Positions 1 to 42,589 of a stretch of 42,589 nucleotides of DNA are shown here, one piece after another. The stretch covers positions 1 to 42,589 of the forward strand of contig JALHNQ010000028.1 of NCBI GenBank assembly GCA_022843405.1, read 5' to 3'. A program made the position numbers and the translations under genes. Source of the DNA: Methylocystis sp. Lineage in GTDB: Bacteria; Pseudomonadota; Alphaproteobacteria; Rhizobiales; Beijerinckiaceae. The first letter of the stretch is position 1, and every line of letters begins with the position of its first letter. The notes beneath the pieces were generated by a model that was not told where the DNA came from, made no database searches, and saw only the letters and a program-made list of their open reading frames with translations.

Positions 1-249
1 CCGGACTATCTGTTGGCGGACCGCGGTCTGTCGACGGACCCGACGCCGATCGCGCCGGGCGAGACCAAGGAAGTCGCGGTGAAGGTGCAGGACGCGCGTT
101 GGGACATCGAGCGTCTGTCCGACCTGGCTTACGACACCGACAGCCAGATTGGCGGCCTGCTGCTGTTCTTCTCGCCGACGGGACGCCGCTTCGCGGCCGA
201 AATCGGCGGTCCGGTGATTCCGAAGTTCGTCGCGGGCGATATGCCCTAA
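1..249 (+). CDS. pmoB: PmoB, particulate methane monooxygenase beta subunit (3' end only)
   Basis: This is the last 82 codons of a gene that starts before the window; the frame is open from base 1 to the TAA at 247-249. The product is the periplasmic, copper-binding beta subunit of particulate methane monooxygenase, which oxidises methane to methanol in intracytoplasmic membranes. The visible part is the second cupredoxin-like periplasmic domain: the stretch PIAPGETKEV, the WDIERLSDLAYD segment, and the C-terminal PKFVAGDMP typical of type II methanotroph PmoB. The copper ligands near the N-terminus of PmoB are outside the window. A strong terminator follows at once, so pmoB is the last gene of a pmoCAB-type transcript. 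Recognition is by memory of the family. Confidence 0.93.
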   Translation, partial: PDYLLADRGLSTDPTPIAPGETKEVAVKVQDARWDIERLSDLAYDTDSQIGGLLLFFSPTGRRFAAEIGGPVIPKFVAGDMP

Positions 250-266
250 GCGAAACTGACGAATTA

Positions 267-304
267 TAAAAAAGCCCCCGGCCCATAAAGCCGGGGGTTT
301 TTTG
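267..304 (+). terminator. Rho-independent terminator after pmoB
   Basis: A perfect GC-rich stem (AAGCCCCCGGC pairing with GCCGGGGGTTT) closes around a short CCATAAA loop and is followed by a run of T. It lies 18 bp after the pmoB stop and should separate pmoCAB mRNA from the downstream copper genes. Confidence 0.92.
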
Positions 305-692
305 TTGGGAAACGCGGCGGAGCGCGGACGAGGAGCGATGGGTGGACCAGCGCCAGAGGCTTCTCCTGCGAGGCGGTTCTCACTTTTGGCGCGACGTCAG
401 GCGCCTTTCAGGATTGCGCCGAACGCGTTGACTGAGCAGAAATTGTCGTGGGGCGAGGAATCGCGCGACAGTCACGGTGCGTCTTTTGGACGCAAATTTT
501 GCCGCCGATTTCGCTCGCGTCGATTTGTGGCATTTGTCAAAAGTGGACGATCAGCGTTCAGCGTCGCCGCGCCGCGACGGCGATGACAAAGATGGAGCCG
601 CGAGCCAAAAATCCGCTATAGAGGAAACAGGGCTCATAAGGATCGCCAAGAAGAGCGACGGCCCTGAAATCGAAATCGATAGAGGGATGGAA
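305..692. other. Intergenic region upstream of pmoD
   Basis: About 390 bp between the pmoB terminator and pmoD. No convincing gene is present: open frames here are short, Arg/Ser-rich and lack ribosome-binding sites. Because a terminator precedes it, the region probably holds the promoter for the pmoD-copC-copD-pmoF block, but I could not pick out a clear -35/-10 pair. Confidence 0.5.
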
Positions 693-1307
693 ATGAAGAA
701 TTGGCGTAGCCTCGCAGCCGTAGTTGTCGGCGCGCTTTTCTCGCTGGCGTCCGCGGCCCCATTATCGGCGTCGGAAGGCGGCGCCGGCCCCGAAGCCATG
801 ACGATGGGCAATATGTGCATGGTCATGTTCGGCTATGACATGATCCACATCACGGCCTATCAGCCCGGCAAGTCGCGCAGCGAATATTGCGCCGAAATCC
901 CGAGCGCCGGTCCGACGATTCTCGTGTTCGACATCGAAAATCCGGCGTTTCGCGACATGCTGCTCGAACTGCGGATCATTCGCGATCCGTTGACGCCGAT
1001 CACCAAGGACACCGACCTCGAGGCGCTGACCGAAGTCTATCGTCCTGCGACGAAATACACCAAGGGCACCTTTAATCTGGAGCATGATTTCAAGAACAAC
1101 GGCCATTATATCGGCCTCGTAACTCTGACGCGCCCGGACGGCGCGAAGGAGACGTCGGAGTTCAAATTCATGGTCGGCGAAACCTTGTGGGCCTGGGTGC
1201 CGCAGATCGCCGGAACGGTGCTCATCGCCGGAATCGTTTTCGTATATTGGAAACATACTCATCCTTCCTCCAAGAAGAAGGACGCCGCCGGCGTCGCTGC
1301 GTCTTGA
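693..1307 (+). CDS. pmoD: PmoD-like periplasmic copper protein
   Basis: 204 aa. The order is: Sec signal peptide (residues 1-27), a periplasmic domain, and one C-terminal membrane helix (about 169-188) ending in a short Lys-rich cytoplasmic tail. The domain has Cys42 flanked by Met41, Met43 and Met45, then Met50, His52 and Cys66. PmoD/AmoD proteins are known to bind copper with such Cys/Met/His ligands, including a CuA-like centre, and to be important for copper-dependent growth of methanotrophs. The start is the ATG at 693, with GAGGGA just upstream; an ATG at 687 is the alternative. It begins a same-strand block with copC, copD and pmoF right after pmoCAB, an order known from type II methanotrophs. 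A paralogue with the same Cys-X23-Cys spacing is at 8201-8812. Confidence 0.85.
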   Translation: MKNWRSLAAVVVGALFSLASAAPLSASEGGAGPEAMTMGNMCMVMFGYDMIHITAYQPGKSRSEYCAEIPSAGPTILVFDIENPAFRDMLLELRIIRDPLTPITKDTDLEALTEVYRPATKYTKGTFNLEHDFKNNGHYIGLVTLTRPDGAKETSEFKFMVGETLWAWVPQIAGTVLIAGIVFVYWKHTHPSSKKKDAAGVAAS

Positions 1308-1371
1308 ACGCAGCGTGGCGCATAAGCATCTCAAAAACAAAAGAGGAGGCGCGCGCCTCCGGGGAGACGCC

Positions 1372-1788
1372 ATGACCAAGCCTGACAAGACTTCGCCGAA
1401 GCGCGCACGCCTTCGAGCGAACCTCAACTTCGCCGTCGGCGGCGCTTTCGCCATCGTCCTCTCGGTTGCCGGAGCGACGACGGCCTTAGCGCATTCCTTC
1501 CTGGTCGACGCGACGCCGTCGTCGAAGGAGCATGTGGCGACGCCGCCGAAGACGATCAAGTTGAAGTTCGGCGGCGGCATCGAGCCGCCTTACTCCAAAA
1601 TCTCCATCGAGACTCCCGACGGAAAGGTGCTTGGCGAAGGCAGTATCGGCGTGCCCGGCAAGCCGCGGGAGTTGACGGCAAATGCGCCGGAGCTCGCGCC
1701 CGGCAAATATATCGTCCGCTACCGTGTGCTCTCCAGCGACGGTCACATCGTCGAAGGGAACTACGAGTTCACCGTCGACGCGAAATAA
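1372..1788 (+). CDS. copC: CopC periplasmic copper-binding protein
   Basis: 138 aa with a long N-terminal signal segment (about 1-41) ending in ALA just before His. The mature protein would therefore start with His (HSFLVDATPSS), the first copper ligand of CopC proteins. Near the C-terminus, SSDGHIVEG supplies the Asp and His that complete the Cu(II) site, and the fold ends with the YEFTV strand normal for CopC. Its role is periplasmic copper binding, probably handing copper to CopD or to pMMO assembly. The ATG at 1372 follows GGGGAGACGCC. The gene lies 64 bp after pmoD and 112 bp before copD, and its genomic link to pmo genes is established in type II methanotrophs. Confidence 0.92.
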   Translation: MTKPDKTSPKRARLRANLNFAVGGAFAIVLSVAGATTALAHSFLVDATPSSKEHVATPPKTIKLKFGGGIEPPYSKISIETPDGKVLGEGSIGVPGKPRELTANAPELAPGKYIVRYRVLSSDGHIVEGNYEFTVDAK

Positions 1789-1900
1789 GCGCGTCGGCGC
1801 GAAGGGCCGGCGCGCGGGGCGTCGCGCGAGGCGCTGCTCCTTCTCGCATCCTGGCGCGAGCTAAGGAGATGAACGCCAGACGACATCGGGCGAAGGAAAA

Positions 1901-3826
1901 ATGTATCTCTCTCTAGCCGCCATCCGCCTCCTTCTGAGCCTGCCGTCGGCCCTTGCGGTCGGACTTCTGCTCTTGCCGCGCCTCATCGGCGAGGACGGCG
2001 CGCGCTTCAAGTCGGCCGTGGCGGCGCTGGCGCTGATGCGCGCCGTCTTCGGCTTCGTGCTGCTTTATGTCAGCGCGCTCTCGATCTTTCCGGCCGATCG
2101 TCCGATCGAATTCGGCACGCTGTGGGAATTTGTCGTCGGCACCACCGTCGGGAATGCTTGGATTGCGACGCAGCTGATCGCGTTCCTTTTTGCCGGCCTT
2201 ACGGCGGCGCGGCTTTTCATCGTTTCGGACTTGCTCGATCGGGCGACGCTGTGGGTTGGCGTCGTCCTCGTCGCCGTCGTTTCGGTGACCGGCCATGCCA
2301 TCGACGACGGCTTGCCGCGCTGGACGCAGGCGAGCTTCCTTCTCCACACTGCCGCCGGCCTGATTTGGCTTGGCGGATTGCTTGGTCTCGTCTGGTGGAT
2401 GTTCACGGCGCGTGGCAAGCCGCCGGAGGTGGCGGCGCGGCTGGCGGAACGCTGGTCCTTGATCGCCAAAGTCGCCATGGCGATCGTCGCCATCACCGGA
2501 TTCGCGATCGCTTGGGAGAACGTCGGCAGCATTCCGAACTTGCTGGCGACGACCTACGGCCGGTTATTGACGCTGAAGCTGTTGTGTCTGTGCGGCGTCC
2601 TGCTCGCGGCGCTGGCGCTCGCGCGCTACATCACGCGACGGCCTGAAGGCGAATTCAACGTGGCTTGGTACGGCAAGGTCGGGGCGGGCGAGTCGGTCTT
2701 CGCGCTTTTGCTGCTTGCGATCGCAGGCTATATCGCGGTCATCACGCCGGCCTCGCATGAAACCAATCTCTATTGGCCGTTGCCGTTTCGGCTGTCCTAT
2801 ATCGCGACGTGGGGACAAAACCCGGCGATGTTCAGCCCGATCTGGTGGTGGGGGATTGCGTCCGTCGTTCTTGCAATCGTCGCCGCATTGATCTGGTGGA
2901 CGCCGAGAACGCGCGACTATCGTCTTTACGCGACGCCGGGGATCTCCGCCGCTGCGTTGATTTCGCTCGCCGTGTCCTTTGCGACGGAGGCCTATACCGA
3001 CACTTACGATGATCCGACGCAGGACTACACGGCGGAGTCGGTCACGCGCGGCCTCACGCATTTCAAGGAAAACTGCACCGGCTGCCACGGCGATCAGGGC
3101 GAAGGCAATGGTCCGCTCGCCAAGGATCTTAAGAATGCGCAAGGGCTCCCCGTGCAGCCCGCCGACCTGACGGCTCCCCACGTCGGCACGCATACGATCG
3201 GCGACATTTTCCATTGGCTGACCCATGGCGGACAAAGCGGAGTCATGCCGGGATTTAGGGATCAGCTCGACGTCGACGATCGGTGGGACGTGATCAACTT
3301 CCTGCTGATGATCTCCTATTCGAACCGCGCGCGCTTCATGAGCGCTCAGCCGATGATTCAATGGCTGATCGCGCCTGACTTCGCGCTCATCGATCCGCAG
3401 GAGGAGGTGACGTCGCTCTACCGGCTGCGCGGCGTGCCGACTCTGATCTCCTTCGCGCGCTGTGGGTCGCCGAACGCCGATCAGAAGGAACGCGCCGAAA
3501 GCGTCAAGAGGGCGCATGACGCCGCGAAAGCCGCCGGCGCGAAACATGTGACGATCTATGACTCAGCCTGTCCGCAGGAGGCGAAAGGCCGCGAGCCAGT
3601 TCATCCCAAGGCGGTCGAGACCGCCTATTCGGCGATCAATCGCTATCCTAACGAGCTGCCGTCGGAGCAGATCGAGGAGGCGCATTTCCTCGTCGACCGT
3701 TCCGGCTATGTTCGGGCGCGCTTCCGCTCTTTCGCGCCTGACGACGGAAACCCCCAGAAACTCGCGGGACTTGTCGCCGAATTCGCTCGTGAGCCATTCG
3801 TCGAGATTAGTTTGCACTCACATTAG
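1901..3826 (+). CDS. copD: CopD membrane protein fused to cytochrome c and a thioredoxin-like C-terminal domain
   Basis: 641 aa. Residues about 1-360 form several hydrophobic helices of the CopD copper-import family, with His-containing segments such as TGHAIDD and LLHTAAGLIWLGG. Residues about 380-475 are a class I cytochrome c: CTGCH at 392-396 for haem attachment and GVMPGF, with a likely axial Met near 449. From about 490 to the end there is a soluble, probably periplasmic domain (RLRGVPTLISFARCGS, then HFLVDRSGYVRARF) resembling the SCO/thioredoxin fold, though I see no CXXXC pair. Ordinary CopD proteins are about 300 aa, so this is a fusion. It suggests copper transfer linked to electron transfer. 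The ATG at 1901 follows GAAGGAAAA. It sits between copC and pmoF. Confidence 0.87.
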   Translation: MYLSLAAIRLLLSLPSALAVGLLLLPRLIGEDGARFKSAVAALALMRAVFGFVLLYVSALSIFPADRPIEFGTLWEFVVGTTVGNAWIATQLIAFLFAGLTAARLFIVSDLLDRATLWVGVVLVAVVSVTGHAIDDGLPRWTQASFLLHTAAGLIWLGGLLGLVWWMFTARGKPPEVAARLAERWSLIAKVAMAIVAITGFAIAWENVGSIPNLLATTYGRLLTLKLLCLCGVLLAALALARYITRRPEGEFNVAWYGKVGAGESVFALLLLAIAGYIAVITPASHETNLYWPLPFRLSYIATWGQNPAMFSPIWWWGIASVVLAIVAALIWWTPRTRDYRLYATPGISAAALISLAVSFATEAYTDTYDDPTQDYTAESVTRGLTHFKENCTGCHGDQGEGNGPLAKDLKNAQGLPVQPADLTAPHVGTHTIGDIFHWLTHGGQSGVMPGFRDQLDVDDRWDVINFLLMISYSNRARFMSAQPMIQWLIAPDFALIDPQEEVTSLYRLRGVPTLISFARCGSPNADQKERAESVKRAHDAAKAAGAKHVTIYDSACPQEAKGREPVHPKAVETAYSAINRYPNELPSEQIEEAHFLVDRSGYVRARFRSFAPDDGNPQKLAGLVAEFAREPFVEISLHSH

Positions 3827-3979
3827 CTCAGCCCGCCGTTGGGATTTCTCGCAACGCGCCCTGGCGCGCCACATTGTCGCAAGCGTGACGATCGCGCGAC
3901 CGTATCTAAGGAATGCGTCGTTGGTCATGATGCAGTGAGGCCGGCGGAGAACAGTCCGGCGCAGAAAGGGAGAAGCCAG

Positions 3980-4558
3980 ATGTTAAAGCGGCGAGATTTC
4001 TTGCTGACCGGAGGGACTCTCATGACGGGGACGGCGCTCGGGCTCTTCGCCTCCCGCAGTCCCGCCTCGGCGCATGAATATGACGTGGGAAATCTGAAGG
4101 TGGAGCACCCTTGGCTGCGCGCCCCAGTCGACGGCGACAACAAGGCGCAGTTCTACGCGATGCTCCACAATAGCGGCGCGACGCCGGACAAGCTCGTCGC
4201 CGTCAAATCGGAAAAATTCGGCAGAGCGGAAATTCACGGCGACGCCAAGAAGCTCGACCTCGTCACGCCGATCGTTCTGCCGCCCAAGTCGAAGCTCACG
4301 CTCGCGCCGGGCGGCGCCTATGTCGCGCTGCTCGATATCAAGAAACATCTCGAGGTCGGCTGGGGCCTGGAGATGACGCTGGTCTTCGAAAAGGCAGGCG
4401 AAGTGGAAATCGATGCGGCGATCGATGCGCCGGATGCGGCGCATGCCCATGACGCAGAAGCCATGGAGCGCTGGCAGAAGGCGCATGGCCAGGATTCGGC
4501 CGGTCCCAAGGAGGGCGCAGGCCACCAGGATCACGAGCATCACATGGATAAGAAGTGA
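3980..4558 (+). CDS. pmoF: PmoF-type PCuAC-domain periplasmic copper protein (histidine-brace class)
   Basis: 192 aa. The N-terminus reads LKRRDFLLTGG, a twin-arginine export signal, and the signal ends SASA before His, so the mature N-terminus is probably HEYDVGNLK. The core (residues about 35-140) is a PCuAC/DUF461 domain (VEHPWLRAP, LHNSGATPDKLV, LTLAPGGAYVALL, LEMTLVFEKAGEVEI). The usual PCuAC ligands are absent: the HXM of GYHIMLM reads GAYVALL, and the Met after the EIH segment is missing. Methanotroph PmoF1/F2 proteins are known to lack that motif and to bind Cu(II) through an N-terminal histidine brace, which fits here. The C-terminus is His-rich (GHQDHEHHMDKK). The ATG is preceded by AAAGGGAG. 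It is the last gene of the copper block. Confidence 0.85.
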   Translation: MLKRRDFLLTGGTLMTGTALGLFASRSPASAHEYDVGNLKVEHPWLRAPVDGDNKAQFYAMLHNSGATPDKLVAVKSEKFGRAEIHGDAKKLDLVTPIVLPPKSKLTLAPGGAYVALLDIKKHLEVGWGLEMTLVFEKAGEVEIDAAIDAPDAAHAHDAEAMERWQKAHGQDSAGPKEGAGHQDHEHHMDKK

Positions 4559-4597
4559 TCGCTGGCGCTTGACGCCGGCGGTCGACGCCCTGCAAAC

Positions 4598-4634
4598 GCA
4601 AAAACCGGCCGCTCGAAAGGCGGCCGGTTTTTTG
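4598..4634 (+). terminator. Rho-independent terminator after pmoF
   Basis: A perfect stem (AAACCGGCCGC pairing with GCGGCCGGTTT) with a TCGAAAG loop is followed by TTT. It ends the pmoD-copC-copD-pmoF block. The A-run on the left arm may let it also act on the minus strand for the small gene at 4712-4945. Confidence 0.9.
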
Positions 4635-4711
4635 GACCTGGAGCGCGAAAAAGATTGCGCGCGTCTCGGGACGCGCGCTTTCTAAGGCCGGCTGCGAAAT
4701 CCGGAAACCGA

Positions 4712-4945
4712 TTAGCGGTCGATCGTCACCAGCCGCCCGGCGAAGGCGCCGCTGTCGGTCGCCACGGGCGTCGCCTTCTGCGCAGGCGAGCTGATGGGCA
4801 GGGCGAAGCCGAGAACAAACGCGGCCGTCGCCATCGCGGCAACGAGAAGGAGTGAAACCCGGAACTGGCGGCGCGCCGACTCCCTGTCGAAGCTGCGCGT
4901 GAAGGCCGGCTCCATCTGATCTTCAAATTTATCAACGAGCGACAT
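4712..4945 (-). CDS. Small single-pass membrane protein of unknown function
   Basis: 77 aa, not recognised. A charged N-terminus (MSLVDKFEDQMEPAFTRSFD) is followed by one membrane helix (about residues 30-51, VSLLLVAAMATAAFVLGFAL) and a short Ser/Thr/Ala-rich tail. The N-terminus would be cytoplasmic. AGAGG lies about 9 bases before the ATG. It stands alone, convergent with the pmo copper block, so its 3' end faces the pmoF terminator. No function can be assigned from the sequence. Confidence 0.65.
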   Translation of the reverse strand: MSLVDKFEDQMEPAFTRSFDRESARRQFRVSLLLVAAMATAAFVLGFALPISSPAQKATPVATDSGAFAGRLVTIDR

Positions 4946-6625
<1,680 letters not shown>

Positions 6626-6806
6626 CCCTGACGGCGCTTTGCGCATTGCGCGCGCCAGCCTAAACTGACGCAAGGCGCGTCAGGCGGCGGCCGTGTGCGA
6701 GCGCTTCGCCAATAGCGCGAAGTCTCGCGCCAGGGAGCGCGGAACCGGGTTGCCGGCTCGTCGGCCTTCGGCCGGCAGGCGGCGCCTTCTTGCGGGAGAC
6801 CTGCAT

Positions 6807-7355
6807 ATGACGATTTTCGCTCTTCTTTTCCTCGCTCTGCTCAGCGCGCTGATCGCCTACGTCTCCTTCCTCCCGGATAGTTTCCGCATCGCGCGCTCGA
6901 CGACGATCGACGCGCCGCCGGAGGCGGTATTCCGGCACATCAACGACTTTCACAACTGGCGCGACTGGTCGCCCTGGGCCAAGCTAGATCCCAATATGAC
7001 CGCCGAATATGGGGGGACCCCGCAGGGCTATGGCGCGACCTATTCATGGTCGGGGAACAAGGAGGTCGGCGTCGGCCGAATGGAGATCGTCGAGAGCCGT
7101 CAGGGCGAACGCGTTCGCATCAAACTTGAATTCACAAAGCCGTTCAAAGCCAAGCACGACGTGCAATTCGATCTCAAGCCGCTGGGGGAAGACCGGACGG
7201 AGGCGACATGGGCGATGTCCGGCCGCCACGAATTCATCGGCAAGGCGATGTATAAATTTTTCAACATCGATAAGGCGCTCAGCCGGCAGTTCGAAAAGGG
7301 GCTCGCCGACCTTAAGAGGGTCGTCGAGTCGCAGCCGAAAATCGCCGCCGGCTGA
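6807..7355 (+). CDS. SRPBCC (START/Bet v1-like) family protein with N-terminal membrane anchor
   Basis: 182 aa. Residues 1-22 are a hydrophobic helix (FALLFLALLSALIAYVSFL) acting as anchor or uncleaved signal. The rest is a polyketide-cyclase/SRPBCC domain: FRIARSTTIDAPPEAVF, INDFHNWRDWSPWAKLDP (the typical first half), then YSWSGNKEVGVGRMEI and a long C-terminal helix (LSRQFEKGLADLKRVVES). Such domains form a hydrophobic ligand cavity; the ligand is unknown here. The ATG at 6807 has GGGAG 9 bases upstream; longer in-frame starts have no ribosome-binding site. Confidence 0.85.
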   Translation: MTIFALLFLALLSALIAYVSFLPDSFRIARSTTIDAPPEAVFRHINDFHNWRDWSPWAKLDPNMTAEYGGTPQGYGATYSWSGNKEVGVGRMEIVESRQGERVRIKLEFTKPFKAKHDVQFDLKPLGEDRTEATWAMSGRHEFIGKAMYKFFNIDKALSRQFEKGLADLKRVVESQPKIAAG

Positions 7356-7430
7356 TCCGCTGCGATTGCGCCGAAAAAAAGCGGCGCGTCACTTAAGACG
7401 CGCCGCGCGAAAACCGAATAAGAAGTCGCG

Positions 7431-8027
7431 CTACGACGCCGCGTCGAACATTTCCTCAACATGCTCCCAGTTGACCAGATGGTCGAGGAACGCCTTGAGG
7501 TAGTCGGCGCGGCGATTGCGATAGTCGATGTAATAGGAGTGCTCCCAGACGTCGGCGACGAGGATTGGCGCGGCGCCATGGATCAGCGGATTCTCGGCGT
7601 TCGGCGTCTTGCGAATGGCGAGCTTTCCAGCCTTCGCCTCCAGCCACACCCAGCCGGAGCCGAATTGGCCCAGGCCTTCCTTCTGAAACTCTTCGCGGAA
7701 TTTGTCGACCGAGCCGAAGGAGTCGATGATCGCCTTCTCGACCTTGCCGGGAATGGCGCCGCCGCCGTTCGGCTTCATCCACTTCCAATAGTGGGCATGG
7801 TTGTAATGCTGGGCGACGTTATTGAAGATCGGCGTATTGCGATTATAGGCGGTGACGATCACTTCCTCGATCGGCTTGCCTTCATATTCGGTGCCTTTGA
7901 CCAGGTTATTGGCGTTCGTGACATAGGTCGCGTGATGCTTGTCGTGGTGATACTCAAAGGACTCGCGTGAAAGATAGGGCTGCAGAGCGTCGTAGGGATA
8001 GGGCAGATCTTCGAGTGTGAACGACAT
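7431..8027 (-). CDS. sodB: Iron superoxide dismutase
   Basis: 198 aa, the usual length. It converts superoxide to oxygen and hydrogen peroxide in the cytoplasm. The N-terminal helical domain has YHHDKHHATYV with the first metal His, and NNVAQHYNHAHYWKWM with the second His; the Gln in this block is the position typical of Fe rather than Mn enzymes. GQFGSGWVWL and DVWEHSYYIDY supply the aromatic cavity, the metal Asp and the last metal His. GGGAGAAAATT lies before the ATG. It is transcribed in the same direction as the pmoD-like gene upstream, but that gene has its own terminator. Confidence 0.96.
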   Translation of the reverse strand: MSFTLEDLPYPYDALQPYLSRESFEYHHDKHHATYVTNANNLVKGTEYEGKPIEEVIVTAYNRNTPIFNNVAQHYNHAHYWKWMKPNGGGAIPGKVEKAIIDSFGSVDKFREEFQKEGLGQFGSGWVWLEAKAGKLAIRKTPNAENPLIHGAAPILVADVWEHSYYIDYRNRRADYLKAFLDHLVNWEHVEEMFDAAS

Positions 8028-8144
8028 AATTTTCTCCCGAATACGTTAGCCGAGCGTCAGCTGCACGCGTTAACTAGCCCCCCGCGCGCCATGCGGCAAT
8101 ATCGCGAGATCACGAACGGCGCCGCTATGTTCGCTTTTTGGCGA

Positions 8145-8182
8145 CAAAAAAGCACGGCTCGGTGACGACCAAGCCGTGCTGC
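8145..8182 (-). terminator. Rho-independent terminator after the second pmoD-like gene
   Basis: Read on the minus strand, AGCACGGCTTGG pairs with CCGAGCCGTGCT (one mismatch) and is followed by six T. It separates the pmoD-like gene from sodB. Confidence 0.85.
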
Positions 8183-8200
8183 AATCTTCGGGCCGCTTCT

Positions 8201-8812
8201 TTAGGCGATCGCGTCGCCCGTCGACGGCTTTTTCCTTGCGCTGGCGCGCAGCGCCCACCACAGCAGTCCGACGAGCGAGACGAAGCCGACTGCATAAAGT
8301 ATGTATTCGATCAATCCGTGGAAGGTATAGAGCCCCACTGAGAACGGAAAGCGCGAAACCCATTCATTGCCGAGACCGTCGCGCGCTGTGACGATTCCGA
8401 CATAATGGCCGGAATCTTTGAAGTCGTGTTCGAACGTCATCGTGCCGTTGCGATAAACTTTCGGCTCGATATAGGCGACGGTGATCGCGTCGAGGTTGGC
8501 CTTTTCCTTTTCTTCGCCGATGTCCTTAATGACGCGGATGCCGATCGCCATGTCGCGCAGCTTTGGCGATACGGCGGTGAGCGCGATCACGGTCGGTCCG
8601 GCATTGGCGATATCCTCGCAAAACTCCAGATCTTCGCCGATGCGCTGATAGCCGATGAAGTGCATGACGTGCGGACCGATCCGAAGCACGCATTCGTCCT
8701 GCTCAAGCGCCACGCCGCCATGCGCGAAGGCGGCTGTCGGCGCGGCGATAAAGGCCGCGGCCGCAATCAACGCGCCGGCGAACAGGCCGCGCATTCCAGT
8801 TACACTCGCCAT
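8201..8812 (-). CDS. Second PmoD-like periplasmic copper protein
   Basis: 203 aa, same architecture as the gene at 693-1307: signal peptide (1-30, ending AFA before His), a periplasmic domain, and a C-terminal membrane helix (about 172-192, YAVGFVSLVGLLWWAL) with a basic tail. The metal-binding region shows Cys41, His48, Met50, His51 and Cys65; aligned with PmoD, the two Cys (24 residues apart), a Gly, one His and a YQ pair are shared. Here the Cys is followed by VLRIG rather than the Met-rich stretch of the first copy, so copper affinity or site type may differ. It is away from pmo genes, has its own terminator, and lies upstream of sodB. Its role in copper handling is inferred. Confidence 0.8.
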   Translation of the reverse strand: MASVTGMRGLFAGALIAAAAFIAAPTAAFAHGGVALEQDECVLRIGPHVMHFIGYQRIGEDLEFCEDIANAGPTVIALTAVSPKLRDMAIGIRVIKDIGEEKEKANLDAITVAYIEPKVYRNGTMTFEHDFKDSGHYVGIVTARDGLGNEWVSRFPFSVGLYTFHGLIEYILYAVGFVSLVGLLWWALRASARKKPSTGDAIA

Positions 8813-9205
8813 TTAGAGTCTCCCTCATGATCGCCGACGCCGCGGCTCCCGAAGGCTTTCCCGCCGCATGCGCGTCGCCGCTGTAGCGATGACGTTTGTA
8901 TTGGATGATTGGATTGCCACGCGACATCTTGACGCATCTTGCTGATACTTATAAGATGTTGAAAATACGTTGAATAAATTCTCGCAGCGCCGACCGTAGA
9001 AAATCACAAACACCATATATTGATGTAAAATATGATTAAAACCATATATGTATGGCCTTGTGCGCGGAGCAGACCGCAGAAGGTTTGCTAGCGTAAAAGT
9101 ATTGTGCCGAGACTAATACTTTTAACTTCCGACATCCGCCGTCGATTGTGCCGACGAGCGCGGCTTGTGGTAGGTTTCGCGCCAACCAACATTCAAAGGA
9201 TAACG
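8813..9205. other. Divergent promoter region with short repeats
   Basis: Separates the minus-strand pmoD-like gene from the plus-strand gene at 9206. It is AT-rich between 8925 and 9060. ACATCTT (8924-8930) and AAGATGT (8953-8959) form an inverted repeat, with a third copy of the core (GCATCTT) between them. ACCATATAT occurs twice, near 9012 and 9042. These could be operators; nothing else is seen. Confidence 0.45.
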
Positions 9206-9667
9206 ATGAAGCGTTACGGTATTGGCGTGATATTGCTTGGGCTCGCGCTTGCGCTTTCCGGCCTTTACGGCATGTGGGCAGGCTGGGACTACATCCAGCT
9301 CGAGCGCGGTTGGAGCCAGTTCATCGGCGGCGCGACGGCGGTGTCGGGCGGCGTCGTCACCATCGCGCTTGGGCGCGTGATCGGCCTTCTGGGTCGCATC
9401 GCCGATCATGCGCCGGCGACGCAAGCGAGCGCCGAGAAAAAATCGCCAGCGGCAGAGTCGAACGAGCGCGCCCAATCGGCGGATCGCGCGCCGGCCGCCG
9501 CGCGAGCGCCGGCAAAGCCGCCGGTCGAAGTCGACCGTTACAGCGCTGGCGACTCGGTCTATGTGATGTTTTCCGACGGTTCGGTGGAAATGCAGACCGA
9601 CGGCCGCTCGCAGCGATATCCTTCGCTCGCGGCGCTGCGCGCCGATACCAGCGTCCGTGGCGGATAA
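9206..9667 (+). CDS. Membrane protein of unknown function
   Basis: 153 aa, not recognised as a named family. Two hydrophobic helices near the N-terminus (about 5-24 and 36-58, with WAGWDYIQLERGWSQFIGG between) are followed by an Ala/Pro/Lys-rich linker (70-110) and a small C-terminal part (YSAGDSVYVMFSDGSVEMQTDG) that may form a beta hairpin. AAAGGAT lies about 7 bases before the ATG; an upstream in-frame start would add an Arg-rich extension without a ribosome-binding site. It appears to be a single gene. Confidence 0.65.
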   Translation: MKRYGIGVILLGLALALSGLYGMWAGWDYIQLERGWSQFIGGATAVSGGVVTIALGRVIGLLGRIADHAPATQASAEKKSPAAESNERAQSADRAPAAARAPAKPPVEVDRYSAGDSVYVMFSDGSVEMQTDGRSQRYPSLAALRADTSVRGG

Positions 9668-9673
9668 CAGCGC

Positions 9674-10615
9674 TCAGTTGCGCGACGCGCTCCACAGCAG
9701 GAACAGAGCCGCGTCTCCTGGCAGGCCGTCAGGAAAATCGACGATTTGCGCCGCGATGCGAAAGCCGCGCGGGTGCAGCTCATTGCGCCAGCGCTGAAAA
9801 ACGTCGGCAGGCTCGCCGCGCAGAGTCGCCGGCCAATTGGGGTCTGGCGCATTGATCGCGCGTCCGCCGTCCGTGCAGAGCTGAGACGGAAAGCGGATCA
9901 GCAGATGTTCGGTGAGCCCGGCAGCCGCACTGCGTCGCGCCTGCTCCAGCATGTCCCGCCATTGGCCGTCGGTCAGCCGCTGACTTGCAAGTTCGCGGAT
10001 GCGTTGATCGCGCAGTTCGATCGCCATGCGCCGACGCTCAACGCGCTCCAATTCGAGTTCTCGCTCACGGGCCGCCACGAGTTCGCGAAATTCCTGCGCC
10101 GTCGCTAAAGCGCAGCGTTCGCCCGTTCGCTGCGGAATGGAGAAGAGCGGGCGGCGCCGATGCGCCTCCAGCGCCAATGCGGGAAATCCGCCCTTCATCG
10201 CCTCCATGACTTCTTTGCGGAGCAGGAGGCCGATGATCTTATGGCCTTCGACGACAGGGATGCGTTTGAGGCTGTGGCTCTCCATGATCCGCGCGATGTC
10301 GGGAATTTTGGCGCCATCTGAAATTGAGATCGCCGGAGACGTCATCACTTCGCGCAGCGCGCGCCCATTGGCGTGGAACAGGCGCTTTGGCCTGTCGCGT
10401 AGCAGAAATGCCGGGATGGCGCCGAGGTCGGGCGGGGAGCCGGCTCGGGCCTGTTCCAGATTGCTCCGGGTCACTATGCCGATCGGCGAGAGGTCGTCAT
10501 CGACGACCGGCACCGCGCCGAGGCCGCAGTCGGCGAGAAGTTTCGCGACGTAATCGAGGTCTGCGTCCGCCGTGACATAAGGAAAGTCGCTGTTCATCAG
10601 ATCGCGCGCGATCAT
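9674..10615 (-). CDS. CBS-domain protein with coiled-coil C-terminal region
   Basis: 313 aa. Two CBS motifs occupy the N-terminal half: residues 1-60 (VTADADLDYVAKLLADCGLG, VPVVDDDLSPIGIVT) and about 90-150 (VMTSPAISISDGAKIPDIA, RIPVVEGHKIIGLLLR). Such pairs bind adenine nucleotides and act as regulatory modules. After residue 180 comes a charged helical stretch (AARERELELERVERRRMAIE) and a C-terminal region not matched to a family. The ATG at 10615 has GGGAGGCGACAGCGG upstream; a longer frame would run into xth and is rejected. It lies 32 bp downstream of xth on the same strand, so the two may be cotranscribed. Confidence 0.8.
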   Translation of the reverse strand: MIARDLMNSDFPYVTADADLDYVAKLLADCGLGAVPVVDDDLSPIGIVTRSNLEQARAGSPPDLGAIPAFLLRDRPKRLFHANGRALREVMTSPAISISDGAKIPDIARIMESHSLKRIPVVEGHKIIGLLLRKEVMEAMKGGFPALALEAHRRRPLFSIPQRTGERCALATAQEFRELVAARERELELERVERRRMAIELRDQRIRELASQRLTDGQWRDMLEQARRSAAAGLTEHLLIRFPSQLCTDGGRAINAPDPNWPATLRGEPADVFQRWRNELHPRGFRIAAQIVDFPDGLPGDAALFLLWSASRN

Positions 10616-10647
10616 GCCGCTGTCGCCTCCCGATCCCTTTTGCGCGC

Positions 10648-11463
10648 TCAGCCCAACAATTCGATCGTCACCGGCACATGATCGGACGGCCGGGTCCAGC
10701 TGCGCGCGTCGCGCAGCACCTCGAGACGCTTGAGCCCGCCTGCAAGCGCCTCGCTCACCAATATATGATCGAGCCGGCGCCCCCGGTTCGACGCCTGCCA
10801 ATCGGCGGCACGGTAGCTCCACCAAGTATAGAGCTTTTCTTCCGCCGGCACGAAGTGCCGCATCGCGTCGACCCACGCGCCGGCCTGAAAAACGCTTGTA
10901 AGCTTTTCCACCTCGATGGGCGTGTGGCTCACGACCTTGAGCAGCGCCTTATGGCTCCAAACGTCATGTTCGAGCGGGGCGACATTGAGATCGCCGACCA
11001 GCGCCACGCGTCCGCGCGAAACGCCCTCCGTGGCGATCCAGTCTCGCATTTCGTCGAGGAAATCGAGCTTATGCTGAAATTTCGGATTGACGTCCACGTC
11101 AGGCTCGTCGCCGCCGGCCGGCACGTAAAAATTGTGCAGCGATATCGGGCCGCCTTCAGAGTCGATCTCAACGCAGATATGACGCGCGTCGCCCTTTTCG
11201 CAGAAGCTGCGCTTTTCGACGAAGCGCAAAGGCCGCTTCGATATGACGGCGACGCCGTGGTAGCCCTTCTGGCCATTGATCGCGACATGTTCGTAGCCGA
11301 GCGCGTGCAAATCCTTCATCGGGAATTCGGCGTCCCGGCATTTCGTCTCCTGCAGGCAGAGCACGTCGGGCGCGCGGCTTTTGAGAAATTCCGCGACGAG
11401 CGGTAGGCGCAGTCGAACGGAATTGATGTTCCAGGTGGTGATCTTGAGGCTTGCCGGTTTCAA
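10648..11463 (-). CDS. xth: Exodeoxyribonuclease III (AP endonuclease)
   Basis: 271 aa. It cuts DNA at abasic sites and digests 3' ends during base-excision repair in the cytoplasm. The exonuclease-endonuclease-phosphatase fold is clear: TWNINSVR at the start, LCLQETKC with the metal-binding Glu, NFYVPAGGDE with the catalytic Tyr, LVGDLNVAP with Asp and Asn, RRLDHILVS, and SDHVPV with the final Asp-His pair. It is followed by the CBS protein and preceded at 6 bp by the YcjF-like gene on the same strand, so the three could form one transcript. Confidence 0.95.
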   Translation of the reverse strand: MKPASLKITTWNINSVRLRLPLVAEFLKSRAPDVLCLQETKCRDAEFPMKDLHALGYEHVAINGQKGYHGVAVISKRPLRFVEKRSFCEKGDARHICVEIDSEGGPISLHNFYVPAGGDEPDVDVNPKFQHKLDFLDEMRDWIATEGVSRGRVALVGDLNVAPLEHDVWSHKALLKVVSHTPIEVEKLTSVFQAGAWVDAMRHFVPAEEKLYTWWSYRAADWQASNRGRRLDHILVSEALAGGLKRLEVLRDARSWTRPSDHVPVTIELLG

Positions 11464-11469
11464 ATTTGA

Positions 11470-12549
11470 TCAGCTCTTGGTCTTGTCGCTGCGGAAAAGG
11501 AAAGGCGCGACGTCGCTGACGCCCGGCTGCTTCTCGGCGATGAACGGCGTCGGGCGGCAGACGGCCATGGCGGAAAGGCCCACTCGCGCGGTGAGAAGAC
11601 CATTCAATACGCCCTCGCCAAGCTTTGCGGAAACGCGGGCGGCGATTCCATGGCCGAGCGCCTGCTGAAGCAAGGAGTCGCCGACCGCCATGCCGCCGGT
11701 GATCGCCAGATGCGCGCCCACCGAACGGGCGAGCTTGAAGAAGCCGAACAGCCCCGGTCGGCCGCCATAAATTTCCGCAATCCGCCGCATCAGCACGATC
11801 GCCTGGCCAACGACGAAAAGCACATCGATGAGCGCACGCGGGCTGATCGCCGTGACGACGGAGACGCGCTTGGCGGCGCCAGCGATCTCTCGTCGCGCCT
11901 CTTCGTCGAGCGGCGCGACGAGATTGCGCTCGGCAAGCGTGATCAGATCGCGTCCGTCGATGATCTGCTTCAGATAGTCCTTCAGCCGCGCCCGCGCTTG
12001 GCCGGTGTCGGGGCGATCGTCATAAAGCTTACAAAGGTCGCTGACGCGTTCGCGCGCGGCCTTGCCGTCGTCGCTTGCATGCGCCTCGGCCAGCGCGGCA
12101 TGCAGCTTGGCGATGCGGTTCTGCCGGCCCATCGCGCGAAACTCGCGCGCGAGGGAAATGGTGGCCGCGATGGCGGCGACGCCTGCGAGGCCGAGCCCCA
12201 GCGCCCCGAGAATAGCCGAGTGCCGGAACAGGTCTTCGACGACTCCCCATATCCACATCGTCAGCGCCAAGGACAAAAGTCCGCTGACGGCCGAGAGAAA
12301 GACGCCGCCCCAGGAGAAGACGTAACGGCGCAGCATGCCGTCCGCCTGCGCCGCTTCGACGGCGGCTTCGTCGCCGGTCATCCCGTCGGCGAGTTCCGCG
12401 GCTTCACGGGCGAAGGCGTCAAATTCGGCCTCGACCACCTCGACGGGCCGCCGCCTTGCCTCGTCAGCTTGCGTCGGCGACCTGGCGGTGACCGTCTGGT
12501 CGCCTTCGAGGCGGAAAGCTCGTGGGCGCGGCCTTCGTTGCTGGGTCAT
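11470..12549 (-). CDS. YcjF/DUF697-type (UPF0283) inner membrane protein
   Basis: 359 aa. The N-terminal 70 residues are hydrophilic (FRLEGDQTV, then an acidic stretch). Two adjacent membrane helices follow (about 78-100, VFLSAVSGLLSLALTMWIW, and 112-133), then an amphipathic region with AEAHASDDGKAARERVS, and a C-terminal DUF697 domain (VVTAISPRALIDVLFVVGQ, IAEIYGGRPGLFGFFKL). This matches the family of YcjF and TIGR01620. In many proteobacteria the gene follows ycjX (a DUF463 GTPase-like protein), which is absent here. Function is unknown. Confidence 0.8.
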   Translation of the reverse strand: MTQQRRPRPRAFRLEGDQTVTARSPTQADEARRRPVEVVEAEFDAFAREAAELADGMTGDEAAVEAAQADGMLRRYVFSWGGVFLSAVSGLLSLALTMWIWGVVEDLFRHSAILGALGLGLAGVAAIAATISLAREFRAMGRQNRIAKLHAALAEAHASDDGKAARERVSDLCKLYDDRPDTGQARARLKDYLKQIIDGRDLITLAERNLVAPLDEEARREIAGAAKRVSVVTAISPRALIDVLFVVGQAIVLMRRIAEIYGGRPGLFGFFKLARSVGAHLAITGGMAVGDSLLQQALGHGIAARVSAKLGEGVLNGLLTARVGLSAMAVCRPTPFIAEKQPGVSDVAPFLFRSDKTKS

Positions 12550-12774
12550 GGCGATCCTGATTTGGCCTTCCTTAGCGCTTCGCGTGGCAAAAGGCGAAGC
12601 GCATCTTTCGCTCGAGCGTCGAGGAAGCGATCTTGCGTTTAGATGGCCGCCGCCAGGGCGCGACGGCCTGAAAATATAGTCTAAGTCGCCGCCGAAAACG
12701 CTTGTTGCGGCGCGATTGCGCCTCCTTTAGCATTCCCGCGCCATTCGGTGTCGAGAAGTATCGCGTTTTAGCGC

Positions 12775-13368
12775 ATGGACTCCATCATATACGACCTCCT
12801 CGCGGTTGCGATCGGCTATCTGCTCGGCTCCATTCCTTTCGGTCTGCTGCTGACGCGCTTGGCGGGCGCCCCCGATCTTCGTTCGATCGGTTCGGGCAAT
12901 ATCGGCGCGACCAACGTGCTGCGCACCGGTCGCAAGGATCTGGCGGCTGCGACGTTGCTTCTCGACGGGTTGAAGGGAACGGCGGCGGCGCTCATCGGCG
13001 CTTCGCTTTCGCCCGAAGGCGGGATGATCGCCGGGCTCGCGGCGTTCGTCGGCCATGTCGCGCCGGTCTGGCTGCAGTTCAGGGGCGGCAAGGGCGTCGC
13101 GACCTTTCTTGGCGTGCTGTTTGGCCTCAATTGGCCGACGGCGCTGATTTTCTGCGCCGTTTGGCTGTCGGCGGCGGCGCTGTCGCGATACTCCTCGCTT
13201 GGCGCGCTGGCGGCGAGCGCGGCGGCCCCGCTGGCCTTGTTCATCTTTGGCCACACAGGCGAAGCCTTTGGCGTGGCGATCATGGCCGTGATCGTCTACT
13301 ACAGGCATAAAGACAATATCGCCCGTTTGCGCGCCGGCTCCGAAACGCGGATCGGACAAAAGGCGTGA
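12775..13368 (+). CDS. plsY: Glycerol-3-phosphate acyltransferase PlsY
   Basis: 197 aa, normal length. An inner-membrane enzyme that moves an acyl group from acyl-phosphate to glycerol-3-phosphate, the first step of phospholipid synthesis. The three conserved loops are visible: GSIPFG and [22 protein letters not shown], and [12 protein letters not shown], with YYRHKDNI near the C-terminus. Five or so hydrophobic helices separate them. The stop TGA overlaps the GTG start of dprA (GTGA), so plsY and dprA formed one operon before dprA was interrupted. Confidence 0.95.
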
Positions 13369-13453
13369 GTGAGGCTGCGCCGCCAGGACGGTTGAGCGAG
13401 GCGCAACTCGTCGACTGGCTCAGGCTGATTCGCAGCGAAAACATCGGACCGCG
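13365..13453 (+). pseudogene. dprA: dprA, 5' fragment (gene interrupted by an IS element)
   Basis: The first 29 codons and part of the next: GTG start overlapping the plsY stop, then LSEAQLVDWLRLIRSENIGP, the N-terminal helical segment of DprA. The frame then enters the insertion element (Gly-Ile-Met-Ala-Gln...). Deleting the element and one copy of the 8-bp duplication (13454-17194) joins this fragment exactly in frame to 17195-18377 and gives a 423-codon dprA. The fragment alone cannot function. Confidence 0.93.
13446..13453. repeat. Target-site duplication, left copy (GGACCGCG)
   Basis: The 8-bp sequence GGACCGCG directly precedes the left inverted repeat and recurs directly after the right one at 17187-17194. 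Eight base pairs is the usual duplication of IS1595-family elements. Confidence 0.95.
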
Positions 13454-13479
13454 CGGTATTATGGCGCAAACGCCACAAG
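13454..13479 (+). repeat. Left terminal inverted repeat (26 bp)
   Basis: Begins CGGTATTATGGCGCAAACGC and ends CACAAG; it is the exact reverse complement of 17161-17186. Within it TGGCG-CAAA-CGCCA can fold as a small hairpin, so each end of the element has an internal palindrome. Confidence 0.96.
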
Positions 13480-13539
13480 GGGCGCGCGGCGGCGAAGGCG
13501 CTTTTGGTGCTTGTGGCCTTTTTTACCATCGGCCCTGGT

Positions 13540-14499
13540 TCAATCGACGTAGCCAGAAGCGAAAGCTCGGTTGATTTTCATTTCCGAAATCGTGACCGTG
13601 TGATCGTGCGAACCGAACAAGAGCGAGAGTTTCGGCTCATCTGGACTCGGTCTAATCAATTCATACATAAAGCCGGTGTGATGGATCGTCTTATCAACGG
13701 GCGACCGGTAACAAACACTCCCGACGAGACGGGGGGAAAAGCCTCTGTCTTCTCTCCCACCGGTAAACTTCTCAATTTCGTCTCTATTGATCGACATCCC
13801 ACGAATTATTTTCATCTTACATTGTGGAAACAGGTTGTGACCGATAACCATTGGATCTGGCCGCTTCAGACCGGAATAGTATCGCGTTTGTTCCTTCATG
13901 ATTTCATCGATCAGCGAATGGGCGCGATCTTCCTGACTAATAAAATGGCAGCTAATCATGATATTGAGCGCCGGGGAATTGCCAGTGTTTCGTATCTTGA
14001 AACCGATAGTGATCTTTCCGCTGCGGTCTTTAAAAACAAGGTCGCTGGCGAGGTTCGGTTTTACAGAGAGCCACGGTCGATGATCGGCAACGAAAGCTTC
14101 TCGGCTCTGGTCATTCGATTTCTGGGCGACCCTAATGCTTTTCCAAACAAGAAGTATGCCGATAGTCGTTATGACGAACCCAAACAGCGTGACCCAAAAC
14201 GTGCACTTCGCCCAGAAGGCCATTTCTTCTTGAGCTGCAAGATCACGCTTAGTTTGATTATCTTCGTCGGCGGTCTTTGGCTTGTTTATATTGGTTTCCA
14301 GCGCACGGATGATGTTACCGATTTGGATTTGAAGGGCATCAAGTATCAGTCGTGTTTTGTCGTTCTGTGGGCTTTGCTCATTTTTTTGGGCGCTGGCATG
14401 GCCTCTGGTGTTGTTACCTACTGGTTGAGCCAGTATGCCCCCAGTGCTTACGAGGATTCCGAAAGCCGCAACGACTGACAACCAATTGCTTCGAGACAT
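13540..14499 (-). CDS. Passenger membrane protein of unknown function
   Basis: 319 aa, not recognised as a named family. A hydrophobic N-terminus (about 6-24, LSVVAAFGILVSTGGILA) may be a signal or first helix. A linker rich in Asn/Gln/Lys follows, then a membrane helix (about 96-116, FWVTLFGFVITTIGILLVW) leading into SIRVAQKSNDQSREAFVADH, a helix-plus-HRPW pattern seen in many uncharacterised single-pass proteins. The C-terminal 180 residues look like a beta-rich soluble domain (GKITIGFKIRNTGNSPALNI). The ATG at 14499 lies 52 bp inside the DUF6471 gene, with no clear ribosome-binding site, so translational coupling or a later start is possible. Codon use is less GC-rich than the chromosome. 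Confidence 0.6.
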   Translation of the reverse strand: MSRSNWLSVVAAFGILVSTGGILAQPVGNNTRGHASAQKNEQSPQNDKTRLILDALQIQIGNIIRALETNINKPKTADEDNQTKRDLAAQEEMAFWAKCTFWVTLFGFVITTIGILLVWKSIRVAQKSNDQSREAFVADHRPWLSVKPNLASDLVFKDRSGKITIGFKIRNTGNSPALNIMISCHFISQEDRAHSLIDEIMKEQTRYYSGLKRPDPMVIGHNLFPQCKMKIIRGMSINRDEIEKFTGGREDRGFSPRLVGSVCYRSPVDKTIHHTGFMYELIRPSPDEPKLSLLFGSHDHTVTISEMKINRAFASGYVD

Positions 14500-14681
14500 T
14501 GGACTAAAAACACCGCCGTGAATCCACCACGGCTGATCTTATTGGCAATGTTCCTTTCTGTCTCTGGAATCCCCATGACGGTTAGTTTTTCTGCCAATTC
14601 GCGATACCCGAACCCCCGTTTTTTGAGTTCGGCCTTCAGGAGCCCTTTAACCCGCTGTTCCCACTCAGGATTTTTAGCCAT
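14448..14681 (-). CDS. DUF6471-type helix-turn-helix protein (passenger)
   Basis: 77 aa. The pattern of a WEQRVKGLLKAELKKRGFGY helix, then YRELAEKLTVMGIPETERN, NKISRGGFTAVF and a QCLEAIG end matches the small DUF6471 domain, which resembles a Cro/C1-type DNA-binding helix-turn-helix. It probably controls the divergent promoter between itself and the transposase, where repeats of TATCCG are found. It overlaps the downstream membrane protein gene. Family function is unknown; the regulatory role is inferred. Confidence 0.72.
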   Translation of the reverse strand: MAKNPEWEQRVKGLLKAELKKRGFGYRELAEKLTVMGIPETERNIANKISRGGFTAVFLVQCLEAIGCQSLRLSESS

Positions 14682-14794
14682 ACTGATACCTCGTATCCGA
14701 CAATGAAAATCATCATATGCGATATATTTGTCATTGACAATATGGTGCGACTATATCATCATATCCGGCATAAATACACCGGATACGACGATAA
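14682..14794. promoter_or_regulatory. Divergent control region of the element with palindromes
   Basis: An AT-rich gap between the DUF6471 gene (minus) and the transposase (plus). It contains a 13-bp palindrome TTGTCATTGACAA (14728-14740) whose right half gives TTGACA, a -35-like sequence; the arms TCGTATCCG (about 14690) and CGGATACGA (about 14777); a 7-bp inverted repeat TATCCGG/CCGGATA around 14762-14782; and two direct copies of ATCATCATAT (14709-14718 and 14755-14764). I read it as a back-to-back promoter with operators, perhaps for the DUF6471 protein. Confidence 0.5.
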
Positions 14795-15778
14795 ATGGCC
14801 CAACACTTCCTTCTCTCCCGCGCCGCCAAGACGCTCTCGCTCGCCGCGATCTTCCGTATGTCGGATGCTGACGCCGAGACGATGTTCTGCCGCGTGCGCT
14901 GGCCTGAGACGGACGGCAAGCCGGTTTGTCCGCATTGCGGCGGTGTGGAAGCCTATGACTGCCGCCGCCCGAGCGGCGCGCCGCGCTTCCGTTGCCGCGC
15001 CTGCGCGAAGGATTTCAGCGTGACCTCGGGGACGCTCTTTGCGTCTCACAAGCTGCCCTTGCGCGTCTATCTCGCCGCTATCGCCATCTTCGCCAATGAG
15101 GTGAAGGGCAAGAGCGCTCTCGCCATGTCTCGCGACTTGGGAACATCCTACAAGGCCGCCTTCGTCCTGTTGCACAAGCTGCGCGAGGCGATGGCCGAAG
15201 AAATGAAAGGCCGCGTTGTCGGCGGCGCCGGCGAGGAAGTGGAGATCGACGGCGGTTATTTCGGTGGTTACGTGAAACCCGCCAACTACAAAGAGAACCG
15301 CCGCGACCGCCGCTTTGGCGTGAACCAGTCCGGCGCTCGCCAGTGCGTCGTTATCGTCCGCGAGCGCAACGGCCATTCTGTGCCGGCCGTGTTTCATGCG
15401 GAAAGCCATGCGCTAGACTTCGTTCGCCGCCGCATCGCGAAAGGTTCAATCGTTCACGCCGACGAAGCCGGCTCTTGGGATGCATTGCACGCCAACTTCG
15501 AAATGAAGCGCATCAATCATCAGGAAGCCTTTTCCGACAATGGCGCCTGCACGAACAACGCCGAGTCCTATTTCTCGCGACTGCGCCGCGCCGAGATCGG
15601 CCACCACCATTCTGTTGCTGGCCAGTATCTGCTTCGCTATGCGCAGGAAAGCTCTTGGCGAGAGGATCACCGCCGCATGTCAAACGGCGAACAGGTGAGC
15701 CGCATTGCGGCGCTAGCGATGAAAAAGAAGACGAGCCCGGACTTCACCGGATATTGGCAGCGGCATATTGCGGCGTGA
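14795..15778 (+). CDS. IS1595 (ISXO2)-family transposase
   Basis: 327 aa. The N-terminal zinc ribbon is visible as CPHCGG (about 47-52) and CRRPSGAPRFRCRAC, followed by KDFSVTSGTLFASHKLPL, the typical ISXO2-like block. The helical region SALAMSRDLGTSYKAAFVLLHK follows. The DDE_Tnp_IS1595 catalytic core has VEIDGGYFGGYVKP with the first Asp, IVHADEAGSWDAL with the second Asp, and NAESYFSRLRRAEIGHHHS with the Asn/Glu-type last residues of this family. It catalyses cut-and-paste movement of the element and appears intact. It uses the rare UCA serine codon at least twice (15446-15448 and 15680-15682). No strong ribosome-binding site precedes the ATG. Confidence 0.93.
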   Translation: MAQHFLLSRAAKTLSLAAIFRMSDADAETMFCRVRWPETDGKPVCPHCGGVEAYDCRRPSGAPRFRCRACAKDFSVTSGTLFASHKLPLRVYLAAIAIFANEVKGKSALAMSRDLGTSYKAAFVLLHKLREAMAEEMKGRVVGGAGEEVEIDGGYFGGYVKPANYKENRRDRRFGVNQSGARQCVVIVRERNGHSVPAVFHAESHALDFVRRRIAKGSIVHADEAGSWDALHANFEMKRINHQEAFSDNGACTNNAESYFSRLRRAEIGHHHSVAGQYLLRYAQESSWREDHRRMSNGEQVSRIAALAMKKKTSPDFTGYWQRHIAA

Positions 15779-15812
15779 TTATATTCTCATTTGATTACCT
15801 TGACAGAAGACC

Positions 15813-15841
15813 TTGACGAACGGCGTTCATCAAGAGATAGT
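15813..15841 (+). promoter_or_regulatory. Candidate promoter for the first tRNA
   Basis: TTGACG (15813-15818), a 17-bp spacer, and GATAGT (15836-15841), ending 7 bp before the first tRNA base. The spacing and four-of-six match in the -10 fit a sigma-70-type promoter that would start transcription at the tRNA 5' end. A second TTGACA is at 15800-15805. Confidence 0.5.
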
Positions 15842-15848
15842 TCGTCGT

Positions 15849-15937
15849 GCCCGTGTGGCGGAATTGGTAGACGCAACGGTCTTGAAAACCGAAGTCCTCT
15901 CCGGGGCGTGCAGGTTCGAATCCTGTTGCGGGCACCA
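15849..15937 (+). tRNA. tRNA with UGA (Ser) anticodon on a leucine-type body, CCA encoded
   Basis: 89 nt including CCA, folded by eye. Acceptor GCCCGTG pairs with TGCGGGC (two G-T pairs), then A73 and CCA. The D-arm GCGGAATTGGTAGACGC is the standard bacterial tRNA-Leu form. The anticodon arm CGGT-CTTGAAA-ACCG places UGA at positions 34-36 and nearly copies the anticodon arm of tRNA-Ser(UGA). A long variable arm (AGTCCTCTCCGGGGCGT) is followed by the T-arm GCAGG-TTCGAAT-CCTGT. A73 and the D-arm favour LeuRS, the anticodon reads UCA serine codons. It may charge with Leu, with Ser, or poorly. It is carried inside the IS1595-type element. Confidence 0.82.
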
Positions 15938-15958
15938 TCGCAACCAAAGGAAACAACA

Positions 15959-16363
15959 ATGAAACCAACAGGGAAGCGCATGAAAGTCCTAGACGACGAC
16001 GTCGCGCGTGTGGACGCGGAAATCGCTCGACTACAGGCGTTGCGAGAAGGACTCCTCCGAGCAAAGGTTCTCATCTCAGGCGAGACGCCGGCCACCCCGA
16101 ATGTTGACGGCCGGAAGCGATCTCCAAACATCAAGCCCCTCATTCTTGATTACATGAAATCCGTGGAGGCGCGCGGGGCTACCTCTATCGAGGTGTCGGC
16201 GATCATCAAGGAGCGGGTTCCTACTGTCGCCAAGGACAGCGTAGGGTCGATTCTTTCGCGATTGAAGGCGGATGGAGCGCTAGCTTACGATGGGGAGAGG
16301 TACTACGACGCCCGCTTCGCGCCAAAGACGGAGCGCCCGTTTGAGCCGCGCGTAGTGGCCTAG
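15959..16363 (+). CDS. Small passenger protein: coiled coil plus winged-helix-like domain
   Basis: 134 aa, not recognised by name. Residues 8-38 form a heptad-rich helix (VARVDAEIARLQALREGLL), a Pro/Arg-rich linker follows, and residues about 58-115 (IKPLILDYMKSVEARGATSI, then SVGSILSRLKADGALAYDGE) have the pattern of a winged helix-turn-helix DNA-binding domain. The ATG at 15959 follows CAAAGGAAACAAC; a longer frame would run through the tRNA and is rejected. The gene begins 21 bp after the first tRNA and ends 44 bp before the second, so it may be processed from one transcript with them. Ser40 uses the rare UCA codon (16076-16078). Architecture resembles the protein at 16682-17128. Confidence 0.68.
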   Translation: MKPTGKRMKVLDDDVARVDAEIARLQALREGLLRAKVLISGETPATPNVDGRKRSPNIKPLILDYMKSVEARGATSIEVSAIIKERVPTVAKDSVGSILSRLKADGALAYDGERYYDARFAPKTERPFEPRVVA

Positions 16364-16370
16364 TAATTGA

Positions 16371-16398
16371 GAGCCCCAGGGCTGCAACCCTGGGGCTC
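16371..16398 (+). terminator. Strong hairpin without U-tract (possible terminator or processing site)
   Basis: GAGCCCCAGGG pairs perfectly with CCCTGGGGCTC around CTGCAA. It follows the small passenger gene by 7 bp and precedes the second tRNA by 9 bp. No run of T follows, so it may be an mRNA 3' stabiliser or tRNA-processing boundary rather than a classical terminator. Confidence 0.5.
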
Positions 16399-16407
16399 AA
16401 AGGTGAT

Positions 16408-16484
16408 GGCGCGGTAGCTCAGCTGGACAGAGCGGGGGTGTCGTAATCCCAATGTCGCCGGTTCGAATCCGGCCCGCGCCGCCA
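16408..16484 (+). tRNA. tRNA-like gene, arginine-type body with probable CGU anticodon, CCA encoded
   Basis: 77 nt including CCA, folded by eye. Acceptor GGCGCGG pairs perfectly with CCGCGCC, followed by G73 and CCA. D-arm GCTCAGCTGGACAGAGC, with A20, is the bacterial tRNA-Arg form. T-arm GCCGG-TTCGAAT-CCGGC is perfect. The anticodon stem is weak: GGGGT against TCCCA gives three G-C pairs with mismatches at both ends. With U33 fixed, the loop GTCGTAA gives CGU, a threonine anticodon. UCG (Arg) would need a G at position 33. It is either a chimeric/degenerate tRNA or a tRNA-shaped RNA. It lies inside the IS1595-type element. Confidence 0.72.
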
Positions 16485-16681
16485 TCTCTTGGAATTGATC
16501 GAAGCCTCTCCGGGGCGTTTCCATCGCTTCCATAAAAATGGTCTCATATTAGTCCGATGGGACCTAATCAATTTTGTTTTACAGACTCCCTTGATAGCCA
16601 ATTTCGGGAGTCTGTTTATCAACTAAAAACTCCACGAAATTTCCAAGGAGTCTTTTGAATTAAAAACTGTTTCAAAAAAAG

Positions 16682-17128
16682 CTAGCTGAAAAGCTGGCCA
16701 GCAAGTTCCCACTTCGCCGGCATACCCTCACCAACGCGCCGCACTGTCTTCCCTTCATTATTCCGAAGCGACGCCTGCACGCCGCCGATTAAATCACGCA
16801 CGGCTTTCTGGTCTGGCGCAGAGACGCCTTGGGCCGCGAGCATCGCCAACGTGAGTTGGCGTGCCGTAAGCGGCCCTGCAGCCTTCCTGAGAGCTTCCAA
16901 GGCATGTCGGAATAATGTCCCGCGCTTGAACCACGCATTGCCCTTGTGGCGTCGGCGAGGCGCAATCGCCTGTAGATTGAAGCCCGGCTCGAACATCCGA
17001 ATGACGGCCTCGACATGTTTCATGTCGCCGGCGAGCTTTTCGGCGCGTTTCCGGTTCTCGAAAATTTGCCCGCCTAAATCGGCGTGAAGCTTAATGAGGC
17101 CGGAGAGGATAGGATGATTGGTTCGCAT
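16682..17128 (-). CDS. Small passenger protein: helical N-terminus plus winged-helix-like domain
   Basis: 148 aa. The N-terminal 45 residues look helical (LSGLIKLHADLGGQIFENRK, then EKLAGDMKHVEAVIRMF), a basic segment APRRRHKGNAWFKRG follows, and the C-terminal half (FRHALEALRKAAGPLTARQL, then DLIGGVQASLRNNEGKTVRR) has a winged-helix-like pattern. I recall similar uncharacterised proteins being common in alphaproteobacterial mobile regions; no function is known. It is the last gene before the right inverted repeat and points inward. Its architecture parallels the plus-strand protein at 15959-16363, so both may be DNA-binding accessory or regulatory proteins of the element. Confidence 0.68.
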   Translation of the reverse strand: MRTNHPILSGLIKLHADLGGQIFENRKRAEKLAGDMKHVEAVIRMFEPGFNLQAIAPRRRHKGNAWFKRGTLFRHALEALRKAAGPLTARQLTLAMLAAQGVSAPDQKAVRDLIGGVQASLRNNEGKTVRRVGEGMPAKWELAGQLFS

Positions 17129-17160
17129 GCCCAGAAAATAAGGCTTCGCCGGCTAGATCG

Positions 17161-17186
17161 CTTGTGGCGTTTGCGCCATAATACCG
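17161..17186 (-). repeat. Right terminal inverted repeat (26 bp)
   Basis: Exact reverse complement of 13454-13479; it begins CTTGTGGCGTTTGCGCCATA and ends ATACCG. It contains the same internal hairpin as the left end. Confidence 0.96.
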
Positions 17187-17194
17187 GGACCGCG
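17187..17194. repeat. Target-site duplication, right copy (GGACCGCG)
   Basis: Identical to 13446-13453 and immediately outside the right inverted repeat. After it the dprA reading frame resumes (GATCTTCAGGCAGCTC). Confidence 0.95.
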
Positions 17195-18377
17195 GATCTT
17201 CAGGCAGCTCATCAATCGCTTCGGCGGCGCAGGTGCCGCGCTGGACGCGTTGCCGTCATTGGCGGCGCAGTCCGTGCGCGGCCGGATCATCCGCATCGCT
17301 ACCCGCGAGGAAGCGTTGCGCGAGATCGAGGCGGCGCGTCCGCTCGGCGTGCGCTTCGTCACCACCGGCGATCCCGACTATCCGCCGCTGCTCAAGGAAA
17401 TCGCCGATGCGCCGCCGCTGATCGCTCTGCGCGGCGCGTCGTGGGCCGCGCAGCGCGACGGCGTCGCGGTCGTCGGTTCGCGCAATGCTTCGGCGGCGGG
17501 TCTTACCTTCACGGAACGGCTTGCGCGCAGTCTCGCGCTCGAGAATTACGTCATCGTCTCCGGCCTTGCGCGCGGCATAGACGCCGTCGCCCATCGCGCC
17601 GCGCTTGAAACCGGCACGATCGCCGTTCTCGCCGGCGGACACGCGCGCCCCTATCCTTCCGAACATGCGCGTCTCGTCGAAGAAATCGCCGAGAGGGGGC
17701 TGATCGTCTCCGAAATGCCGATCGAATGGGAGCCGCGCGGTCGCGATTTTCCGCGCCGAAATCGGATCATTTCGGGGCTCAGCCGGGCGACGATCGTCGT
17801 CGAGGCGGCGCGCCGCTCGGGGTCCCTGATCACGGCGCGCTTCGCCAATGAGCAGGGGCGAGAGGTCTTCGCCGTTCCGGGCTCGCCGCTCGATCCGCGC
17901 GCGGAAGGCGTTAATGATCTCATTCGCCAAGGCGCGACTTTATGCGCTCGACCCGAGGACGTGATTTCGGTCCTAGCCGAAAACGCCGGCGCGCCGGCGC
18001 GCAAGAATCTCTTCGACGACGACGCGCGCGCCGGCGAGGAAACCCTGATCGACGAATTGGATCTTTTCTCCGCCCTCGACGAGTCGGCGTTCGAGGAGAG
18101 AAGCGCGCCAAATCGCTTCTCGGCGCCGCTCCCGCCGGCGGAATGCGGCGCCGATCTCGACCTGCGCATGCAAGGCGAGCGGACGCCGCAGGCGGATGCT
18201 CACGAGATTATCGTTTCTCTGCTCGGACCTGCGCCGATCGCGATCGATGACCTCATCCGCGTCGCCGGTTTAACGGCGCGCGAGGTGCAGGGCGTGTTGG
18301 TCGAATTGGATGTCGAGGGTCGGCTACAGCGCCATGGGGCCAACATCGTTTCGCTCGTTTACAATCAAAAGTTGTGA
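17195..18377 (+). pseudogene. dprA: dprA, 3' fragment (DNA-processing protein, interrupted)
   Basis: The rest of DprA, the RecA-loading single-strand DNA-binding protein of natural transformation. It carries FRQLINRFGGAGAALDALP, then the Rossmann core: VAVVGSRNASAAGL, IVSGLARGIDAVAHRAAL, GTIAVLAGGHARPYP, GLIVSEMPIEWEPRGRDFPR, NRIISGLSRATIVVEAARRS, GSLITARFANEQGREVFAVP. The C-terminal winged helix (ITARE-type, PIAIDDLIRVAGLTAREVQG) is complete. No start with a convincing ribosome-binding site follows the insertion, so the fragment lacks its first 30 residues and its own promoter; weak expression from an internal TTG/GTG cannot be excluded. No other mutation is seen, in keeping with a recent insertion. 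Confidence 0.92.
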
Positions 18378-18378
18378 T

Positions 18379-18630
18379 CTAGGCGGAGCGATCGATAGGA
18401 TAGCCGCCGAGTTCGCGCGCCCGCATATCGGCTTCGGCGCGCGCCAGATTCAGGAAATAGCAGAGCATGGGCATGTCGCAACGACTGGCAAGTTTCGCCA
18501 TTTCATCAGACATATCAGCGATATAAGAAGCGATTGAGGCGGCTTCCTCATTGGTTTTGGCGTTCTCCGCAGTTGTTCCGCGGGGCTCCTCGGAGTCACT
18601 CTTGGAAGCATCCGGCCGGGACATCGTCAT
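18379..18630 (-). CDS. Small conserved protein of unknown function
   Basis: 83 aa. A polar, Ser/Glu-rich N-terminus (MTMSRPDASKSDSEEP) leads into a helical part (NEEAASIASYIADMSDEMAK, then LASRCDMPMLCYFLNLARAE) and ends ARELGGYPID. The helical segment resembles small uncharacterised proteins of Rhizobiales. I chose the ATG at 18630, near GGAG; a GTG at 18642 and an ATG at 18624 are alternatives. It is convergent with dprA, with only a base between their stops. Confidence 0.65.
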   Translation of the reverse strand: MTMSRPDASKSDSEEPRGTTAENAKTNEEAASIASYIADMSDEMAKLASRCDMPMLCYFLNLARAEADMRARELGGYPIDRSA

Positions 18631-18765
18631 CGGTCTCCACACGGACCACGAGGCGGTTATCTATGAGTTAAGCATAAGACTTTCTTGCATTTTTCTTCCA
18701 CCGCCTCTATCCCGTGTCAAGGGAAAAAATTCTATTAAAAGTTGTGATTGTTCCACCGAGGCGGA

Positions 18766-19236
18766 CTACAGCCGCTTCAGACGGTCAAGCGCGCCCTGCA
18801 GAATATAAGCGGCGGCCATCCGGTCCACGACTTCCGCGCGTTTGGCGCGAGAAGCGTCCTGCGCAATCAATTCGCGGGTCACGGCCGCGGTCGACAGGCG
18901 CTCGTCCCAGAAGGCGAAGGGCAGCGACGCCGTTTTCGAAAGATTGCGCATGAACGCGCGCGTCGCCTGCGCGCGCGGTCCCTCCGTGCCGTCCATATTG
19001 AGCGGAAGACCGACGACGAGCGCGCAGACCCCGAAATCGGCCGCGCGCTTGAGCAGACTGTCGGCGTCCCGAGAGAATTTCACGCGCGCGATCGTATCGA
19101 GCGGAGAGGCGAGCCGCCGCTCGACGTCGGAAAGCGCCAGACCGATGGTTTTGGTCCCAAGATCCAGGCCCATCAACCGGCCTTTCGGCGGCAGAAGCGG
19201 CGCTAAGTCTTCCAGGGTTGTCGCACGCATGCTCAC
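18766..19236 (-). CDS. ruvX: RuvX/YqgF Holliday-junction resolvase-like nuclease
   Basis: 156 aa, usual length. It belongs to the RNase H-fold YqgF family, implicated in 16S rRNA 5' maturation and proposed to resolve Holliday junctions, in the cytoplasm. Seen motifs: RLMGLDLGTKTIGLALSD with the first catalytic Asp, LVVGLPLNMDGTEGPRA, FWDERLSTAAV with the catalytic Glu, and VVDRMAAAYILQ with the last Asp. The GTG at 19236 has GGAG upstream; the ATG two codons later is equally possible. It diverges from gatC. Confidence 0.94.
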   Translation of the reverse strand: MSMRATTLEDLAPLLPPKGRLMGLDLGTKTIGLALSDVERRLASPLDTIARVKFSRDADSLLKRAADFGVCALVVGLPLNMDGTEGPRAQATRAFMRNLSKTASLPFAFWDERLSTAAVTRELIAQDASRAKRAEVVDRMAAAYILQGALDRLKRL

Positions 19237-19383
19237 CGCGTCTCCGCTATCACGCGGCCATCATTCCTCAAACCGGCGCGGTTGAGCGCTTCCCCTTTTT
19301 GACCCCACGACAGGCCGCCATCATTGCGCCGCGATAGGGCAGGCGGTATAGCGCCCCGTCGAGACCTTTCTTGCGGAGCCCTA

Positions 19384-19671
19384 ATGTCCGTTGATTCCGC
19401 GACCGTCCGCCGGATCGCCCATCTCTCGCGTATCGCCATCGACGACAGCGAAGTCGAGCGCCTGCGCGGCGAACTCAACGCTATTCTTGCTTTTGTCGAA
19501 ACCTTGAGCGAGGTCGACATCGACGGGGTCGAGCCTTTGACCTCCGCTCTGCCGATGCAAATGAAGAAGCGCGCCGACGTCGTGACCGACGGCGGCATTT
19601 GCGACGATATTCTCGCCAATGCGCCCCTGCGCGAAGATCATTATTTCGTCGTGCCCAAGGTCATCGAATAG
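19384..19671 (+). CDS. gatC: Aspartyl/glutamyl-tRNA amidotransferase subunit C
   Basis: 95 aa. It is the small subunit that stabilises GatA-GatB in the complex converting Glu-tRNA(Gln) to Gln-tRNA(Gln) and Asp-tRNA(Asn) to Asn-tRNA(Asn). The family pattern is clear: [66 protein letters not shown]. The ATG is preceded by GGAGCCCTA. gatA starts 52 bp downstream. Confidence 0.95.
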
Positions 19672-19723
19672 CGCTTCCAGCGCAGCCGTTGCGCATGCGG
19701 CGGCCTCAGAAATAAAGGGACAA

Positions 19724-21214
19724 ATGTCCGACCCCACGCATCTTTCATTGGCCGAGGCGCGCGACGCTCTCAAATCGAAACGGCTCTCCGCCGTTGAGCT
19801 GACGCAAGCGCATCTCGACGCGATCGAAAAATCGCGCGCGCTCAACTGCTTCATTACGGAGACGCCGGAGCTGGCGCTTTCCCAGGCGCGCGAAAGCGAT
19901 ACGCGCATCGCCCGCGGCGAAGCGCGCCGGCTCGAGGGCCTGCCGCTCGGCATCAAGGATCTCTATTGCTCGAAAGGCGTGCGCACGACGGCGGCGAGTC
20001 GCATTCTCGACGACTTCACGCCCACATATGAATCCACCGTCTCGGCCAATCTGCTGCGCGACGGCGCGGCCACGCTCGGCAAGCTCAATCTCGATGAATT
20101 CGCGATGGGCTCGTCCAATGAGACGAGCGCTTTCGGACCCGTGGTTTCGCCGTGGCGACGGGCCGGCGATCCCGACGCCAAGATTGTGCCGGGCGGTTCG
20201 TCGGGCGGCTCCTCCGCGGCGGTCGCGGCGCATCTTTGCCTTGGCGCCACTGCGACGGACACCGGCGGTTCGATCCGTCAGCCCGCCGCCTTCACTGGGA
20301 CCGTCGGCATCAAGCCGACCTATGGCCGCTGTTCGCGATGGGGCATCGTCGCTTTCGCGTCCTCGCTCGATCAGGCAGGACCGATCGCGCGCAACGTGCG
20401 CGACGCCGCCATCATGCTCAGGTCGATGGCGGGGCATGATCCGAAAGACACGACCAGCGTCGATACGCCCGTGCCGGACTATGAAGCGGCCGTCGGCGCG
20501 TCGGTAAAAGGACGCCGTATCGGCGTGCCGAAGGAATATCGCATCGACGGCATGTCGGCGGAGATCGCCGCCTTGTGGGATCAAGGCGCCGCGTGGCTGA
20601 AGGACGCCGGCGCCGAGATCGTCGAAATTTCCTTGCCGCATACCCGCTACGCCTTGCCCACGTACTATATTATTGCGCCGGCTGAAGCGTCGTCCAATCT
20701 CGCGCGCTACGACGGCGTGCGCTACGGCCGTCGAGAGCAGGGCCGCGACGTTATTGAAATGTACGAGAAGACGCGCGCAACTGGCTTTGGTCCCGAAGTG
20801 CGGCGGCGCATCATGATCGGCACCTATGTGCTGTCGGCGGGCTATTACGACGCCTATTACGTTCGCGCGCAGAAAGTCCGCAGCCTGATCAAGCGCGATT
20901 TCGACGAAGCCTTCGCCTCGGGCGTCGACGCCGTCCTGACGCCGGCGACGCCGTCGACCGCCTTCGCGCAAGGCGAGAAGGGCGCGGCGGACCCTGTCGA
21001 AATGTACCTCAACGACGTGTTCACCGTGACGGTGAATATGGCCGGTCTTCCCGGCGTCGCCGTTCCGGGCGGTCTCGCGGCAAATGGTTTGCCCTTGGGC
21101 TTGCAGCTCATCGGCCGACCCTTTGACGAAGAGACGCTGTTTTCTCTCGCCGCGGCGATCGAGTTGACGGCGCCGAAGATCGAACGTCCTCGGCCGTGGT
21201 GGCGTGAGGGCTGA
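19724..21214 (+). CDS. gatA: Aspartyl/glutamyl-tRNA amidotransferase subunit A
   Basis: 496 aa, normal. It hydrolyses glutamine to supply ammonia for the amidation done by GatB. It belongs to the amidase-signature family. The catalytic Lys is in [10 protein letters not shown], the cis-Ser in [14 protein letters not shown], and the nucleophilic Ser in [33 protein letters not shown] and [20 protein letters not shown] are also typical. The ATG follows AAAGGGACAA. It lies between gatC and a chorismate mutase-like gene, 2 bp apart from the latter, so these are translated from one message. Confidence 0.96.
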
Positions 21215-21216
21215 AG

Positions 21217-21594
21217 ATGACCACGCCCGCTCAAAAGGATATTGCGGACCGTTCCGAGCAGGAGCTGCAGGACGAAATGTGCGACGTCCGCCGTTTGATC
21301 GACGAACTGGACGAGGAGCTGGTCGCGCTTCTCGCCAAGCGCCAAAGACAGATCGAACGGGCGGCGAAGGTCAAACCCGCCCTTGGGATTCCCGCCAATG
21401 TGCCCGAGCGCGTCGATGAAGTGTTGGGACATGTGCTGGGCGTCGCGCGCCGCGAGGGCCTGTCGGTCGAACTCGCGATGAACCTTTGGCGCGCGCTGAT
21501 CGACTGGTCGATACAATATGAAGAGCGGCTGATGGGCGCGCGTGGGACCAAGCGCGACTCTCAATCCCCTTCGGACGGCGGCCCGTTATCCTGA
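21217..21594 (+). CDS. Chorismate mutase type II (AroQ-like) domain protein
   Basis: 125 aa. The all-helical AroQ pattern is visible: [34 protein letters not shown], then [20 protein letters not shown] and [17 protein letters not shown]. AroQ enzymes rearrange chorismate to prephenate in phenylalanine/tyrosine synthesis; isochorismate-pyruvate lyases share the fold. Key positions such as Arg in helix 1, Lys in AAKVK and Arg in the ERVDE helix are present. It starts 2 bp after gatA and its 3' end overlaps the minus-strand gene at 21561-21893. Placement inside the gat genes is unusual. Exact substrate is uncertain. Confidence 0.8.
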
Positions 21595-21893
21595 TCATCG
21601 GCGCGCGTCCTCGTCTTGACGCGAACGAAGCCGTTGCGAATCGACCAGCGCAGGCACTTGATCGACCACCAGTGAAAGCGTCGCGACAATTTGTGCGCGC
21701 CGGGCGAGTGCGGAGCGAGGATCGCGAGGCCGATCGGGAACATCCAGACGCCGAAGACGGGAAGCGGCGCGAGAATGGTGCCGCCGAGGATCAGGCCGAC
21801 GCCGACAGGAATGCTCACATGGCGGGGAGCGTTGCGCATGCGCGCAATCAGTCCTTTCCTGCGATTGTCGTCAGAATTCCCGTTCGTGGCCAT
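21561..21893 (-). CDS. Small conserved membrane protein of unknown function
   Basis: 110 aa. After a basic N-terminus ([20 protein letters not shown]) come two hydrophobic stretches, [20 protein letters not shown] and [14 protein letters not shown], and a basic Arg/Trp-rich tail ([18 protein letters not shown]). The MRNAPRHV-IPxGVGL pattern is shared by uncharacterised alphaproteobacterial proteins, as I recall. It lies antisense between the chorismate mutase-like gene (34-bp overlap) and gatB, and is divergent from gatB. Confidence 0.7.
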
Positions 21894-21980
21894 TTCGTCG
21901 CTTGTCCTTCGCGTGGCGCCGGCCGTTCCGCTCCCGCCAAGCGTGGTTTATATGGAAGACGCAAGTTTAGCGAGGCAGAT

Positions 21981-23450
21981 ATGGCGACAGAGGCGGCTCC
22001 AACCAAGCTCATCAAGGGCGCGACCGGCGATTGGGAAGTCGTGATCGGCATGGAAATCCACGCCCAGGTGACGAGCAACGCCAAGCTCTTCTCAGGCGCT
22101 TCCGCCGAATATGGCGGCGCCCCAAACGATCACGTCTCGCTCGTCGACGCGGCCATGCCGGGCATGCTGCCGGTGATCAACGAGGAATGCGTCAAACAGG
22201 CGATCCGGACCGGTCTCGGCCTTGAGGCCAAGATCAACCTGCGCTCGGTCTTCGATCGAAAGAACTATTTCTATCCCGATCTGCCGCAGGGCTATCAGAT
22301 TTCCCAGTTCAAGCACCCGATCGTCGGCGAAGGCGTCGTCATTGTCGACGTATCGCCGAGCGAACGCATTACCGTCGGCATCGAGCGTCTGCATCTCGAG
22401 CAGGACGCCGGCAAGTCGCTGCATGATTTATCGGCGACAGAAAGCCACGTCGATCTCAACCGCAGCGGCGTGGCGCTGATGGAGATCGTCTCCAAGCCGG
22501 ACATGCGTTCGGCTGAGGAGGCGCGCGCCTATGTTTCGAAGCTGCGAACGATTTTGCGTTACATCGGCTCCTGCGACGGCAATATGGAGCAGGGCTCGCT
22601 GCGCGCCGACGTCAATGTTTCGGTGCGCCGACCGGGCGCCGCGCTCGGCACGCGCTGCGAAATCAAGAACGTCAACTCCATCCGCTTCATCGGCCAGGCG
22701 ATCGAGGTCGAGGCGCGCCGTCAGATTGGCATTCTCGAAGACGGCGGCAAGATCGATCAGGAGACGCGGCTGTTCGATCCCGGCAAGGGCGAGACGCGCT
22801 CGATGCGCTCCAAGGAGGAAGCGCATGATTATCGCTACTTCCCCGATCCCGATCTGCTGCCGCTCGAATTCGATCAGGCCTATGTCGACGCGCTGCAGGG
22901 CGAGTTGCCGGAGTTGCCCGACGCCAAGCGCGCGCGCTTCATCGCGCAATACGGCCTGTCGCCTTACGACGCCGGCGTGCTCGTGATGGAGCGCGCCGCT
23001 GCCGACTATTTCGAAGAGACGGCGAAAGGTCGCGACGCCAAGCTTGCGGCCAACTGGGTGATCAATGAGCTGTTCGGCCGCCTGAACAAGGAAGGGCTCG
23101 ACGTCACGCGCTCGCCCGTGTCGTCGCGGGCCTTGGGCGCGATCATCGATCTCATCTCGCAGAACGTCATTTCGGGCAAGATCGCCAAGGATCTCTTCGA
23201 GATCGTCTGGACCGAAGGCGGCGACCCGAAGGAGATCGTCAAGACGCGCGGCATGAAGCAAGTGACCGACACCGGCGCGATTGAGGCCGCCGTCGACGCC
23301 GTGATCGCCGCCAATCCCGACAAGGTCGAGCAGGCGAAGGCGAAGCCGACGATGCTCGGCTGGTTCGTCGGACAGGTGATGAAGCAGACCGGCGGAAAGG
23401 CGAATCCGCAGGTGGTGAACGATCTCTTGAAGCGCAAATTGGGCGTTTGA
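21981..23450 (+). CDS. gatB: Aspartyl/glutamyl-tRNA amidotransferase subunit B
   Basis: 489 aa, normal. It binds the mischarged tRNA, phosphorylates the acyl group with ATP and amidates it with ammonia delivered from GatA. Seen: [20 protein letters not shown] at the N-terminus, [64 protein letters not shown], and the C-terminal YqeY-like tail ([20 protein letters not shown]). The ATG at 21981 follows GAGGCAGAT. It is separated from gatC-gatA by the chorismate mutase-like gene and an antisense gene, so it probably has its own promoter. Confidence 0.96.
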
Positions 23451-24110
23451 CGCTCGCCTTTCGCCGCCAAAAACGAATCAGTTTCCAACATGCGCTGCGC
23501 GATTCTTCTCCGAACGGAGGCGTTGCGCGGCGATTTTTTTCAATCCGGCGGCGCTAGCCACAATTTTTTTTTTGTCCCAATGCGCCATCGCTGCACGTCA
23601 TGCAGGCGCGCGCGCATTCTTCAGCGAGCGACGCGCTCTGCTGCTCGGCGGATGTTGATTTTTGCATCTGTCGAAGAGGCGTCCGGCGCCTATTCATCGT
23701 GTATCGATATATGTCTCGATGGGCGTTCGCCGTCAGCGTCGACGTCTTGCGGACGTTGGCGGATACAAAAGCAAATCAAATAATTGAACGCCATGGTCGC
23801 CGCGCCGCGTTGCATGCGCAGGCATGTGTTGAAGGCTATTCGGCGCAGATGCCGCTAACGGATTCGGCGCTCGGATCGTCGCAATAAAACGCAAGACGCG
23901 AACCTGTCGCGACAGTCTCGATGCAGCGTTCGCAAAGCAGCTTCGCGATCGTTTTGCTTGCCGCGCGACAGCGCTCAACATGCCTCGTCATGCGTAGCGT
24001 TGATCACTTCTGCGCGCTTAGCTCTTGAACGACTGATTAACCGCGTTACGCTATTTGCGCGTATTGTCGGTCGAGCAAAGTTCCGGCAATTCGGATCAAG
24101 GGGACTTATT
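23451..24110. other. Long intergenic region with no clear gene
   Basis: 660 bp between gatB and the histone-like gene. Frames in it are short and carry no recognisable motif or ribosome-binding site. A run of ten T occurs near 23565. The last 100 bp should hold the promoter of the histone-like gene. I saw no repeat or folded RNA. Confidence 0.5.
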
Positions 24111-24410
24111 ATGGCGAGAGCTACAATGAAGCGTAAGCCGGCCAAGAAGGCTGCGGCGAAGAAGGGTGCGCGTAAAACCGCGAAGAAGGCTGCGACGAAG
24201 AAGTCGGCGGCAAAGAAGGGCGCCCGCAAGGCTACGCGAAAGACCACTGCGAAGAAGACGGCCCGCAAGGGCGTCCGCAAGGCGGCGACCAAAAAGCGCG
24301 GCGTGAAGAAGGCAGGCGCCAAGAAGGGCGCTCGCAAGGCGACCGCGAAAAAGCGCGTTCCACGAAAGGTGAAGACGCCGACACCGTCTGCTCCGCCGGA
24401 GGCCATGTAA
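24111..24410 (+). CDS. Histone H1-like lysine/alanine-rich DNA-binding protein
   Basis: 99 aa, almost entirely Lys, Ala, Arg, Thr and Gly. Irregular repeats of AAKKGARK, ATKK and TAKK fill residues 10-85, and the tail is Pro-rich (VKTPTPSAPPEAM). There is no globular domain. It resembles the C-terminal part of histone H1 and bacterial HC1/HC2 or AlgP-type proteins that bind DNA non-specifically and compact the nucleoid. AAGGGG lies 7 bases before the ATG. Single gene in a wide intergenic space. Low complexity prevents finer assignment. Confidence 0.82.
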   Translation: MARATMKRKPAKKAAAKKGARKTAKKAATKKSAAKKGARKATRKTTAKKTARKGVRKAATKKRGVKKAGAKKGARKATAKKRVPRKVKTPTPSAPPEAM

Positions 24411-24576
24411 GGCGAAGCGCCTTCGCATGCGCGATTGATCGTTTCGCGTCGATGCGGCAGCGCTTCCTGCACTCATCGCCCGAGGGCGCGTCCAGCGAGG
24501 CGCGTCCCGGGCGATAGCCGTCACAGCTGATTATTTTGTGTGCGCGCGACCGTCGCGCCTATCCATTTCGAGACGC

Positions 24577-25056
24577 CTATCGCGTCAGGCATTGCGTCGC
24601 GAAATCGCGCCACGTCGGCAACCCGCTAATCGATTCTCGCTTCATCCTGTCCCATTCCTCGGCGCAGGCGCGCATCTTTTGGCGTGACGCGCGGGGGAGC
24701 GACGGCGGCGGCTGACTCATATCGACAGGAGGCGGCGCTTGCGGCGGCGGCAGCGCACTGGCTCCCGGCGGCTGGGTCGCTTGTGGAGCAGGCTTCGCGC
24801 TGGGCGCTGCCGGAGCCGCGTCCTGGAGCGGCGGATGCGCCGGCTGTCGAACATTCTGTTCAGGCGTGGGCGCGTTTCGCCTTTGCGGCGCCGGAGCGGC
24901 GCGCGTCGGCGGCGCTGGCGTTGCGGGTTTGACCTGTGCGAGGGTCGCGCTGGCCCCGACAAGCGCGCCGGCGGCGATCGCCACCGCGTGCGCCGATCGG
25001 CGCAATGAAAAGTTGCGCGAGCCGATTTTCAATGGTTTTTCCTCGCGCAAGCGCAA
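24577..25056 (-). CDS. Proline-rich exported protein with a C-terminal Cys/Trp motif
   Basis: 159 aa, not recognised by name. A basic start and hydrophobic stretch (about 18-40, SAHAVAIAAGALVGASATLA) look like a signal peptide. Residues 42-120 are Pro/Ala/Gln-rich and probably unfolded. The conserved part is the end: MRACAEEWDRMKRESISGLP then TWRDFATQC, with two Cys that could form a disulfide; similar short Cys-Trp-Cys ends occur in small periplasmic proteins of Rhizobiales. It diverges from hemB. The exact start is uncertain. Confidence 0.65.
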   Translation of the reverse strand: MRLREEKPLKIGSRNFSLRRSAHAVAIAAGALVGASATLAQVKPATPAPPTRAAPAPQRRNAPTPEQNVRQPAHPPLQDAAPAAPSAKPAPQATQPPGASALPPPQAPPPVDMSQPPPSLPRASRQKMRACAEEWDRMKRESISGLPTWRDFATQCLTR

Positions 25057-25076
25057 TGGCGGTCGATCCTCTATAG

Positions 25077-26162
<1,086 letters not shown>

Positions 26163-26193
26163 CTTGCTTTCGCCATGGGGGCGAGGCGTCGGA

Positions 26194-27204
26194 TCAATCA
26201 GCCCAGAACGGCGAGAAACGTCCAAATTCGATCGCTGATGCTATCTGGACGTCGAGCGCCATTGGGACGAACGCTTCCACTTCGTATTGGTATCCCAGCG
26301 TGGCGATGTCCAGCACTTCACGCACCGTCCGCCCCCATGGCTTCATCTCATCGTCGATATTGTGCCCGGGCGCGCCGTCCATGAGCGGAGCGTAGTGCGG
26401 GGCTTGCTCAGGCCAATTTTTTCGCTGAAGGCTCTGCCATTCGGCCCAAATTTTGTCGACAAAGCAGTGGTGCAAAAAGAAGACCGGATCGTCTGGCGAC
26501 GTGTCGGGAGCCATGTTCCCCCCAACCCAGAGATGTACGCGATTATGTAATTGGGAGCCAGCGGTCTGCACTCTCGGGTCGCCTCGCGATGTAATCCACC
26601 CTTCGATTCTGTTACGAAAGCCAACCGTGAACGGCGTTTAATTATAATCCGGAGTATCGAAGAATATCTCGTCCATCGCGAGCTTTACATCTGCGGCAGT
26701 AGGCAAGGAAGGCAAAATCATTCCAAACTGGCGCTTGAGTCCGGGGCCGGATGGGAAATTCGGATATTTGTACTCGGGCACCGGCCACTTACCATTCTTA
26801 TGCGCAAAAGGGCCGGTCTGGACACGCCAATTGTCGGAGCTTAACCCGTTTCCGCCCATAAAGTCGTCTGCCCATACTGCTGGCGTTTTGGTAGGATCGA
26901 GATTGACGGCGTCTTTCGTCCAATCCCAAAACGGCAACGACAGGGTCGGCTCGATTTCTCGAAGTTCGGCTTCAAGCAGCAGTAGAAACTGCCGGTGCCA
27001 GGGAAGGAAGGCTGGGCCGCGATGAGCGCCATTGCGGTATCTGTAATCGTTCGGCTCTGCCGCCATTACGGTAGGCGTCATAATGTGATGATGTACGCCG
27101 ACGTAAGCGTCGTATTTTCCGATTCTCTTGAGCTCAAGCATCGCATGAACAAAGGAGGCTTTTTCGTCGGAAGTGAGCGATGATACGGATTTACGAATTA
27201 TCAT
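26194..27204 (-). pseudogene. Tyrosinase (type 3 copper enzyme) with an in-frame stop codon
   Basis: Read as one frame of 336 codons, this is a tyrosinase: copper-A site with HHH at 38-40, His61 in GAHRGPAFLPWHRQF and His70; DPTKTPAVWADDF; then copper-B site with HNRVH (His220, His224) and DPVFFLHHCFVDKIW (His245/246). A TAA stop (26638-26640, codon 189) falls between the two copper sites, in the sequence FFDTPDYN-stop-TPFTVGFRNRIEGW. There is no frameshift and both flanks stay well conserved. Without readthrough neither half can form the dicopper centre. Base composition is less GC-rich than the neighbours, which suggests transfer from elsewhere. A sequencing error at this base must be ruled out. 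Confidence 0.83.
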
Positions 27205-27450
27205 CTTGACTCCTTGGCGCTAAAATAATCGTCGCGACGATATTCCCGGTGCGAGACCCCCGCAAGTGTTCTTAGCCTGCCGGCAGCACGTCCAACTTGC
27301 GCCTTCTTGGCATTTTCGGGTTGAGGCGGGGCCTCGACTGCGGCAGGGTGGACAAAGCCCCCCAAGCATGGTTTGCAGAGCCGCCTGCGGCGCCGGCCTC
27401 GCGCCGGCGCCGGCGCCCCGTCTTCAGCCCTTCCAGGCCTCGCCAAACCT

Positions 27451-27870
27451 ATGATGAGACGCGCCCTTCTTGCTGCCGCTCTATCGTTCTGCGCCGCCGC
27501 GCCGGCCTGCGCCGACTTTCGTCTGTGCAACAATACGAGCACCCGCGTCAGCGTCGCCATCGCCTATACCGACGGGCGCAACTGGTTGTCGGAAGGCTGG
27601 TGGAACCTTCGGCCGAGCGTTTGCGAAACGCTTCTGCGCGGTCCGCTCGCCGCACAATTTTATTATGTCTATGCCATGGACGAACGCGGCGGCGAATGGA
27701 AGGGCAAGGCGTTCATGTGCACGCGCGACCGAGAATTTCGTATTGACGGACGAGAGGATTGTTTCGCGCGCGGTTTCGACCGCACCGGATTCTTCGAGAT
27801 CGACACGGGGCGGGATGCAAAGAGCTGGACGGTTCAGCTCACCGATCCCACCGCCGCGCCGACGCAATAA
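27451..27870 (+). CDS. DUF1036 exported protein
   Basis: 139 aa. Signal peptide at 1-22 (RRALLAAALSFCAAAPACAD), then the DUF1036 domain: FRLCNNTSTRVSVAIAYTDG, WLSEGWWNLRPSVCETLL, YYVYAMDERGGEWKGKAFMC, DCFARGFDRTGFFEIDTG. Four Cys are well placed for disulfides. Function is unknown; in many Rhizobiales the gene precedes pyruvate kinase, as here (24 bp gap), so they are probably cotranscribed. The first of two consecutive ATG codons was chosen; no strong ribosome-binding site is visible. Confidence 0.85.
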   Translation: MMRRALLAAALSFCAAAPACADFRLCNNTSTRVSVAIAYTDGRNWLSEGWWNLRPSVCETLLRGPLAAQFYYVYAMDERGGEWKGKAFMCTRDREFRIDGREDCFARGFDRTGFFEIDTGRDAKSWTVQLTDPTAAPTQ

Positions 27871-27894
27871 CTTGAGCTCAGGAACATCTTCGTC

Positions 27895-29337
27895 ATGAGA
27901 AGGTCGCGGCGCGTCAAGATCATCGCAACGCTTGGACCGGCGACGGTCGACAAGGCGGTCATCGCGGGCCTCGTGCGCGCCGGCGCCGATGTTTTCCGCA
28001 TCAACATGAGCCATACCGATCATGCGGGCCTTGCGAGCTATGTCCGGATGATCCGCGAGATCGAGAACGACATGTCGCGCCCGATCGCCGTGCTTGTCGA
28101 CCTCCAGGGCCCCAAGCTGCGCATCGGCGCCTTCGAGGAAGGCTCGGTCCATGTGCGCAAAGGCGACGTCTTCGTCTTCGATAGCGATCCGAAGCCAGGC
28201 GACGCCACGCGCGTGCGCCTGCCGCATCCTGAAATCCTTGCGGCGCTCAAGGTCAATGACTCGATCCTCATCGACGACGGGCGGGTGCGGCTCCATGTCG
28301 TCGAAACCACTCCCGAGCGAGCGCACGCCGTTGTCGATGTCGCTGGACGCCTGTCGAACCGTAAGGGCGTGAGCCTGCCGGATACGGAAATTCCCATCAC
28401 GTCGATGACCAACAAGGATCGCGCCGATCTCGACGCCGCGCTGAAGGAGGGCGTCGACTGGGTCGCGATTTCTTTCGTCCAGCGGCCCGAAGACGTGATC
28501 GAGGTGAAGCAGATCACCCAGGGCCGAGCGCTGGTCATGGCGAAGATCGAGAAGCCTCAGGCGATCTCGAGGCTCGAGGATGTGATCGAGGTTTCCGACG
28601 CGCTGATGGTGGCCCGCGGCGATCTCGGCGTCGAGGTGCCGCTCGAGCGCGTTCCGGGGCTCCAGAAGCGCATCAACCGTTCGGCGCGGCGCCTCGGCAA
28701 GCCGGTGGTCATCGCCACGCAAATGCTCGAGTCGATGATCCTTTCGCCCTTGCCGACGCGCGCCGAAGTGTCTGACGTCGCCACGGCGGTGTTCGAGGGC
28801 GCGGACGCGGTGATGCTTTCCGCCGAAAGCGCGGCGGGGCAATATCCGCACGAGGCCGTCTCAACGATGAGCCGGATCGCGGAAGAGGTCGAGACGGATG
28901 CGATCTACCGCTCGATCATCAACGCCCAGCGCGGCGAATTACCCAATCCAACCTCGGCCGACGCCATCGCCGTCGCGGCGCGCGACGTTGCGCAGACGCT
29001 CCACTCGAAGGCGATTATCGCCTGGACCTCCTCCGGTTCGACGGCGCTGCGCATTGCGCGCGAGCGGCCGCAATCGCCAATTCTGGCGCTGACGCCGAAA
29101 CGCGACACCGCCCGTCGCCTGGCGCTGGTGTGGGGCGTGCATGCGCTTCAAACGCGCGACGCCACCGACATCGAAGACATGGTGGGACGCGCCTGCGAAT
29201 ATTCCGAGAGCGAGGGGTTCGGCGTCGTCGGCGACCGCGTGATCATCGTCGCCGGCATGCCTTTCGGCACGCCGGGTGCGACCAACATGATCCGCATCGC
29301 GCATCTCGGCGAGCAGGGCTGTCCGCCGAAAGACTGA
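27895..29337 (+). CDS. pyk: Pyruvate kinase
   Basis: 480 aa, normal. It transfers phosphate from phosphoenolpyruvate to ADP, the last glycolytic step. Seen: VKIIATLGPAT, DVFRINMSHTD, LVDLQGPKLRIG, the B-domain (residues about 70-170), AISFVQRPEDV, VMAKIEKPQAI with the catalytic Lys and metal Glu, MVARGDLGVEVPLE, PVVIATQMLESMI, and the C-terminal regulatory domain with TSSGSTALRIARERP. In a serine-cycle methanotroph it would work mainly in anaplerosis and carbon storage; this is inference. It follows the DUF1036 gene. Confidence 0.96.
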   Translation: MRRSRRVKIIATLGPATVDKAVIAGLVRAGADVFRINMSHTDHAGLASYVRMIREIENDMSRPIAVLVDLQGPKLRIGAFEEGSVHVRKGDVFVFDSDPKPGDATRVRLPHPEILAALKVNDSILIDDGRVRLHVVETTPERAHAVVDVAGRLSNRKGVSLPDTEIPITSMTNKDRADLDAALKEGVDWVAISFVQRPEDVIEVKQITQGRALVMAKIEKPQAISRLEDVIEVSDALMVARGDLGVEVPLERVPGLQKRINRSARRLGKPVVIATQMLESMILSPLPTRAEVSDVATAVFEGADAVMLSAESAAGQYPHEAVSTMSRIAEEVETDAIYRSIINAQRGELPNPTSADAIAVAARDVAQTLHSKAIIAWTSSGSTALRIARERPQSPILALTPKRDTARRLALVWGVHALQTRDATDIEDMVGRACEYSESEGFGVVGDRVIIVAGMPFGTPGATNMIRIAHLGEQGCPPKD

Positions 29338-29367
29338 TCCTAAAGGCGTCATTCAGCCACGACAGGT

Positions 29368-29958
29368 TCAGCGTTGCGGTCGCCACTCCATCATGATGGT
29401 TTCGCGCCCGGACAGCGTATTCGCGCCGCGTCCCACGCGCGAAAATCCATCGCGTTCGTAAAAGCGAATGGCGCGAAGATTATCCGCATTGACGTCGAGC
29501 CGGATCACGTTCGGCGAGATATTTCGCGCGGCGGACAGCAGCGACGCGCCGAGGCCGGCGCCGAAGCGGTCCGGCGCGACGCATATCTGATCGAGCCAGC
29601 CGTCAGCCGGGTTGATCACGACGAAGCCTGCTAGAGCGCGCTGCGAAAAAGTGGGAACCGGTTTTTCGCATAGAGCGCGCTCTACACTTTTGGAATCGAT
29701 CACGTTTTCTGCATTTGGGCGATTCTGCCCAAATGCAGCGTGATCTAGCGTCGATCCTGCGTCGAACAGGCAGAGCGTCACTCCACCGACGGCTTCCAGG
29801 TCGCGAACGTGGCGCATGAGCCAGTCGCGGCGCGCTTCGAAGTCGATTTCAGGATAGGTGGCCCGCCATGAGGCGACCCAGACATCGAGAATCGACGGCC
29901 AGTCGTCCTCGACGCGCAAGCGCAATTTCATCGTGAGATGTGGCGGAGAGACGTTCAC
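29368..29958 (-). CDS. GNAT N-acetyltransferase with an in-frame palindromic-repeat insertion
   Basis: 196 aa. A GNAT domain is visible: LRLRVEDDWPSILDVWVASW at the start, LAGFVVINPADGWLDQICVA (central strands), the acetyl-CoA loop FGAGLGASLLSAAR, and RLDVNADNLRAIRFYERDGF at the end. The substrate is unknown. The GTG at 29958 overlaps the suhB stop (GTGA), suggesting coupling; an ATG at 29931 is the alternative. Between FDAGST and AGFVV sit 39 codons made exactly by a 117-bp palindromic repeat (29632-29748). These residues (LDHAAFGQNRPNAENV...) have no counterpart in the family, and the frame is kept. The protein may tolerate it as a surface loop. Confidence 0.83.
   Translation of the reverse strand: MNVSPPHLTMKLRLRVEDDWPSILDVWVASWRATYPEIDFEARRDWLMRHVRDLEAVGGVTLCLFDAGSTLDHAAFGQNRPNAENVIDSKSVERALCEKPVPTFSQRALAGFVVINPADGWLDQICVAPDRFGAGLGASLLSAARNISPNVIRLDVNADNLRAIRFYERDGFSRVGRGANTLSGRETIMMEWRPQR
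29632..29748. repeat. Palindromic intergenic-type repeat inserted inside the GNAT gene
   Basis: A two-hairpin repeat unit. The first hairpin is TAGAGCGCGC with GCGAAAAA/TTTTTCGC around GTGGGAACCGG; the second is GCATTTGGGC/GCCCAAATGC with flanking GATCACG/CGTGATC. It closely matches the unit at 31230-31354. Length is 117 bp, i.e. 39 codons. Confidence 0.9.
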
Positions 29959-30746
29959 GCCTTCCTCATCAGGTCGAGGAGTTGGCGATGAATCGTCTCG
30001 TTGCCCGCACATATCTCGCCCTTCACAAGCATTTCGGCGCCTCCTGAAAGGTCGCTCACGAAGCCGCCGGCTTCGCGTACGAGCACGATTCCCGCCGCGA
30101 CGTCCCAGGAGTTGATGCCGCGCTCCCAATAACCGTCGAAACGCCCGCAAGCGACCATCGCGAGGTCGAGCGCGGCGGCGCCCATGCGCCGAATATTGGC
30201 GATCTTACCCATTCCGGCCGCGAGTTCGCGCTTGAACGACTCATGATCGCGCGCGCGCGCCAGCGGCGGAATCCCGCAGGCCACCATGGAGTCCGAAAGC
30301 GAGCGTCGCGCCGCGACGCGCATGCGGCGATTGTTGAAATAGGCGCCCTGGCCGAGCTCGGCGATGAACATGTCGTCGGTGGCGGGATTATAGACGAGAC
30401 CAGCGACGAGACGGCCTTCGCGCTCCAGGCCGATCGAGATGGCGAAGACCGGAAGGCCATGGAGAAAATTCGAGGTGCCGTCGAGCGGATCGATCAGCCA
30501 GCGGTGGCTCTTGTCGGATCCCTCGACGACGCCGCCTTCTTCCAGAACGAAGCCGTAGCCGGGGCGCGCTTTCGACAATTCTTCAAACAGGGTTTTCTCG
30601 GCGCGCCTGTCGGCCGCTGTGACGAAATCGCCCGGCCCCTTCACCGACACTTGAAGGTTCTCCACCTCGCCGAAGTCGCGCTTAAGGCCGCGACCGGCTT
30701 TCAAAGCGGCGGCGGTCATCACATTCATCAAGGCGGAGCGAATCAT
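29955..30746 (-). CDS. suhB: Inositol-1-monophosphatase
   Basis: 263 aa, normal. It removes phosphate from inositol monophosphate and related sugars; SuhB homologues also affect RNA processing and transcription. The metal-binding motifs are present: VTAADRRAEKTLFEEL, VLEEGG, WLIDPLDGTSNFLHGLPVFA (DPIDGT-type box) and GINSWDVAAGIVLVREAGG (WD box). The first codons MIRSALMNVMTAAALKAG are the usual rhizobial start. The neighbouring sRNA on the opposite strand supports the suhB name. The GNAT gene overlaps its stop. Confidence 0.93.
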   Translation of the reverse strand: MIRSALMNVMTAAALKAGRGLKRDFGEVENLQVSVKGPGDFVTAADRRAEKTLFEELSKARPGYGFVLEEGGVVEGSDKSHRWLIDPLDGTSNFLHGLPVFAISIGLEREGRLVAGLVYNPATDDMFIAELGQGAYFNNRRMRVAARRSLSDSMVACGIPPLARARDHESFKRELAAGMGKIANIRRMGAAALDLAMVACGRFDGYWERGINSWDVAAGIVLVREAGGFVSDLSGGAEMLVKGEICAGNETIHRQLLDLMRKA

Positions 30747-31044
30747 TCAAGGAGCCTAGGGGGGCGGTTGCGGGAAGTTCAACGCTGTCGGCGCGGCGGG
30801 AGGTTCCGGAGAACGCGGCAGGAGCGTTCAAATGCGCCAGTTTTCGCCGCAGGGCCAGTCCATTTTTGGCTCGCTGACCTAGCCTTGCGCTTATGAGGGC
30901 GCCGGACGGGTCGCGCCATCGCCGTCCTCAGGATAACGCATTGGCCGAGTTGATTTCTAGCTCGCCGTTCAAGCCAAAAAGTCCGGAACGCGACGGTCGG
31001 ACATCTGCGTTAACCTCATATTAATGATTATCGGTTTAGGCTGA

Positions 31045-31145
31045 ACGCATCCCTTCAGTGGGATTTCCGAGTGGCTTCTTCTCCACTCGTCCTTGATGCC
31101 TCCCTGTTAAGAAGCCTTGAGAGCCGCCTTGCGGCTCTCTTTTTG
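31045..31145 (+). ncRNA. suhB/mmgR-type (alpha-r14) small RNA
   Basis: Three consecutive hairpins were found by eye: ATCCC-TTCAGT-GGGAT (31049-31064), CGAGTGG-CTTCTTCT-CCACTCG (31068-31089), and the terminator GAGAGCCGC-CTT-GCGGCTCTC with a T-run (31119-31144). A single-stranded stretch with GCCTCCC (31098-31104) and the pyrimidine loop CTTCTTCT could pair with Shine-Dalgarno sequences. The position, next to suhB and on the opposite strand, is that of the Rfam suhB motif, known in rhizobia as mmgR, an sRNA affecting storage-granule synthesis. The exact 5' end is inferred; AT-rich promoter-like sequence lies at about 31010-31035. Confidence 0.75.
31118..31145 (+). terminator. Rho-independent terminator of the suhB/mmgR-type RNA
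   Basis: A perfect 9-bp stem (GAGAGCCGC/GCGGCTCTC) with a CTT loop and a TTTTT tail. Confidence 0.92.
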
Positions 31146-31229
31146 CGCGCAGGGCGGGATGCGATCCTATTAAGGTTAAAGAAAGGCTAAGCGCGCGCCG
31201 CCCGGCAGCCTGCGTTACTGTCCGCGCAT

Positions 31230-31354
31230 TAGAGCGCGGCTCGCGAAAAGGTGGGAACCGGTTTTTCGCGTAGAGCGCGCTCTAAAAACCTTGGAATCGA
31301 TCACGTTATCTGCATTTGGGCGATTCCGCCCAAATGCAGATAACGTGATCTAGA
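31230..31354. repeat. Palindromic repeat unit (Rhizobiales type), intergenic copy
   Basis: Same two-hairpin structure as 29632-29748: TAGAGCGCG, GCGAAAA/TTTTCGC around GTGGGAACCGG, then ATCACGTTATCTGCATTTGG and its complement to GATCTAG. It lies 33 bp before rcdA. Confidence 0.9.
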
Positions 31355-31387
31355 GGCGCCGTCGCGCCGAATTTGCGTGAGCGTCGT

Positions 31388-31921
31388 ATGGCTCGAGTTA
31401 AAGGCAGCGCCGGAGAGGAACGGCAGCCGGTCTCCTTCATCGAAAGGCTCGCGGGATCGGAAGGATTTTGCGCGCTGTTTCGCGAGGGCATGACCCTCGT
31501 GGAGGAGGCGGCCACTTATCTCGACGGGGACGGGCGTACCGAGGCCAAGGAGCTGGCCCGAAACGAAGCGCTCGGCTATGCGGCCGAAAGCATGCGGCTG
31601 ACGACAAGGCTGATGCAGATTGCTTCGTGGCTGTTGCTGCAGCGGGCGGTCAATCAGGGCGAACTGACCCGTCATCAGGCGGCGAGCAATCGCCATCGCG
31701 TAAAACTTCGCGAACAGGAGCTGGCGTCGGCTCCCGACATCTTCCAGCGCCTGCCGGAGCGCCTGCGCGAACTGGCGTTGCACTCGCTGCGCCTGCAGGC
31801 CCGGATCATCCATCTCGACCGGCTGATCTATGCGCCCGAACCAGGGGGCGCCGAGCCGGCGCCGGCGCCCAGTCCGGTCGAAGCGCAGATCGCGAAATTG
31901 CGCGCCGCATTCAGTCAGTGA
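31388..31921 (+). CDS. rcdA: RcdA-like regulator of CtrA degradation (DUF1465)
   Basis: 177 aa. The DUF1465 pattern is clear: RLAGSEGFCALFREGMTLVE, EAATYLDGDGR, LARNEALGYAAESMRLTTRL, MQIASWLLLQRAVNQGELT. In Caulobacter this protein links CpdR-primed ClpXP with PopA and CtrA so that CtrA is degraded at the swarmer-to-stalked transition. The C-terminal tail (Pro/Glu-rich, then VEAQIAKLRAAFSQ) is flexible as in RcdA. The ATG at 31388 has only a weak ribosome-binding site; a start at 31373 is possible. cpdR lies 1.5 kb away. A terminator follows. Confidence 0.87.
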   Translation: MARVKGSAGEERQPVSFIERLAGSEGFCALFREGMTLVEEAATYLDGDGRTEAKELARNEALGYAAESMRLTTRLMQIASWLLLQRAVNQGELTRHQAASNRHRVKLREQELASAPDIFQRLPERLRELALHSLRLQARIIHLDRLIYAPEPGGAEPAPAPSPVEAQIAKLRAAFSQ

Positions 31922-31945
31922 CGTTTTTTAAGGCGAGCAAACTGG

Positions 31946-31974
31946 AGACGGCGGGTCCACCGCCGTCTTTTTTA
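31946..31974 (+). terminator. Rho-independent terminator after rcdA
   Basis: AGACGGCGG pairs with CCGCCGTCT around GTCCA and is followed by TTTTT. The T-run overlaps the convergent rpmE stop codon. Confidence 0.9.
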
Positions 31975-32202
31975 TTTCTTGCCGAAAGAGAGATTGCCAA
32001 AGCGGGAGTTGAATCGCGACAGCCGGCCGCCGCGGTCGAGCAGTTGCGTCGACCCTCCCGTCCAGGCCGGATGCGTCTTGGGGTCGATGTCGAGATGCAT
32101 CGTATCCCCGTCCTTCCCCCAGGTCGAACGGGTCGTATATTCCGTGCCGTCGGTCATCACAATCTTGATCGTGTGATAGTCCGGGTGGATGTCCTTTTTC
32201 AT
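31972..32202 (-). CDS. rpmE: 50S ribosomal protein L31
   Basis: 76 aa. It starts [20 protein letters not shown] and contains [29 protein letters not shown] and a basic end ([17 protein letters not shown]). It is part of the central protuberance of the large subunit. It has no Cys, so it is the zinc-free form common in alphaproteobacteria. The ATG at 32202 is fixed by the family start; no strong Shine-Dalgarno is visible. A perfect GC hairpin lies 37 bp upstream in the leader. Confidence 0.95.
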
Positions 32203-32238
32203 GGCGACGCATCCTTCATGCGATAGAAACGGCTCAAC

Positions 32239-32261
32239 CCCCGCGCCCCTGCGGCGCGGGG
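32239..32261 (-). promoter_or_regulatory. Stable hairpin in the rpmE leader
   Basis: CCCCGCGCC pairs perfectly with GGCGCGGGG around CCTGC, between the rpmE start and the next gene upstream. It could be an autoregulatory leader structure; no U-run marks it as a terminator. Confidence 0.4.
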
Positions 32262-32375
32262 TCGGCCGGTGTCGAAACAAGCGAATTTGCTGGCGCTGAT
32301 AACCCAATGCGGGCGAATGGGCAAGTTGGCTCATGACGGCTGCCCGCCGCCGCCACGAATGAGGAAGGGAACAAT

Positions 32376-33311
32376 ATGGCCCGATACCGAACCGACCTGC
32401 CGCAGCTGAAGCCTTGTCTCTTCGTCAGCGACGGCGGCATGGAGACGACGCTGATTTTCCAGGAGGGCGTGGACCTGCCGCATTTTGCGTCCTTTACTCT
32501 GCTCGACAGCGAAGCGGGGCGAGCGCGGTTGCGCGCCTATTACGAACGTTACCTGGCGATCGCGCGGCGTTACCGACGCGGCTTCATTTTGGACAGCCCG
32601 ACATGGCGGGCGAACCGCGACTGGGGCGCCAAGCTCGGCTTTGACGACGCAGGTCTGAAGCGTATCAATGCGTTAGCGATCGAATTTCTTGATGCGCTTC
32701 GGGAAGCCTGGGAGACGTCGCAAACGCCGATTGTCGTCGCCGGCGTCATCGGGCCGCGCGGAGACGGCTATGCCGCCGGGCGCATGGGCGCTAGGGAAGC
32801 GGAAGACTACCACGCGCCGCAGATCGCGGCTTTCGCTGAGTCCGCCGCCGACATGGTCGCAGCCTACACTCTCAATGATGTCGAGGAAGCGATCGGCGTC
32901 GCCAGCGCCGCTCGCGCGCTCGCGATGCCGTGCTCGATTTCCTTCACGGTCGAGACCGACGGCAGGCTGGTCGGCGGGTGCAGCTTGCGCGAGGCGATCG
33001 AGACGGTCGATCGCGAAACCGACGCAGCGCCCGCCTATTACATGATCAATTGCGCCCATCCGACGCATTTCGAGCAGGCGCTCGCCGCCGATGAGCCGTG
33101 GATGAAGCGGCTCTTGGGCGTCAAGGCGAACGCTTCGACGAAAAGCCATGCCGAACTCGACGAATCGGAAACGCTCGATTCGGGCGATCCGATCGATCTT
33201 GGGCGCAGATATCGGAAGTTGCGGGAGACTTATCCCGGCCTGCGCATCCTGGGCGGATGTTGCGGGACGGACGACCGCCACGTCGCGGCGATCTGTGAAG
33301 CCTGCGACTAG
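32376..33311 (+). CDS. Homocysteine S-methyltransferase family protein
   Basis: 311 aa. A cobalamin-independent Pfam S-methyl_trans domain fills the protein: [62 protein letters not shown]. The three zinc Cys are in [14 protein letters not shown] and [15 protein letters not shown]. Members move a methyl group from S-methylmethionine, SAM or betaine to homocysteine. The donor cannot be told from the sequence. The ATG follows GAAGGGAACAAT. It stands alone, convergent with cpdR. Confidence 0.9.
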
Positions 33312-33428
33312 ATCGCGCCGCATTTGGGCGGAATCGCCCAAATGCAGAAAACGTTATCGACCTCATAAGCTTAGAGCGCGATACATGCGAAAGGCGGGCG
33401 TCGGCTTTTTCGCCAGCCGCGCGCTCGA
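33309..33428. repeat. Degraded palindromic repeat unit, inverted order
   Basis: GCATTTGGGCGGAATCGCCC AAATGC hairpin first, then AGAGCGCG and GCGAAAGGC/GCTTTTTCGC-like arms. It is the same family as 29632-29748 and 31230-31354 but with more mismatches and the hairpins in opposite order. It fills the gap between the methyltransferase and cpdR. Confidence 0.7.
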
Positions 33429-33432
33429 TCGT

Positions 33433-33813
33433 TCAGGCCGCGAGCATCCGCTGAACCTCGGTGACGAGATCCCGCAGATGAAACGGCTTGGAGAGGATTT
33501 TCGCCTGTCGCGGCGCGTGATTGTCTGGGTTGAGCGCTACGGCGGCGAAACCGGTGATGAACATGACCCTGATGTCAGGATCGAGCTCGGTCGCTCGGCG
33601 GGCGAGTTCGATTCCGTCCATCTCGGGCATGACGATGTCGGTCAGCAGCAGTTCGAAGGGTTCGACCCGAAGCTGATCATAGGCGGAAAGCCCATTGTCG
33701 AACGACGTGACCGAAAAACCGGCCTGCTGCAGCGCTTTGACCAGGAAGCGCCGCATGTCATTGTCGTCTTCGGCGAGCAGAATTCGTGCGGCCGGACTAT
33801 CGTTCATCGTCAT
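33433..33813 (-). CDS. cpdR: CpdR response regulator
   Basis: 126 aa, a single receiver domain with no output domain. Acidic pocket in ILLAEDDNDMRRFL, phospho-acceptor Asp in LLLTDIVMPEMDGIELARRA, the Thr switch in VMFITGFAAVAL, and the Lys in ILSKPFHLRDL. The sequence is very close to rhizobial CpdR as I know it. Unphosphorylated CpdR binds ClpX and starts the cell-cycle proteolysis of CtrA and other substrates; the CckA-ChpT relay phosphorylates it. It is divergent from the N-formylglutamate amidohydrolase gene, a conserved neighbour in Rhizobiales. Confidence 0.92.
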   Translation of the reverse strand: MTMNDSPAARILLAEDDNDMRRFLVKALQQAGFSVTSFDNGLSAYDQLRVEPFELLLTDIVMPEMDGIELARRATELDPDIRVMFITGFAAVALNPDNHAPRQAKILSKPFHLRDLVTEVQRMLAA

Positions 33814-33986
33814 CCTCGCTGTTTTTAGCCATATAACCCGAGCTTCGTAAATTTCAGGTGAAACCGAGGCGCCGCCGCGTTAACGTAACGTTCACATATA
33901 GCGGGCGATGGCGCCATTTTCGAGCGCCTCCTCGCAGCGCCGAAGCTACTCTGAAGTCCGTTGCGGCGCGGAAGCGAGACGAGTGA

Positions 33987-34943
33987 ATGAACAAGGACAT
34001 GGGCGAGCGGCGCGAAACAAGTTCGGCGGCGTGCGGCGGCGAACCGGAATTCGAGCCTGCCTTCGACATCGTCGAGCCGGACGCGCATGTCTCGCCGCTG
34101 GTCTTTTCCTCGCCGCATTCGGGTCGGATCTATCCGGCGCGTTTTCTGGCCGCGACGCCGCTCGATCAGGCGACTCTGCGCCGTTCGGAGGACGCCTATG
34201 TCGACGATCTGTTCGCTTCGGCGTCCGCCATCGGCGCGCCTTTGTTGCGGGCGCGCTTTCCTCGCGCCTATCTGGACCTCAATCGCGAGCCGTATGAACT
34301 CGATCCCAGGCTGTTTGACGGGGCTTTGCCAGCCTTCGCCAATGCGCGTTCGCTGCGCGTCGCGGCGGGCCTGGGAACAATTCCCCGAGTAGTCGCCGAC
34401 GCCCGCGAAATTTATCAAAGCCGGCTATCGCTCGAGGAGGGCTTGCGTCGCATCGACAGCCTCTACAAGCCCTATCATGCGGCCCTGCGCGGCCTGATGG
34501 AGCGCGCTACAGGCCGTTTCGGCGTCGCCGTGCTGATCGACTGCCATTCCATGCCCTCGACCGGGGCGCGCGATCCGTTGCTCGCGGCGCGGGGCGACAA
34601 GCGGCGCATCGATTTCGTCATCGGCGATCGTTACGGCGCGAGCGCGTCCACCAGCCTCGTCGACGTCGTCGAGGACCAGTTGCGCAGCCGCGGCTATCAC
34701 GTCATGCGCAACCGTCCATACGCGGGCGGCTTCATCACCGAACATTACGGGAAGCCCGCCGACGGCTGGCATGCGTTGCAGATCGAAGTGTCGCGCGGTC
34801 TTTACATGAACGAGGCTACGCTCCAGAAGAACGAGCGCTTCGACGCCATCGCCTACGATCTCGGGGAGGTGCTGGCGGCGGTGGCGCGGCAGGAAGATTT
34901 GGCCGAGATTCTGGGCGGCGAGCGACGGGCGGCGGCCGAGTAG
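33987..34943 (+). CDS. N-formylglutamate amidohydrolase
   Basis: 318 aa. The FGase domain is seen in VSPLVFSSPHSGRIYPARFL with a metal His, RSEDAYVDDLFASAS, RAYLDLNREPYELDP, IDCHSMPST, FVIGDRYGASAS, PYAGGFITEHYGKP and LQIEVSRGLYMNE. The enzyme cleaves N-formylglutamate to formate and glutamate, the last step of one histidine-degradation route. No other hut genes are near, so its real role in this neighbourhood is unclear. The gene pair with hisN, 33 bp downstream, and cpdR upstream is common in Rhizobiales. Confidence 0.91.
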   Translation: MNKDMGERRETSSAACGGEPEFEPAFDIVEPDAHVSPLVFSSPHSGRIYPARFLAATPLDQATLRRSEDAYVDDLFASASAIGAPLLRARFPRAYLDLNREPYELDPRLFDGALPAFANARSLRVAAGLGTIPRVVADAREIYQSRLSLEEGLRRIDSLYKPYHAALRGLMERATGRFGVAVLIDCHSMPSTGARDPLLAARGDKRRIDFVIGDRYGASASTSLVDVVEDQLRSRGYHVMRNRPYAGGFITEHYGKPADGWHALQIEVSRGLYMNEATLQKNERFDAIAYDLGEVLAAVARQEDLAEILGGERRAAAE

Positions 34944-34976
34944 CTGGACGCCCGCCCGCCCGGCCCTGGAGCTCGC

Positions 34977-35789
34977 ATGACCGCCGTTGATTTCGAGAAA
35001 TTCGTTGAGCGTCTCGCCGATGTTTCGGCGGAGGCGATCATGCCCTTCTTCAGGACGGCGCTCGCCGCCGACGACAAGGCGCATGGCGGAGCCTTCGATC
35101 CCGTCACCGAAGCCGACCGCGCCGCCGAACTCGCCATGCGGCGGTTGATCGAATCGACCTTTCCCAGCCACGGCATCTATGGCGAGGAGTTTGGCCACTT
35201 ACGCGAAGACGCCGAATATATCTGGGTGCTCGATCCGATCGACGGCACCAAAAGCTTTATCTGTGGCCTGCCGCTGTGGGGCACGCTGATCGGGCTCGCC
35301 CATGCCGGGCGTCCCTGTTACGGGCTGATGAGCCAGCCCTTCACCCGCGAGCGCTTCTTTGGCGACGGCGAGGCGGCGCATTGGCGGGGGCCGGCGCGGG
35401 GGGCGGAAGGCGCGCGCGGCGCTCTCGAGACTCGCCGGCTGGCGACCCGCTGCTGTTCCAAGCTCGCGCAGGCGACGCTGATGACGACCTCGCCCCTGTT
35501 GATTGATCCGGCGTTGCGCGAAAATTTCCATCGCGTCGAGCGCGCGGCGCGGCTGTCGCGCTATGGCGGCGATTGCTACGCCTATTGCGCCCTGGCGTCC
35601 GGCCATGTCGATCTGGTCGTTGAGACCAATTTGCAGCCCTATGACATCGTCGCGCTGATCCCGATCATCGAGGGGGCGGGCGGCGTCGTCACGAATTGGA
35701 GCGGCGGCGCGGCGGCCCAAGGCGGCGCGATTGTCGCGGCGGGCGATCCGGCGCTGCATAAAGAGGCGTTAAAGCTGCTCGGCGCCTAG
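34977..35789 (+). CDS. hisN: Histidinol-phosphatase, inositol-monophosphatase family
   Basis: 270 aa. It dephosphorylates histidinol phosphate in histidine synthesis. Family motifs: [45 protein letters not shown] (metal box), [20 protein letters not shown], and [20 protein letters not shown]. The [14 protein letters not shown] and GGDCYAY features are those of HisN rather than SuhB. The ATG follows CTGGAGCTCGC. It sits just after the N-formylglutamate amidohydrolase gene. Confidence 0.9.
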
Positions 35790-35905
35790 AGCAGGTTCCG
35801 AAAAAGTTGACAGACTTTTTCGAAGAGAACCTGCTCCAACGTTTTGATTTTGAGCGATTCCTTATCGATCACATGATTCCATGTGATCGGGAAGCGCTCT
35901 AGATC
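35788..35905. repeat. Second type of palindromic repeat after hisN
   Basis: Starts AGAGCAGGTTCCGAAAAAGT; AGCAGGTTC and the CGAAAAAGT segment pair with ACTTTTTCG and GAACCTGCT, then ATCACATG/CATGTGAT and AGAGCGCT-like ends. It differs in sequence from the other units but has the same two-hairpin plan. It could also work as a terminator of hisN. Confidence 0.75.
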
Positions 35906-35953
35906 GCGCCTTAAACTCTTGAGATCGATTGCATTATCCAAAAGACGCCGCAA

Positions 35954-36901
35954 CTAAGCAACATAGGCCTCTCCCGGAATGAAGGCGTCGAAGGCGCGCC
36001 AGAACTGGCTGCGGAACTCGTCGCGCTCCATCAGCAGTTCGTGTTTGGCGCCCGCGATCATCGCGAGCGCGCCGCTGTCGAGATTTTGCGCGAAGCGTTC
36101 GATGGCGGCGTTTGAGACGATCATCTCCCGCCCGCAGCCGAACATCAGAATCGCCGCGCGGATGCTTCGCGCATAGTTCGGCGATTCGAATCCCCTCATC
36201 AGCCGGAAGGCGGCGTTGATCCAGCCGATCGTCGGATCGCCGATGGCGAGCTGCGGCGCGACCCGAAGAATCGCAGCGTTTCGTTCAAAGCGAACCGGAT
36301 CCGTCGTCAGCAAATTCCCTTCGAAGGGCTTTTCGATAAAGGAGGCGCCTCTCCCGCCAGGAACGTACATGCCGCCAAACCCACACATGTCGAGCGTATC
36401 GGCGAGCCACCGCGTGGTGCGCGGAAAGCGCAAATTGGCGAGATCGATCATCGGGGCGGTCAGCACGAAACGCTGAAACGGCGTTCGTTCGGAATGCGCG
36501 GTTTCGAGCATGATCGCGGCGCCCATCGAATGGGCGAGCGCGAACCAGGGTTGCGGCCGATCATTCAATATTTGCGTGATGAAAACATCGAGGTCGCGCT
36601 GATATTGCGAGAAATCGTCGATATGGCCTTTGCGCGGGTCGGCGAGTTCCCGGTCTGAACCGCCCTGGCCACACCAGTCAAGCGCGACGACGTCGAAGCG
36701 GCGCCTGCGCAAATCCTCGATCGTCTCGAAATATTTCTCGATGAATTCATTGTGGCCCTGAAACAGCGCCACCGTGCCGCGCGCCTTTTCGCTGCAGGGA
36801 AAAGCGGCCGCGCGCAATCTTCGTCCGTCCCGTGTCTTCAGCGCGTAGACCTCGGCGCCTTCGGGGACGGGATTGTTGGGCGACGCAATAAGTTCTCGCA
36901 T
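35954..36901 (-). CDS. Alpha/beta hydrolase, lysophospholipase (PldB)-like
   Basis: 315 aa. GTVALFQGHNEFIEKYFETI is the oxyanion region of the lysophospholipase/monoglyceride-lipase family. VVALDWCGQGGSDRE, then FALAHSMGAAIML carries the nucleophilic Ser (GHSMGG-type elbow with Ala first). FEGNLLTTDPVRFERN, a candidate Asp in MFGCGREMI..., and a candidate His in AGAKHELLMERDEF complete the triad pattern. Predicted to hydrolyse lysophospholipids or glycerides, probably cytoplasmic as no signal peptide is seen. It is downstream of a TlpA-like gene on the same strand (78 bp). Confidence 0.88.
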   Translation of the reverse strand: MRELIASPNNPVPEGAEVYALKTRDGRRLRAAAFPCSEKARGTVALFQGHNEFIEKYFETIEDLRRRRFDVVALDWCGQGGSDRELADPRKGHIDDFSQYQRDLDVFITQILNDRPQPWFALAHSMGAAIMLETAHSERTPFQRFVLTAPMIDLANLRFPRTTRWLADTLDMCGFGGMYVPGGRGASFIEKPFEGNLLTTDPVRFERNAAILRVAPQLAIGDPTIGWINAAFRLMRGFESPNYARSIRAAILMFGCGREMIVSNAAIERFAQNLDSGALAMIAGAKHELLMERDEFRSQFWRAFDAFIPGEAYVA

Positions 36902-36979
36902 AGGGTCTCCACGGCGCTCAAGGCCGATTCTTGACGCGAAGATAATGCATTTTGGCGACGAGGCCGAACGGGGCGGTTT

Positions 36980-37546
36980 TTAGTCGGCGCAGAAGGCGGC
37001 GAGGCGTTGCGGCTCTTCGAAATTCAGCCTGCCGCTGACGATGGCGTCGACCCGTCCGGACGCGCCGATCAGATAGTGGAGCGGGGTGACCACGCCGCCG
37101 TCGGCCGTCGCGCCGTAGAACGCCCGCGCGCTTTTCGCCTTCGCCACATCTGTTTTCGTCGAATCGCCGACGCGGTAGATTTTCCAGGGCAGGCCATAGG
37201 TTTTGAACTTTGCCGCGTCCTTGGCGTAGTCGCTGGCGCGCGCCGAGACGAAGACCATGTTCCAGCGATCCGGGCAGGTCGCGGCGATCGCCTTGAAGCC
37301 TTTCATTTCCGCGAGACAGTTCGGACACCAATGCGCCCACAGGCTCACCAGCGTCGGCCGGCCGCTCGCGATCAGCGCGCGCAGGTCGAGCGGCGCGCCG
37401 TTTGCGCCGACGAGATCAATCTCCCGCAGCGAAGCCTTCATCTGCTCTTCGGTGGCCATGCGCGGCGTCGGCGCGCCGATGATCTCGGCGCGCGCCGAGG
37501 CGAGGGACGCCAAGAGCAGAACGGTCAGAACAGGAAATCGCCGCAT
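36980..37546 (-). CDS. TlpA-like periplasmic thioredoxin
   Basis: 188 aa. Signal peptide at 1-20 (FPVLTVLLLASLASARA), then a thioredoxin/redoxin domain with VSLWAHWCPNCLAEMKGF; the redox motif is WCPNC. TATTCP-like extra Cys in AATCPDRWNMVFVSARASDY, the cis-Pro segment VVTPLHYLIGASGRVDA, and a Cys three residues from the end. Such proteins reduce periplasmic disulfides, for example before copper or haem is inserted. It is 61 bp downstream of the TonB receptor and probably cotranscribed, so a role in copper delivery is likely but inferred. Confidence 0.88.
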   Translation of the reverse strand: MRRFPVLTVLLLASLASARAEIIGAPTPRMATEEQMKASLREIDLVGANGAPLDLRALIASGRPTLVSLWAHWCPNCLAEMKGFKAIAATCPDRWNMVFVSARASDYAKDAAKFKTYGLPWKIYRVGDSTKTDVAKAKSARAFYGATADGGVVTPLHYLIGASGRVDAIVSGRLNFEEPQRLAAFCAD

Positions 37547-37607
37547 CGCAAAGGTCCGAGAAAAGGCGGCGCATCGGCGCGCCGCCTTCGAGATTAGCGC
37601 GCCATGG

Positions 37608-39995
37608 TCAGAACTTCACCGTCAGGCCTGCGTAGAAATTGCGGCCCATGCCCGGCACCTGACGCACGCTCGCAAGACCGACATTGCGCCCAAACGTGAA
37701 CGCGTTGCGCGAATAGTTCGTCAGGTCGAATCCGCCGAGCGGCAGGGAGTAGAGGGCGTTGGTGAGATTGTCGACGCCAAGGTCGATCCGCATATTGCTC
37801 CACTCATAGGCCGCGCGCAGATTGAGCAGCGCGTAGGCGGGCGTCGTGAACTCGCCCTTGTTCGCCGAGACGTGATCCTTTGGCGCGACGAGTTGCGTTT
37901 CGGCGGCCATGCTCAAGCCGCCGAGCTGATGCTCCAGCGCGATGCGGGCGTTGGCGGGCATCAAATTCCAAAGTCCGTCGCCTTTCTTGATCAGGAAGGA
38001 CGCGACGGAGCACAAGCCGTTGCCCGGCAGACAATATTGCGGATTGCCGATGTCGAGATTTCGCCCATAGACGAAACTGACGACGCCGACCGCCTGCAGC
38101 CTCCCGTATTCCGGCGACTCATGCAGCTTGATCCTGCCCGAGCCGTCGACGCCGTAAAGCTCCGCGTTGAAGTTGCGGAACTGCATGATCTGGAAAATAT
38201 AGGAGTTCGCCACGGGGAAGTTATTGAAGGTTCCGCCGGTTCTGGCGCCGTCGATGTAATTCTCGACATAGGTATAGAAGGGCGAAATCCGCGCCTCCCA
38301 ATTATTGGCGCCCGACATGTCGCGCCAGGCGCCGGTGATCGCGACATTGTGCGCGACTTCCGGCTTGGGATTGAGATTGCCGACGTAGCCGTTGCCGTCG
38401 CCGAACCAGTTGAACATCGCCGTGAATGCGCCGAACATCGGCCACGTATAGCGTTCGTAGAGATTGGGCGAGCGAGTCTTTCGCGAATAGCCGAATTCGT
38501 AGAGGCTGCCGGGCTCCGGCTCGTAGCGCCCCAGCGCGGTCATGTCGAAGTTGACGTCGGTACGGGCGCGGTTTTGGGCGTTGAACAGATTGACCGCAAT
38601 GACGTTCGGATTGGTGAGCGTGAAGGGCGTGTAGCTGCGGCCAGGGCCGGTATCCATCCAAACGACGTCATTGCGCAGGCCGATAAGGCTCGACCATTGC
38701 GGGGTCCAGCGGCGCTCCCACTCCGCATAGGTTCCCACGCGATTGCGTTGGCCGCCGTTGATGTTGATCTGCGCGAACGGACGCGACATCGCATTGGGAA
38801 AGCCGGTGAGATCGGAAGGCCAGTAATCCTGTAGCCGAAAGCCGTGGAACTCATTGCCGATGCGGAAGAGATCCTGCTCGCTGTAGGGAATTTCCGTCTT
38901 GACCGAATAGCCGAAGTCGCGGCCGAGCGCGATCATCGGGTGATTGAGCCAGAACCTGTCCTCCAGGAATCCCATTTTGTGGAAGACCTGATGCCAGTAG
39001 GCGCGCGCTTCGACCGTCCCCCATGCGTAGGCGCCCTTGTAATTCGCGTCCAGCGAATAGGACCGGTTGCGGGTCATATCCATGCGCTGGTTCGGAAAGC
39101 CCTGATAGGGAATGTTCTGGTAAGCGCCCCGGAAGGTGAAGAGGTGCCCTTCGTTCTGGTAGCCGAGCGTGACGGCGTGGTTCTCCGAGATGAAGCTCGT
39201 GGAGAGAACTTTGTCGCCATTGCCGCCGGCGTGATAGTTGGTCGCGCGCTGCCAGGACCCGTTGTAGAGCAGGCTCCAATGGTCATTGGCCATGTTGATG
39301 TTGGCTGAAACGCCGACGCCATTGTTGTTGCCGCGGAAGAACGCCGAGATCGATCCCGTCGTCAGAATTTCGTTGTTGGGTCCAAATCGCAGCGCGCCCG
39401 GAACCGGCAGCGGCAGATAGGGAACGGGAGGGTAGGGACTTGCGGCGACGATCGGCGACACCGGCGCGCCCGCCGGGCCGACGACCACCGGCGCGACGAC
39501 GGGAGTCGCAAAGACCGGCGATATGGGAGTGACCAGAATCGAGCCGCCGATCGAATCGCCGCCCTTGGCCACTGAAGATACAGCGGTGACGACCTCAACC
39601 CGGCCGATCGTGTTCGGATCGGTATAGCTCAGCGGCGAATTCATGTGATTGGCGCAGGTGGCCGTCGTCTGCACGCCTCCCACCACAATCTTCAAGCGAT
39701 CGTCGGCAAGGCCACGAATCGCCGGCAGGCCAGAAACGCCGCCGCCGGTCTGAACGCTCACGCCGGGCTGGCGTTCCAACAGCTTCGCCGTGTCGGTCAC
39801 GTCAGGCTTTTCCGCCTCGATTTCCTTTGGCGTGACGACAGCCTCGTCGCCGGCCTTTTCCAGGGGTGGCGCGGTCGGCGCCGGCGCCGCGCCGACGACG
39901 ATCTGGGGGAGAGACACTTGGGCCTCAGCGCTGGCGACCAACGCGAGCATGAGGGCGCAGGCGCTGACGCCGCGCGAAAGAACGGTGGAAGTCAT
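37608..39995 (-). CDS. TonB-dependent outer-membrane receptor, OprC/NosA-like (probable copper)
   Basis: 795 aa. Signal peptide 1-25, then a plug domain (TDTAKLLERQPGVSVQTGGG, LPAIRGLADDRLKIVVGG) and a 22-strand-type barrel ending in aromatic Phe (YAGLTVKF). In the plug, TCANHMNS gives Cys114-X3-Met118, and in the barrel VFHKMG gives His339-X-Met341. CXXXM and HXM are the copper ligands of Pseudomonas OprC, and NosA-type receptors share them, so I infer copper import. A Pro/Val-rich insertion at about 158-200 is unusual for the family. It is the central gene of a cluster with a TlpA-like protein downstream and a DUF2946-like protein upstream on the same strand. Confidence 0.86.
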   Translation of the reverse strand: MTSTVLSRGVSACALMLALVASAEAQVSLPQIVVGAAPAPTAPPLEKAGDEAVVTPKEIEAEKPDVTDTAKLLERQPGVSVQTGGGVSGLPAIRGLADDRLKIVVGGVQTTATCANHMNSPLSYTDPNTIGRVEVVTAVSSVAKGGDSIGGSILVTPISPVFATPVVAPVVVGPAGAPVSPIVAASPYPPVPYLPLPVPGALRFGPNNEILTTGSISAFFRGNNNGVGVSANINMANDHWSLLYNGSWQRATNYHAGGNGDKVLSTSFISENHAVTLGYQNEGHLFTFRGAYQNIPYQGFPNQRMDMTRNRSYSLDANYKGAYAWGTVEARAYWHQVFHKMGFLEDRFWLNHPMIALGRDFGYSVKTEIPYSEQDLFRIGNEFHGFRLQDYWPSDLTGFPNAMSRPFAQININGGQRNRVGTYAEWERRWTPQWSSLIGLRNDVVWMDTGPGRSYTPFTLTNPNVIAVNLFNAQNRARTDVNFDMTALGRYEPEPGSLYEFGYSRKTRSPNLYERYTWPMFGAFTAMFNWFGDGNGYVGNLNPKPEVAHNVAITGAWRDMSGANNWEARISPFYTYVENYIDGARTGGTFNNFPVANSYIFQIMQFRNFNAELYGVDGSGRIKLHESPEYGRLQAVGVVSFVYGRNLDIGNPQYCLPGNGLCSVASFLIKKGDGLWNLMPANARIALEHQLGGLSMAAETQLVAPKDHVSANKGEFTTPAYALLNLRAAYEWSNMRIDLGVDNLTNALYSLPLGGFDLTNYSRNAFTFGRNVGLASVRQVPGMGRNFYAGLTVKF

Positions 39996-40055
39996 GGAAC
40001 AGTTCTCCTGCTCCGCCGGTGAACGGCGGTTGAAACAATGCGCGTTTTTGTTTCG

Positions 40056-40457
40056 TCAGGAGAGGAGGGGCGGCGCGCGCGACCGCGTTTCGCCCGGCCG
40101 GCGTCGTTCCCGGGGTTCGAAAGACCAGGCAATGAAATAAGTGAAAGTGGATGGCGACGGTTCAGCGCGCGCAATGGGCGGCTTTTCGGGAATGAACGGC
40201 GCCGTCGCGATCAGGCAGGCGCGGCAATGCCCATGCCCGCCGAGCTTTGTCGCGCCGCCCGACCCCGTCCTTTCCACGCCATCCGCCGGCGCATGGTCGC
40301 TGAAGCAGAGTTGAAGCGTCGCCGACAGAGCCGCGTGCGGCGCGACCGTGGCTTGCATCAGCGCCGACAGAACGAACAGCGTCGCAGCAAGAAACGCGCG
40401 CAGGCATTTCCCTCTTGCGCTTGTCGTCGGAGTCTTGAGGAATGTCCTGGTGATCAT
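40056..40457 (-). CDS. DUF2946-like small exported protein
   Basis: 133 aa. A hydrophobic segment (about 20-38, RAFLAATLFVLSALMQATVA) looks like a signal anchor. The rest has LQLCFSDHAPADG and GGHGHCRACLIATAPFIP, Cys/His groups typical of DUF2946 proteins, which are often encoded beside copper TonB receptors. A metal-binding role is likely but unproved. I chose the ATG at 40457; an in-frame start at 40628 would add a long polar N-terminus without a ribosome-binding site. It is 60 bp upstream of the receptor gene on the same strand. Confidence 0.75.
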   Translation of the reverse strand: MITRTFLKTPTTSARGKCLRAFLAATLFVLSALMQATVAPHAALSATLQLCFSDHAPADGVERTGSGGATKLGGHGHCRACLIATAPFIPEKPPIARAEPSPSTFTYFIAWSFEPRERRRPGETRSRAPPLLS

Positions 40458-40724
40458 GGCGCCGCTGATGTCTTTTTTGTAACTTACGTGTTGCGCTTTT
40501 TGCCGTTTCCCCCCGATTGGGAGGGAGGCCGGCGGCTGCTGGCACATTCCTGTCCCTTGTTGCAGTTGCGCAACACAGCGGCTAAGGTGCAATGAATTGG
40601 CGCCCTTGAGTTTTCGCTGATTTCTCAAGGGCTCCAGCGGAGTTCGACATTTCGCCGCGCGGCGCGCGCCATCGCAATTGCCGGATTTGCGAAGGTGTGG
40701 CGAGAGGTCGCACCGGGTGCAGCG

Positions 40725-41831
40725 ATGACGGTTTGTGAAGTAGGGGATGCGCGCGTCGTCGCGGCGATAAAAGCTGCGGACGCCGACGCTCGAAACTGGC
40801 CGGACGCGCTTGACGAGATCGCGCGCGCCTTGGACGCGCGCTTTGCGGCCCTGCTGTTCGAAGATCGTATTTCGGCGCTATTGGAGCTCAAATATTCGAC
40901 GCGCGCCGAAAAGGCGTGGATCGTCGAATATCTTCGCAACCATCGCAAGCTTGACCCGGTCAAGGCCCGGGTGTTGGCCGATATTGGCATCGGTCGAGCC
41001 TTTTCCTCGGAAGACTTCGTCTCGCTTGAGGCGCTTCATCGAAGCGGCGCCTATCAACGCTGGATGGCGCCGTTCGGACTTGTAGATGTGATCGGCGGAG
41101 TCATTCACCGATCCGAGACGGGCGTCTGCTTGTTCGTGGCGTTTCGGGATGAGCGCGCTGGCTTGGCGGACGCACAGGCGAAGGCGCGTCTCGATGCGCT
41201 ATTGCCGCAGCTCGCCAGCGCGATCGCGCATCACAGGCCGGCTTCAGACACATCCGTGCTGGTGGAATTGTTCGACGAGCTGACGACGCCCGTGCTCGTG
41301 GTCGATGACAAGATGCGCATCGGATATAGAAATCGCAGCGCCGACGACATGCTCGGCGAAGGCGATGCCTTCGCGGTCGTCGGCGACACGTTGATGATGC
41401 GCGATCCGCGCGCCAGGGGGGCCCTGGAGCGCGCGCTCGCCGGGATCGCCGGCGCCGACGCCGAAGCCTTCGCCATTATGGTGAAGCACGGAGAATCGCG
41501 CTGCTGCGTGATGCATGTGTTACCGCTGACGAACGGGCTCTCGGCGCTGTTCCTGCGCCGCCTCGAGCTTGCAGCAGACGACGGCGGAGCGGTCGCCGCG
41601 AAATTGTTCGGGCTAACCGCGCGCGAGAGTTCGGTGCTGCTGGCGATCGCCGAAGTCGGTGGAGTTCCGGCCACGGCGCGCGCGCTCGGCCTGAGCGAGG
41701 GTACGGTCAAGGGCTATCTCAAGAGCATTTTCCAGAAGACCGGCGCGACGCGCCAGGCGGATCTCGTCAAGCTCGTGCTCGCCCTGGAATCGCCCTTCCG
41801 CGCGCCGGAGCGCCATTCCGTGCCGGCTTGA
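40725..41831 (+). CDS. LuxR-family transcriptional regulator with PAS-like sensor
   Basis: 368 aa from the ATG at 40725; a GTG at 40695 would add ten residues. The N-terminal 170 residues are an unassigned sensor-like region (DALDEIARALDARFAALLFE). Residues about 185-285 look like a PAS domain (ELFDELTTPVLVVDDKMRIG, YRNRSADDMLGEGDAFAVVG). The C-terminus is the GerE/LuxR helix-turn-helix: KLFGLTARESSVLLAIAEVG, then TARALGLSEGTVKGYLKSIF and QKTGATRQADLV. It is divergent from the copper-receptor cluster and may control it; this is a guess from position. Confidence 0.83.
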   Translation: MTVCEVGDARVVAAIKAADADARNWPDALDEIARALDARFAALLFEDRISALLELKYSTRAEKAWIVEYLRNHRKLDPVKARVLADIGIGRAFSSEDFVSLEALHRSGAYQRWMAPFGLVDVIGGVIHRSETGVCLFVAFRDERAGLADAQAKARLDALLPQLASAIAHHRPASDTSVLVELFDELTTPVLVVDDKMRIGYRNRSADDMLGEGDAFAVVGDTLMMRDPRARGALERALAGIAGADAEAFAIMVKHGESRCCVMHVLPLTNGLSALFLRRLELAADDGGAVAAKLFGLTARESSVLLAIAEVGGVPATARALGLSEGTVKGYLKSIFQKTGATRQADLVKLVLALESPFRAPERHSVPA

Positions 41832-41974
41832 GACGTGGCGCCCATCGCGGCCGCCCCTTGAACGACGCTTTCCCCCTTCCTAAATCGTTGCCAGCGCGGG
41901 CCACAATGGACGCGCGAAGAGGCGCGGCGCGGTTACGCAAGCGCGCCGCATGTCGCTCAACTGGAGGATATGTC

Positions 41975-42439
41975 ATGCGTCAGTTCGATCTCTCTCCGCT
42001 GTATCGTCAGACCGTCGGCTTCGACCGTCTGTTCAATTTGCTCGATCAGAGCGGAGGGTTCGAGACCTCACAAAGCTACCCGCCCTATAACATCGAGCGC
42101 ACCGGGGAAAACGCCTATCGGGTGACGCTCGCGGTCGCGGGGTTCTCGCGTGACGAATTGTCCGTCGAGACCAAGGAAAACACCCTGTCGATCAAGGGTT
42201 CGAAAGAGTCGGCGGAGCCTGCAGGGGGCCGCGAGGTCCTGCACCAGGGCATCGCCGCGCGTGCCTTTGAGCGTCGCTTCCAACTCGCCGACCATGTCGT
42301 GGTGACGGGCGCGAGCCTTGTCAACGGCTTGCTGCATGTCGATCTCGTGCGTGAGATTCCGGAGGCGCAGAAGCCGCGCCGCATCGACATCGGCGTCGCC
42401 GCGCCGACGGCGACCATCGTCGAGTCGAAGGCCGCGTAA
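41975..42439 (+). CDS. Small heat shock protein, Hsp20 family (IbpA-like)
   Basis: 154 aa. A short N-terminal arm with LYRQTVGFDRLFNLLDQSGG (the usual IbpA start), then the alpha-crystallin domain: YPPYNIERTGENAYRVTLAV, AGFSRDELSVETKENTLSI, IAARAFERRFQLADHVVVTG, and GLLHVDLVREIPE, the edge strand. It binds unfolding proteins without ATP. The ATG at 41975 follows CTGGAGGATATGTC; TCGCT 12 bases upstream of the Shine-Dalgarno is reminiscent of a ROSE thermometer, but I could not build the full structure. A terminator follows. Confidence 0.92.
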   Translation: MRQFDLSPLYRQTVGFDRLFNLLDQSGGFETSQSYPPYNIERTGENAYRVTLAVAGFSRDELSVETKENTLSIKGSKESAEPAGGREVLHQGIAARAFERRFQLADHVVVTGASLVNGLLHVDLVREIPEAQKPRRIDIGVAAPTATIVESKAA

Positions 42440-42467
42440 CGGCGAATAATCAAAACTGGAATTTGAG

Positions 42468-42492
42468 AGGCGCCCCGTTTCGGGCGCCTTTC
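42468..42492 (+). terminator. Rho-independent terminator after hsp20
   Basis: AGGCGCCCC pairs with GGGGCGCCT-like sequence (AGGCGCC/GGCGCCT core) around CGTTT and is followed by TTTCT. It is 28 bp after the hsp20 stop. Confidence 0.8.
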
Positions 42493-42494
42493 TG

Positions 42495-42589
42495 TTATCC
42501 GCCGGCTTTCGGCTTCCCGGCGTCGGCGGGCGCCGTCGCTGAGCCGCTTGCGCCTGCGGCCGGCGGCGCCGTCGCGGCTGGCGTCACGA
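42495..42589 (-). CDS. C-terminal end of an Ala/Pro/Gly-rich protein (partial)
   Basis: On the minus strand a frame enters from beyond the window and ends at the TAA at 42495-42497. The 30 visible residues are low complexity (ATAPPAAGASGSATAPADAG, then KPKAGG). Composition fits the flexible tail of a real protein in this GC-rich genome; no family can be named. Confidence 0.45.
   Translation of the reverse strand, partial: VTPAATAPPAAGASGSATAPADAGKPKAGG

Follow-up and report, generated by a model that had tools for sequence, protein, structure and literature searches.

A leucine-type tRNA gene with a serine (UGA) anticodon in an IS1595-family element of Methylocystis, and tRNA-like genes in related elements

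Structure of the IS1595-family element

A 3,733 bp element of the IS1595 family, carrying passenger genes, occupies positions 13454–17186 (plus strand) of the window, the whole 42,589-nucleotide stretch of Methylocystis sp. DNA analysed here. It is bounded by terminal inverted repeats that match at 26 of 26 positions (CGGTATTATGGCGCAAACGCCACAAG; left, 13454–13479, plus strand; right, 17161–17186, minus strand) and flanked by a perfect 8-bp target-site duplication (GGACCGCG, 13446–13453 and 17187–17194), of the length typical of the family. The 327-residue transposase (14795–15778, plus strand) matches PF12762 (E 6e-36), PF12760 (E 1e-10) and NF033547 (143.6 bits), and these domains, the paired repeats and the duplication together bear out the assignment to an IS1595 element made in a preliminary description of the locus. 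The insertion interrupts dprA (13365–18377), the 3′ part of which matches TIGR00732 and the 5′ part of which lies, by reading, before the left end.

Two tRNA genes are carried by the element. The first, tRNA A (15849–15937, plus strand), is preceded by an 11-pair hairpin (15811–15835) and by a promoter-like site, TTGACG-17-GATAGT (15813–15841, plus strand), that ends 7 nt before the gene. The second, tRNA B (16408–16484, plus strand; Rfam, 55.9 bits), has an arginine-like body with, by reading, A20 and G73, and a hairpin with 14-nt arms lies 5′ of it (16371–16398). Its anticodon stem contains two mispairs in the Rfam alignment and its anticodon is ambiguous, CGU or UCG; ARAGORN reports ‘Arg|Thr (cg)’, and we did not keep the threonine reading of a loop that can be read two ways. 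Terminator-like hairpins number 8 in the region against 5.2 in shuffled sequence, and hairpins are also seen by eye 5′ of several tRNA-like genes in related elements; the 7 promoter-like sites against 2.2 in shuffles are weak evidence of a promoter.

The remaining passengers comprise overlapping candidate open reading frames (ORFs) on both strands at the left end (13504–14499), a 77-residue ORF upstream of the transposase (14448–14681, minus strand) with no NCBIfam match, a 134-residue ORF (15959–16363, plus strand) contained in a longer frame (15791–16363) and for which Pfam, NCBIfam and PADLOC gave nothing over cut-off, and a 148-residue ORF (16682–17128, minus strand) of a kind seen by eye at the right end of related elements, to which profile searches gave no family. 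PADLOC returned no match among the five passengers of the window, and profile searches found no synthetase among the element’s ORFs; nor was any passenger enzyme that uses aminoacyl-tRNA recognised, either by eye or in profile searches of the window’s ORFs. Elsewhere in the window, positions 31003–31144 encode the alphaproteobacterial sRNA BjrC1505 (Rfam RF02356, 61.8 bits).

A leucine-type body with a UGA anticodon

ARAGORN names the gene at 15849–15937 tRNA-Ser(tga), and in a search of the window the Rfam tRNA model RF00005 matches it with 54.0 bits (E 5e-9). By reading, it has A73, an encoded CCA end, the D arm GCGGAATTGGTAGACGC, a variable region of 17 nt and the anticodon loop CTTGAAA. 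Scored against isotype models, the body is of the leucine type, with 71.3 bits for the Leu model and 45.4 bits for the Ser model, a difference of +25.9. The models were built from six Leu and eight Ser tRNAs (six of the latter with UGA anticodons), some from viral contigs and none from the host, so that the host tRNAs could serve as held-out controls; these separated cleanly, with Leu minus Ser differences of +31.8 to +48.5 for 5/5 Leu tRNAs and −48.5 to −56.7 for 4/4 Ser tRNAs. A serine-type body with G73 is not what we find, as the discriminator is A73 and the Ser model falls 26 bits below the Leu model.

The anticodon arm tells a different story from the body. From C28 to G42 (CGGTCTTGAAAACCG) it matches the arm of the host Ser(UGA) gene at every position, including the Ser(UGA)-type pair U31-A39, and the resulting molecule joins a leucine-type body to an anticodon that reads no leucine codon. 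The anticodon stem is closed and of normal size, with an A27-A43 mispair and three wobble pairs, where host Leu tRNAs have at most one wobble. The Intron_gpI model has no match in the window, and tRNA A is not a tRNA-Leu split by an intron. This is a real and unusual gene, and its preliminary description as a leucine body with a Ser(UGA) anticodon arm was right: isotype scoring of the body could have returned serine and did not. Because annotation trusts the anticodon, mistranslating tRNAs are easily missed.

UCA codons and synthetases

The host genome encodes a Ser(UGA) tRNA of its own besides five Leu tRNAs, with one leuS and one serS over cut-off, neither of them in the element. The three UCA codons noted earlier in the element’s own genes (15446, 15680 and 16076) are indeed in frame, and UCA is as rare as had been claimed, with 13 occurrences in 6,889 codons of 19 host genes of the window chosen by eye. 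UCA belongs to the eight least used sense codons of these 19 genes and UAA ends 1/19, so misreading of such codons would be cheap. UCA density per 1,000 codons is 6.1 in the transposase gene (2 codons) and 7.5 in the 134-residue ORF (1 codon), against 1.9 in host genes. Leucine occurs at the transposase’s two UCA positions in 0/80 homologues, which makes it unlikely that tRNA A would serve to recode the element’s own transposase.

Divergence and distribution of tRNA A

tRNA A differs from the host Leu tRNAs at 11 to 18 of 40 stem positions and still keeps 19/20 stem pairs. When the same number of changes was simulated without constraint 20,000 times, at most 0.01% of runs retained pairing this well (one broken pair or fewer), a result that is silent on whether the divergence came before or after capture. 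No close source gene was found in 129 genomes of the family and 140 of the order: no near full-length match there exceeds 79% identity over 75 nt, or 77% when extended to the 3′ end, and shorter pieces match better. With 19/20 pairs kept and no close source, simple decay is unlikely. The 79% match, locus L391 from a different genome of the order, is itself a Leu-like tRNA, its anticodon being UUA (ochre); it lies on the minus strand at about 1489–1574, and the adjoining ORF reads by eye like a phage terminase. Among the 25 matches listed of 35 to phages, 20 are annotated as tRNA-Leu and 5 are unannotated.

The search for a similar gene elsewhere, which the preliminary description had proposed, returned very little. 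When a T arm is required, the pattern of a leucine body with a UGA anticodon occurs in 1/289 genomes of the class, the window’s own, and in 6 viral contigs, of which L189, L190 and L375 hold plausible Leu-type tRNAs by reading. These three and L162 combine a Leu-type D arm and UGA with the same U31-A39 loop form as tRNA A, and of these four, the three given model scores all fit Leu better than Ser. The looser pattern of a Leu D arm followed by TTGAA gave at least 143 matches. Among the 143 listed, 118 resemble, on a motif test, tRNA-Leu anticodon loops that hold a group I intron, 10 (tRNA A included) have an anticodon stem with at least 4/5 pairs, and 15 are neither; a group I intron was found at the Rfam cut-off in 1/7 such loci tested (L197), and the others are assigned by resemblance. 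We therefore rejected the idea of a widespread Leu-body/UGA gene, since most loose-pattern matches look like introns.

These scans also turned up many proteobacterial tRNA-Leu genes that look split by group I-like introns (L055–L173, L195 and L197), among them L195 from a genome of the same genus (by motif only), and anticodon-loop introns can mimic a UGA anticodon in pattern scans. A degenerate tRNA-Leu(UAA) duplicate with its anticodon changed to UGA and its T loop altered lies at L106 (4119–4206).

tRNA-like genes in related elements

Related elements were sought with the transposase in 199 family, 397 order and 385 class genomes, sets that overlap and for which part of the matches were fetched, and in four of 18 plasmid records. 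Of 86 transposase places examined, 63 have paired ends (246,956 bp in all, with a few near-copies, such as L238 and L239), and a perfect 8-bp duplication flanks 59 of these bounded elements. The earlier suggestion to look for the gene in other IS1595 elements proved fruitful: tRNA-like genes are present in 18/63 bounded elements, and the same searches found none in the other 45. They fall into eight tRNA genes in seven elements (tRNA A and tRNA B, L230, L234, L275, L279, L300 and L335) and 12 alanine-type (Ala-type) RNAs in 11 further elements (L230, in a second element, L240, L241, with two, L242, L244, L245, L247, L285, L287, L299 and L301), that of L245 being found by model R1 only, at 29.4 bits. 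Unbounded places (the second transposase of L039, L246, L272/L273, L274, whose element ends were not found, L297, L305, L307 and L336) are left out of these counts. A scan for an acceptor stem plus T arm gave 17 matches, where 20 dinucleotide shuffles averaged 1.75 and never exceeded 5; of the 17, L289 is spurious and lies within a transposase gene. ARAGORN at a lowered threshold gave noise, which we discarded.

The two elements closest to that of the window (transposase identity 89% and 87%) lack tRNA A or any other tRNA-like gene, so tRNA A is not fixed even locally. The transposase tree places 11/13 Ala-type rows in a single group of 19, itself weakly supported, and the other tRNA-like genes are scattered. 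The element resembles other IS1595-family insertion sequences with passengers in its transposase domains, inverted repeats, 8-bp duplication and possession of passenger genes, and differs in that the passengers are tRNA-like, for which searches of the open-licence literature gave us no description. This recurrence of tRNA-like passengers in one branch of IS1595 is a stronger and newer point than tRNA A itself.

Several of these genes also pair a body with the wrong anticodon. L275 has a serine body (74.0 bits Ser, 38.3 bits Leu) with a UUA anticodon, and L335 a serine body (61.4 bits Ser, 27.2 bits Leu) with, by reading, CCU; by our count their variable regions are about 48 and 46 nt long, against 18 nt in the host Ser(UGA). 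Nonsense suppression in the L275 element was considered and set aside, as reading TAA as sense opened no new convincing gene. L234 combines a Cys-like body and U73 with the loop CTTGAAA (UGA anticodon), and L230 keeps the cognate Cys anticodon GCA, with a bulge. Two Arg-like genes, L279 and L300, show damage in the anticodon arm; by reading, the acceptor stem of L300 contains two mispairs as well, and this gene and the unbounded L336 look degenerate. L274 (as L261) has an acceptor mispair. Aligned to Rfam, tRNA A, tRNA B, L204 and L215 depart from standard pairing in the anticodon stem alone. Across the relatives the acceptor and T arms are mostly kept, in part by ascertainment, since the scan required both and other detection favours them, and decoding is usually wrong, damaged or absent. 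In two different genomes, L272 and L273 have the same Gly-like tRNA (cognate GCC, altered T loop) with near-identical IS1595 transposases downstream.

The Ala-type RNAs share the strand of the transposase and precede it by about 350 to 580 nt, or by about 1 kb in L301. Without a base filter, bounded elements yielded nine of them, and all nine have G1-C72, G2-C71, G3:U70 and A73, the combination G3:U70 plus A73 being the alanine identity set. When unbounded RNAs at the same place are added, G3:U70 is present in 12/15 (L039, L297 and L307 are Ala-type; L272, L273 and L305 are not), and its presence in 14/14 Ala-type RNAs is partly built in by a TCCA/TTCA end filter, through which L240 and L241a entered. 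The host figure for G3:U70 is 2/40. Among the 14 Ala-type rows, two of them obtained through that filter, acceptor pairs 4 to 7 differ through changes on both strands of the stem, and the first T-stem pair is mispaired in 6/14. Model R1 was built from five of the 14, as a MAFFT alignment of all 14 misaligned the 5′ ends; it missed L244 at E up to 1, and it also matched several weak places, ordinary tRNAs among them. In 149 family genomes R1 gave three matches of 86 to 98 bits, all of them training sequences in IS1595 elements. The others scored 37.4 bits or less; two lie in IS1595 elements, and one checked in the host is a tRNA-Ala(CGC) gene. These genomes therefore hold no strong Ala-type copy outside IS1595, and no new one inside, that R1 could detect. 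In the window’s own genome (contig C18), L039 has an Ala-type RNA (2444–2515; R1, 28.9 bits) upstream of a second IS1595 transposase, with a terminator-like hairpin 5′ of it and toxin–antitoxin-like ORFs upstream, both by eye.

Interpretation of tRNA A and its relatives

Bacterial LeuRS depends little on the anticodon. If tRNA A is expressed and the host enzyme ignores its anticodon, a missense tRNA is the direct biochemical prediction from the sequence. Our preferred reading, to which we give a probability of roughly 40%, is that tRNA A is a mobile, probably leucine-charged misreader of UCA, and that selection acts on a tRNA-like body freed from cognate decoding. We infer that the RNA would be transcribed from its own or the transposase promoter, trimmed by RNase P and charged by host LeuRS; it would then compete with the host Ser-tRNA(UGA) for UCA codons and insert leucine there. 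Such misreading may be a tolerated or mildly useful side effect, and across the group selection could favour a tRNA-like body that can be charged or processed yet is free of cognate decoding. The wrong, damaged or absent anticodons of the relatives suggest as much, by shifting the property likely to be selected from decoding to the tRNA body. The clearest noncognate genes (with Leu or Ser bodies) and the anticodon-poor Ala-type class fit a rule in which charging is kept and cognate decoding is not, a rule that the Arg-like and Cys-like genes fit less well. For tRNA A itself, the full Ser(UGA) form of the anticodon arm fits real decoding better than mere tolerance. Extended to the whole branch, the argument would be that aminoacylatable tRNA-like RNAs uncoupled from cognate decoding are a functional component of these IS1595 elements: Leu/UGA in tRNA A, Ser with UUA or CCU, and the G3:U70 Ala-type RNAs of one clade, in which other acceptor pairs covary. 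We regard this wider claim as rather unlikely, and the bias of detection towards intact acceptor and T arms lowers our confidence in it and in the preferred reading alike.

A serious rival, and for this copy of tRNA A quite possible if on balance unlikely, is neutral cargo: a captured foreign tRNA gene that is drifting, perhaps silent, with an odd anticodon tolerated because UCA is rare. The absence of the gene from the two nearest elements, the 27-43 mispair and three wobble pairs, the weak promoter evidence and the degenerate look of some related genes (L300 and the unbounded L336) are all consistent with drift. Retention of 19/20 pairs at large divergence from the Leu genes found, together with a closed anticodon stem, CCA end and T loop, argues against drift, as does the recurrence of Ala-type RNAs in one clade at about the same place upstream of the transposase.

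Selection might alternatively favour leucine at UCA in its own right, for stress tolerance or phenotypic noise, as with tRNA-ProX of Streptomyces. The Ser(UGA)-type arm with its U31-A39 pair, and the same loop form in L162, L189, L190 and L375 (the three scored being Leu-type), would suit such a dedicated missense tRNA. We hold it to be improbable, given a single leuS and serS with no synthetase in the element’s ORFs, the 0/80 homologues with leucine at the transposase UCA sites, and several relatives that look unable to decode. Similarly improbable is a regulatory or decoy RNA, in which hairpin and tRNA-like structure would signal processing, form an mRNA end or compete for a tRNA-binding factor or nuclease, and charging would be incidental. 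The hairpins that immediately precede tRNA A and tRNA B, and by eye several of the related genes, point that way, and regulatory pseudo-tRNAs have been described (PMC3399842); against it, we identified no target or binding factor and PADLOC matched none of the five window passengers. A serine-charged tRNA supplying UCA decoding is very improbable: the UGA anticodon and the higher UCA density of the transposase gene and 134-residue ORF (2 and 1 codons) would agree with it, but the Leu-type body and A73 speak against the serine charging it needs, and the host already has Ser(UGA). The interpretation first offered for tRNA A survives in part: the Leu body, the Ser(UGA) arm and the IS1595 location are borne out, a missense role is predicted if the gene is expressed and charged by LeuRS, codon supply is unlikely, and nothing here speaks for a decoy of the kind first proposed.

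The closest known system to the proposed misreader is the tRNA-ProX mistranslators of Streptomyces and Kitasatospora, proline bodies with Ala, Asn or Thr anticodons whose genes often neighbour one that encodes ProRSx or a truncated form of it (commentary PMC10365949). Both join the canonical body of one isotype to the anticodon of another and are predicted to place the body’s amino acid at the anticodon’s codons; tRNA A differs in having a Leu body and UGA, and in residing in an IS1595 transposon with no partner synthetase. The Bacillus cereus pseudo-tRNA tRNAOther is likewise tied to mobile DNA, is poorly charged, is part of a longer RNA and is thought to act outside translation (PMC3399842); it flanks an island, whereas tRNA A lies inside a transposon and has a closed anticodon stem. 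A swap of anticodon and body that causes Leu/Ser ambiguity is also described for the fungal Candida CUG-clade tRNA-Ser(CAG), where, according to PMC10365949 and PMC11415595, a Ser body with a Leu anticodon accompanies clade-wide codon reassignment, the reverse of the Leu body with UGA in tRNA A.

If the preferred reading of tRNA A and its relatives is true, chargeable tRNA-like RNAs are being carried from host to host by small mobile elements. Only a few lineages are known to have mistranslating tRNAs, and the elements would raise the question of what a transposon gains from RNAs that synthetases may recognise but that do not serve their cognate codons.
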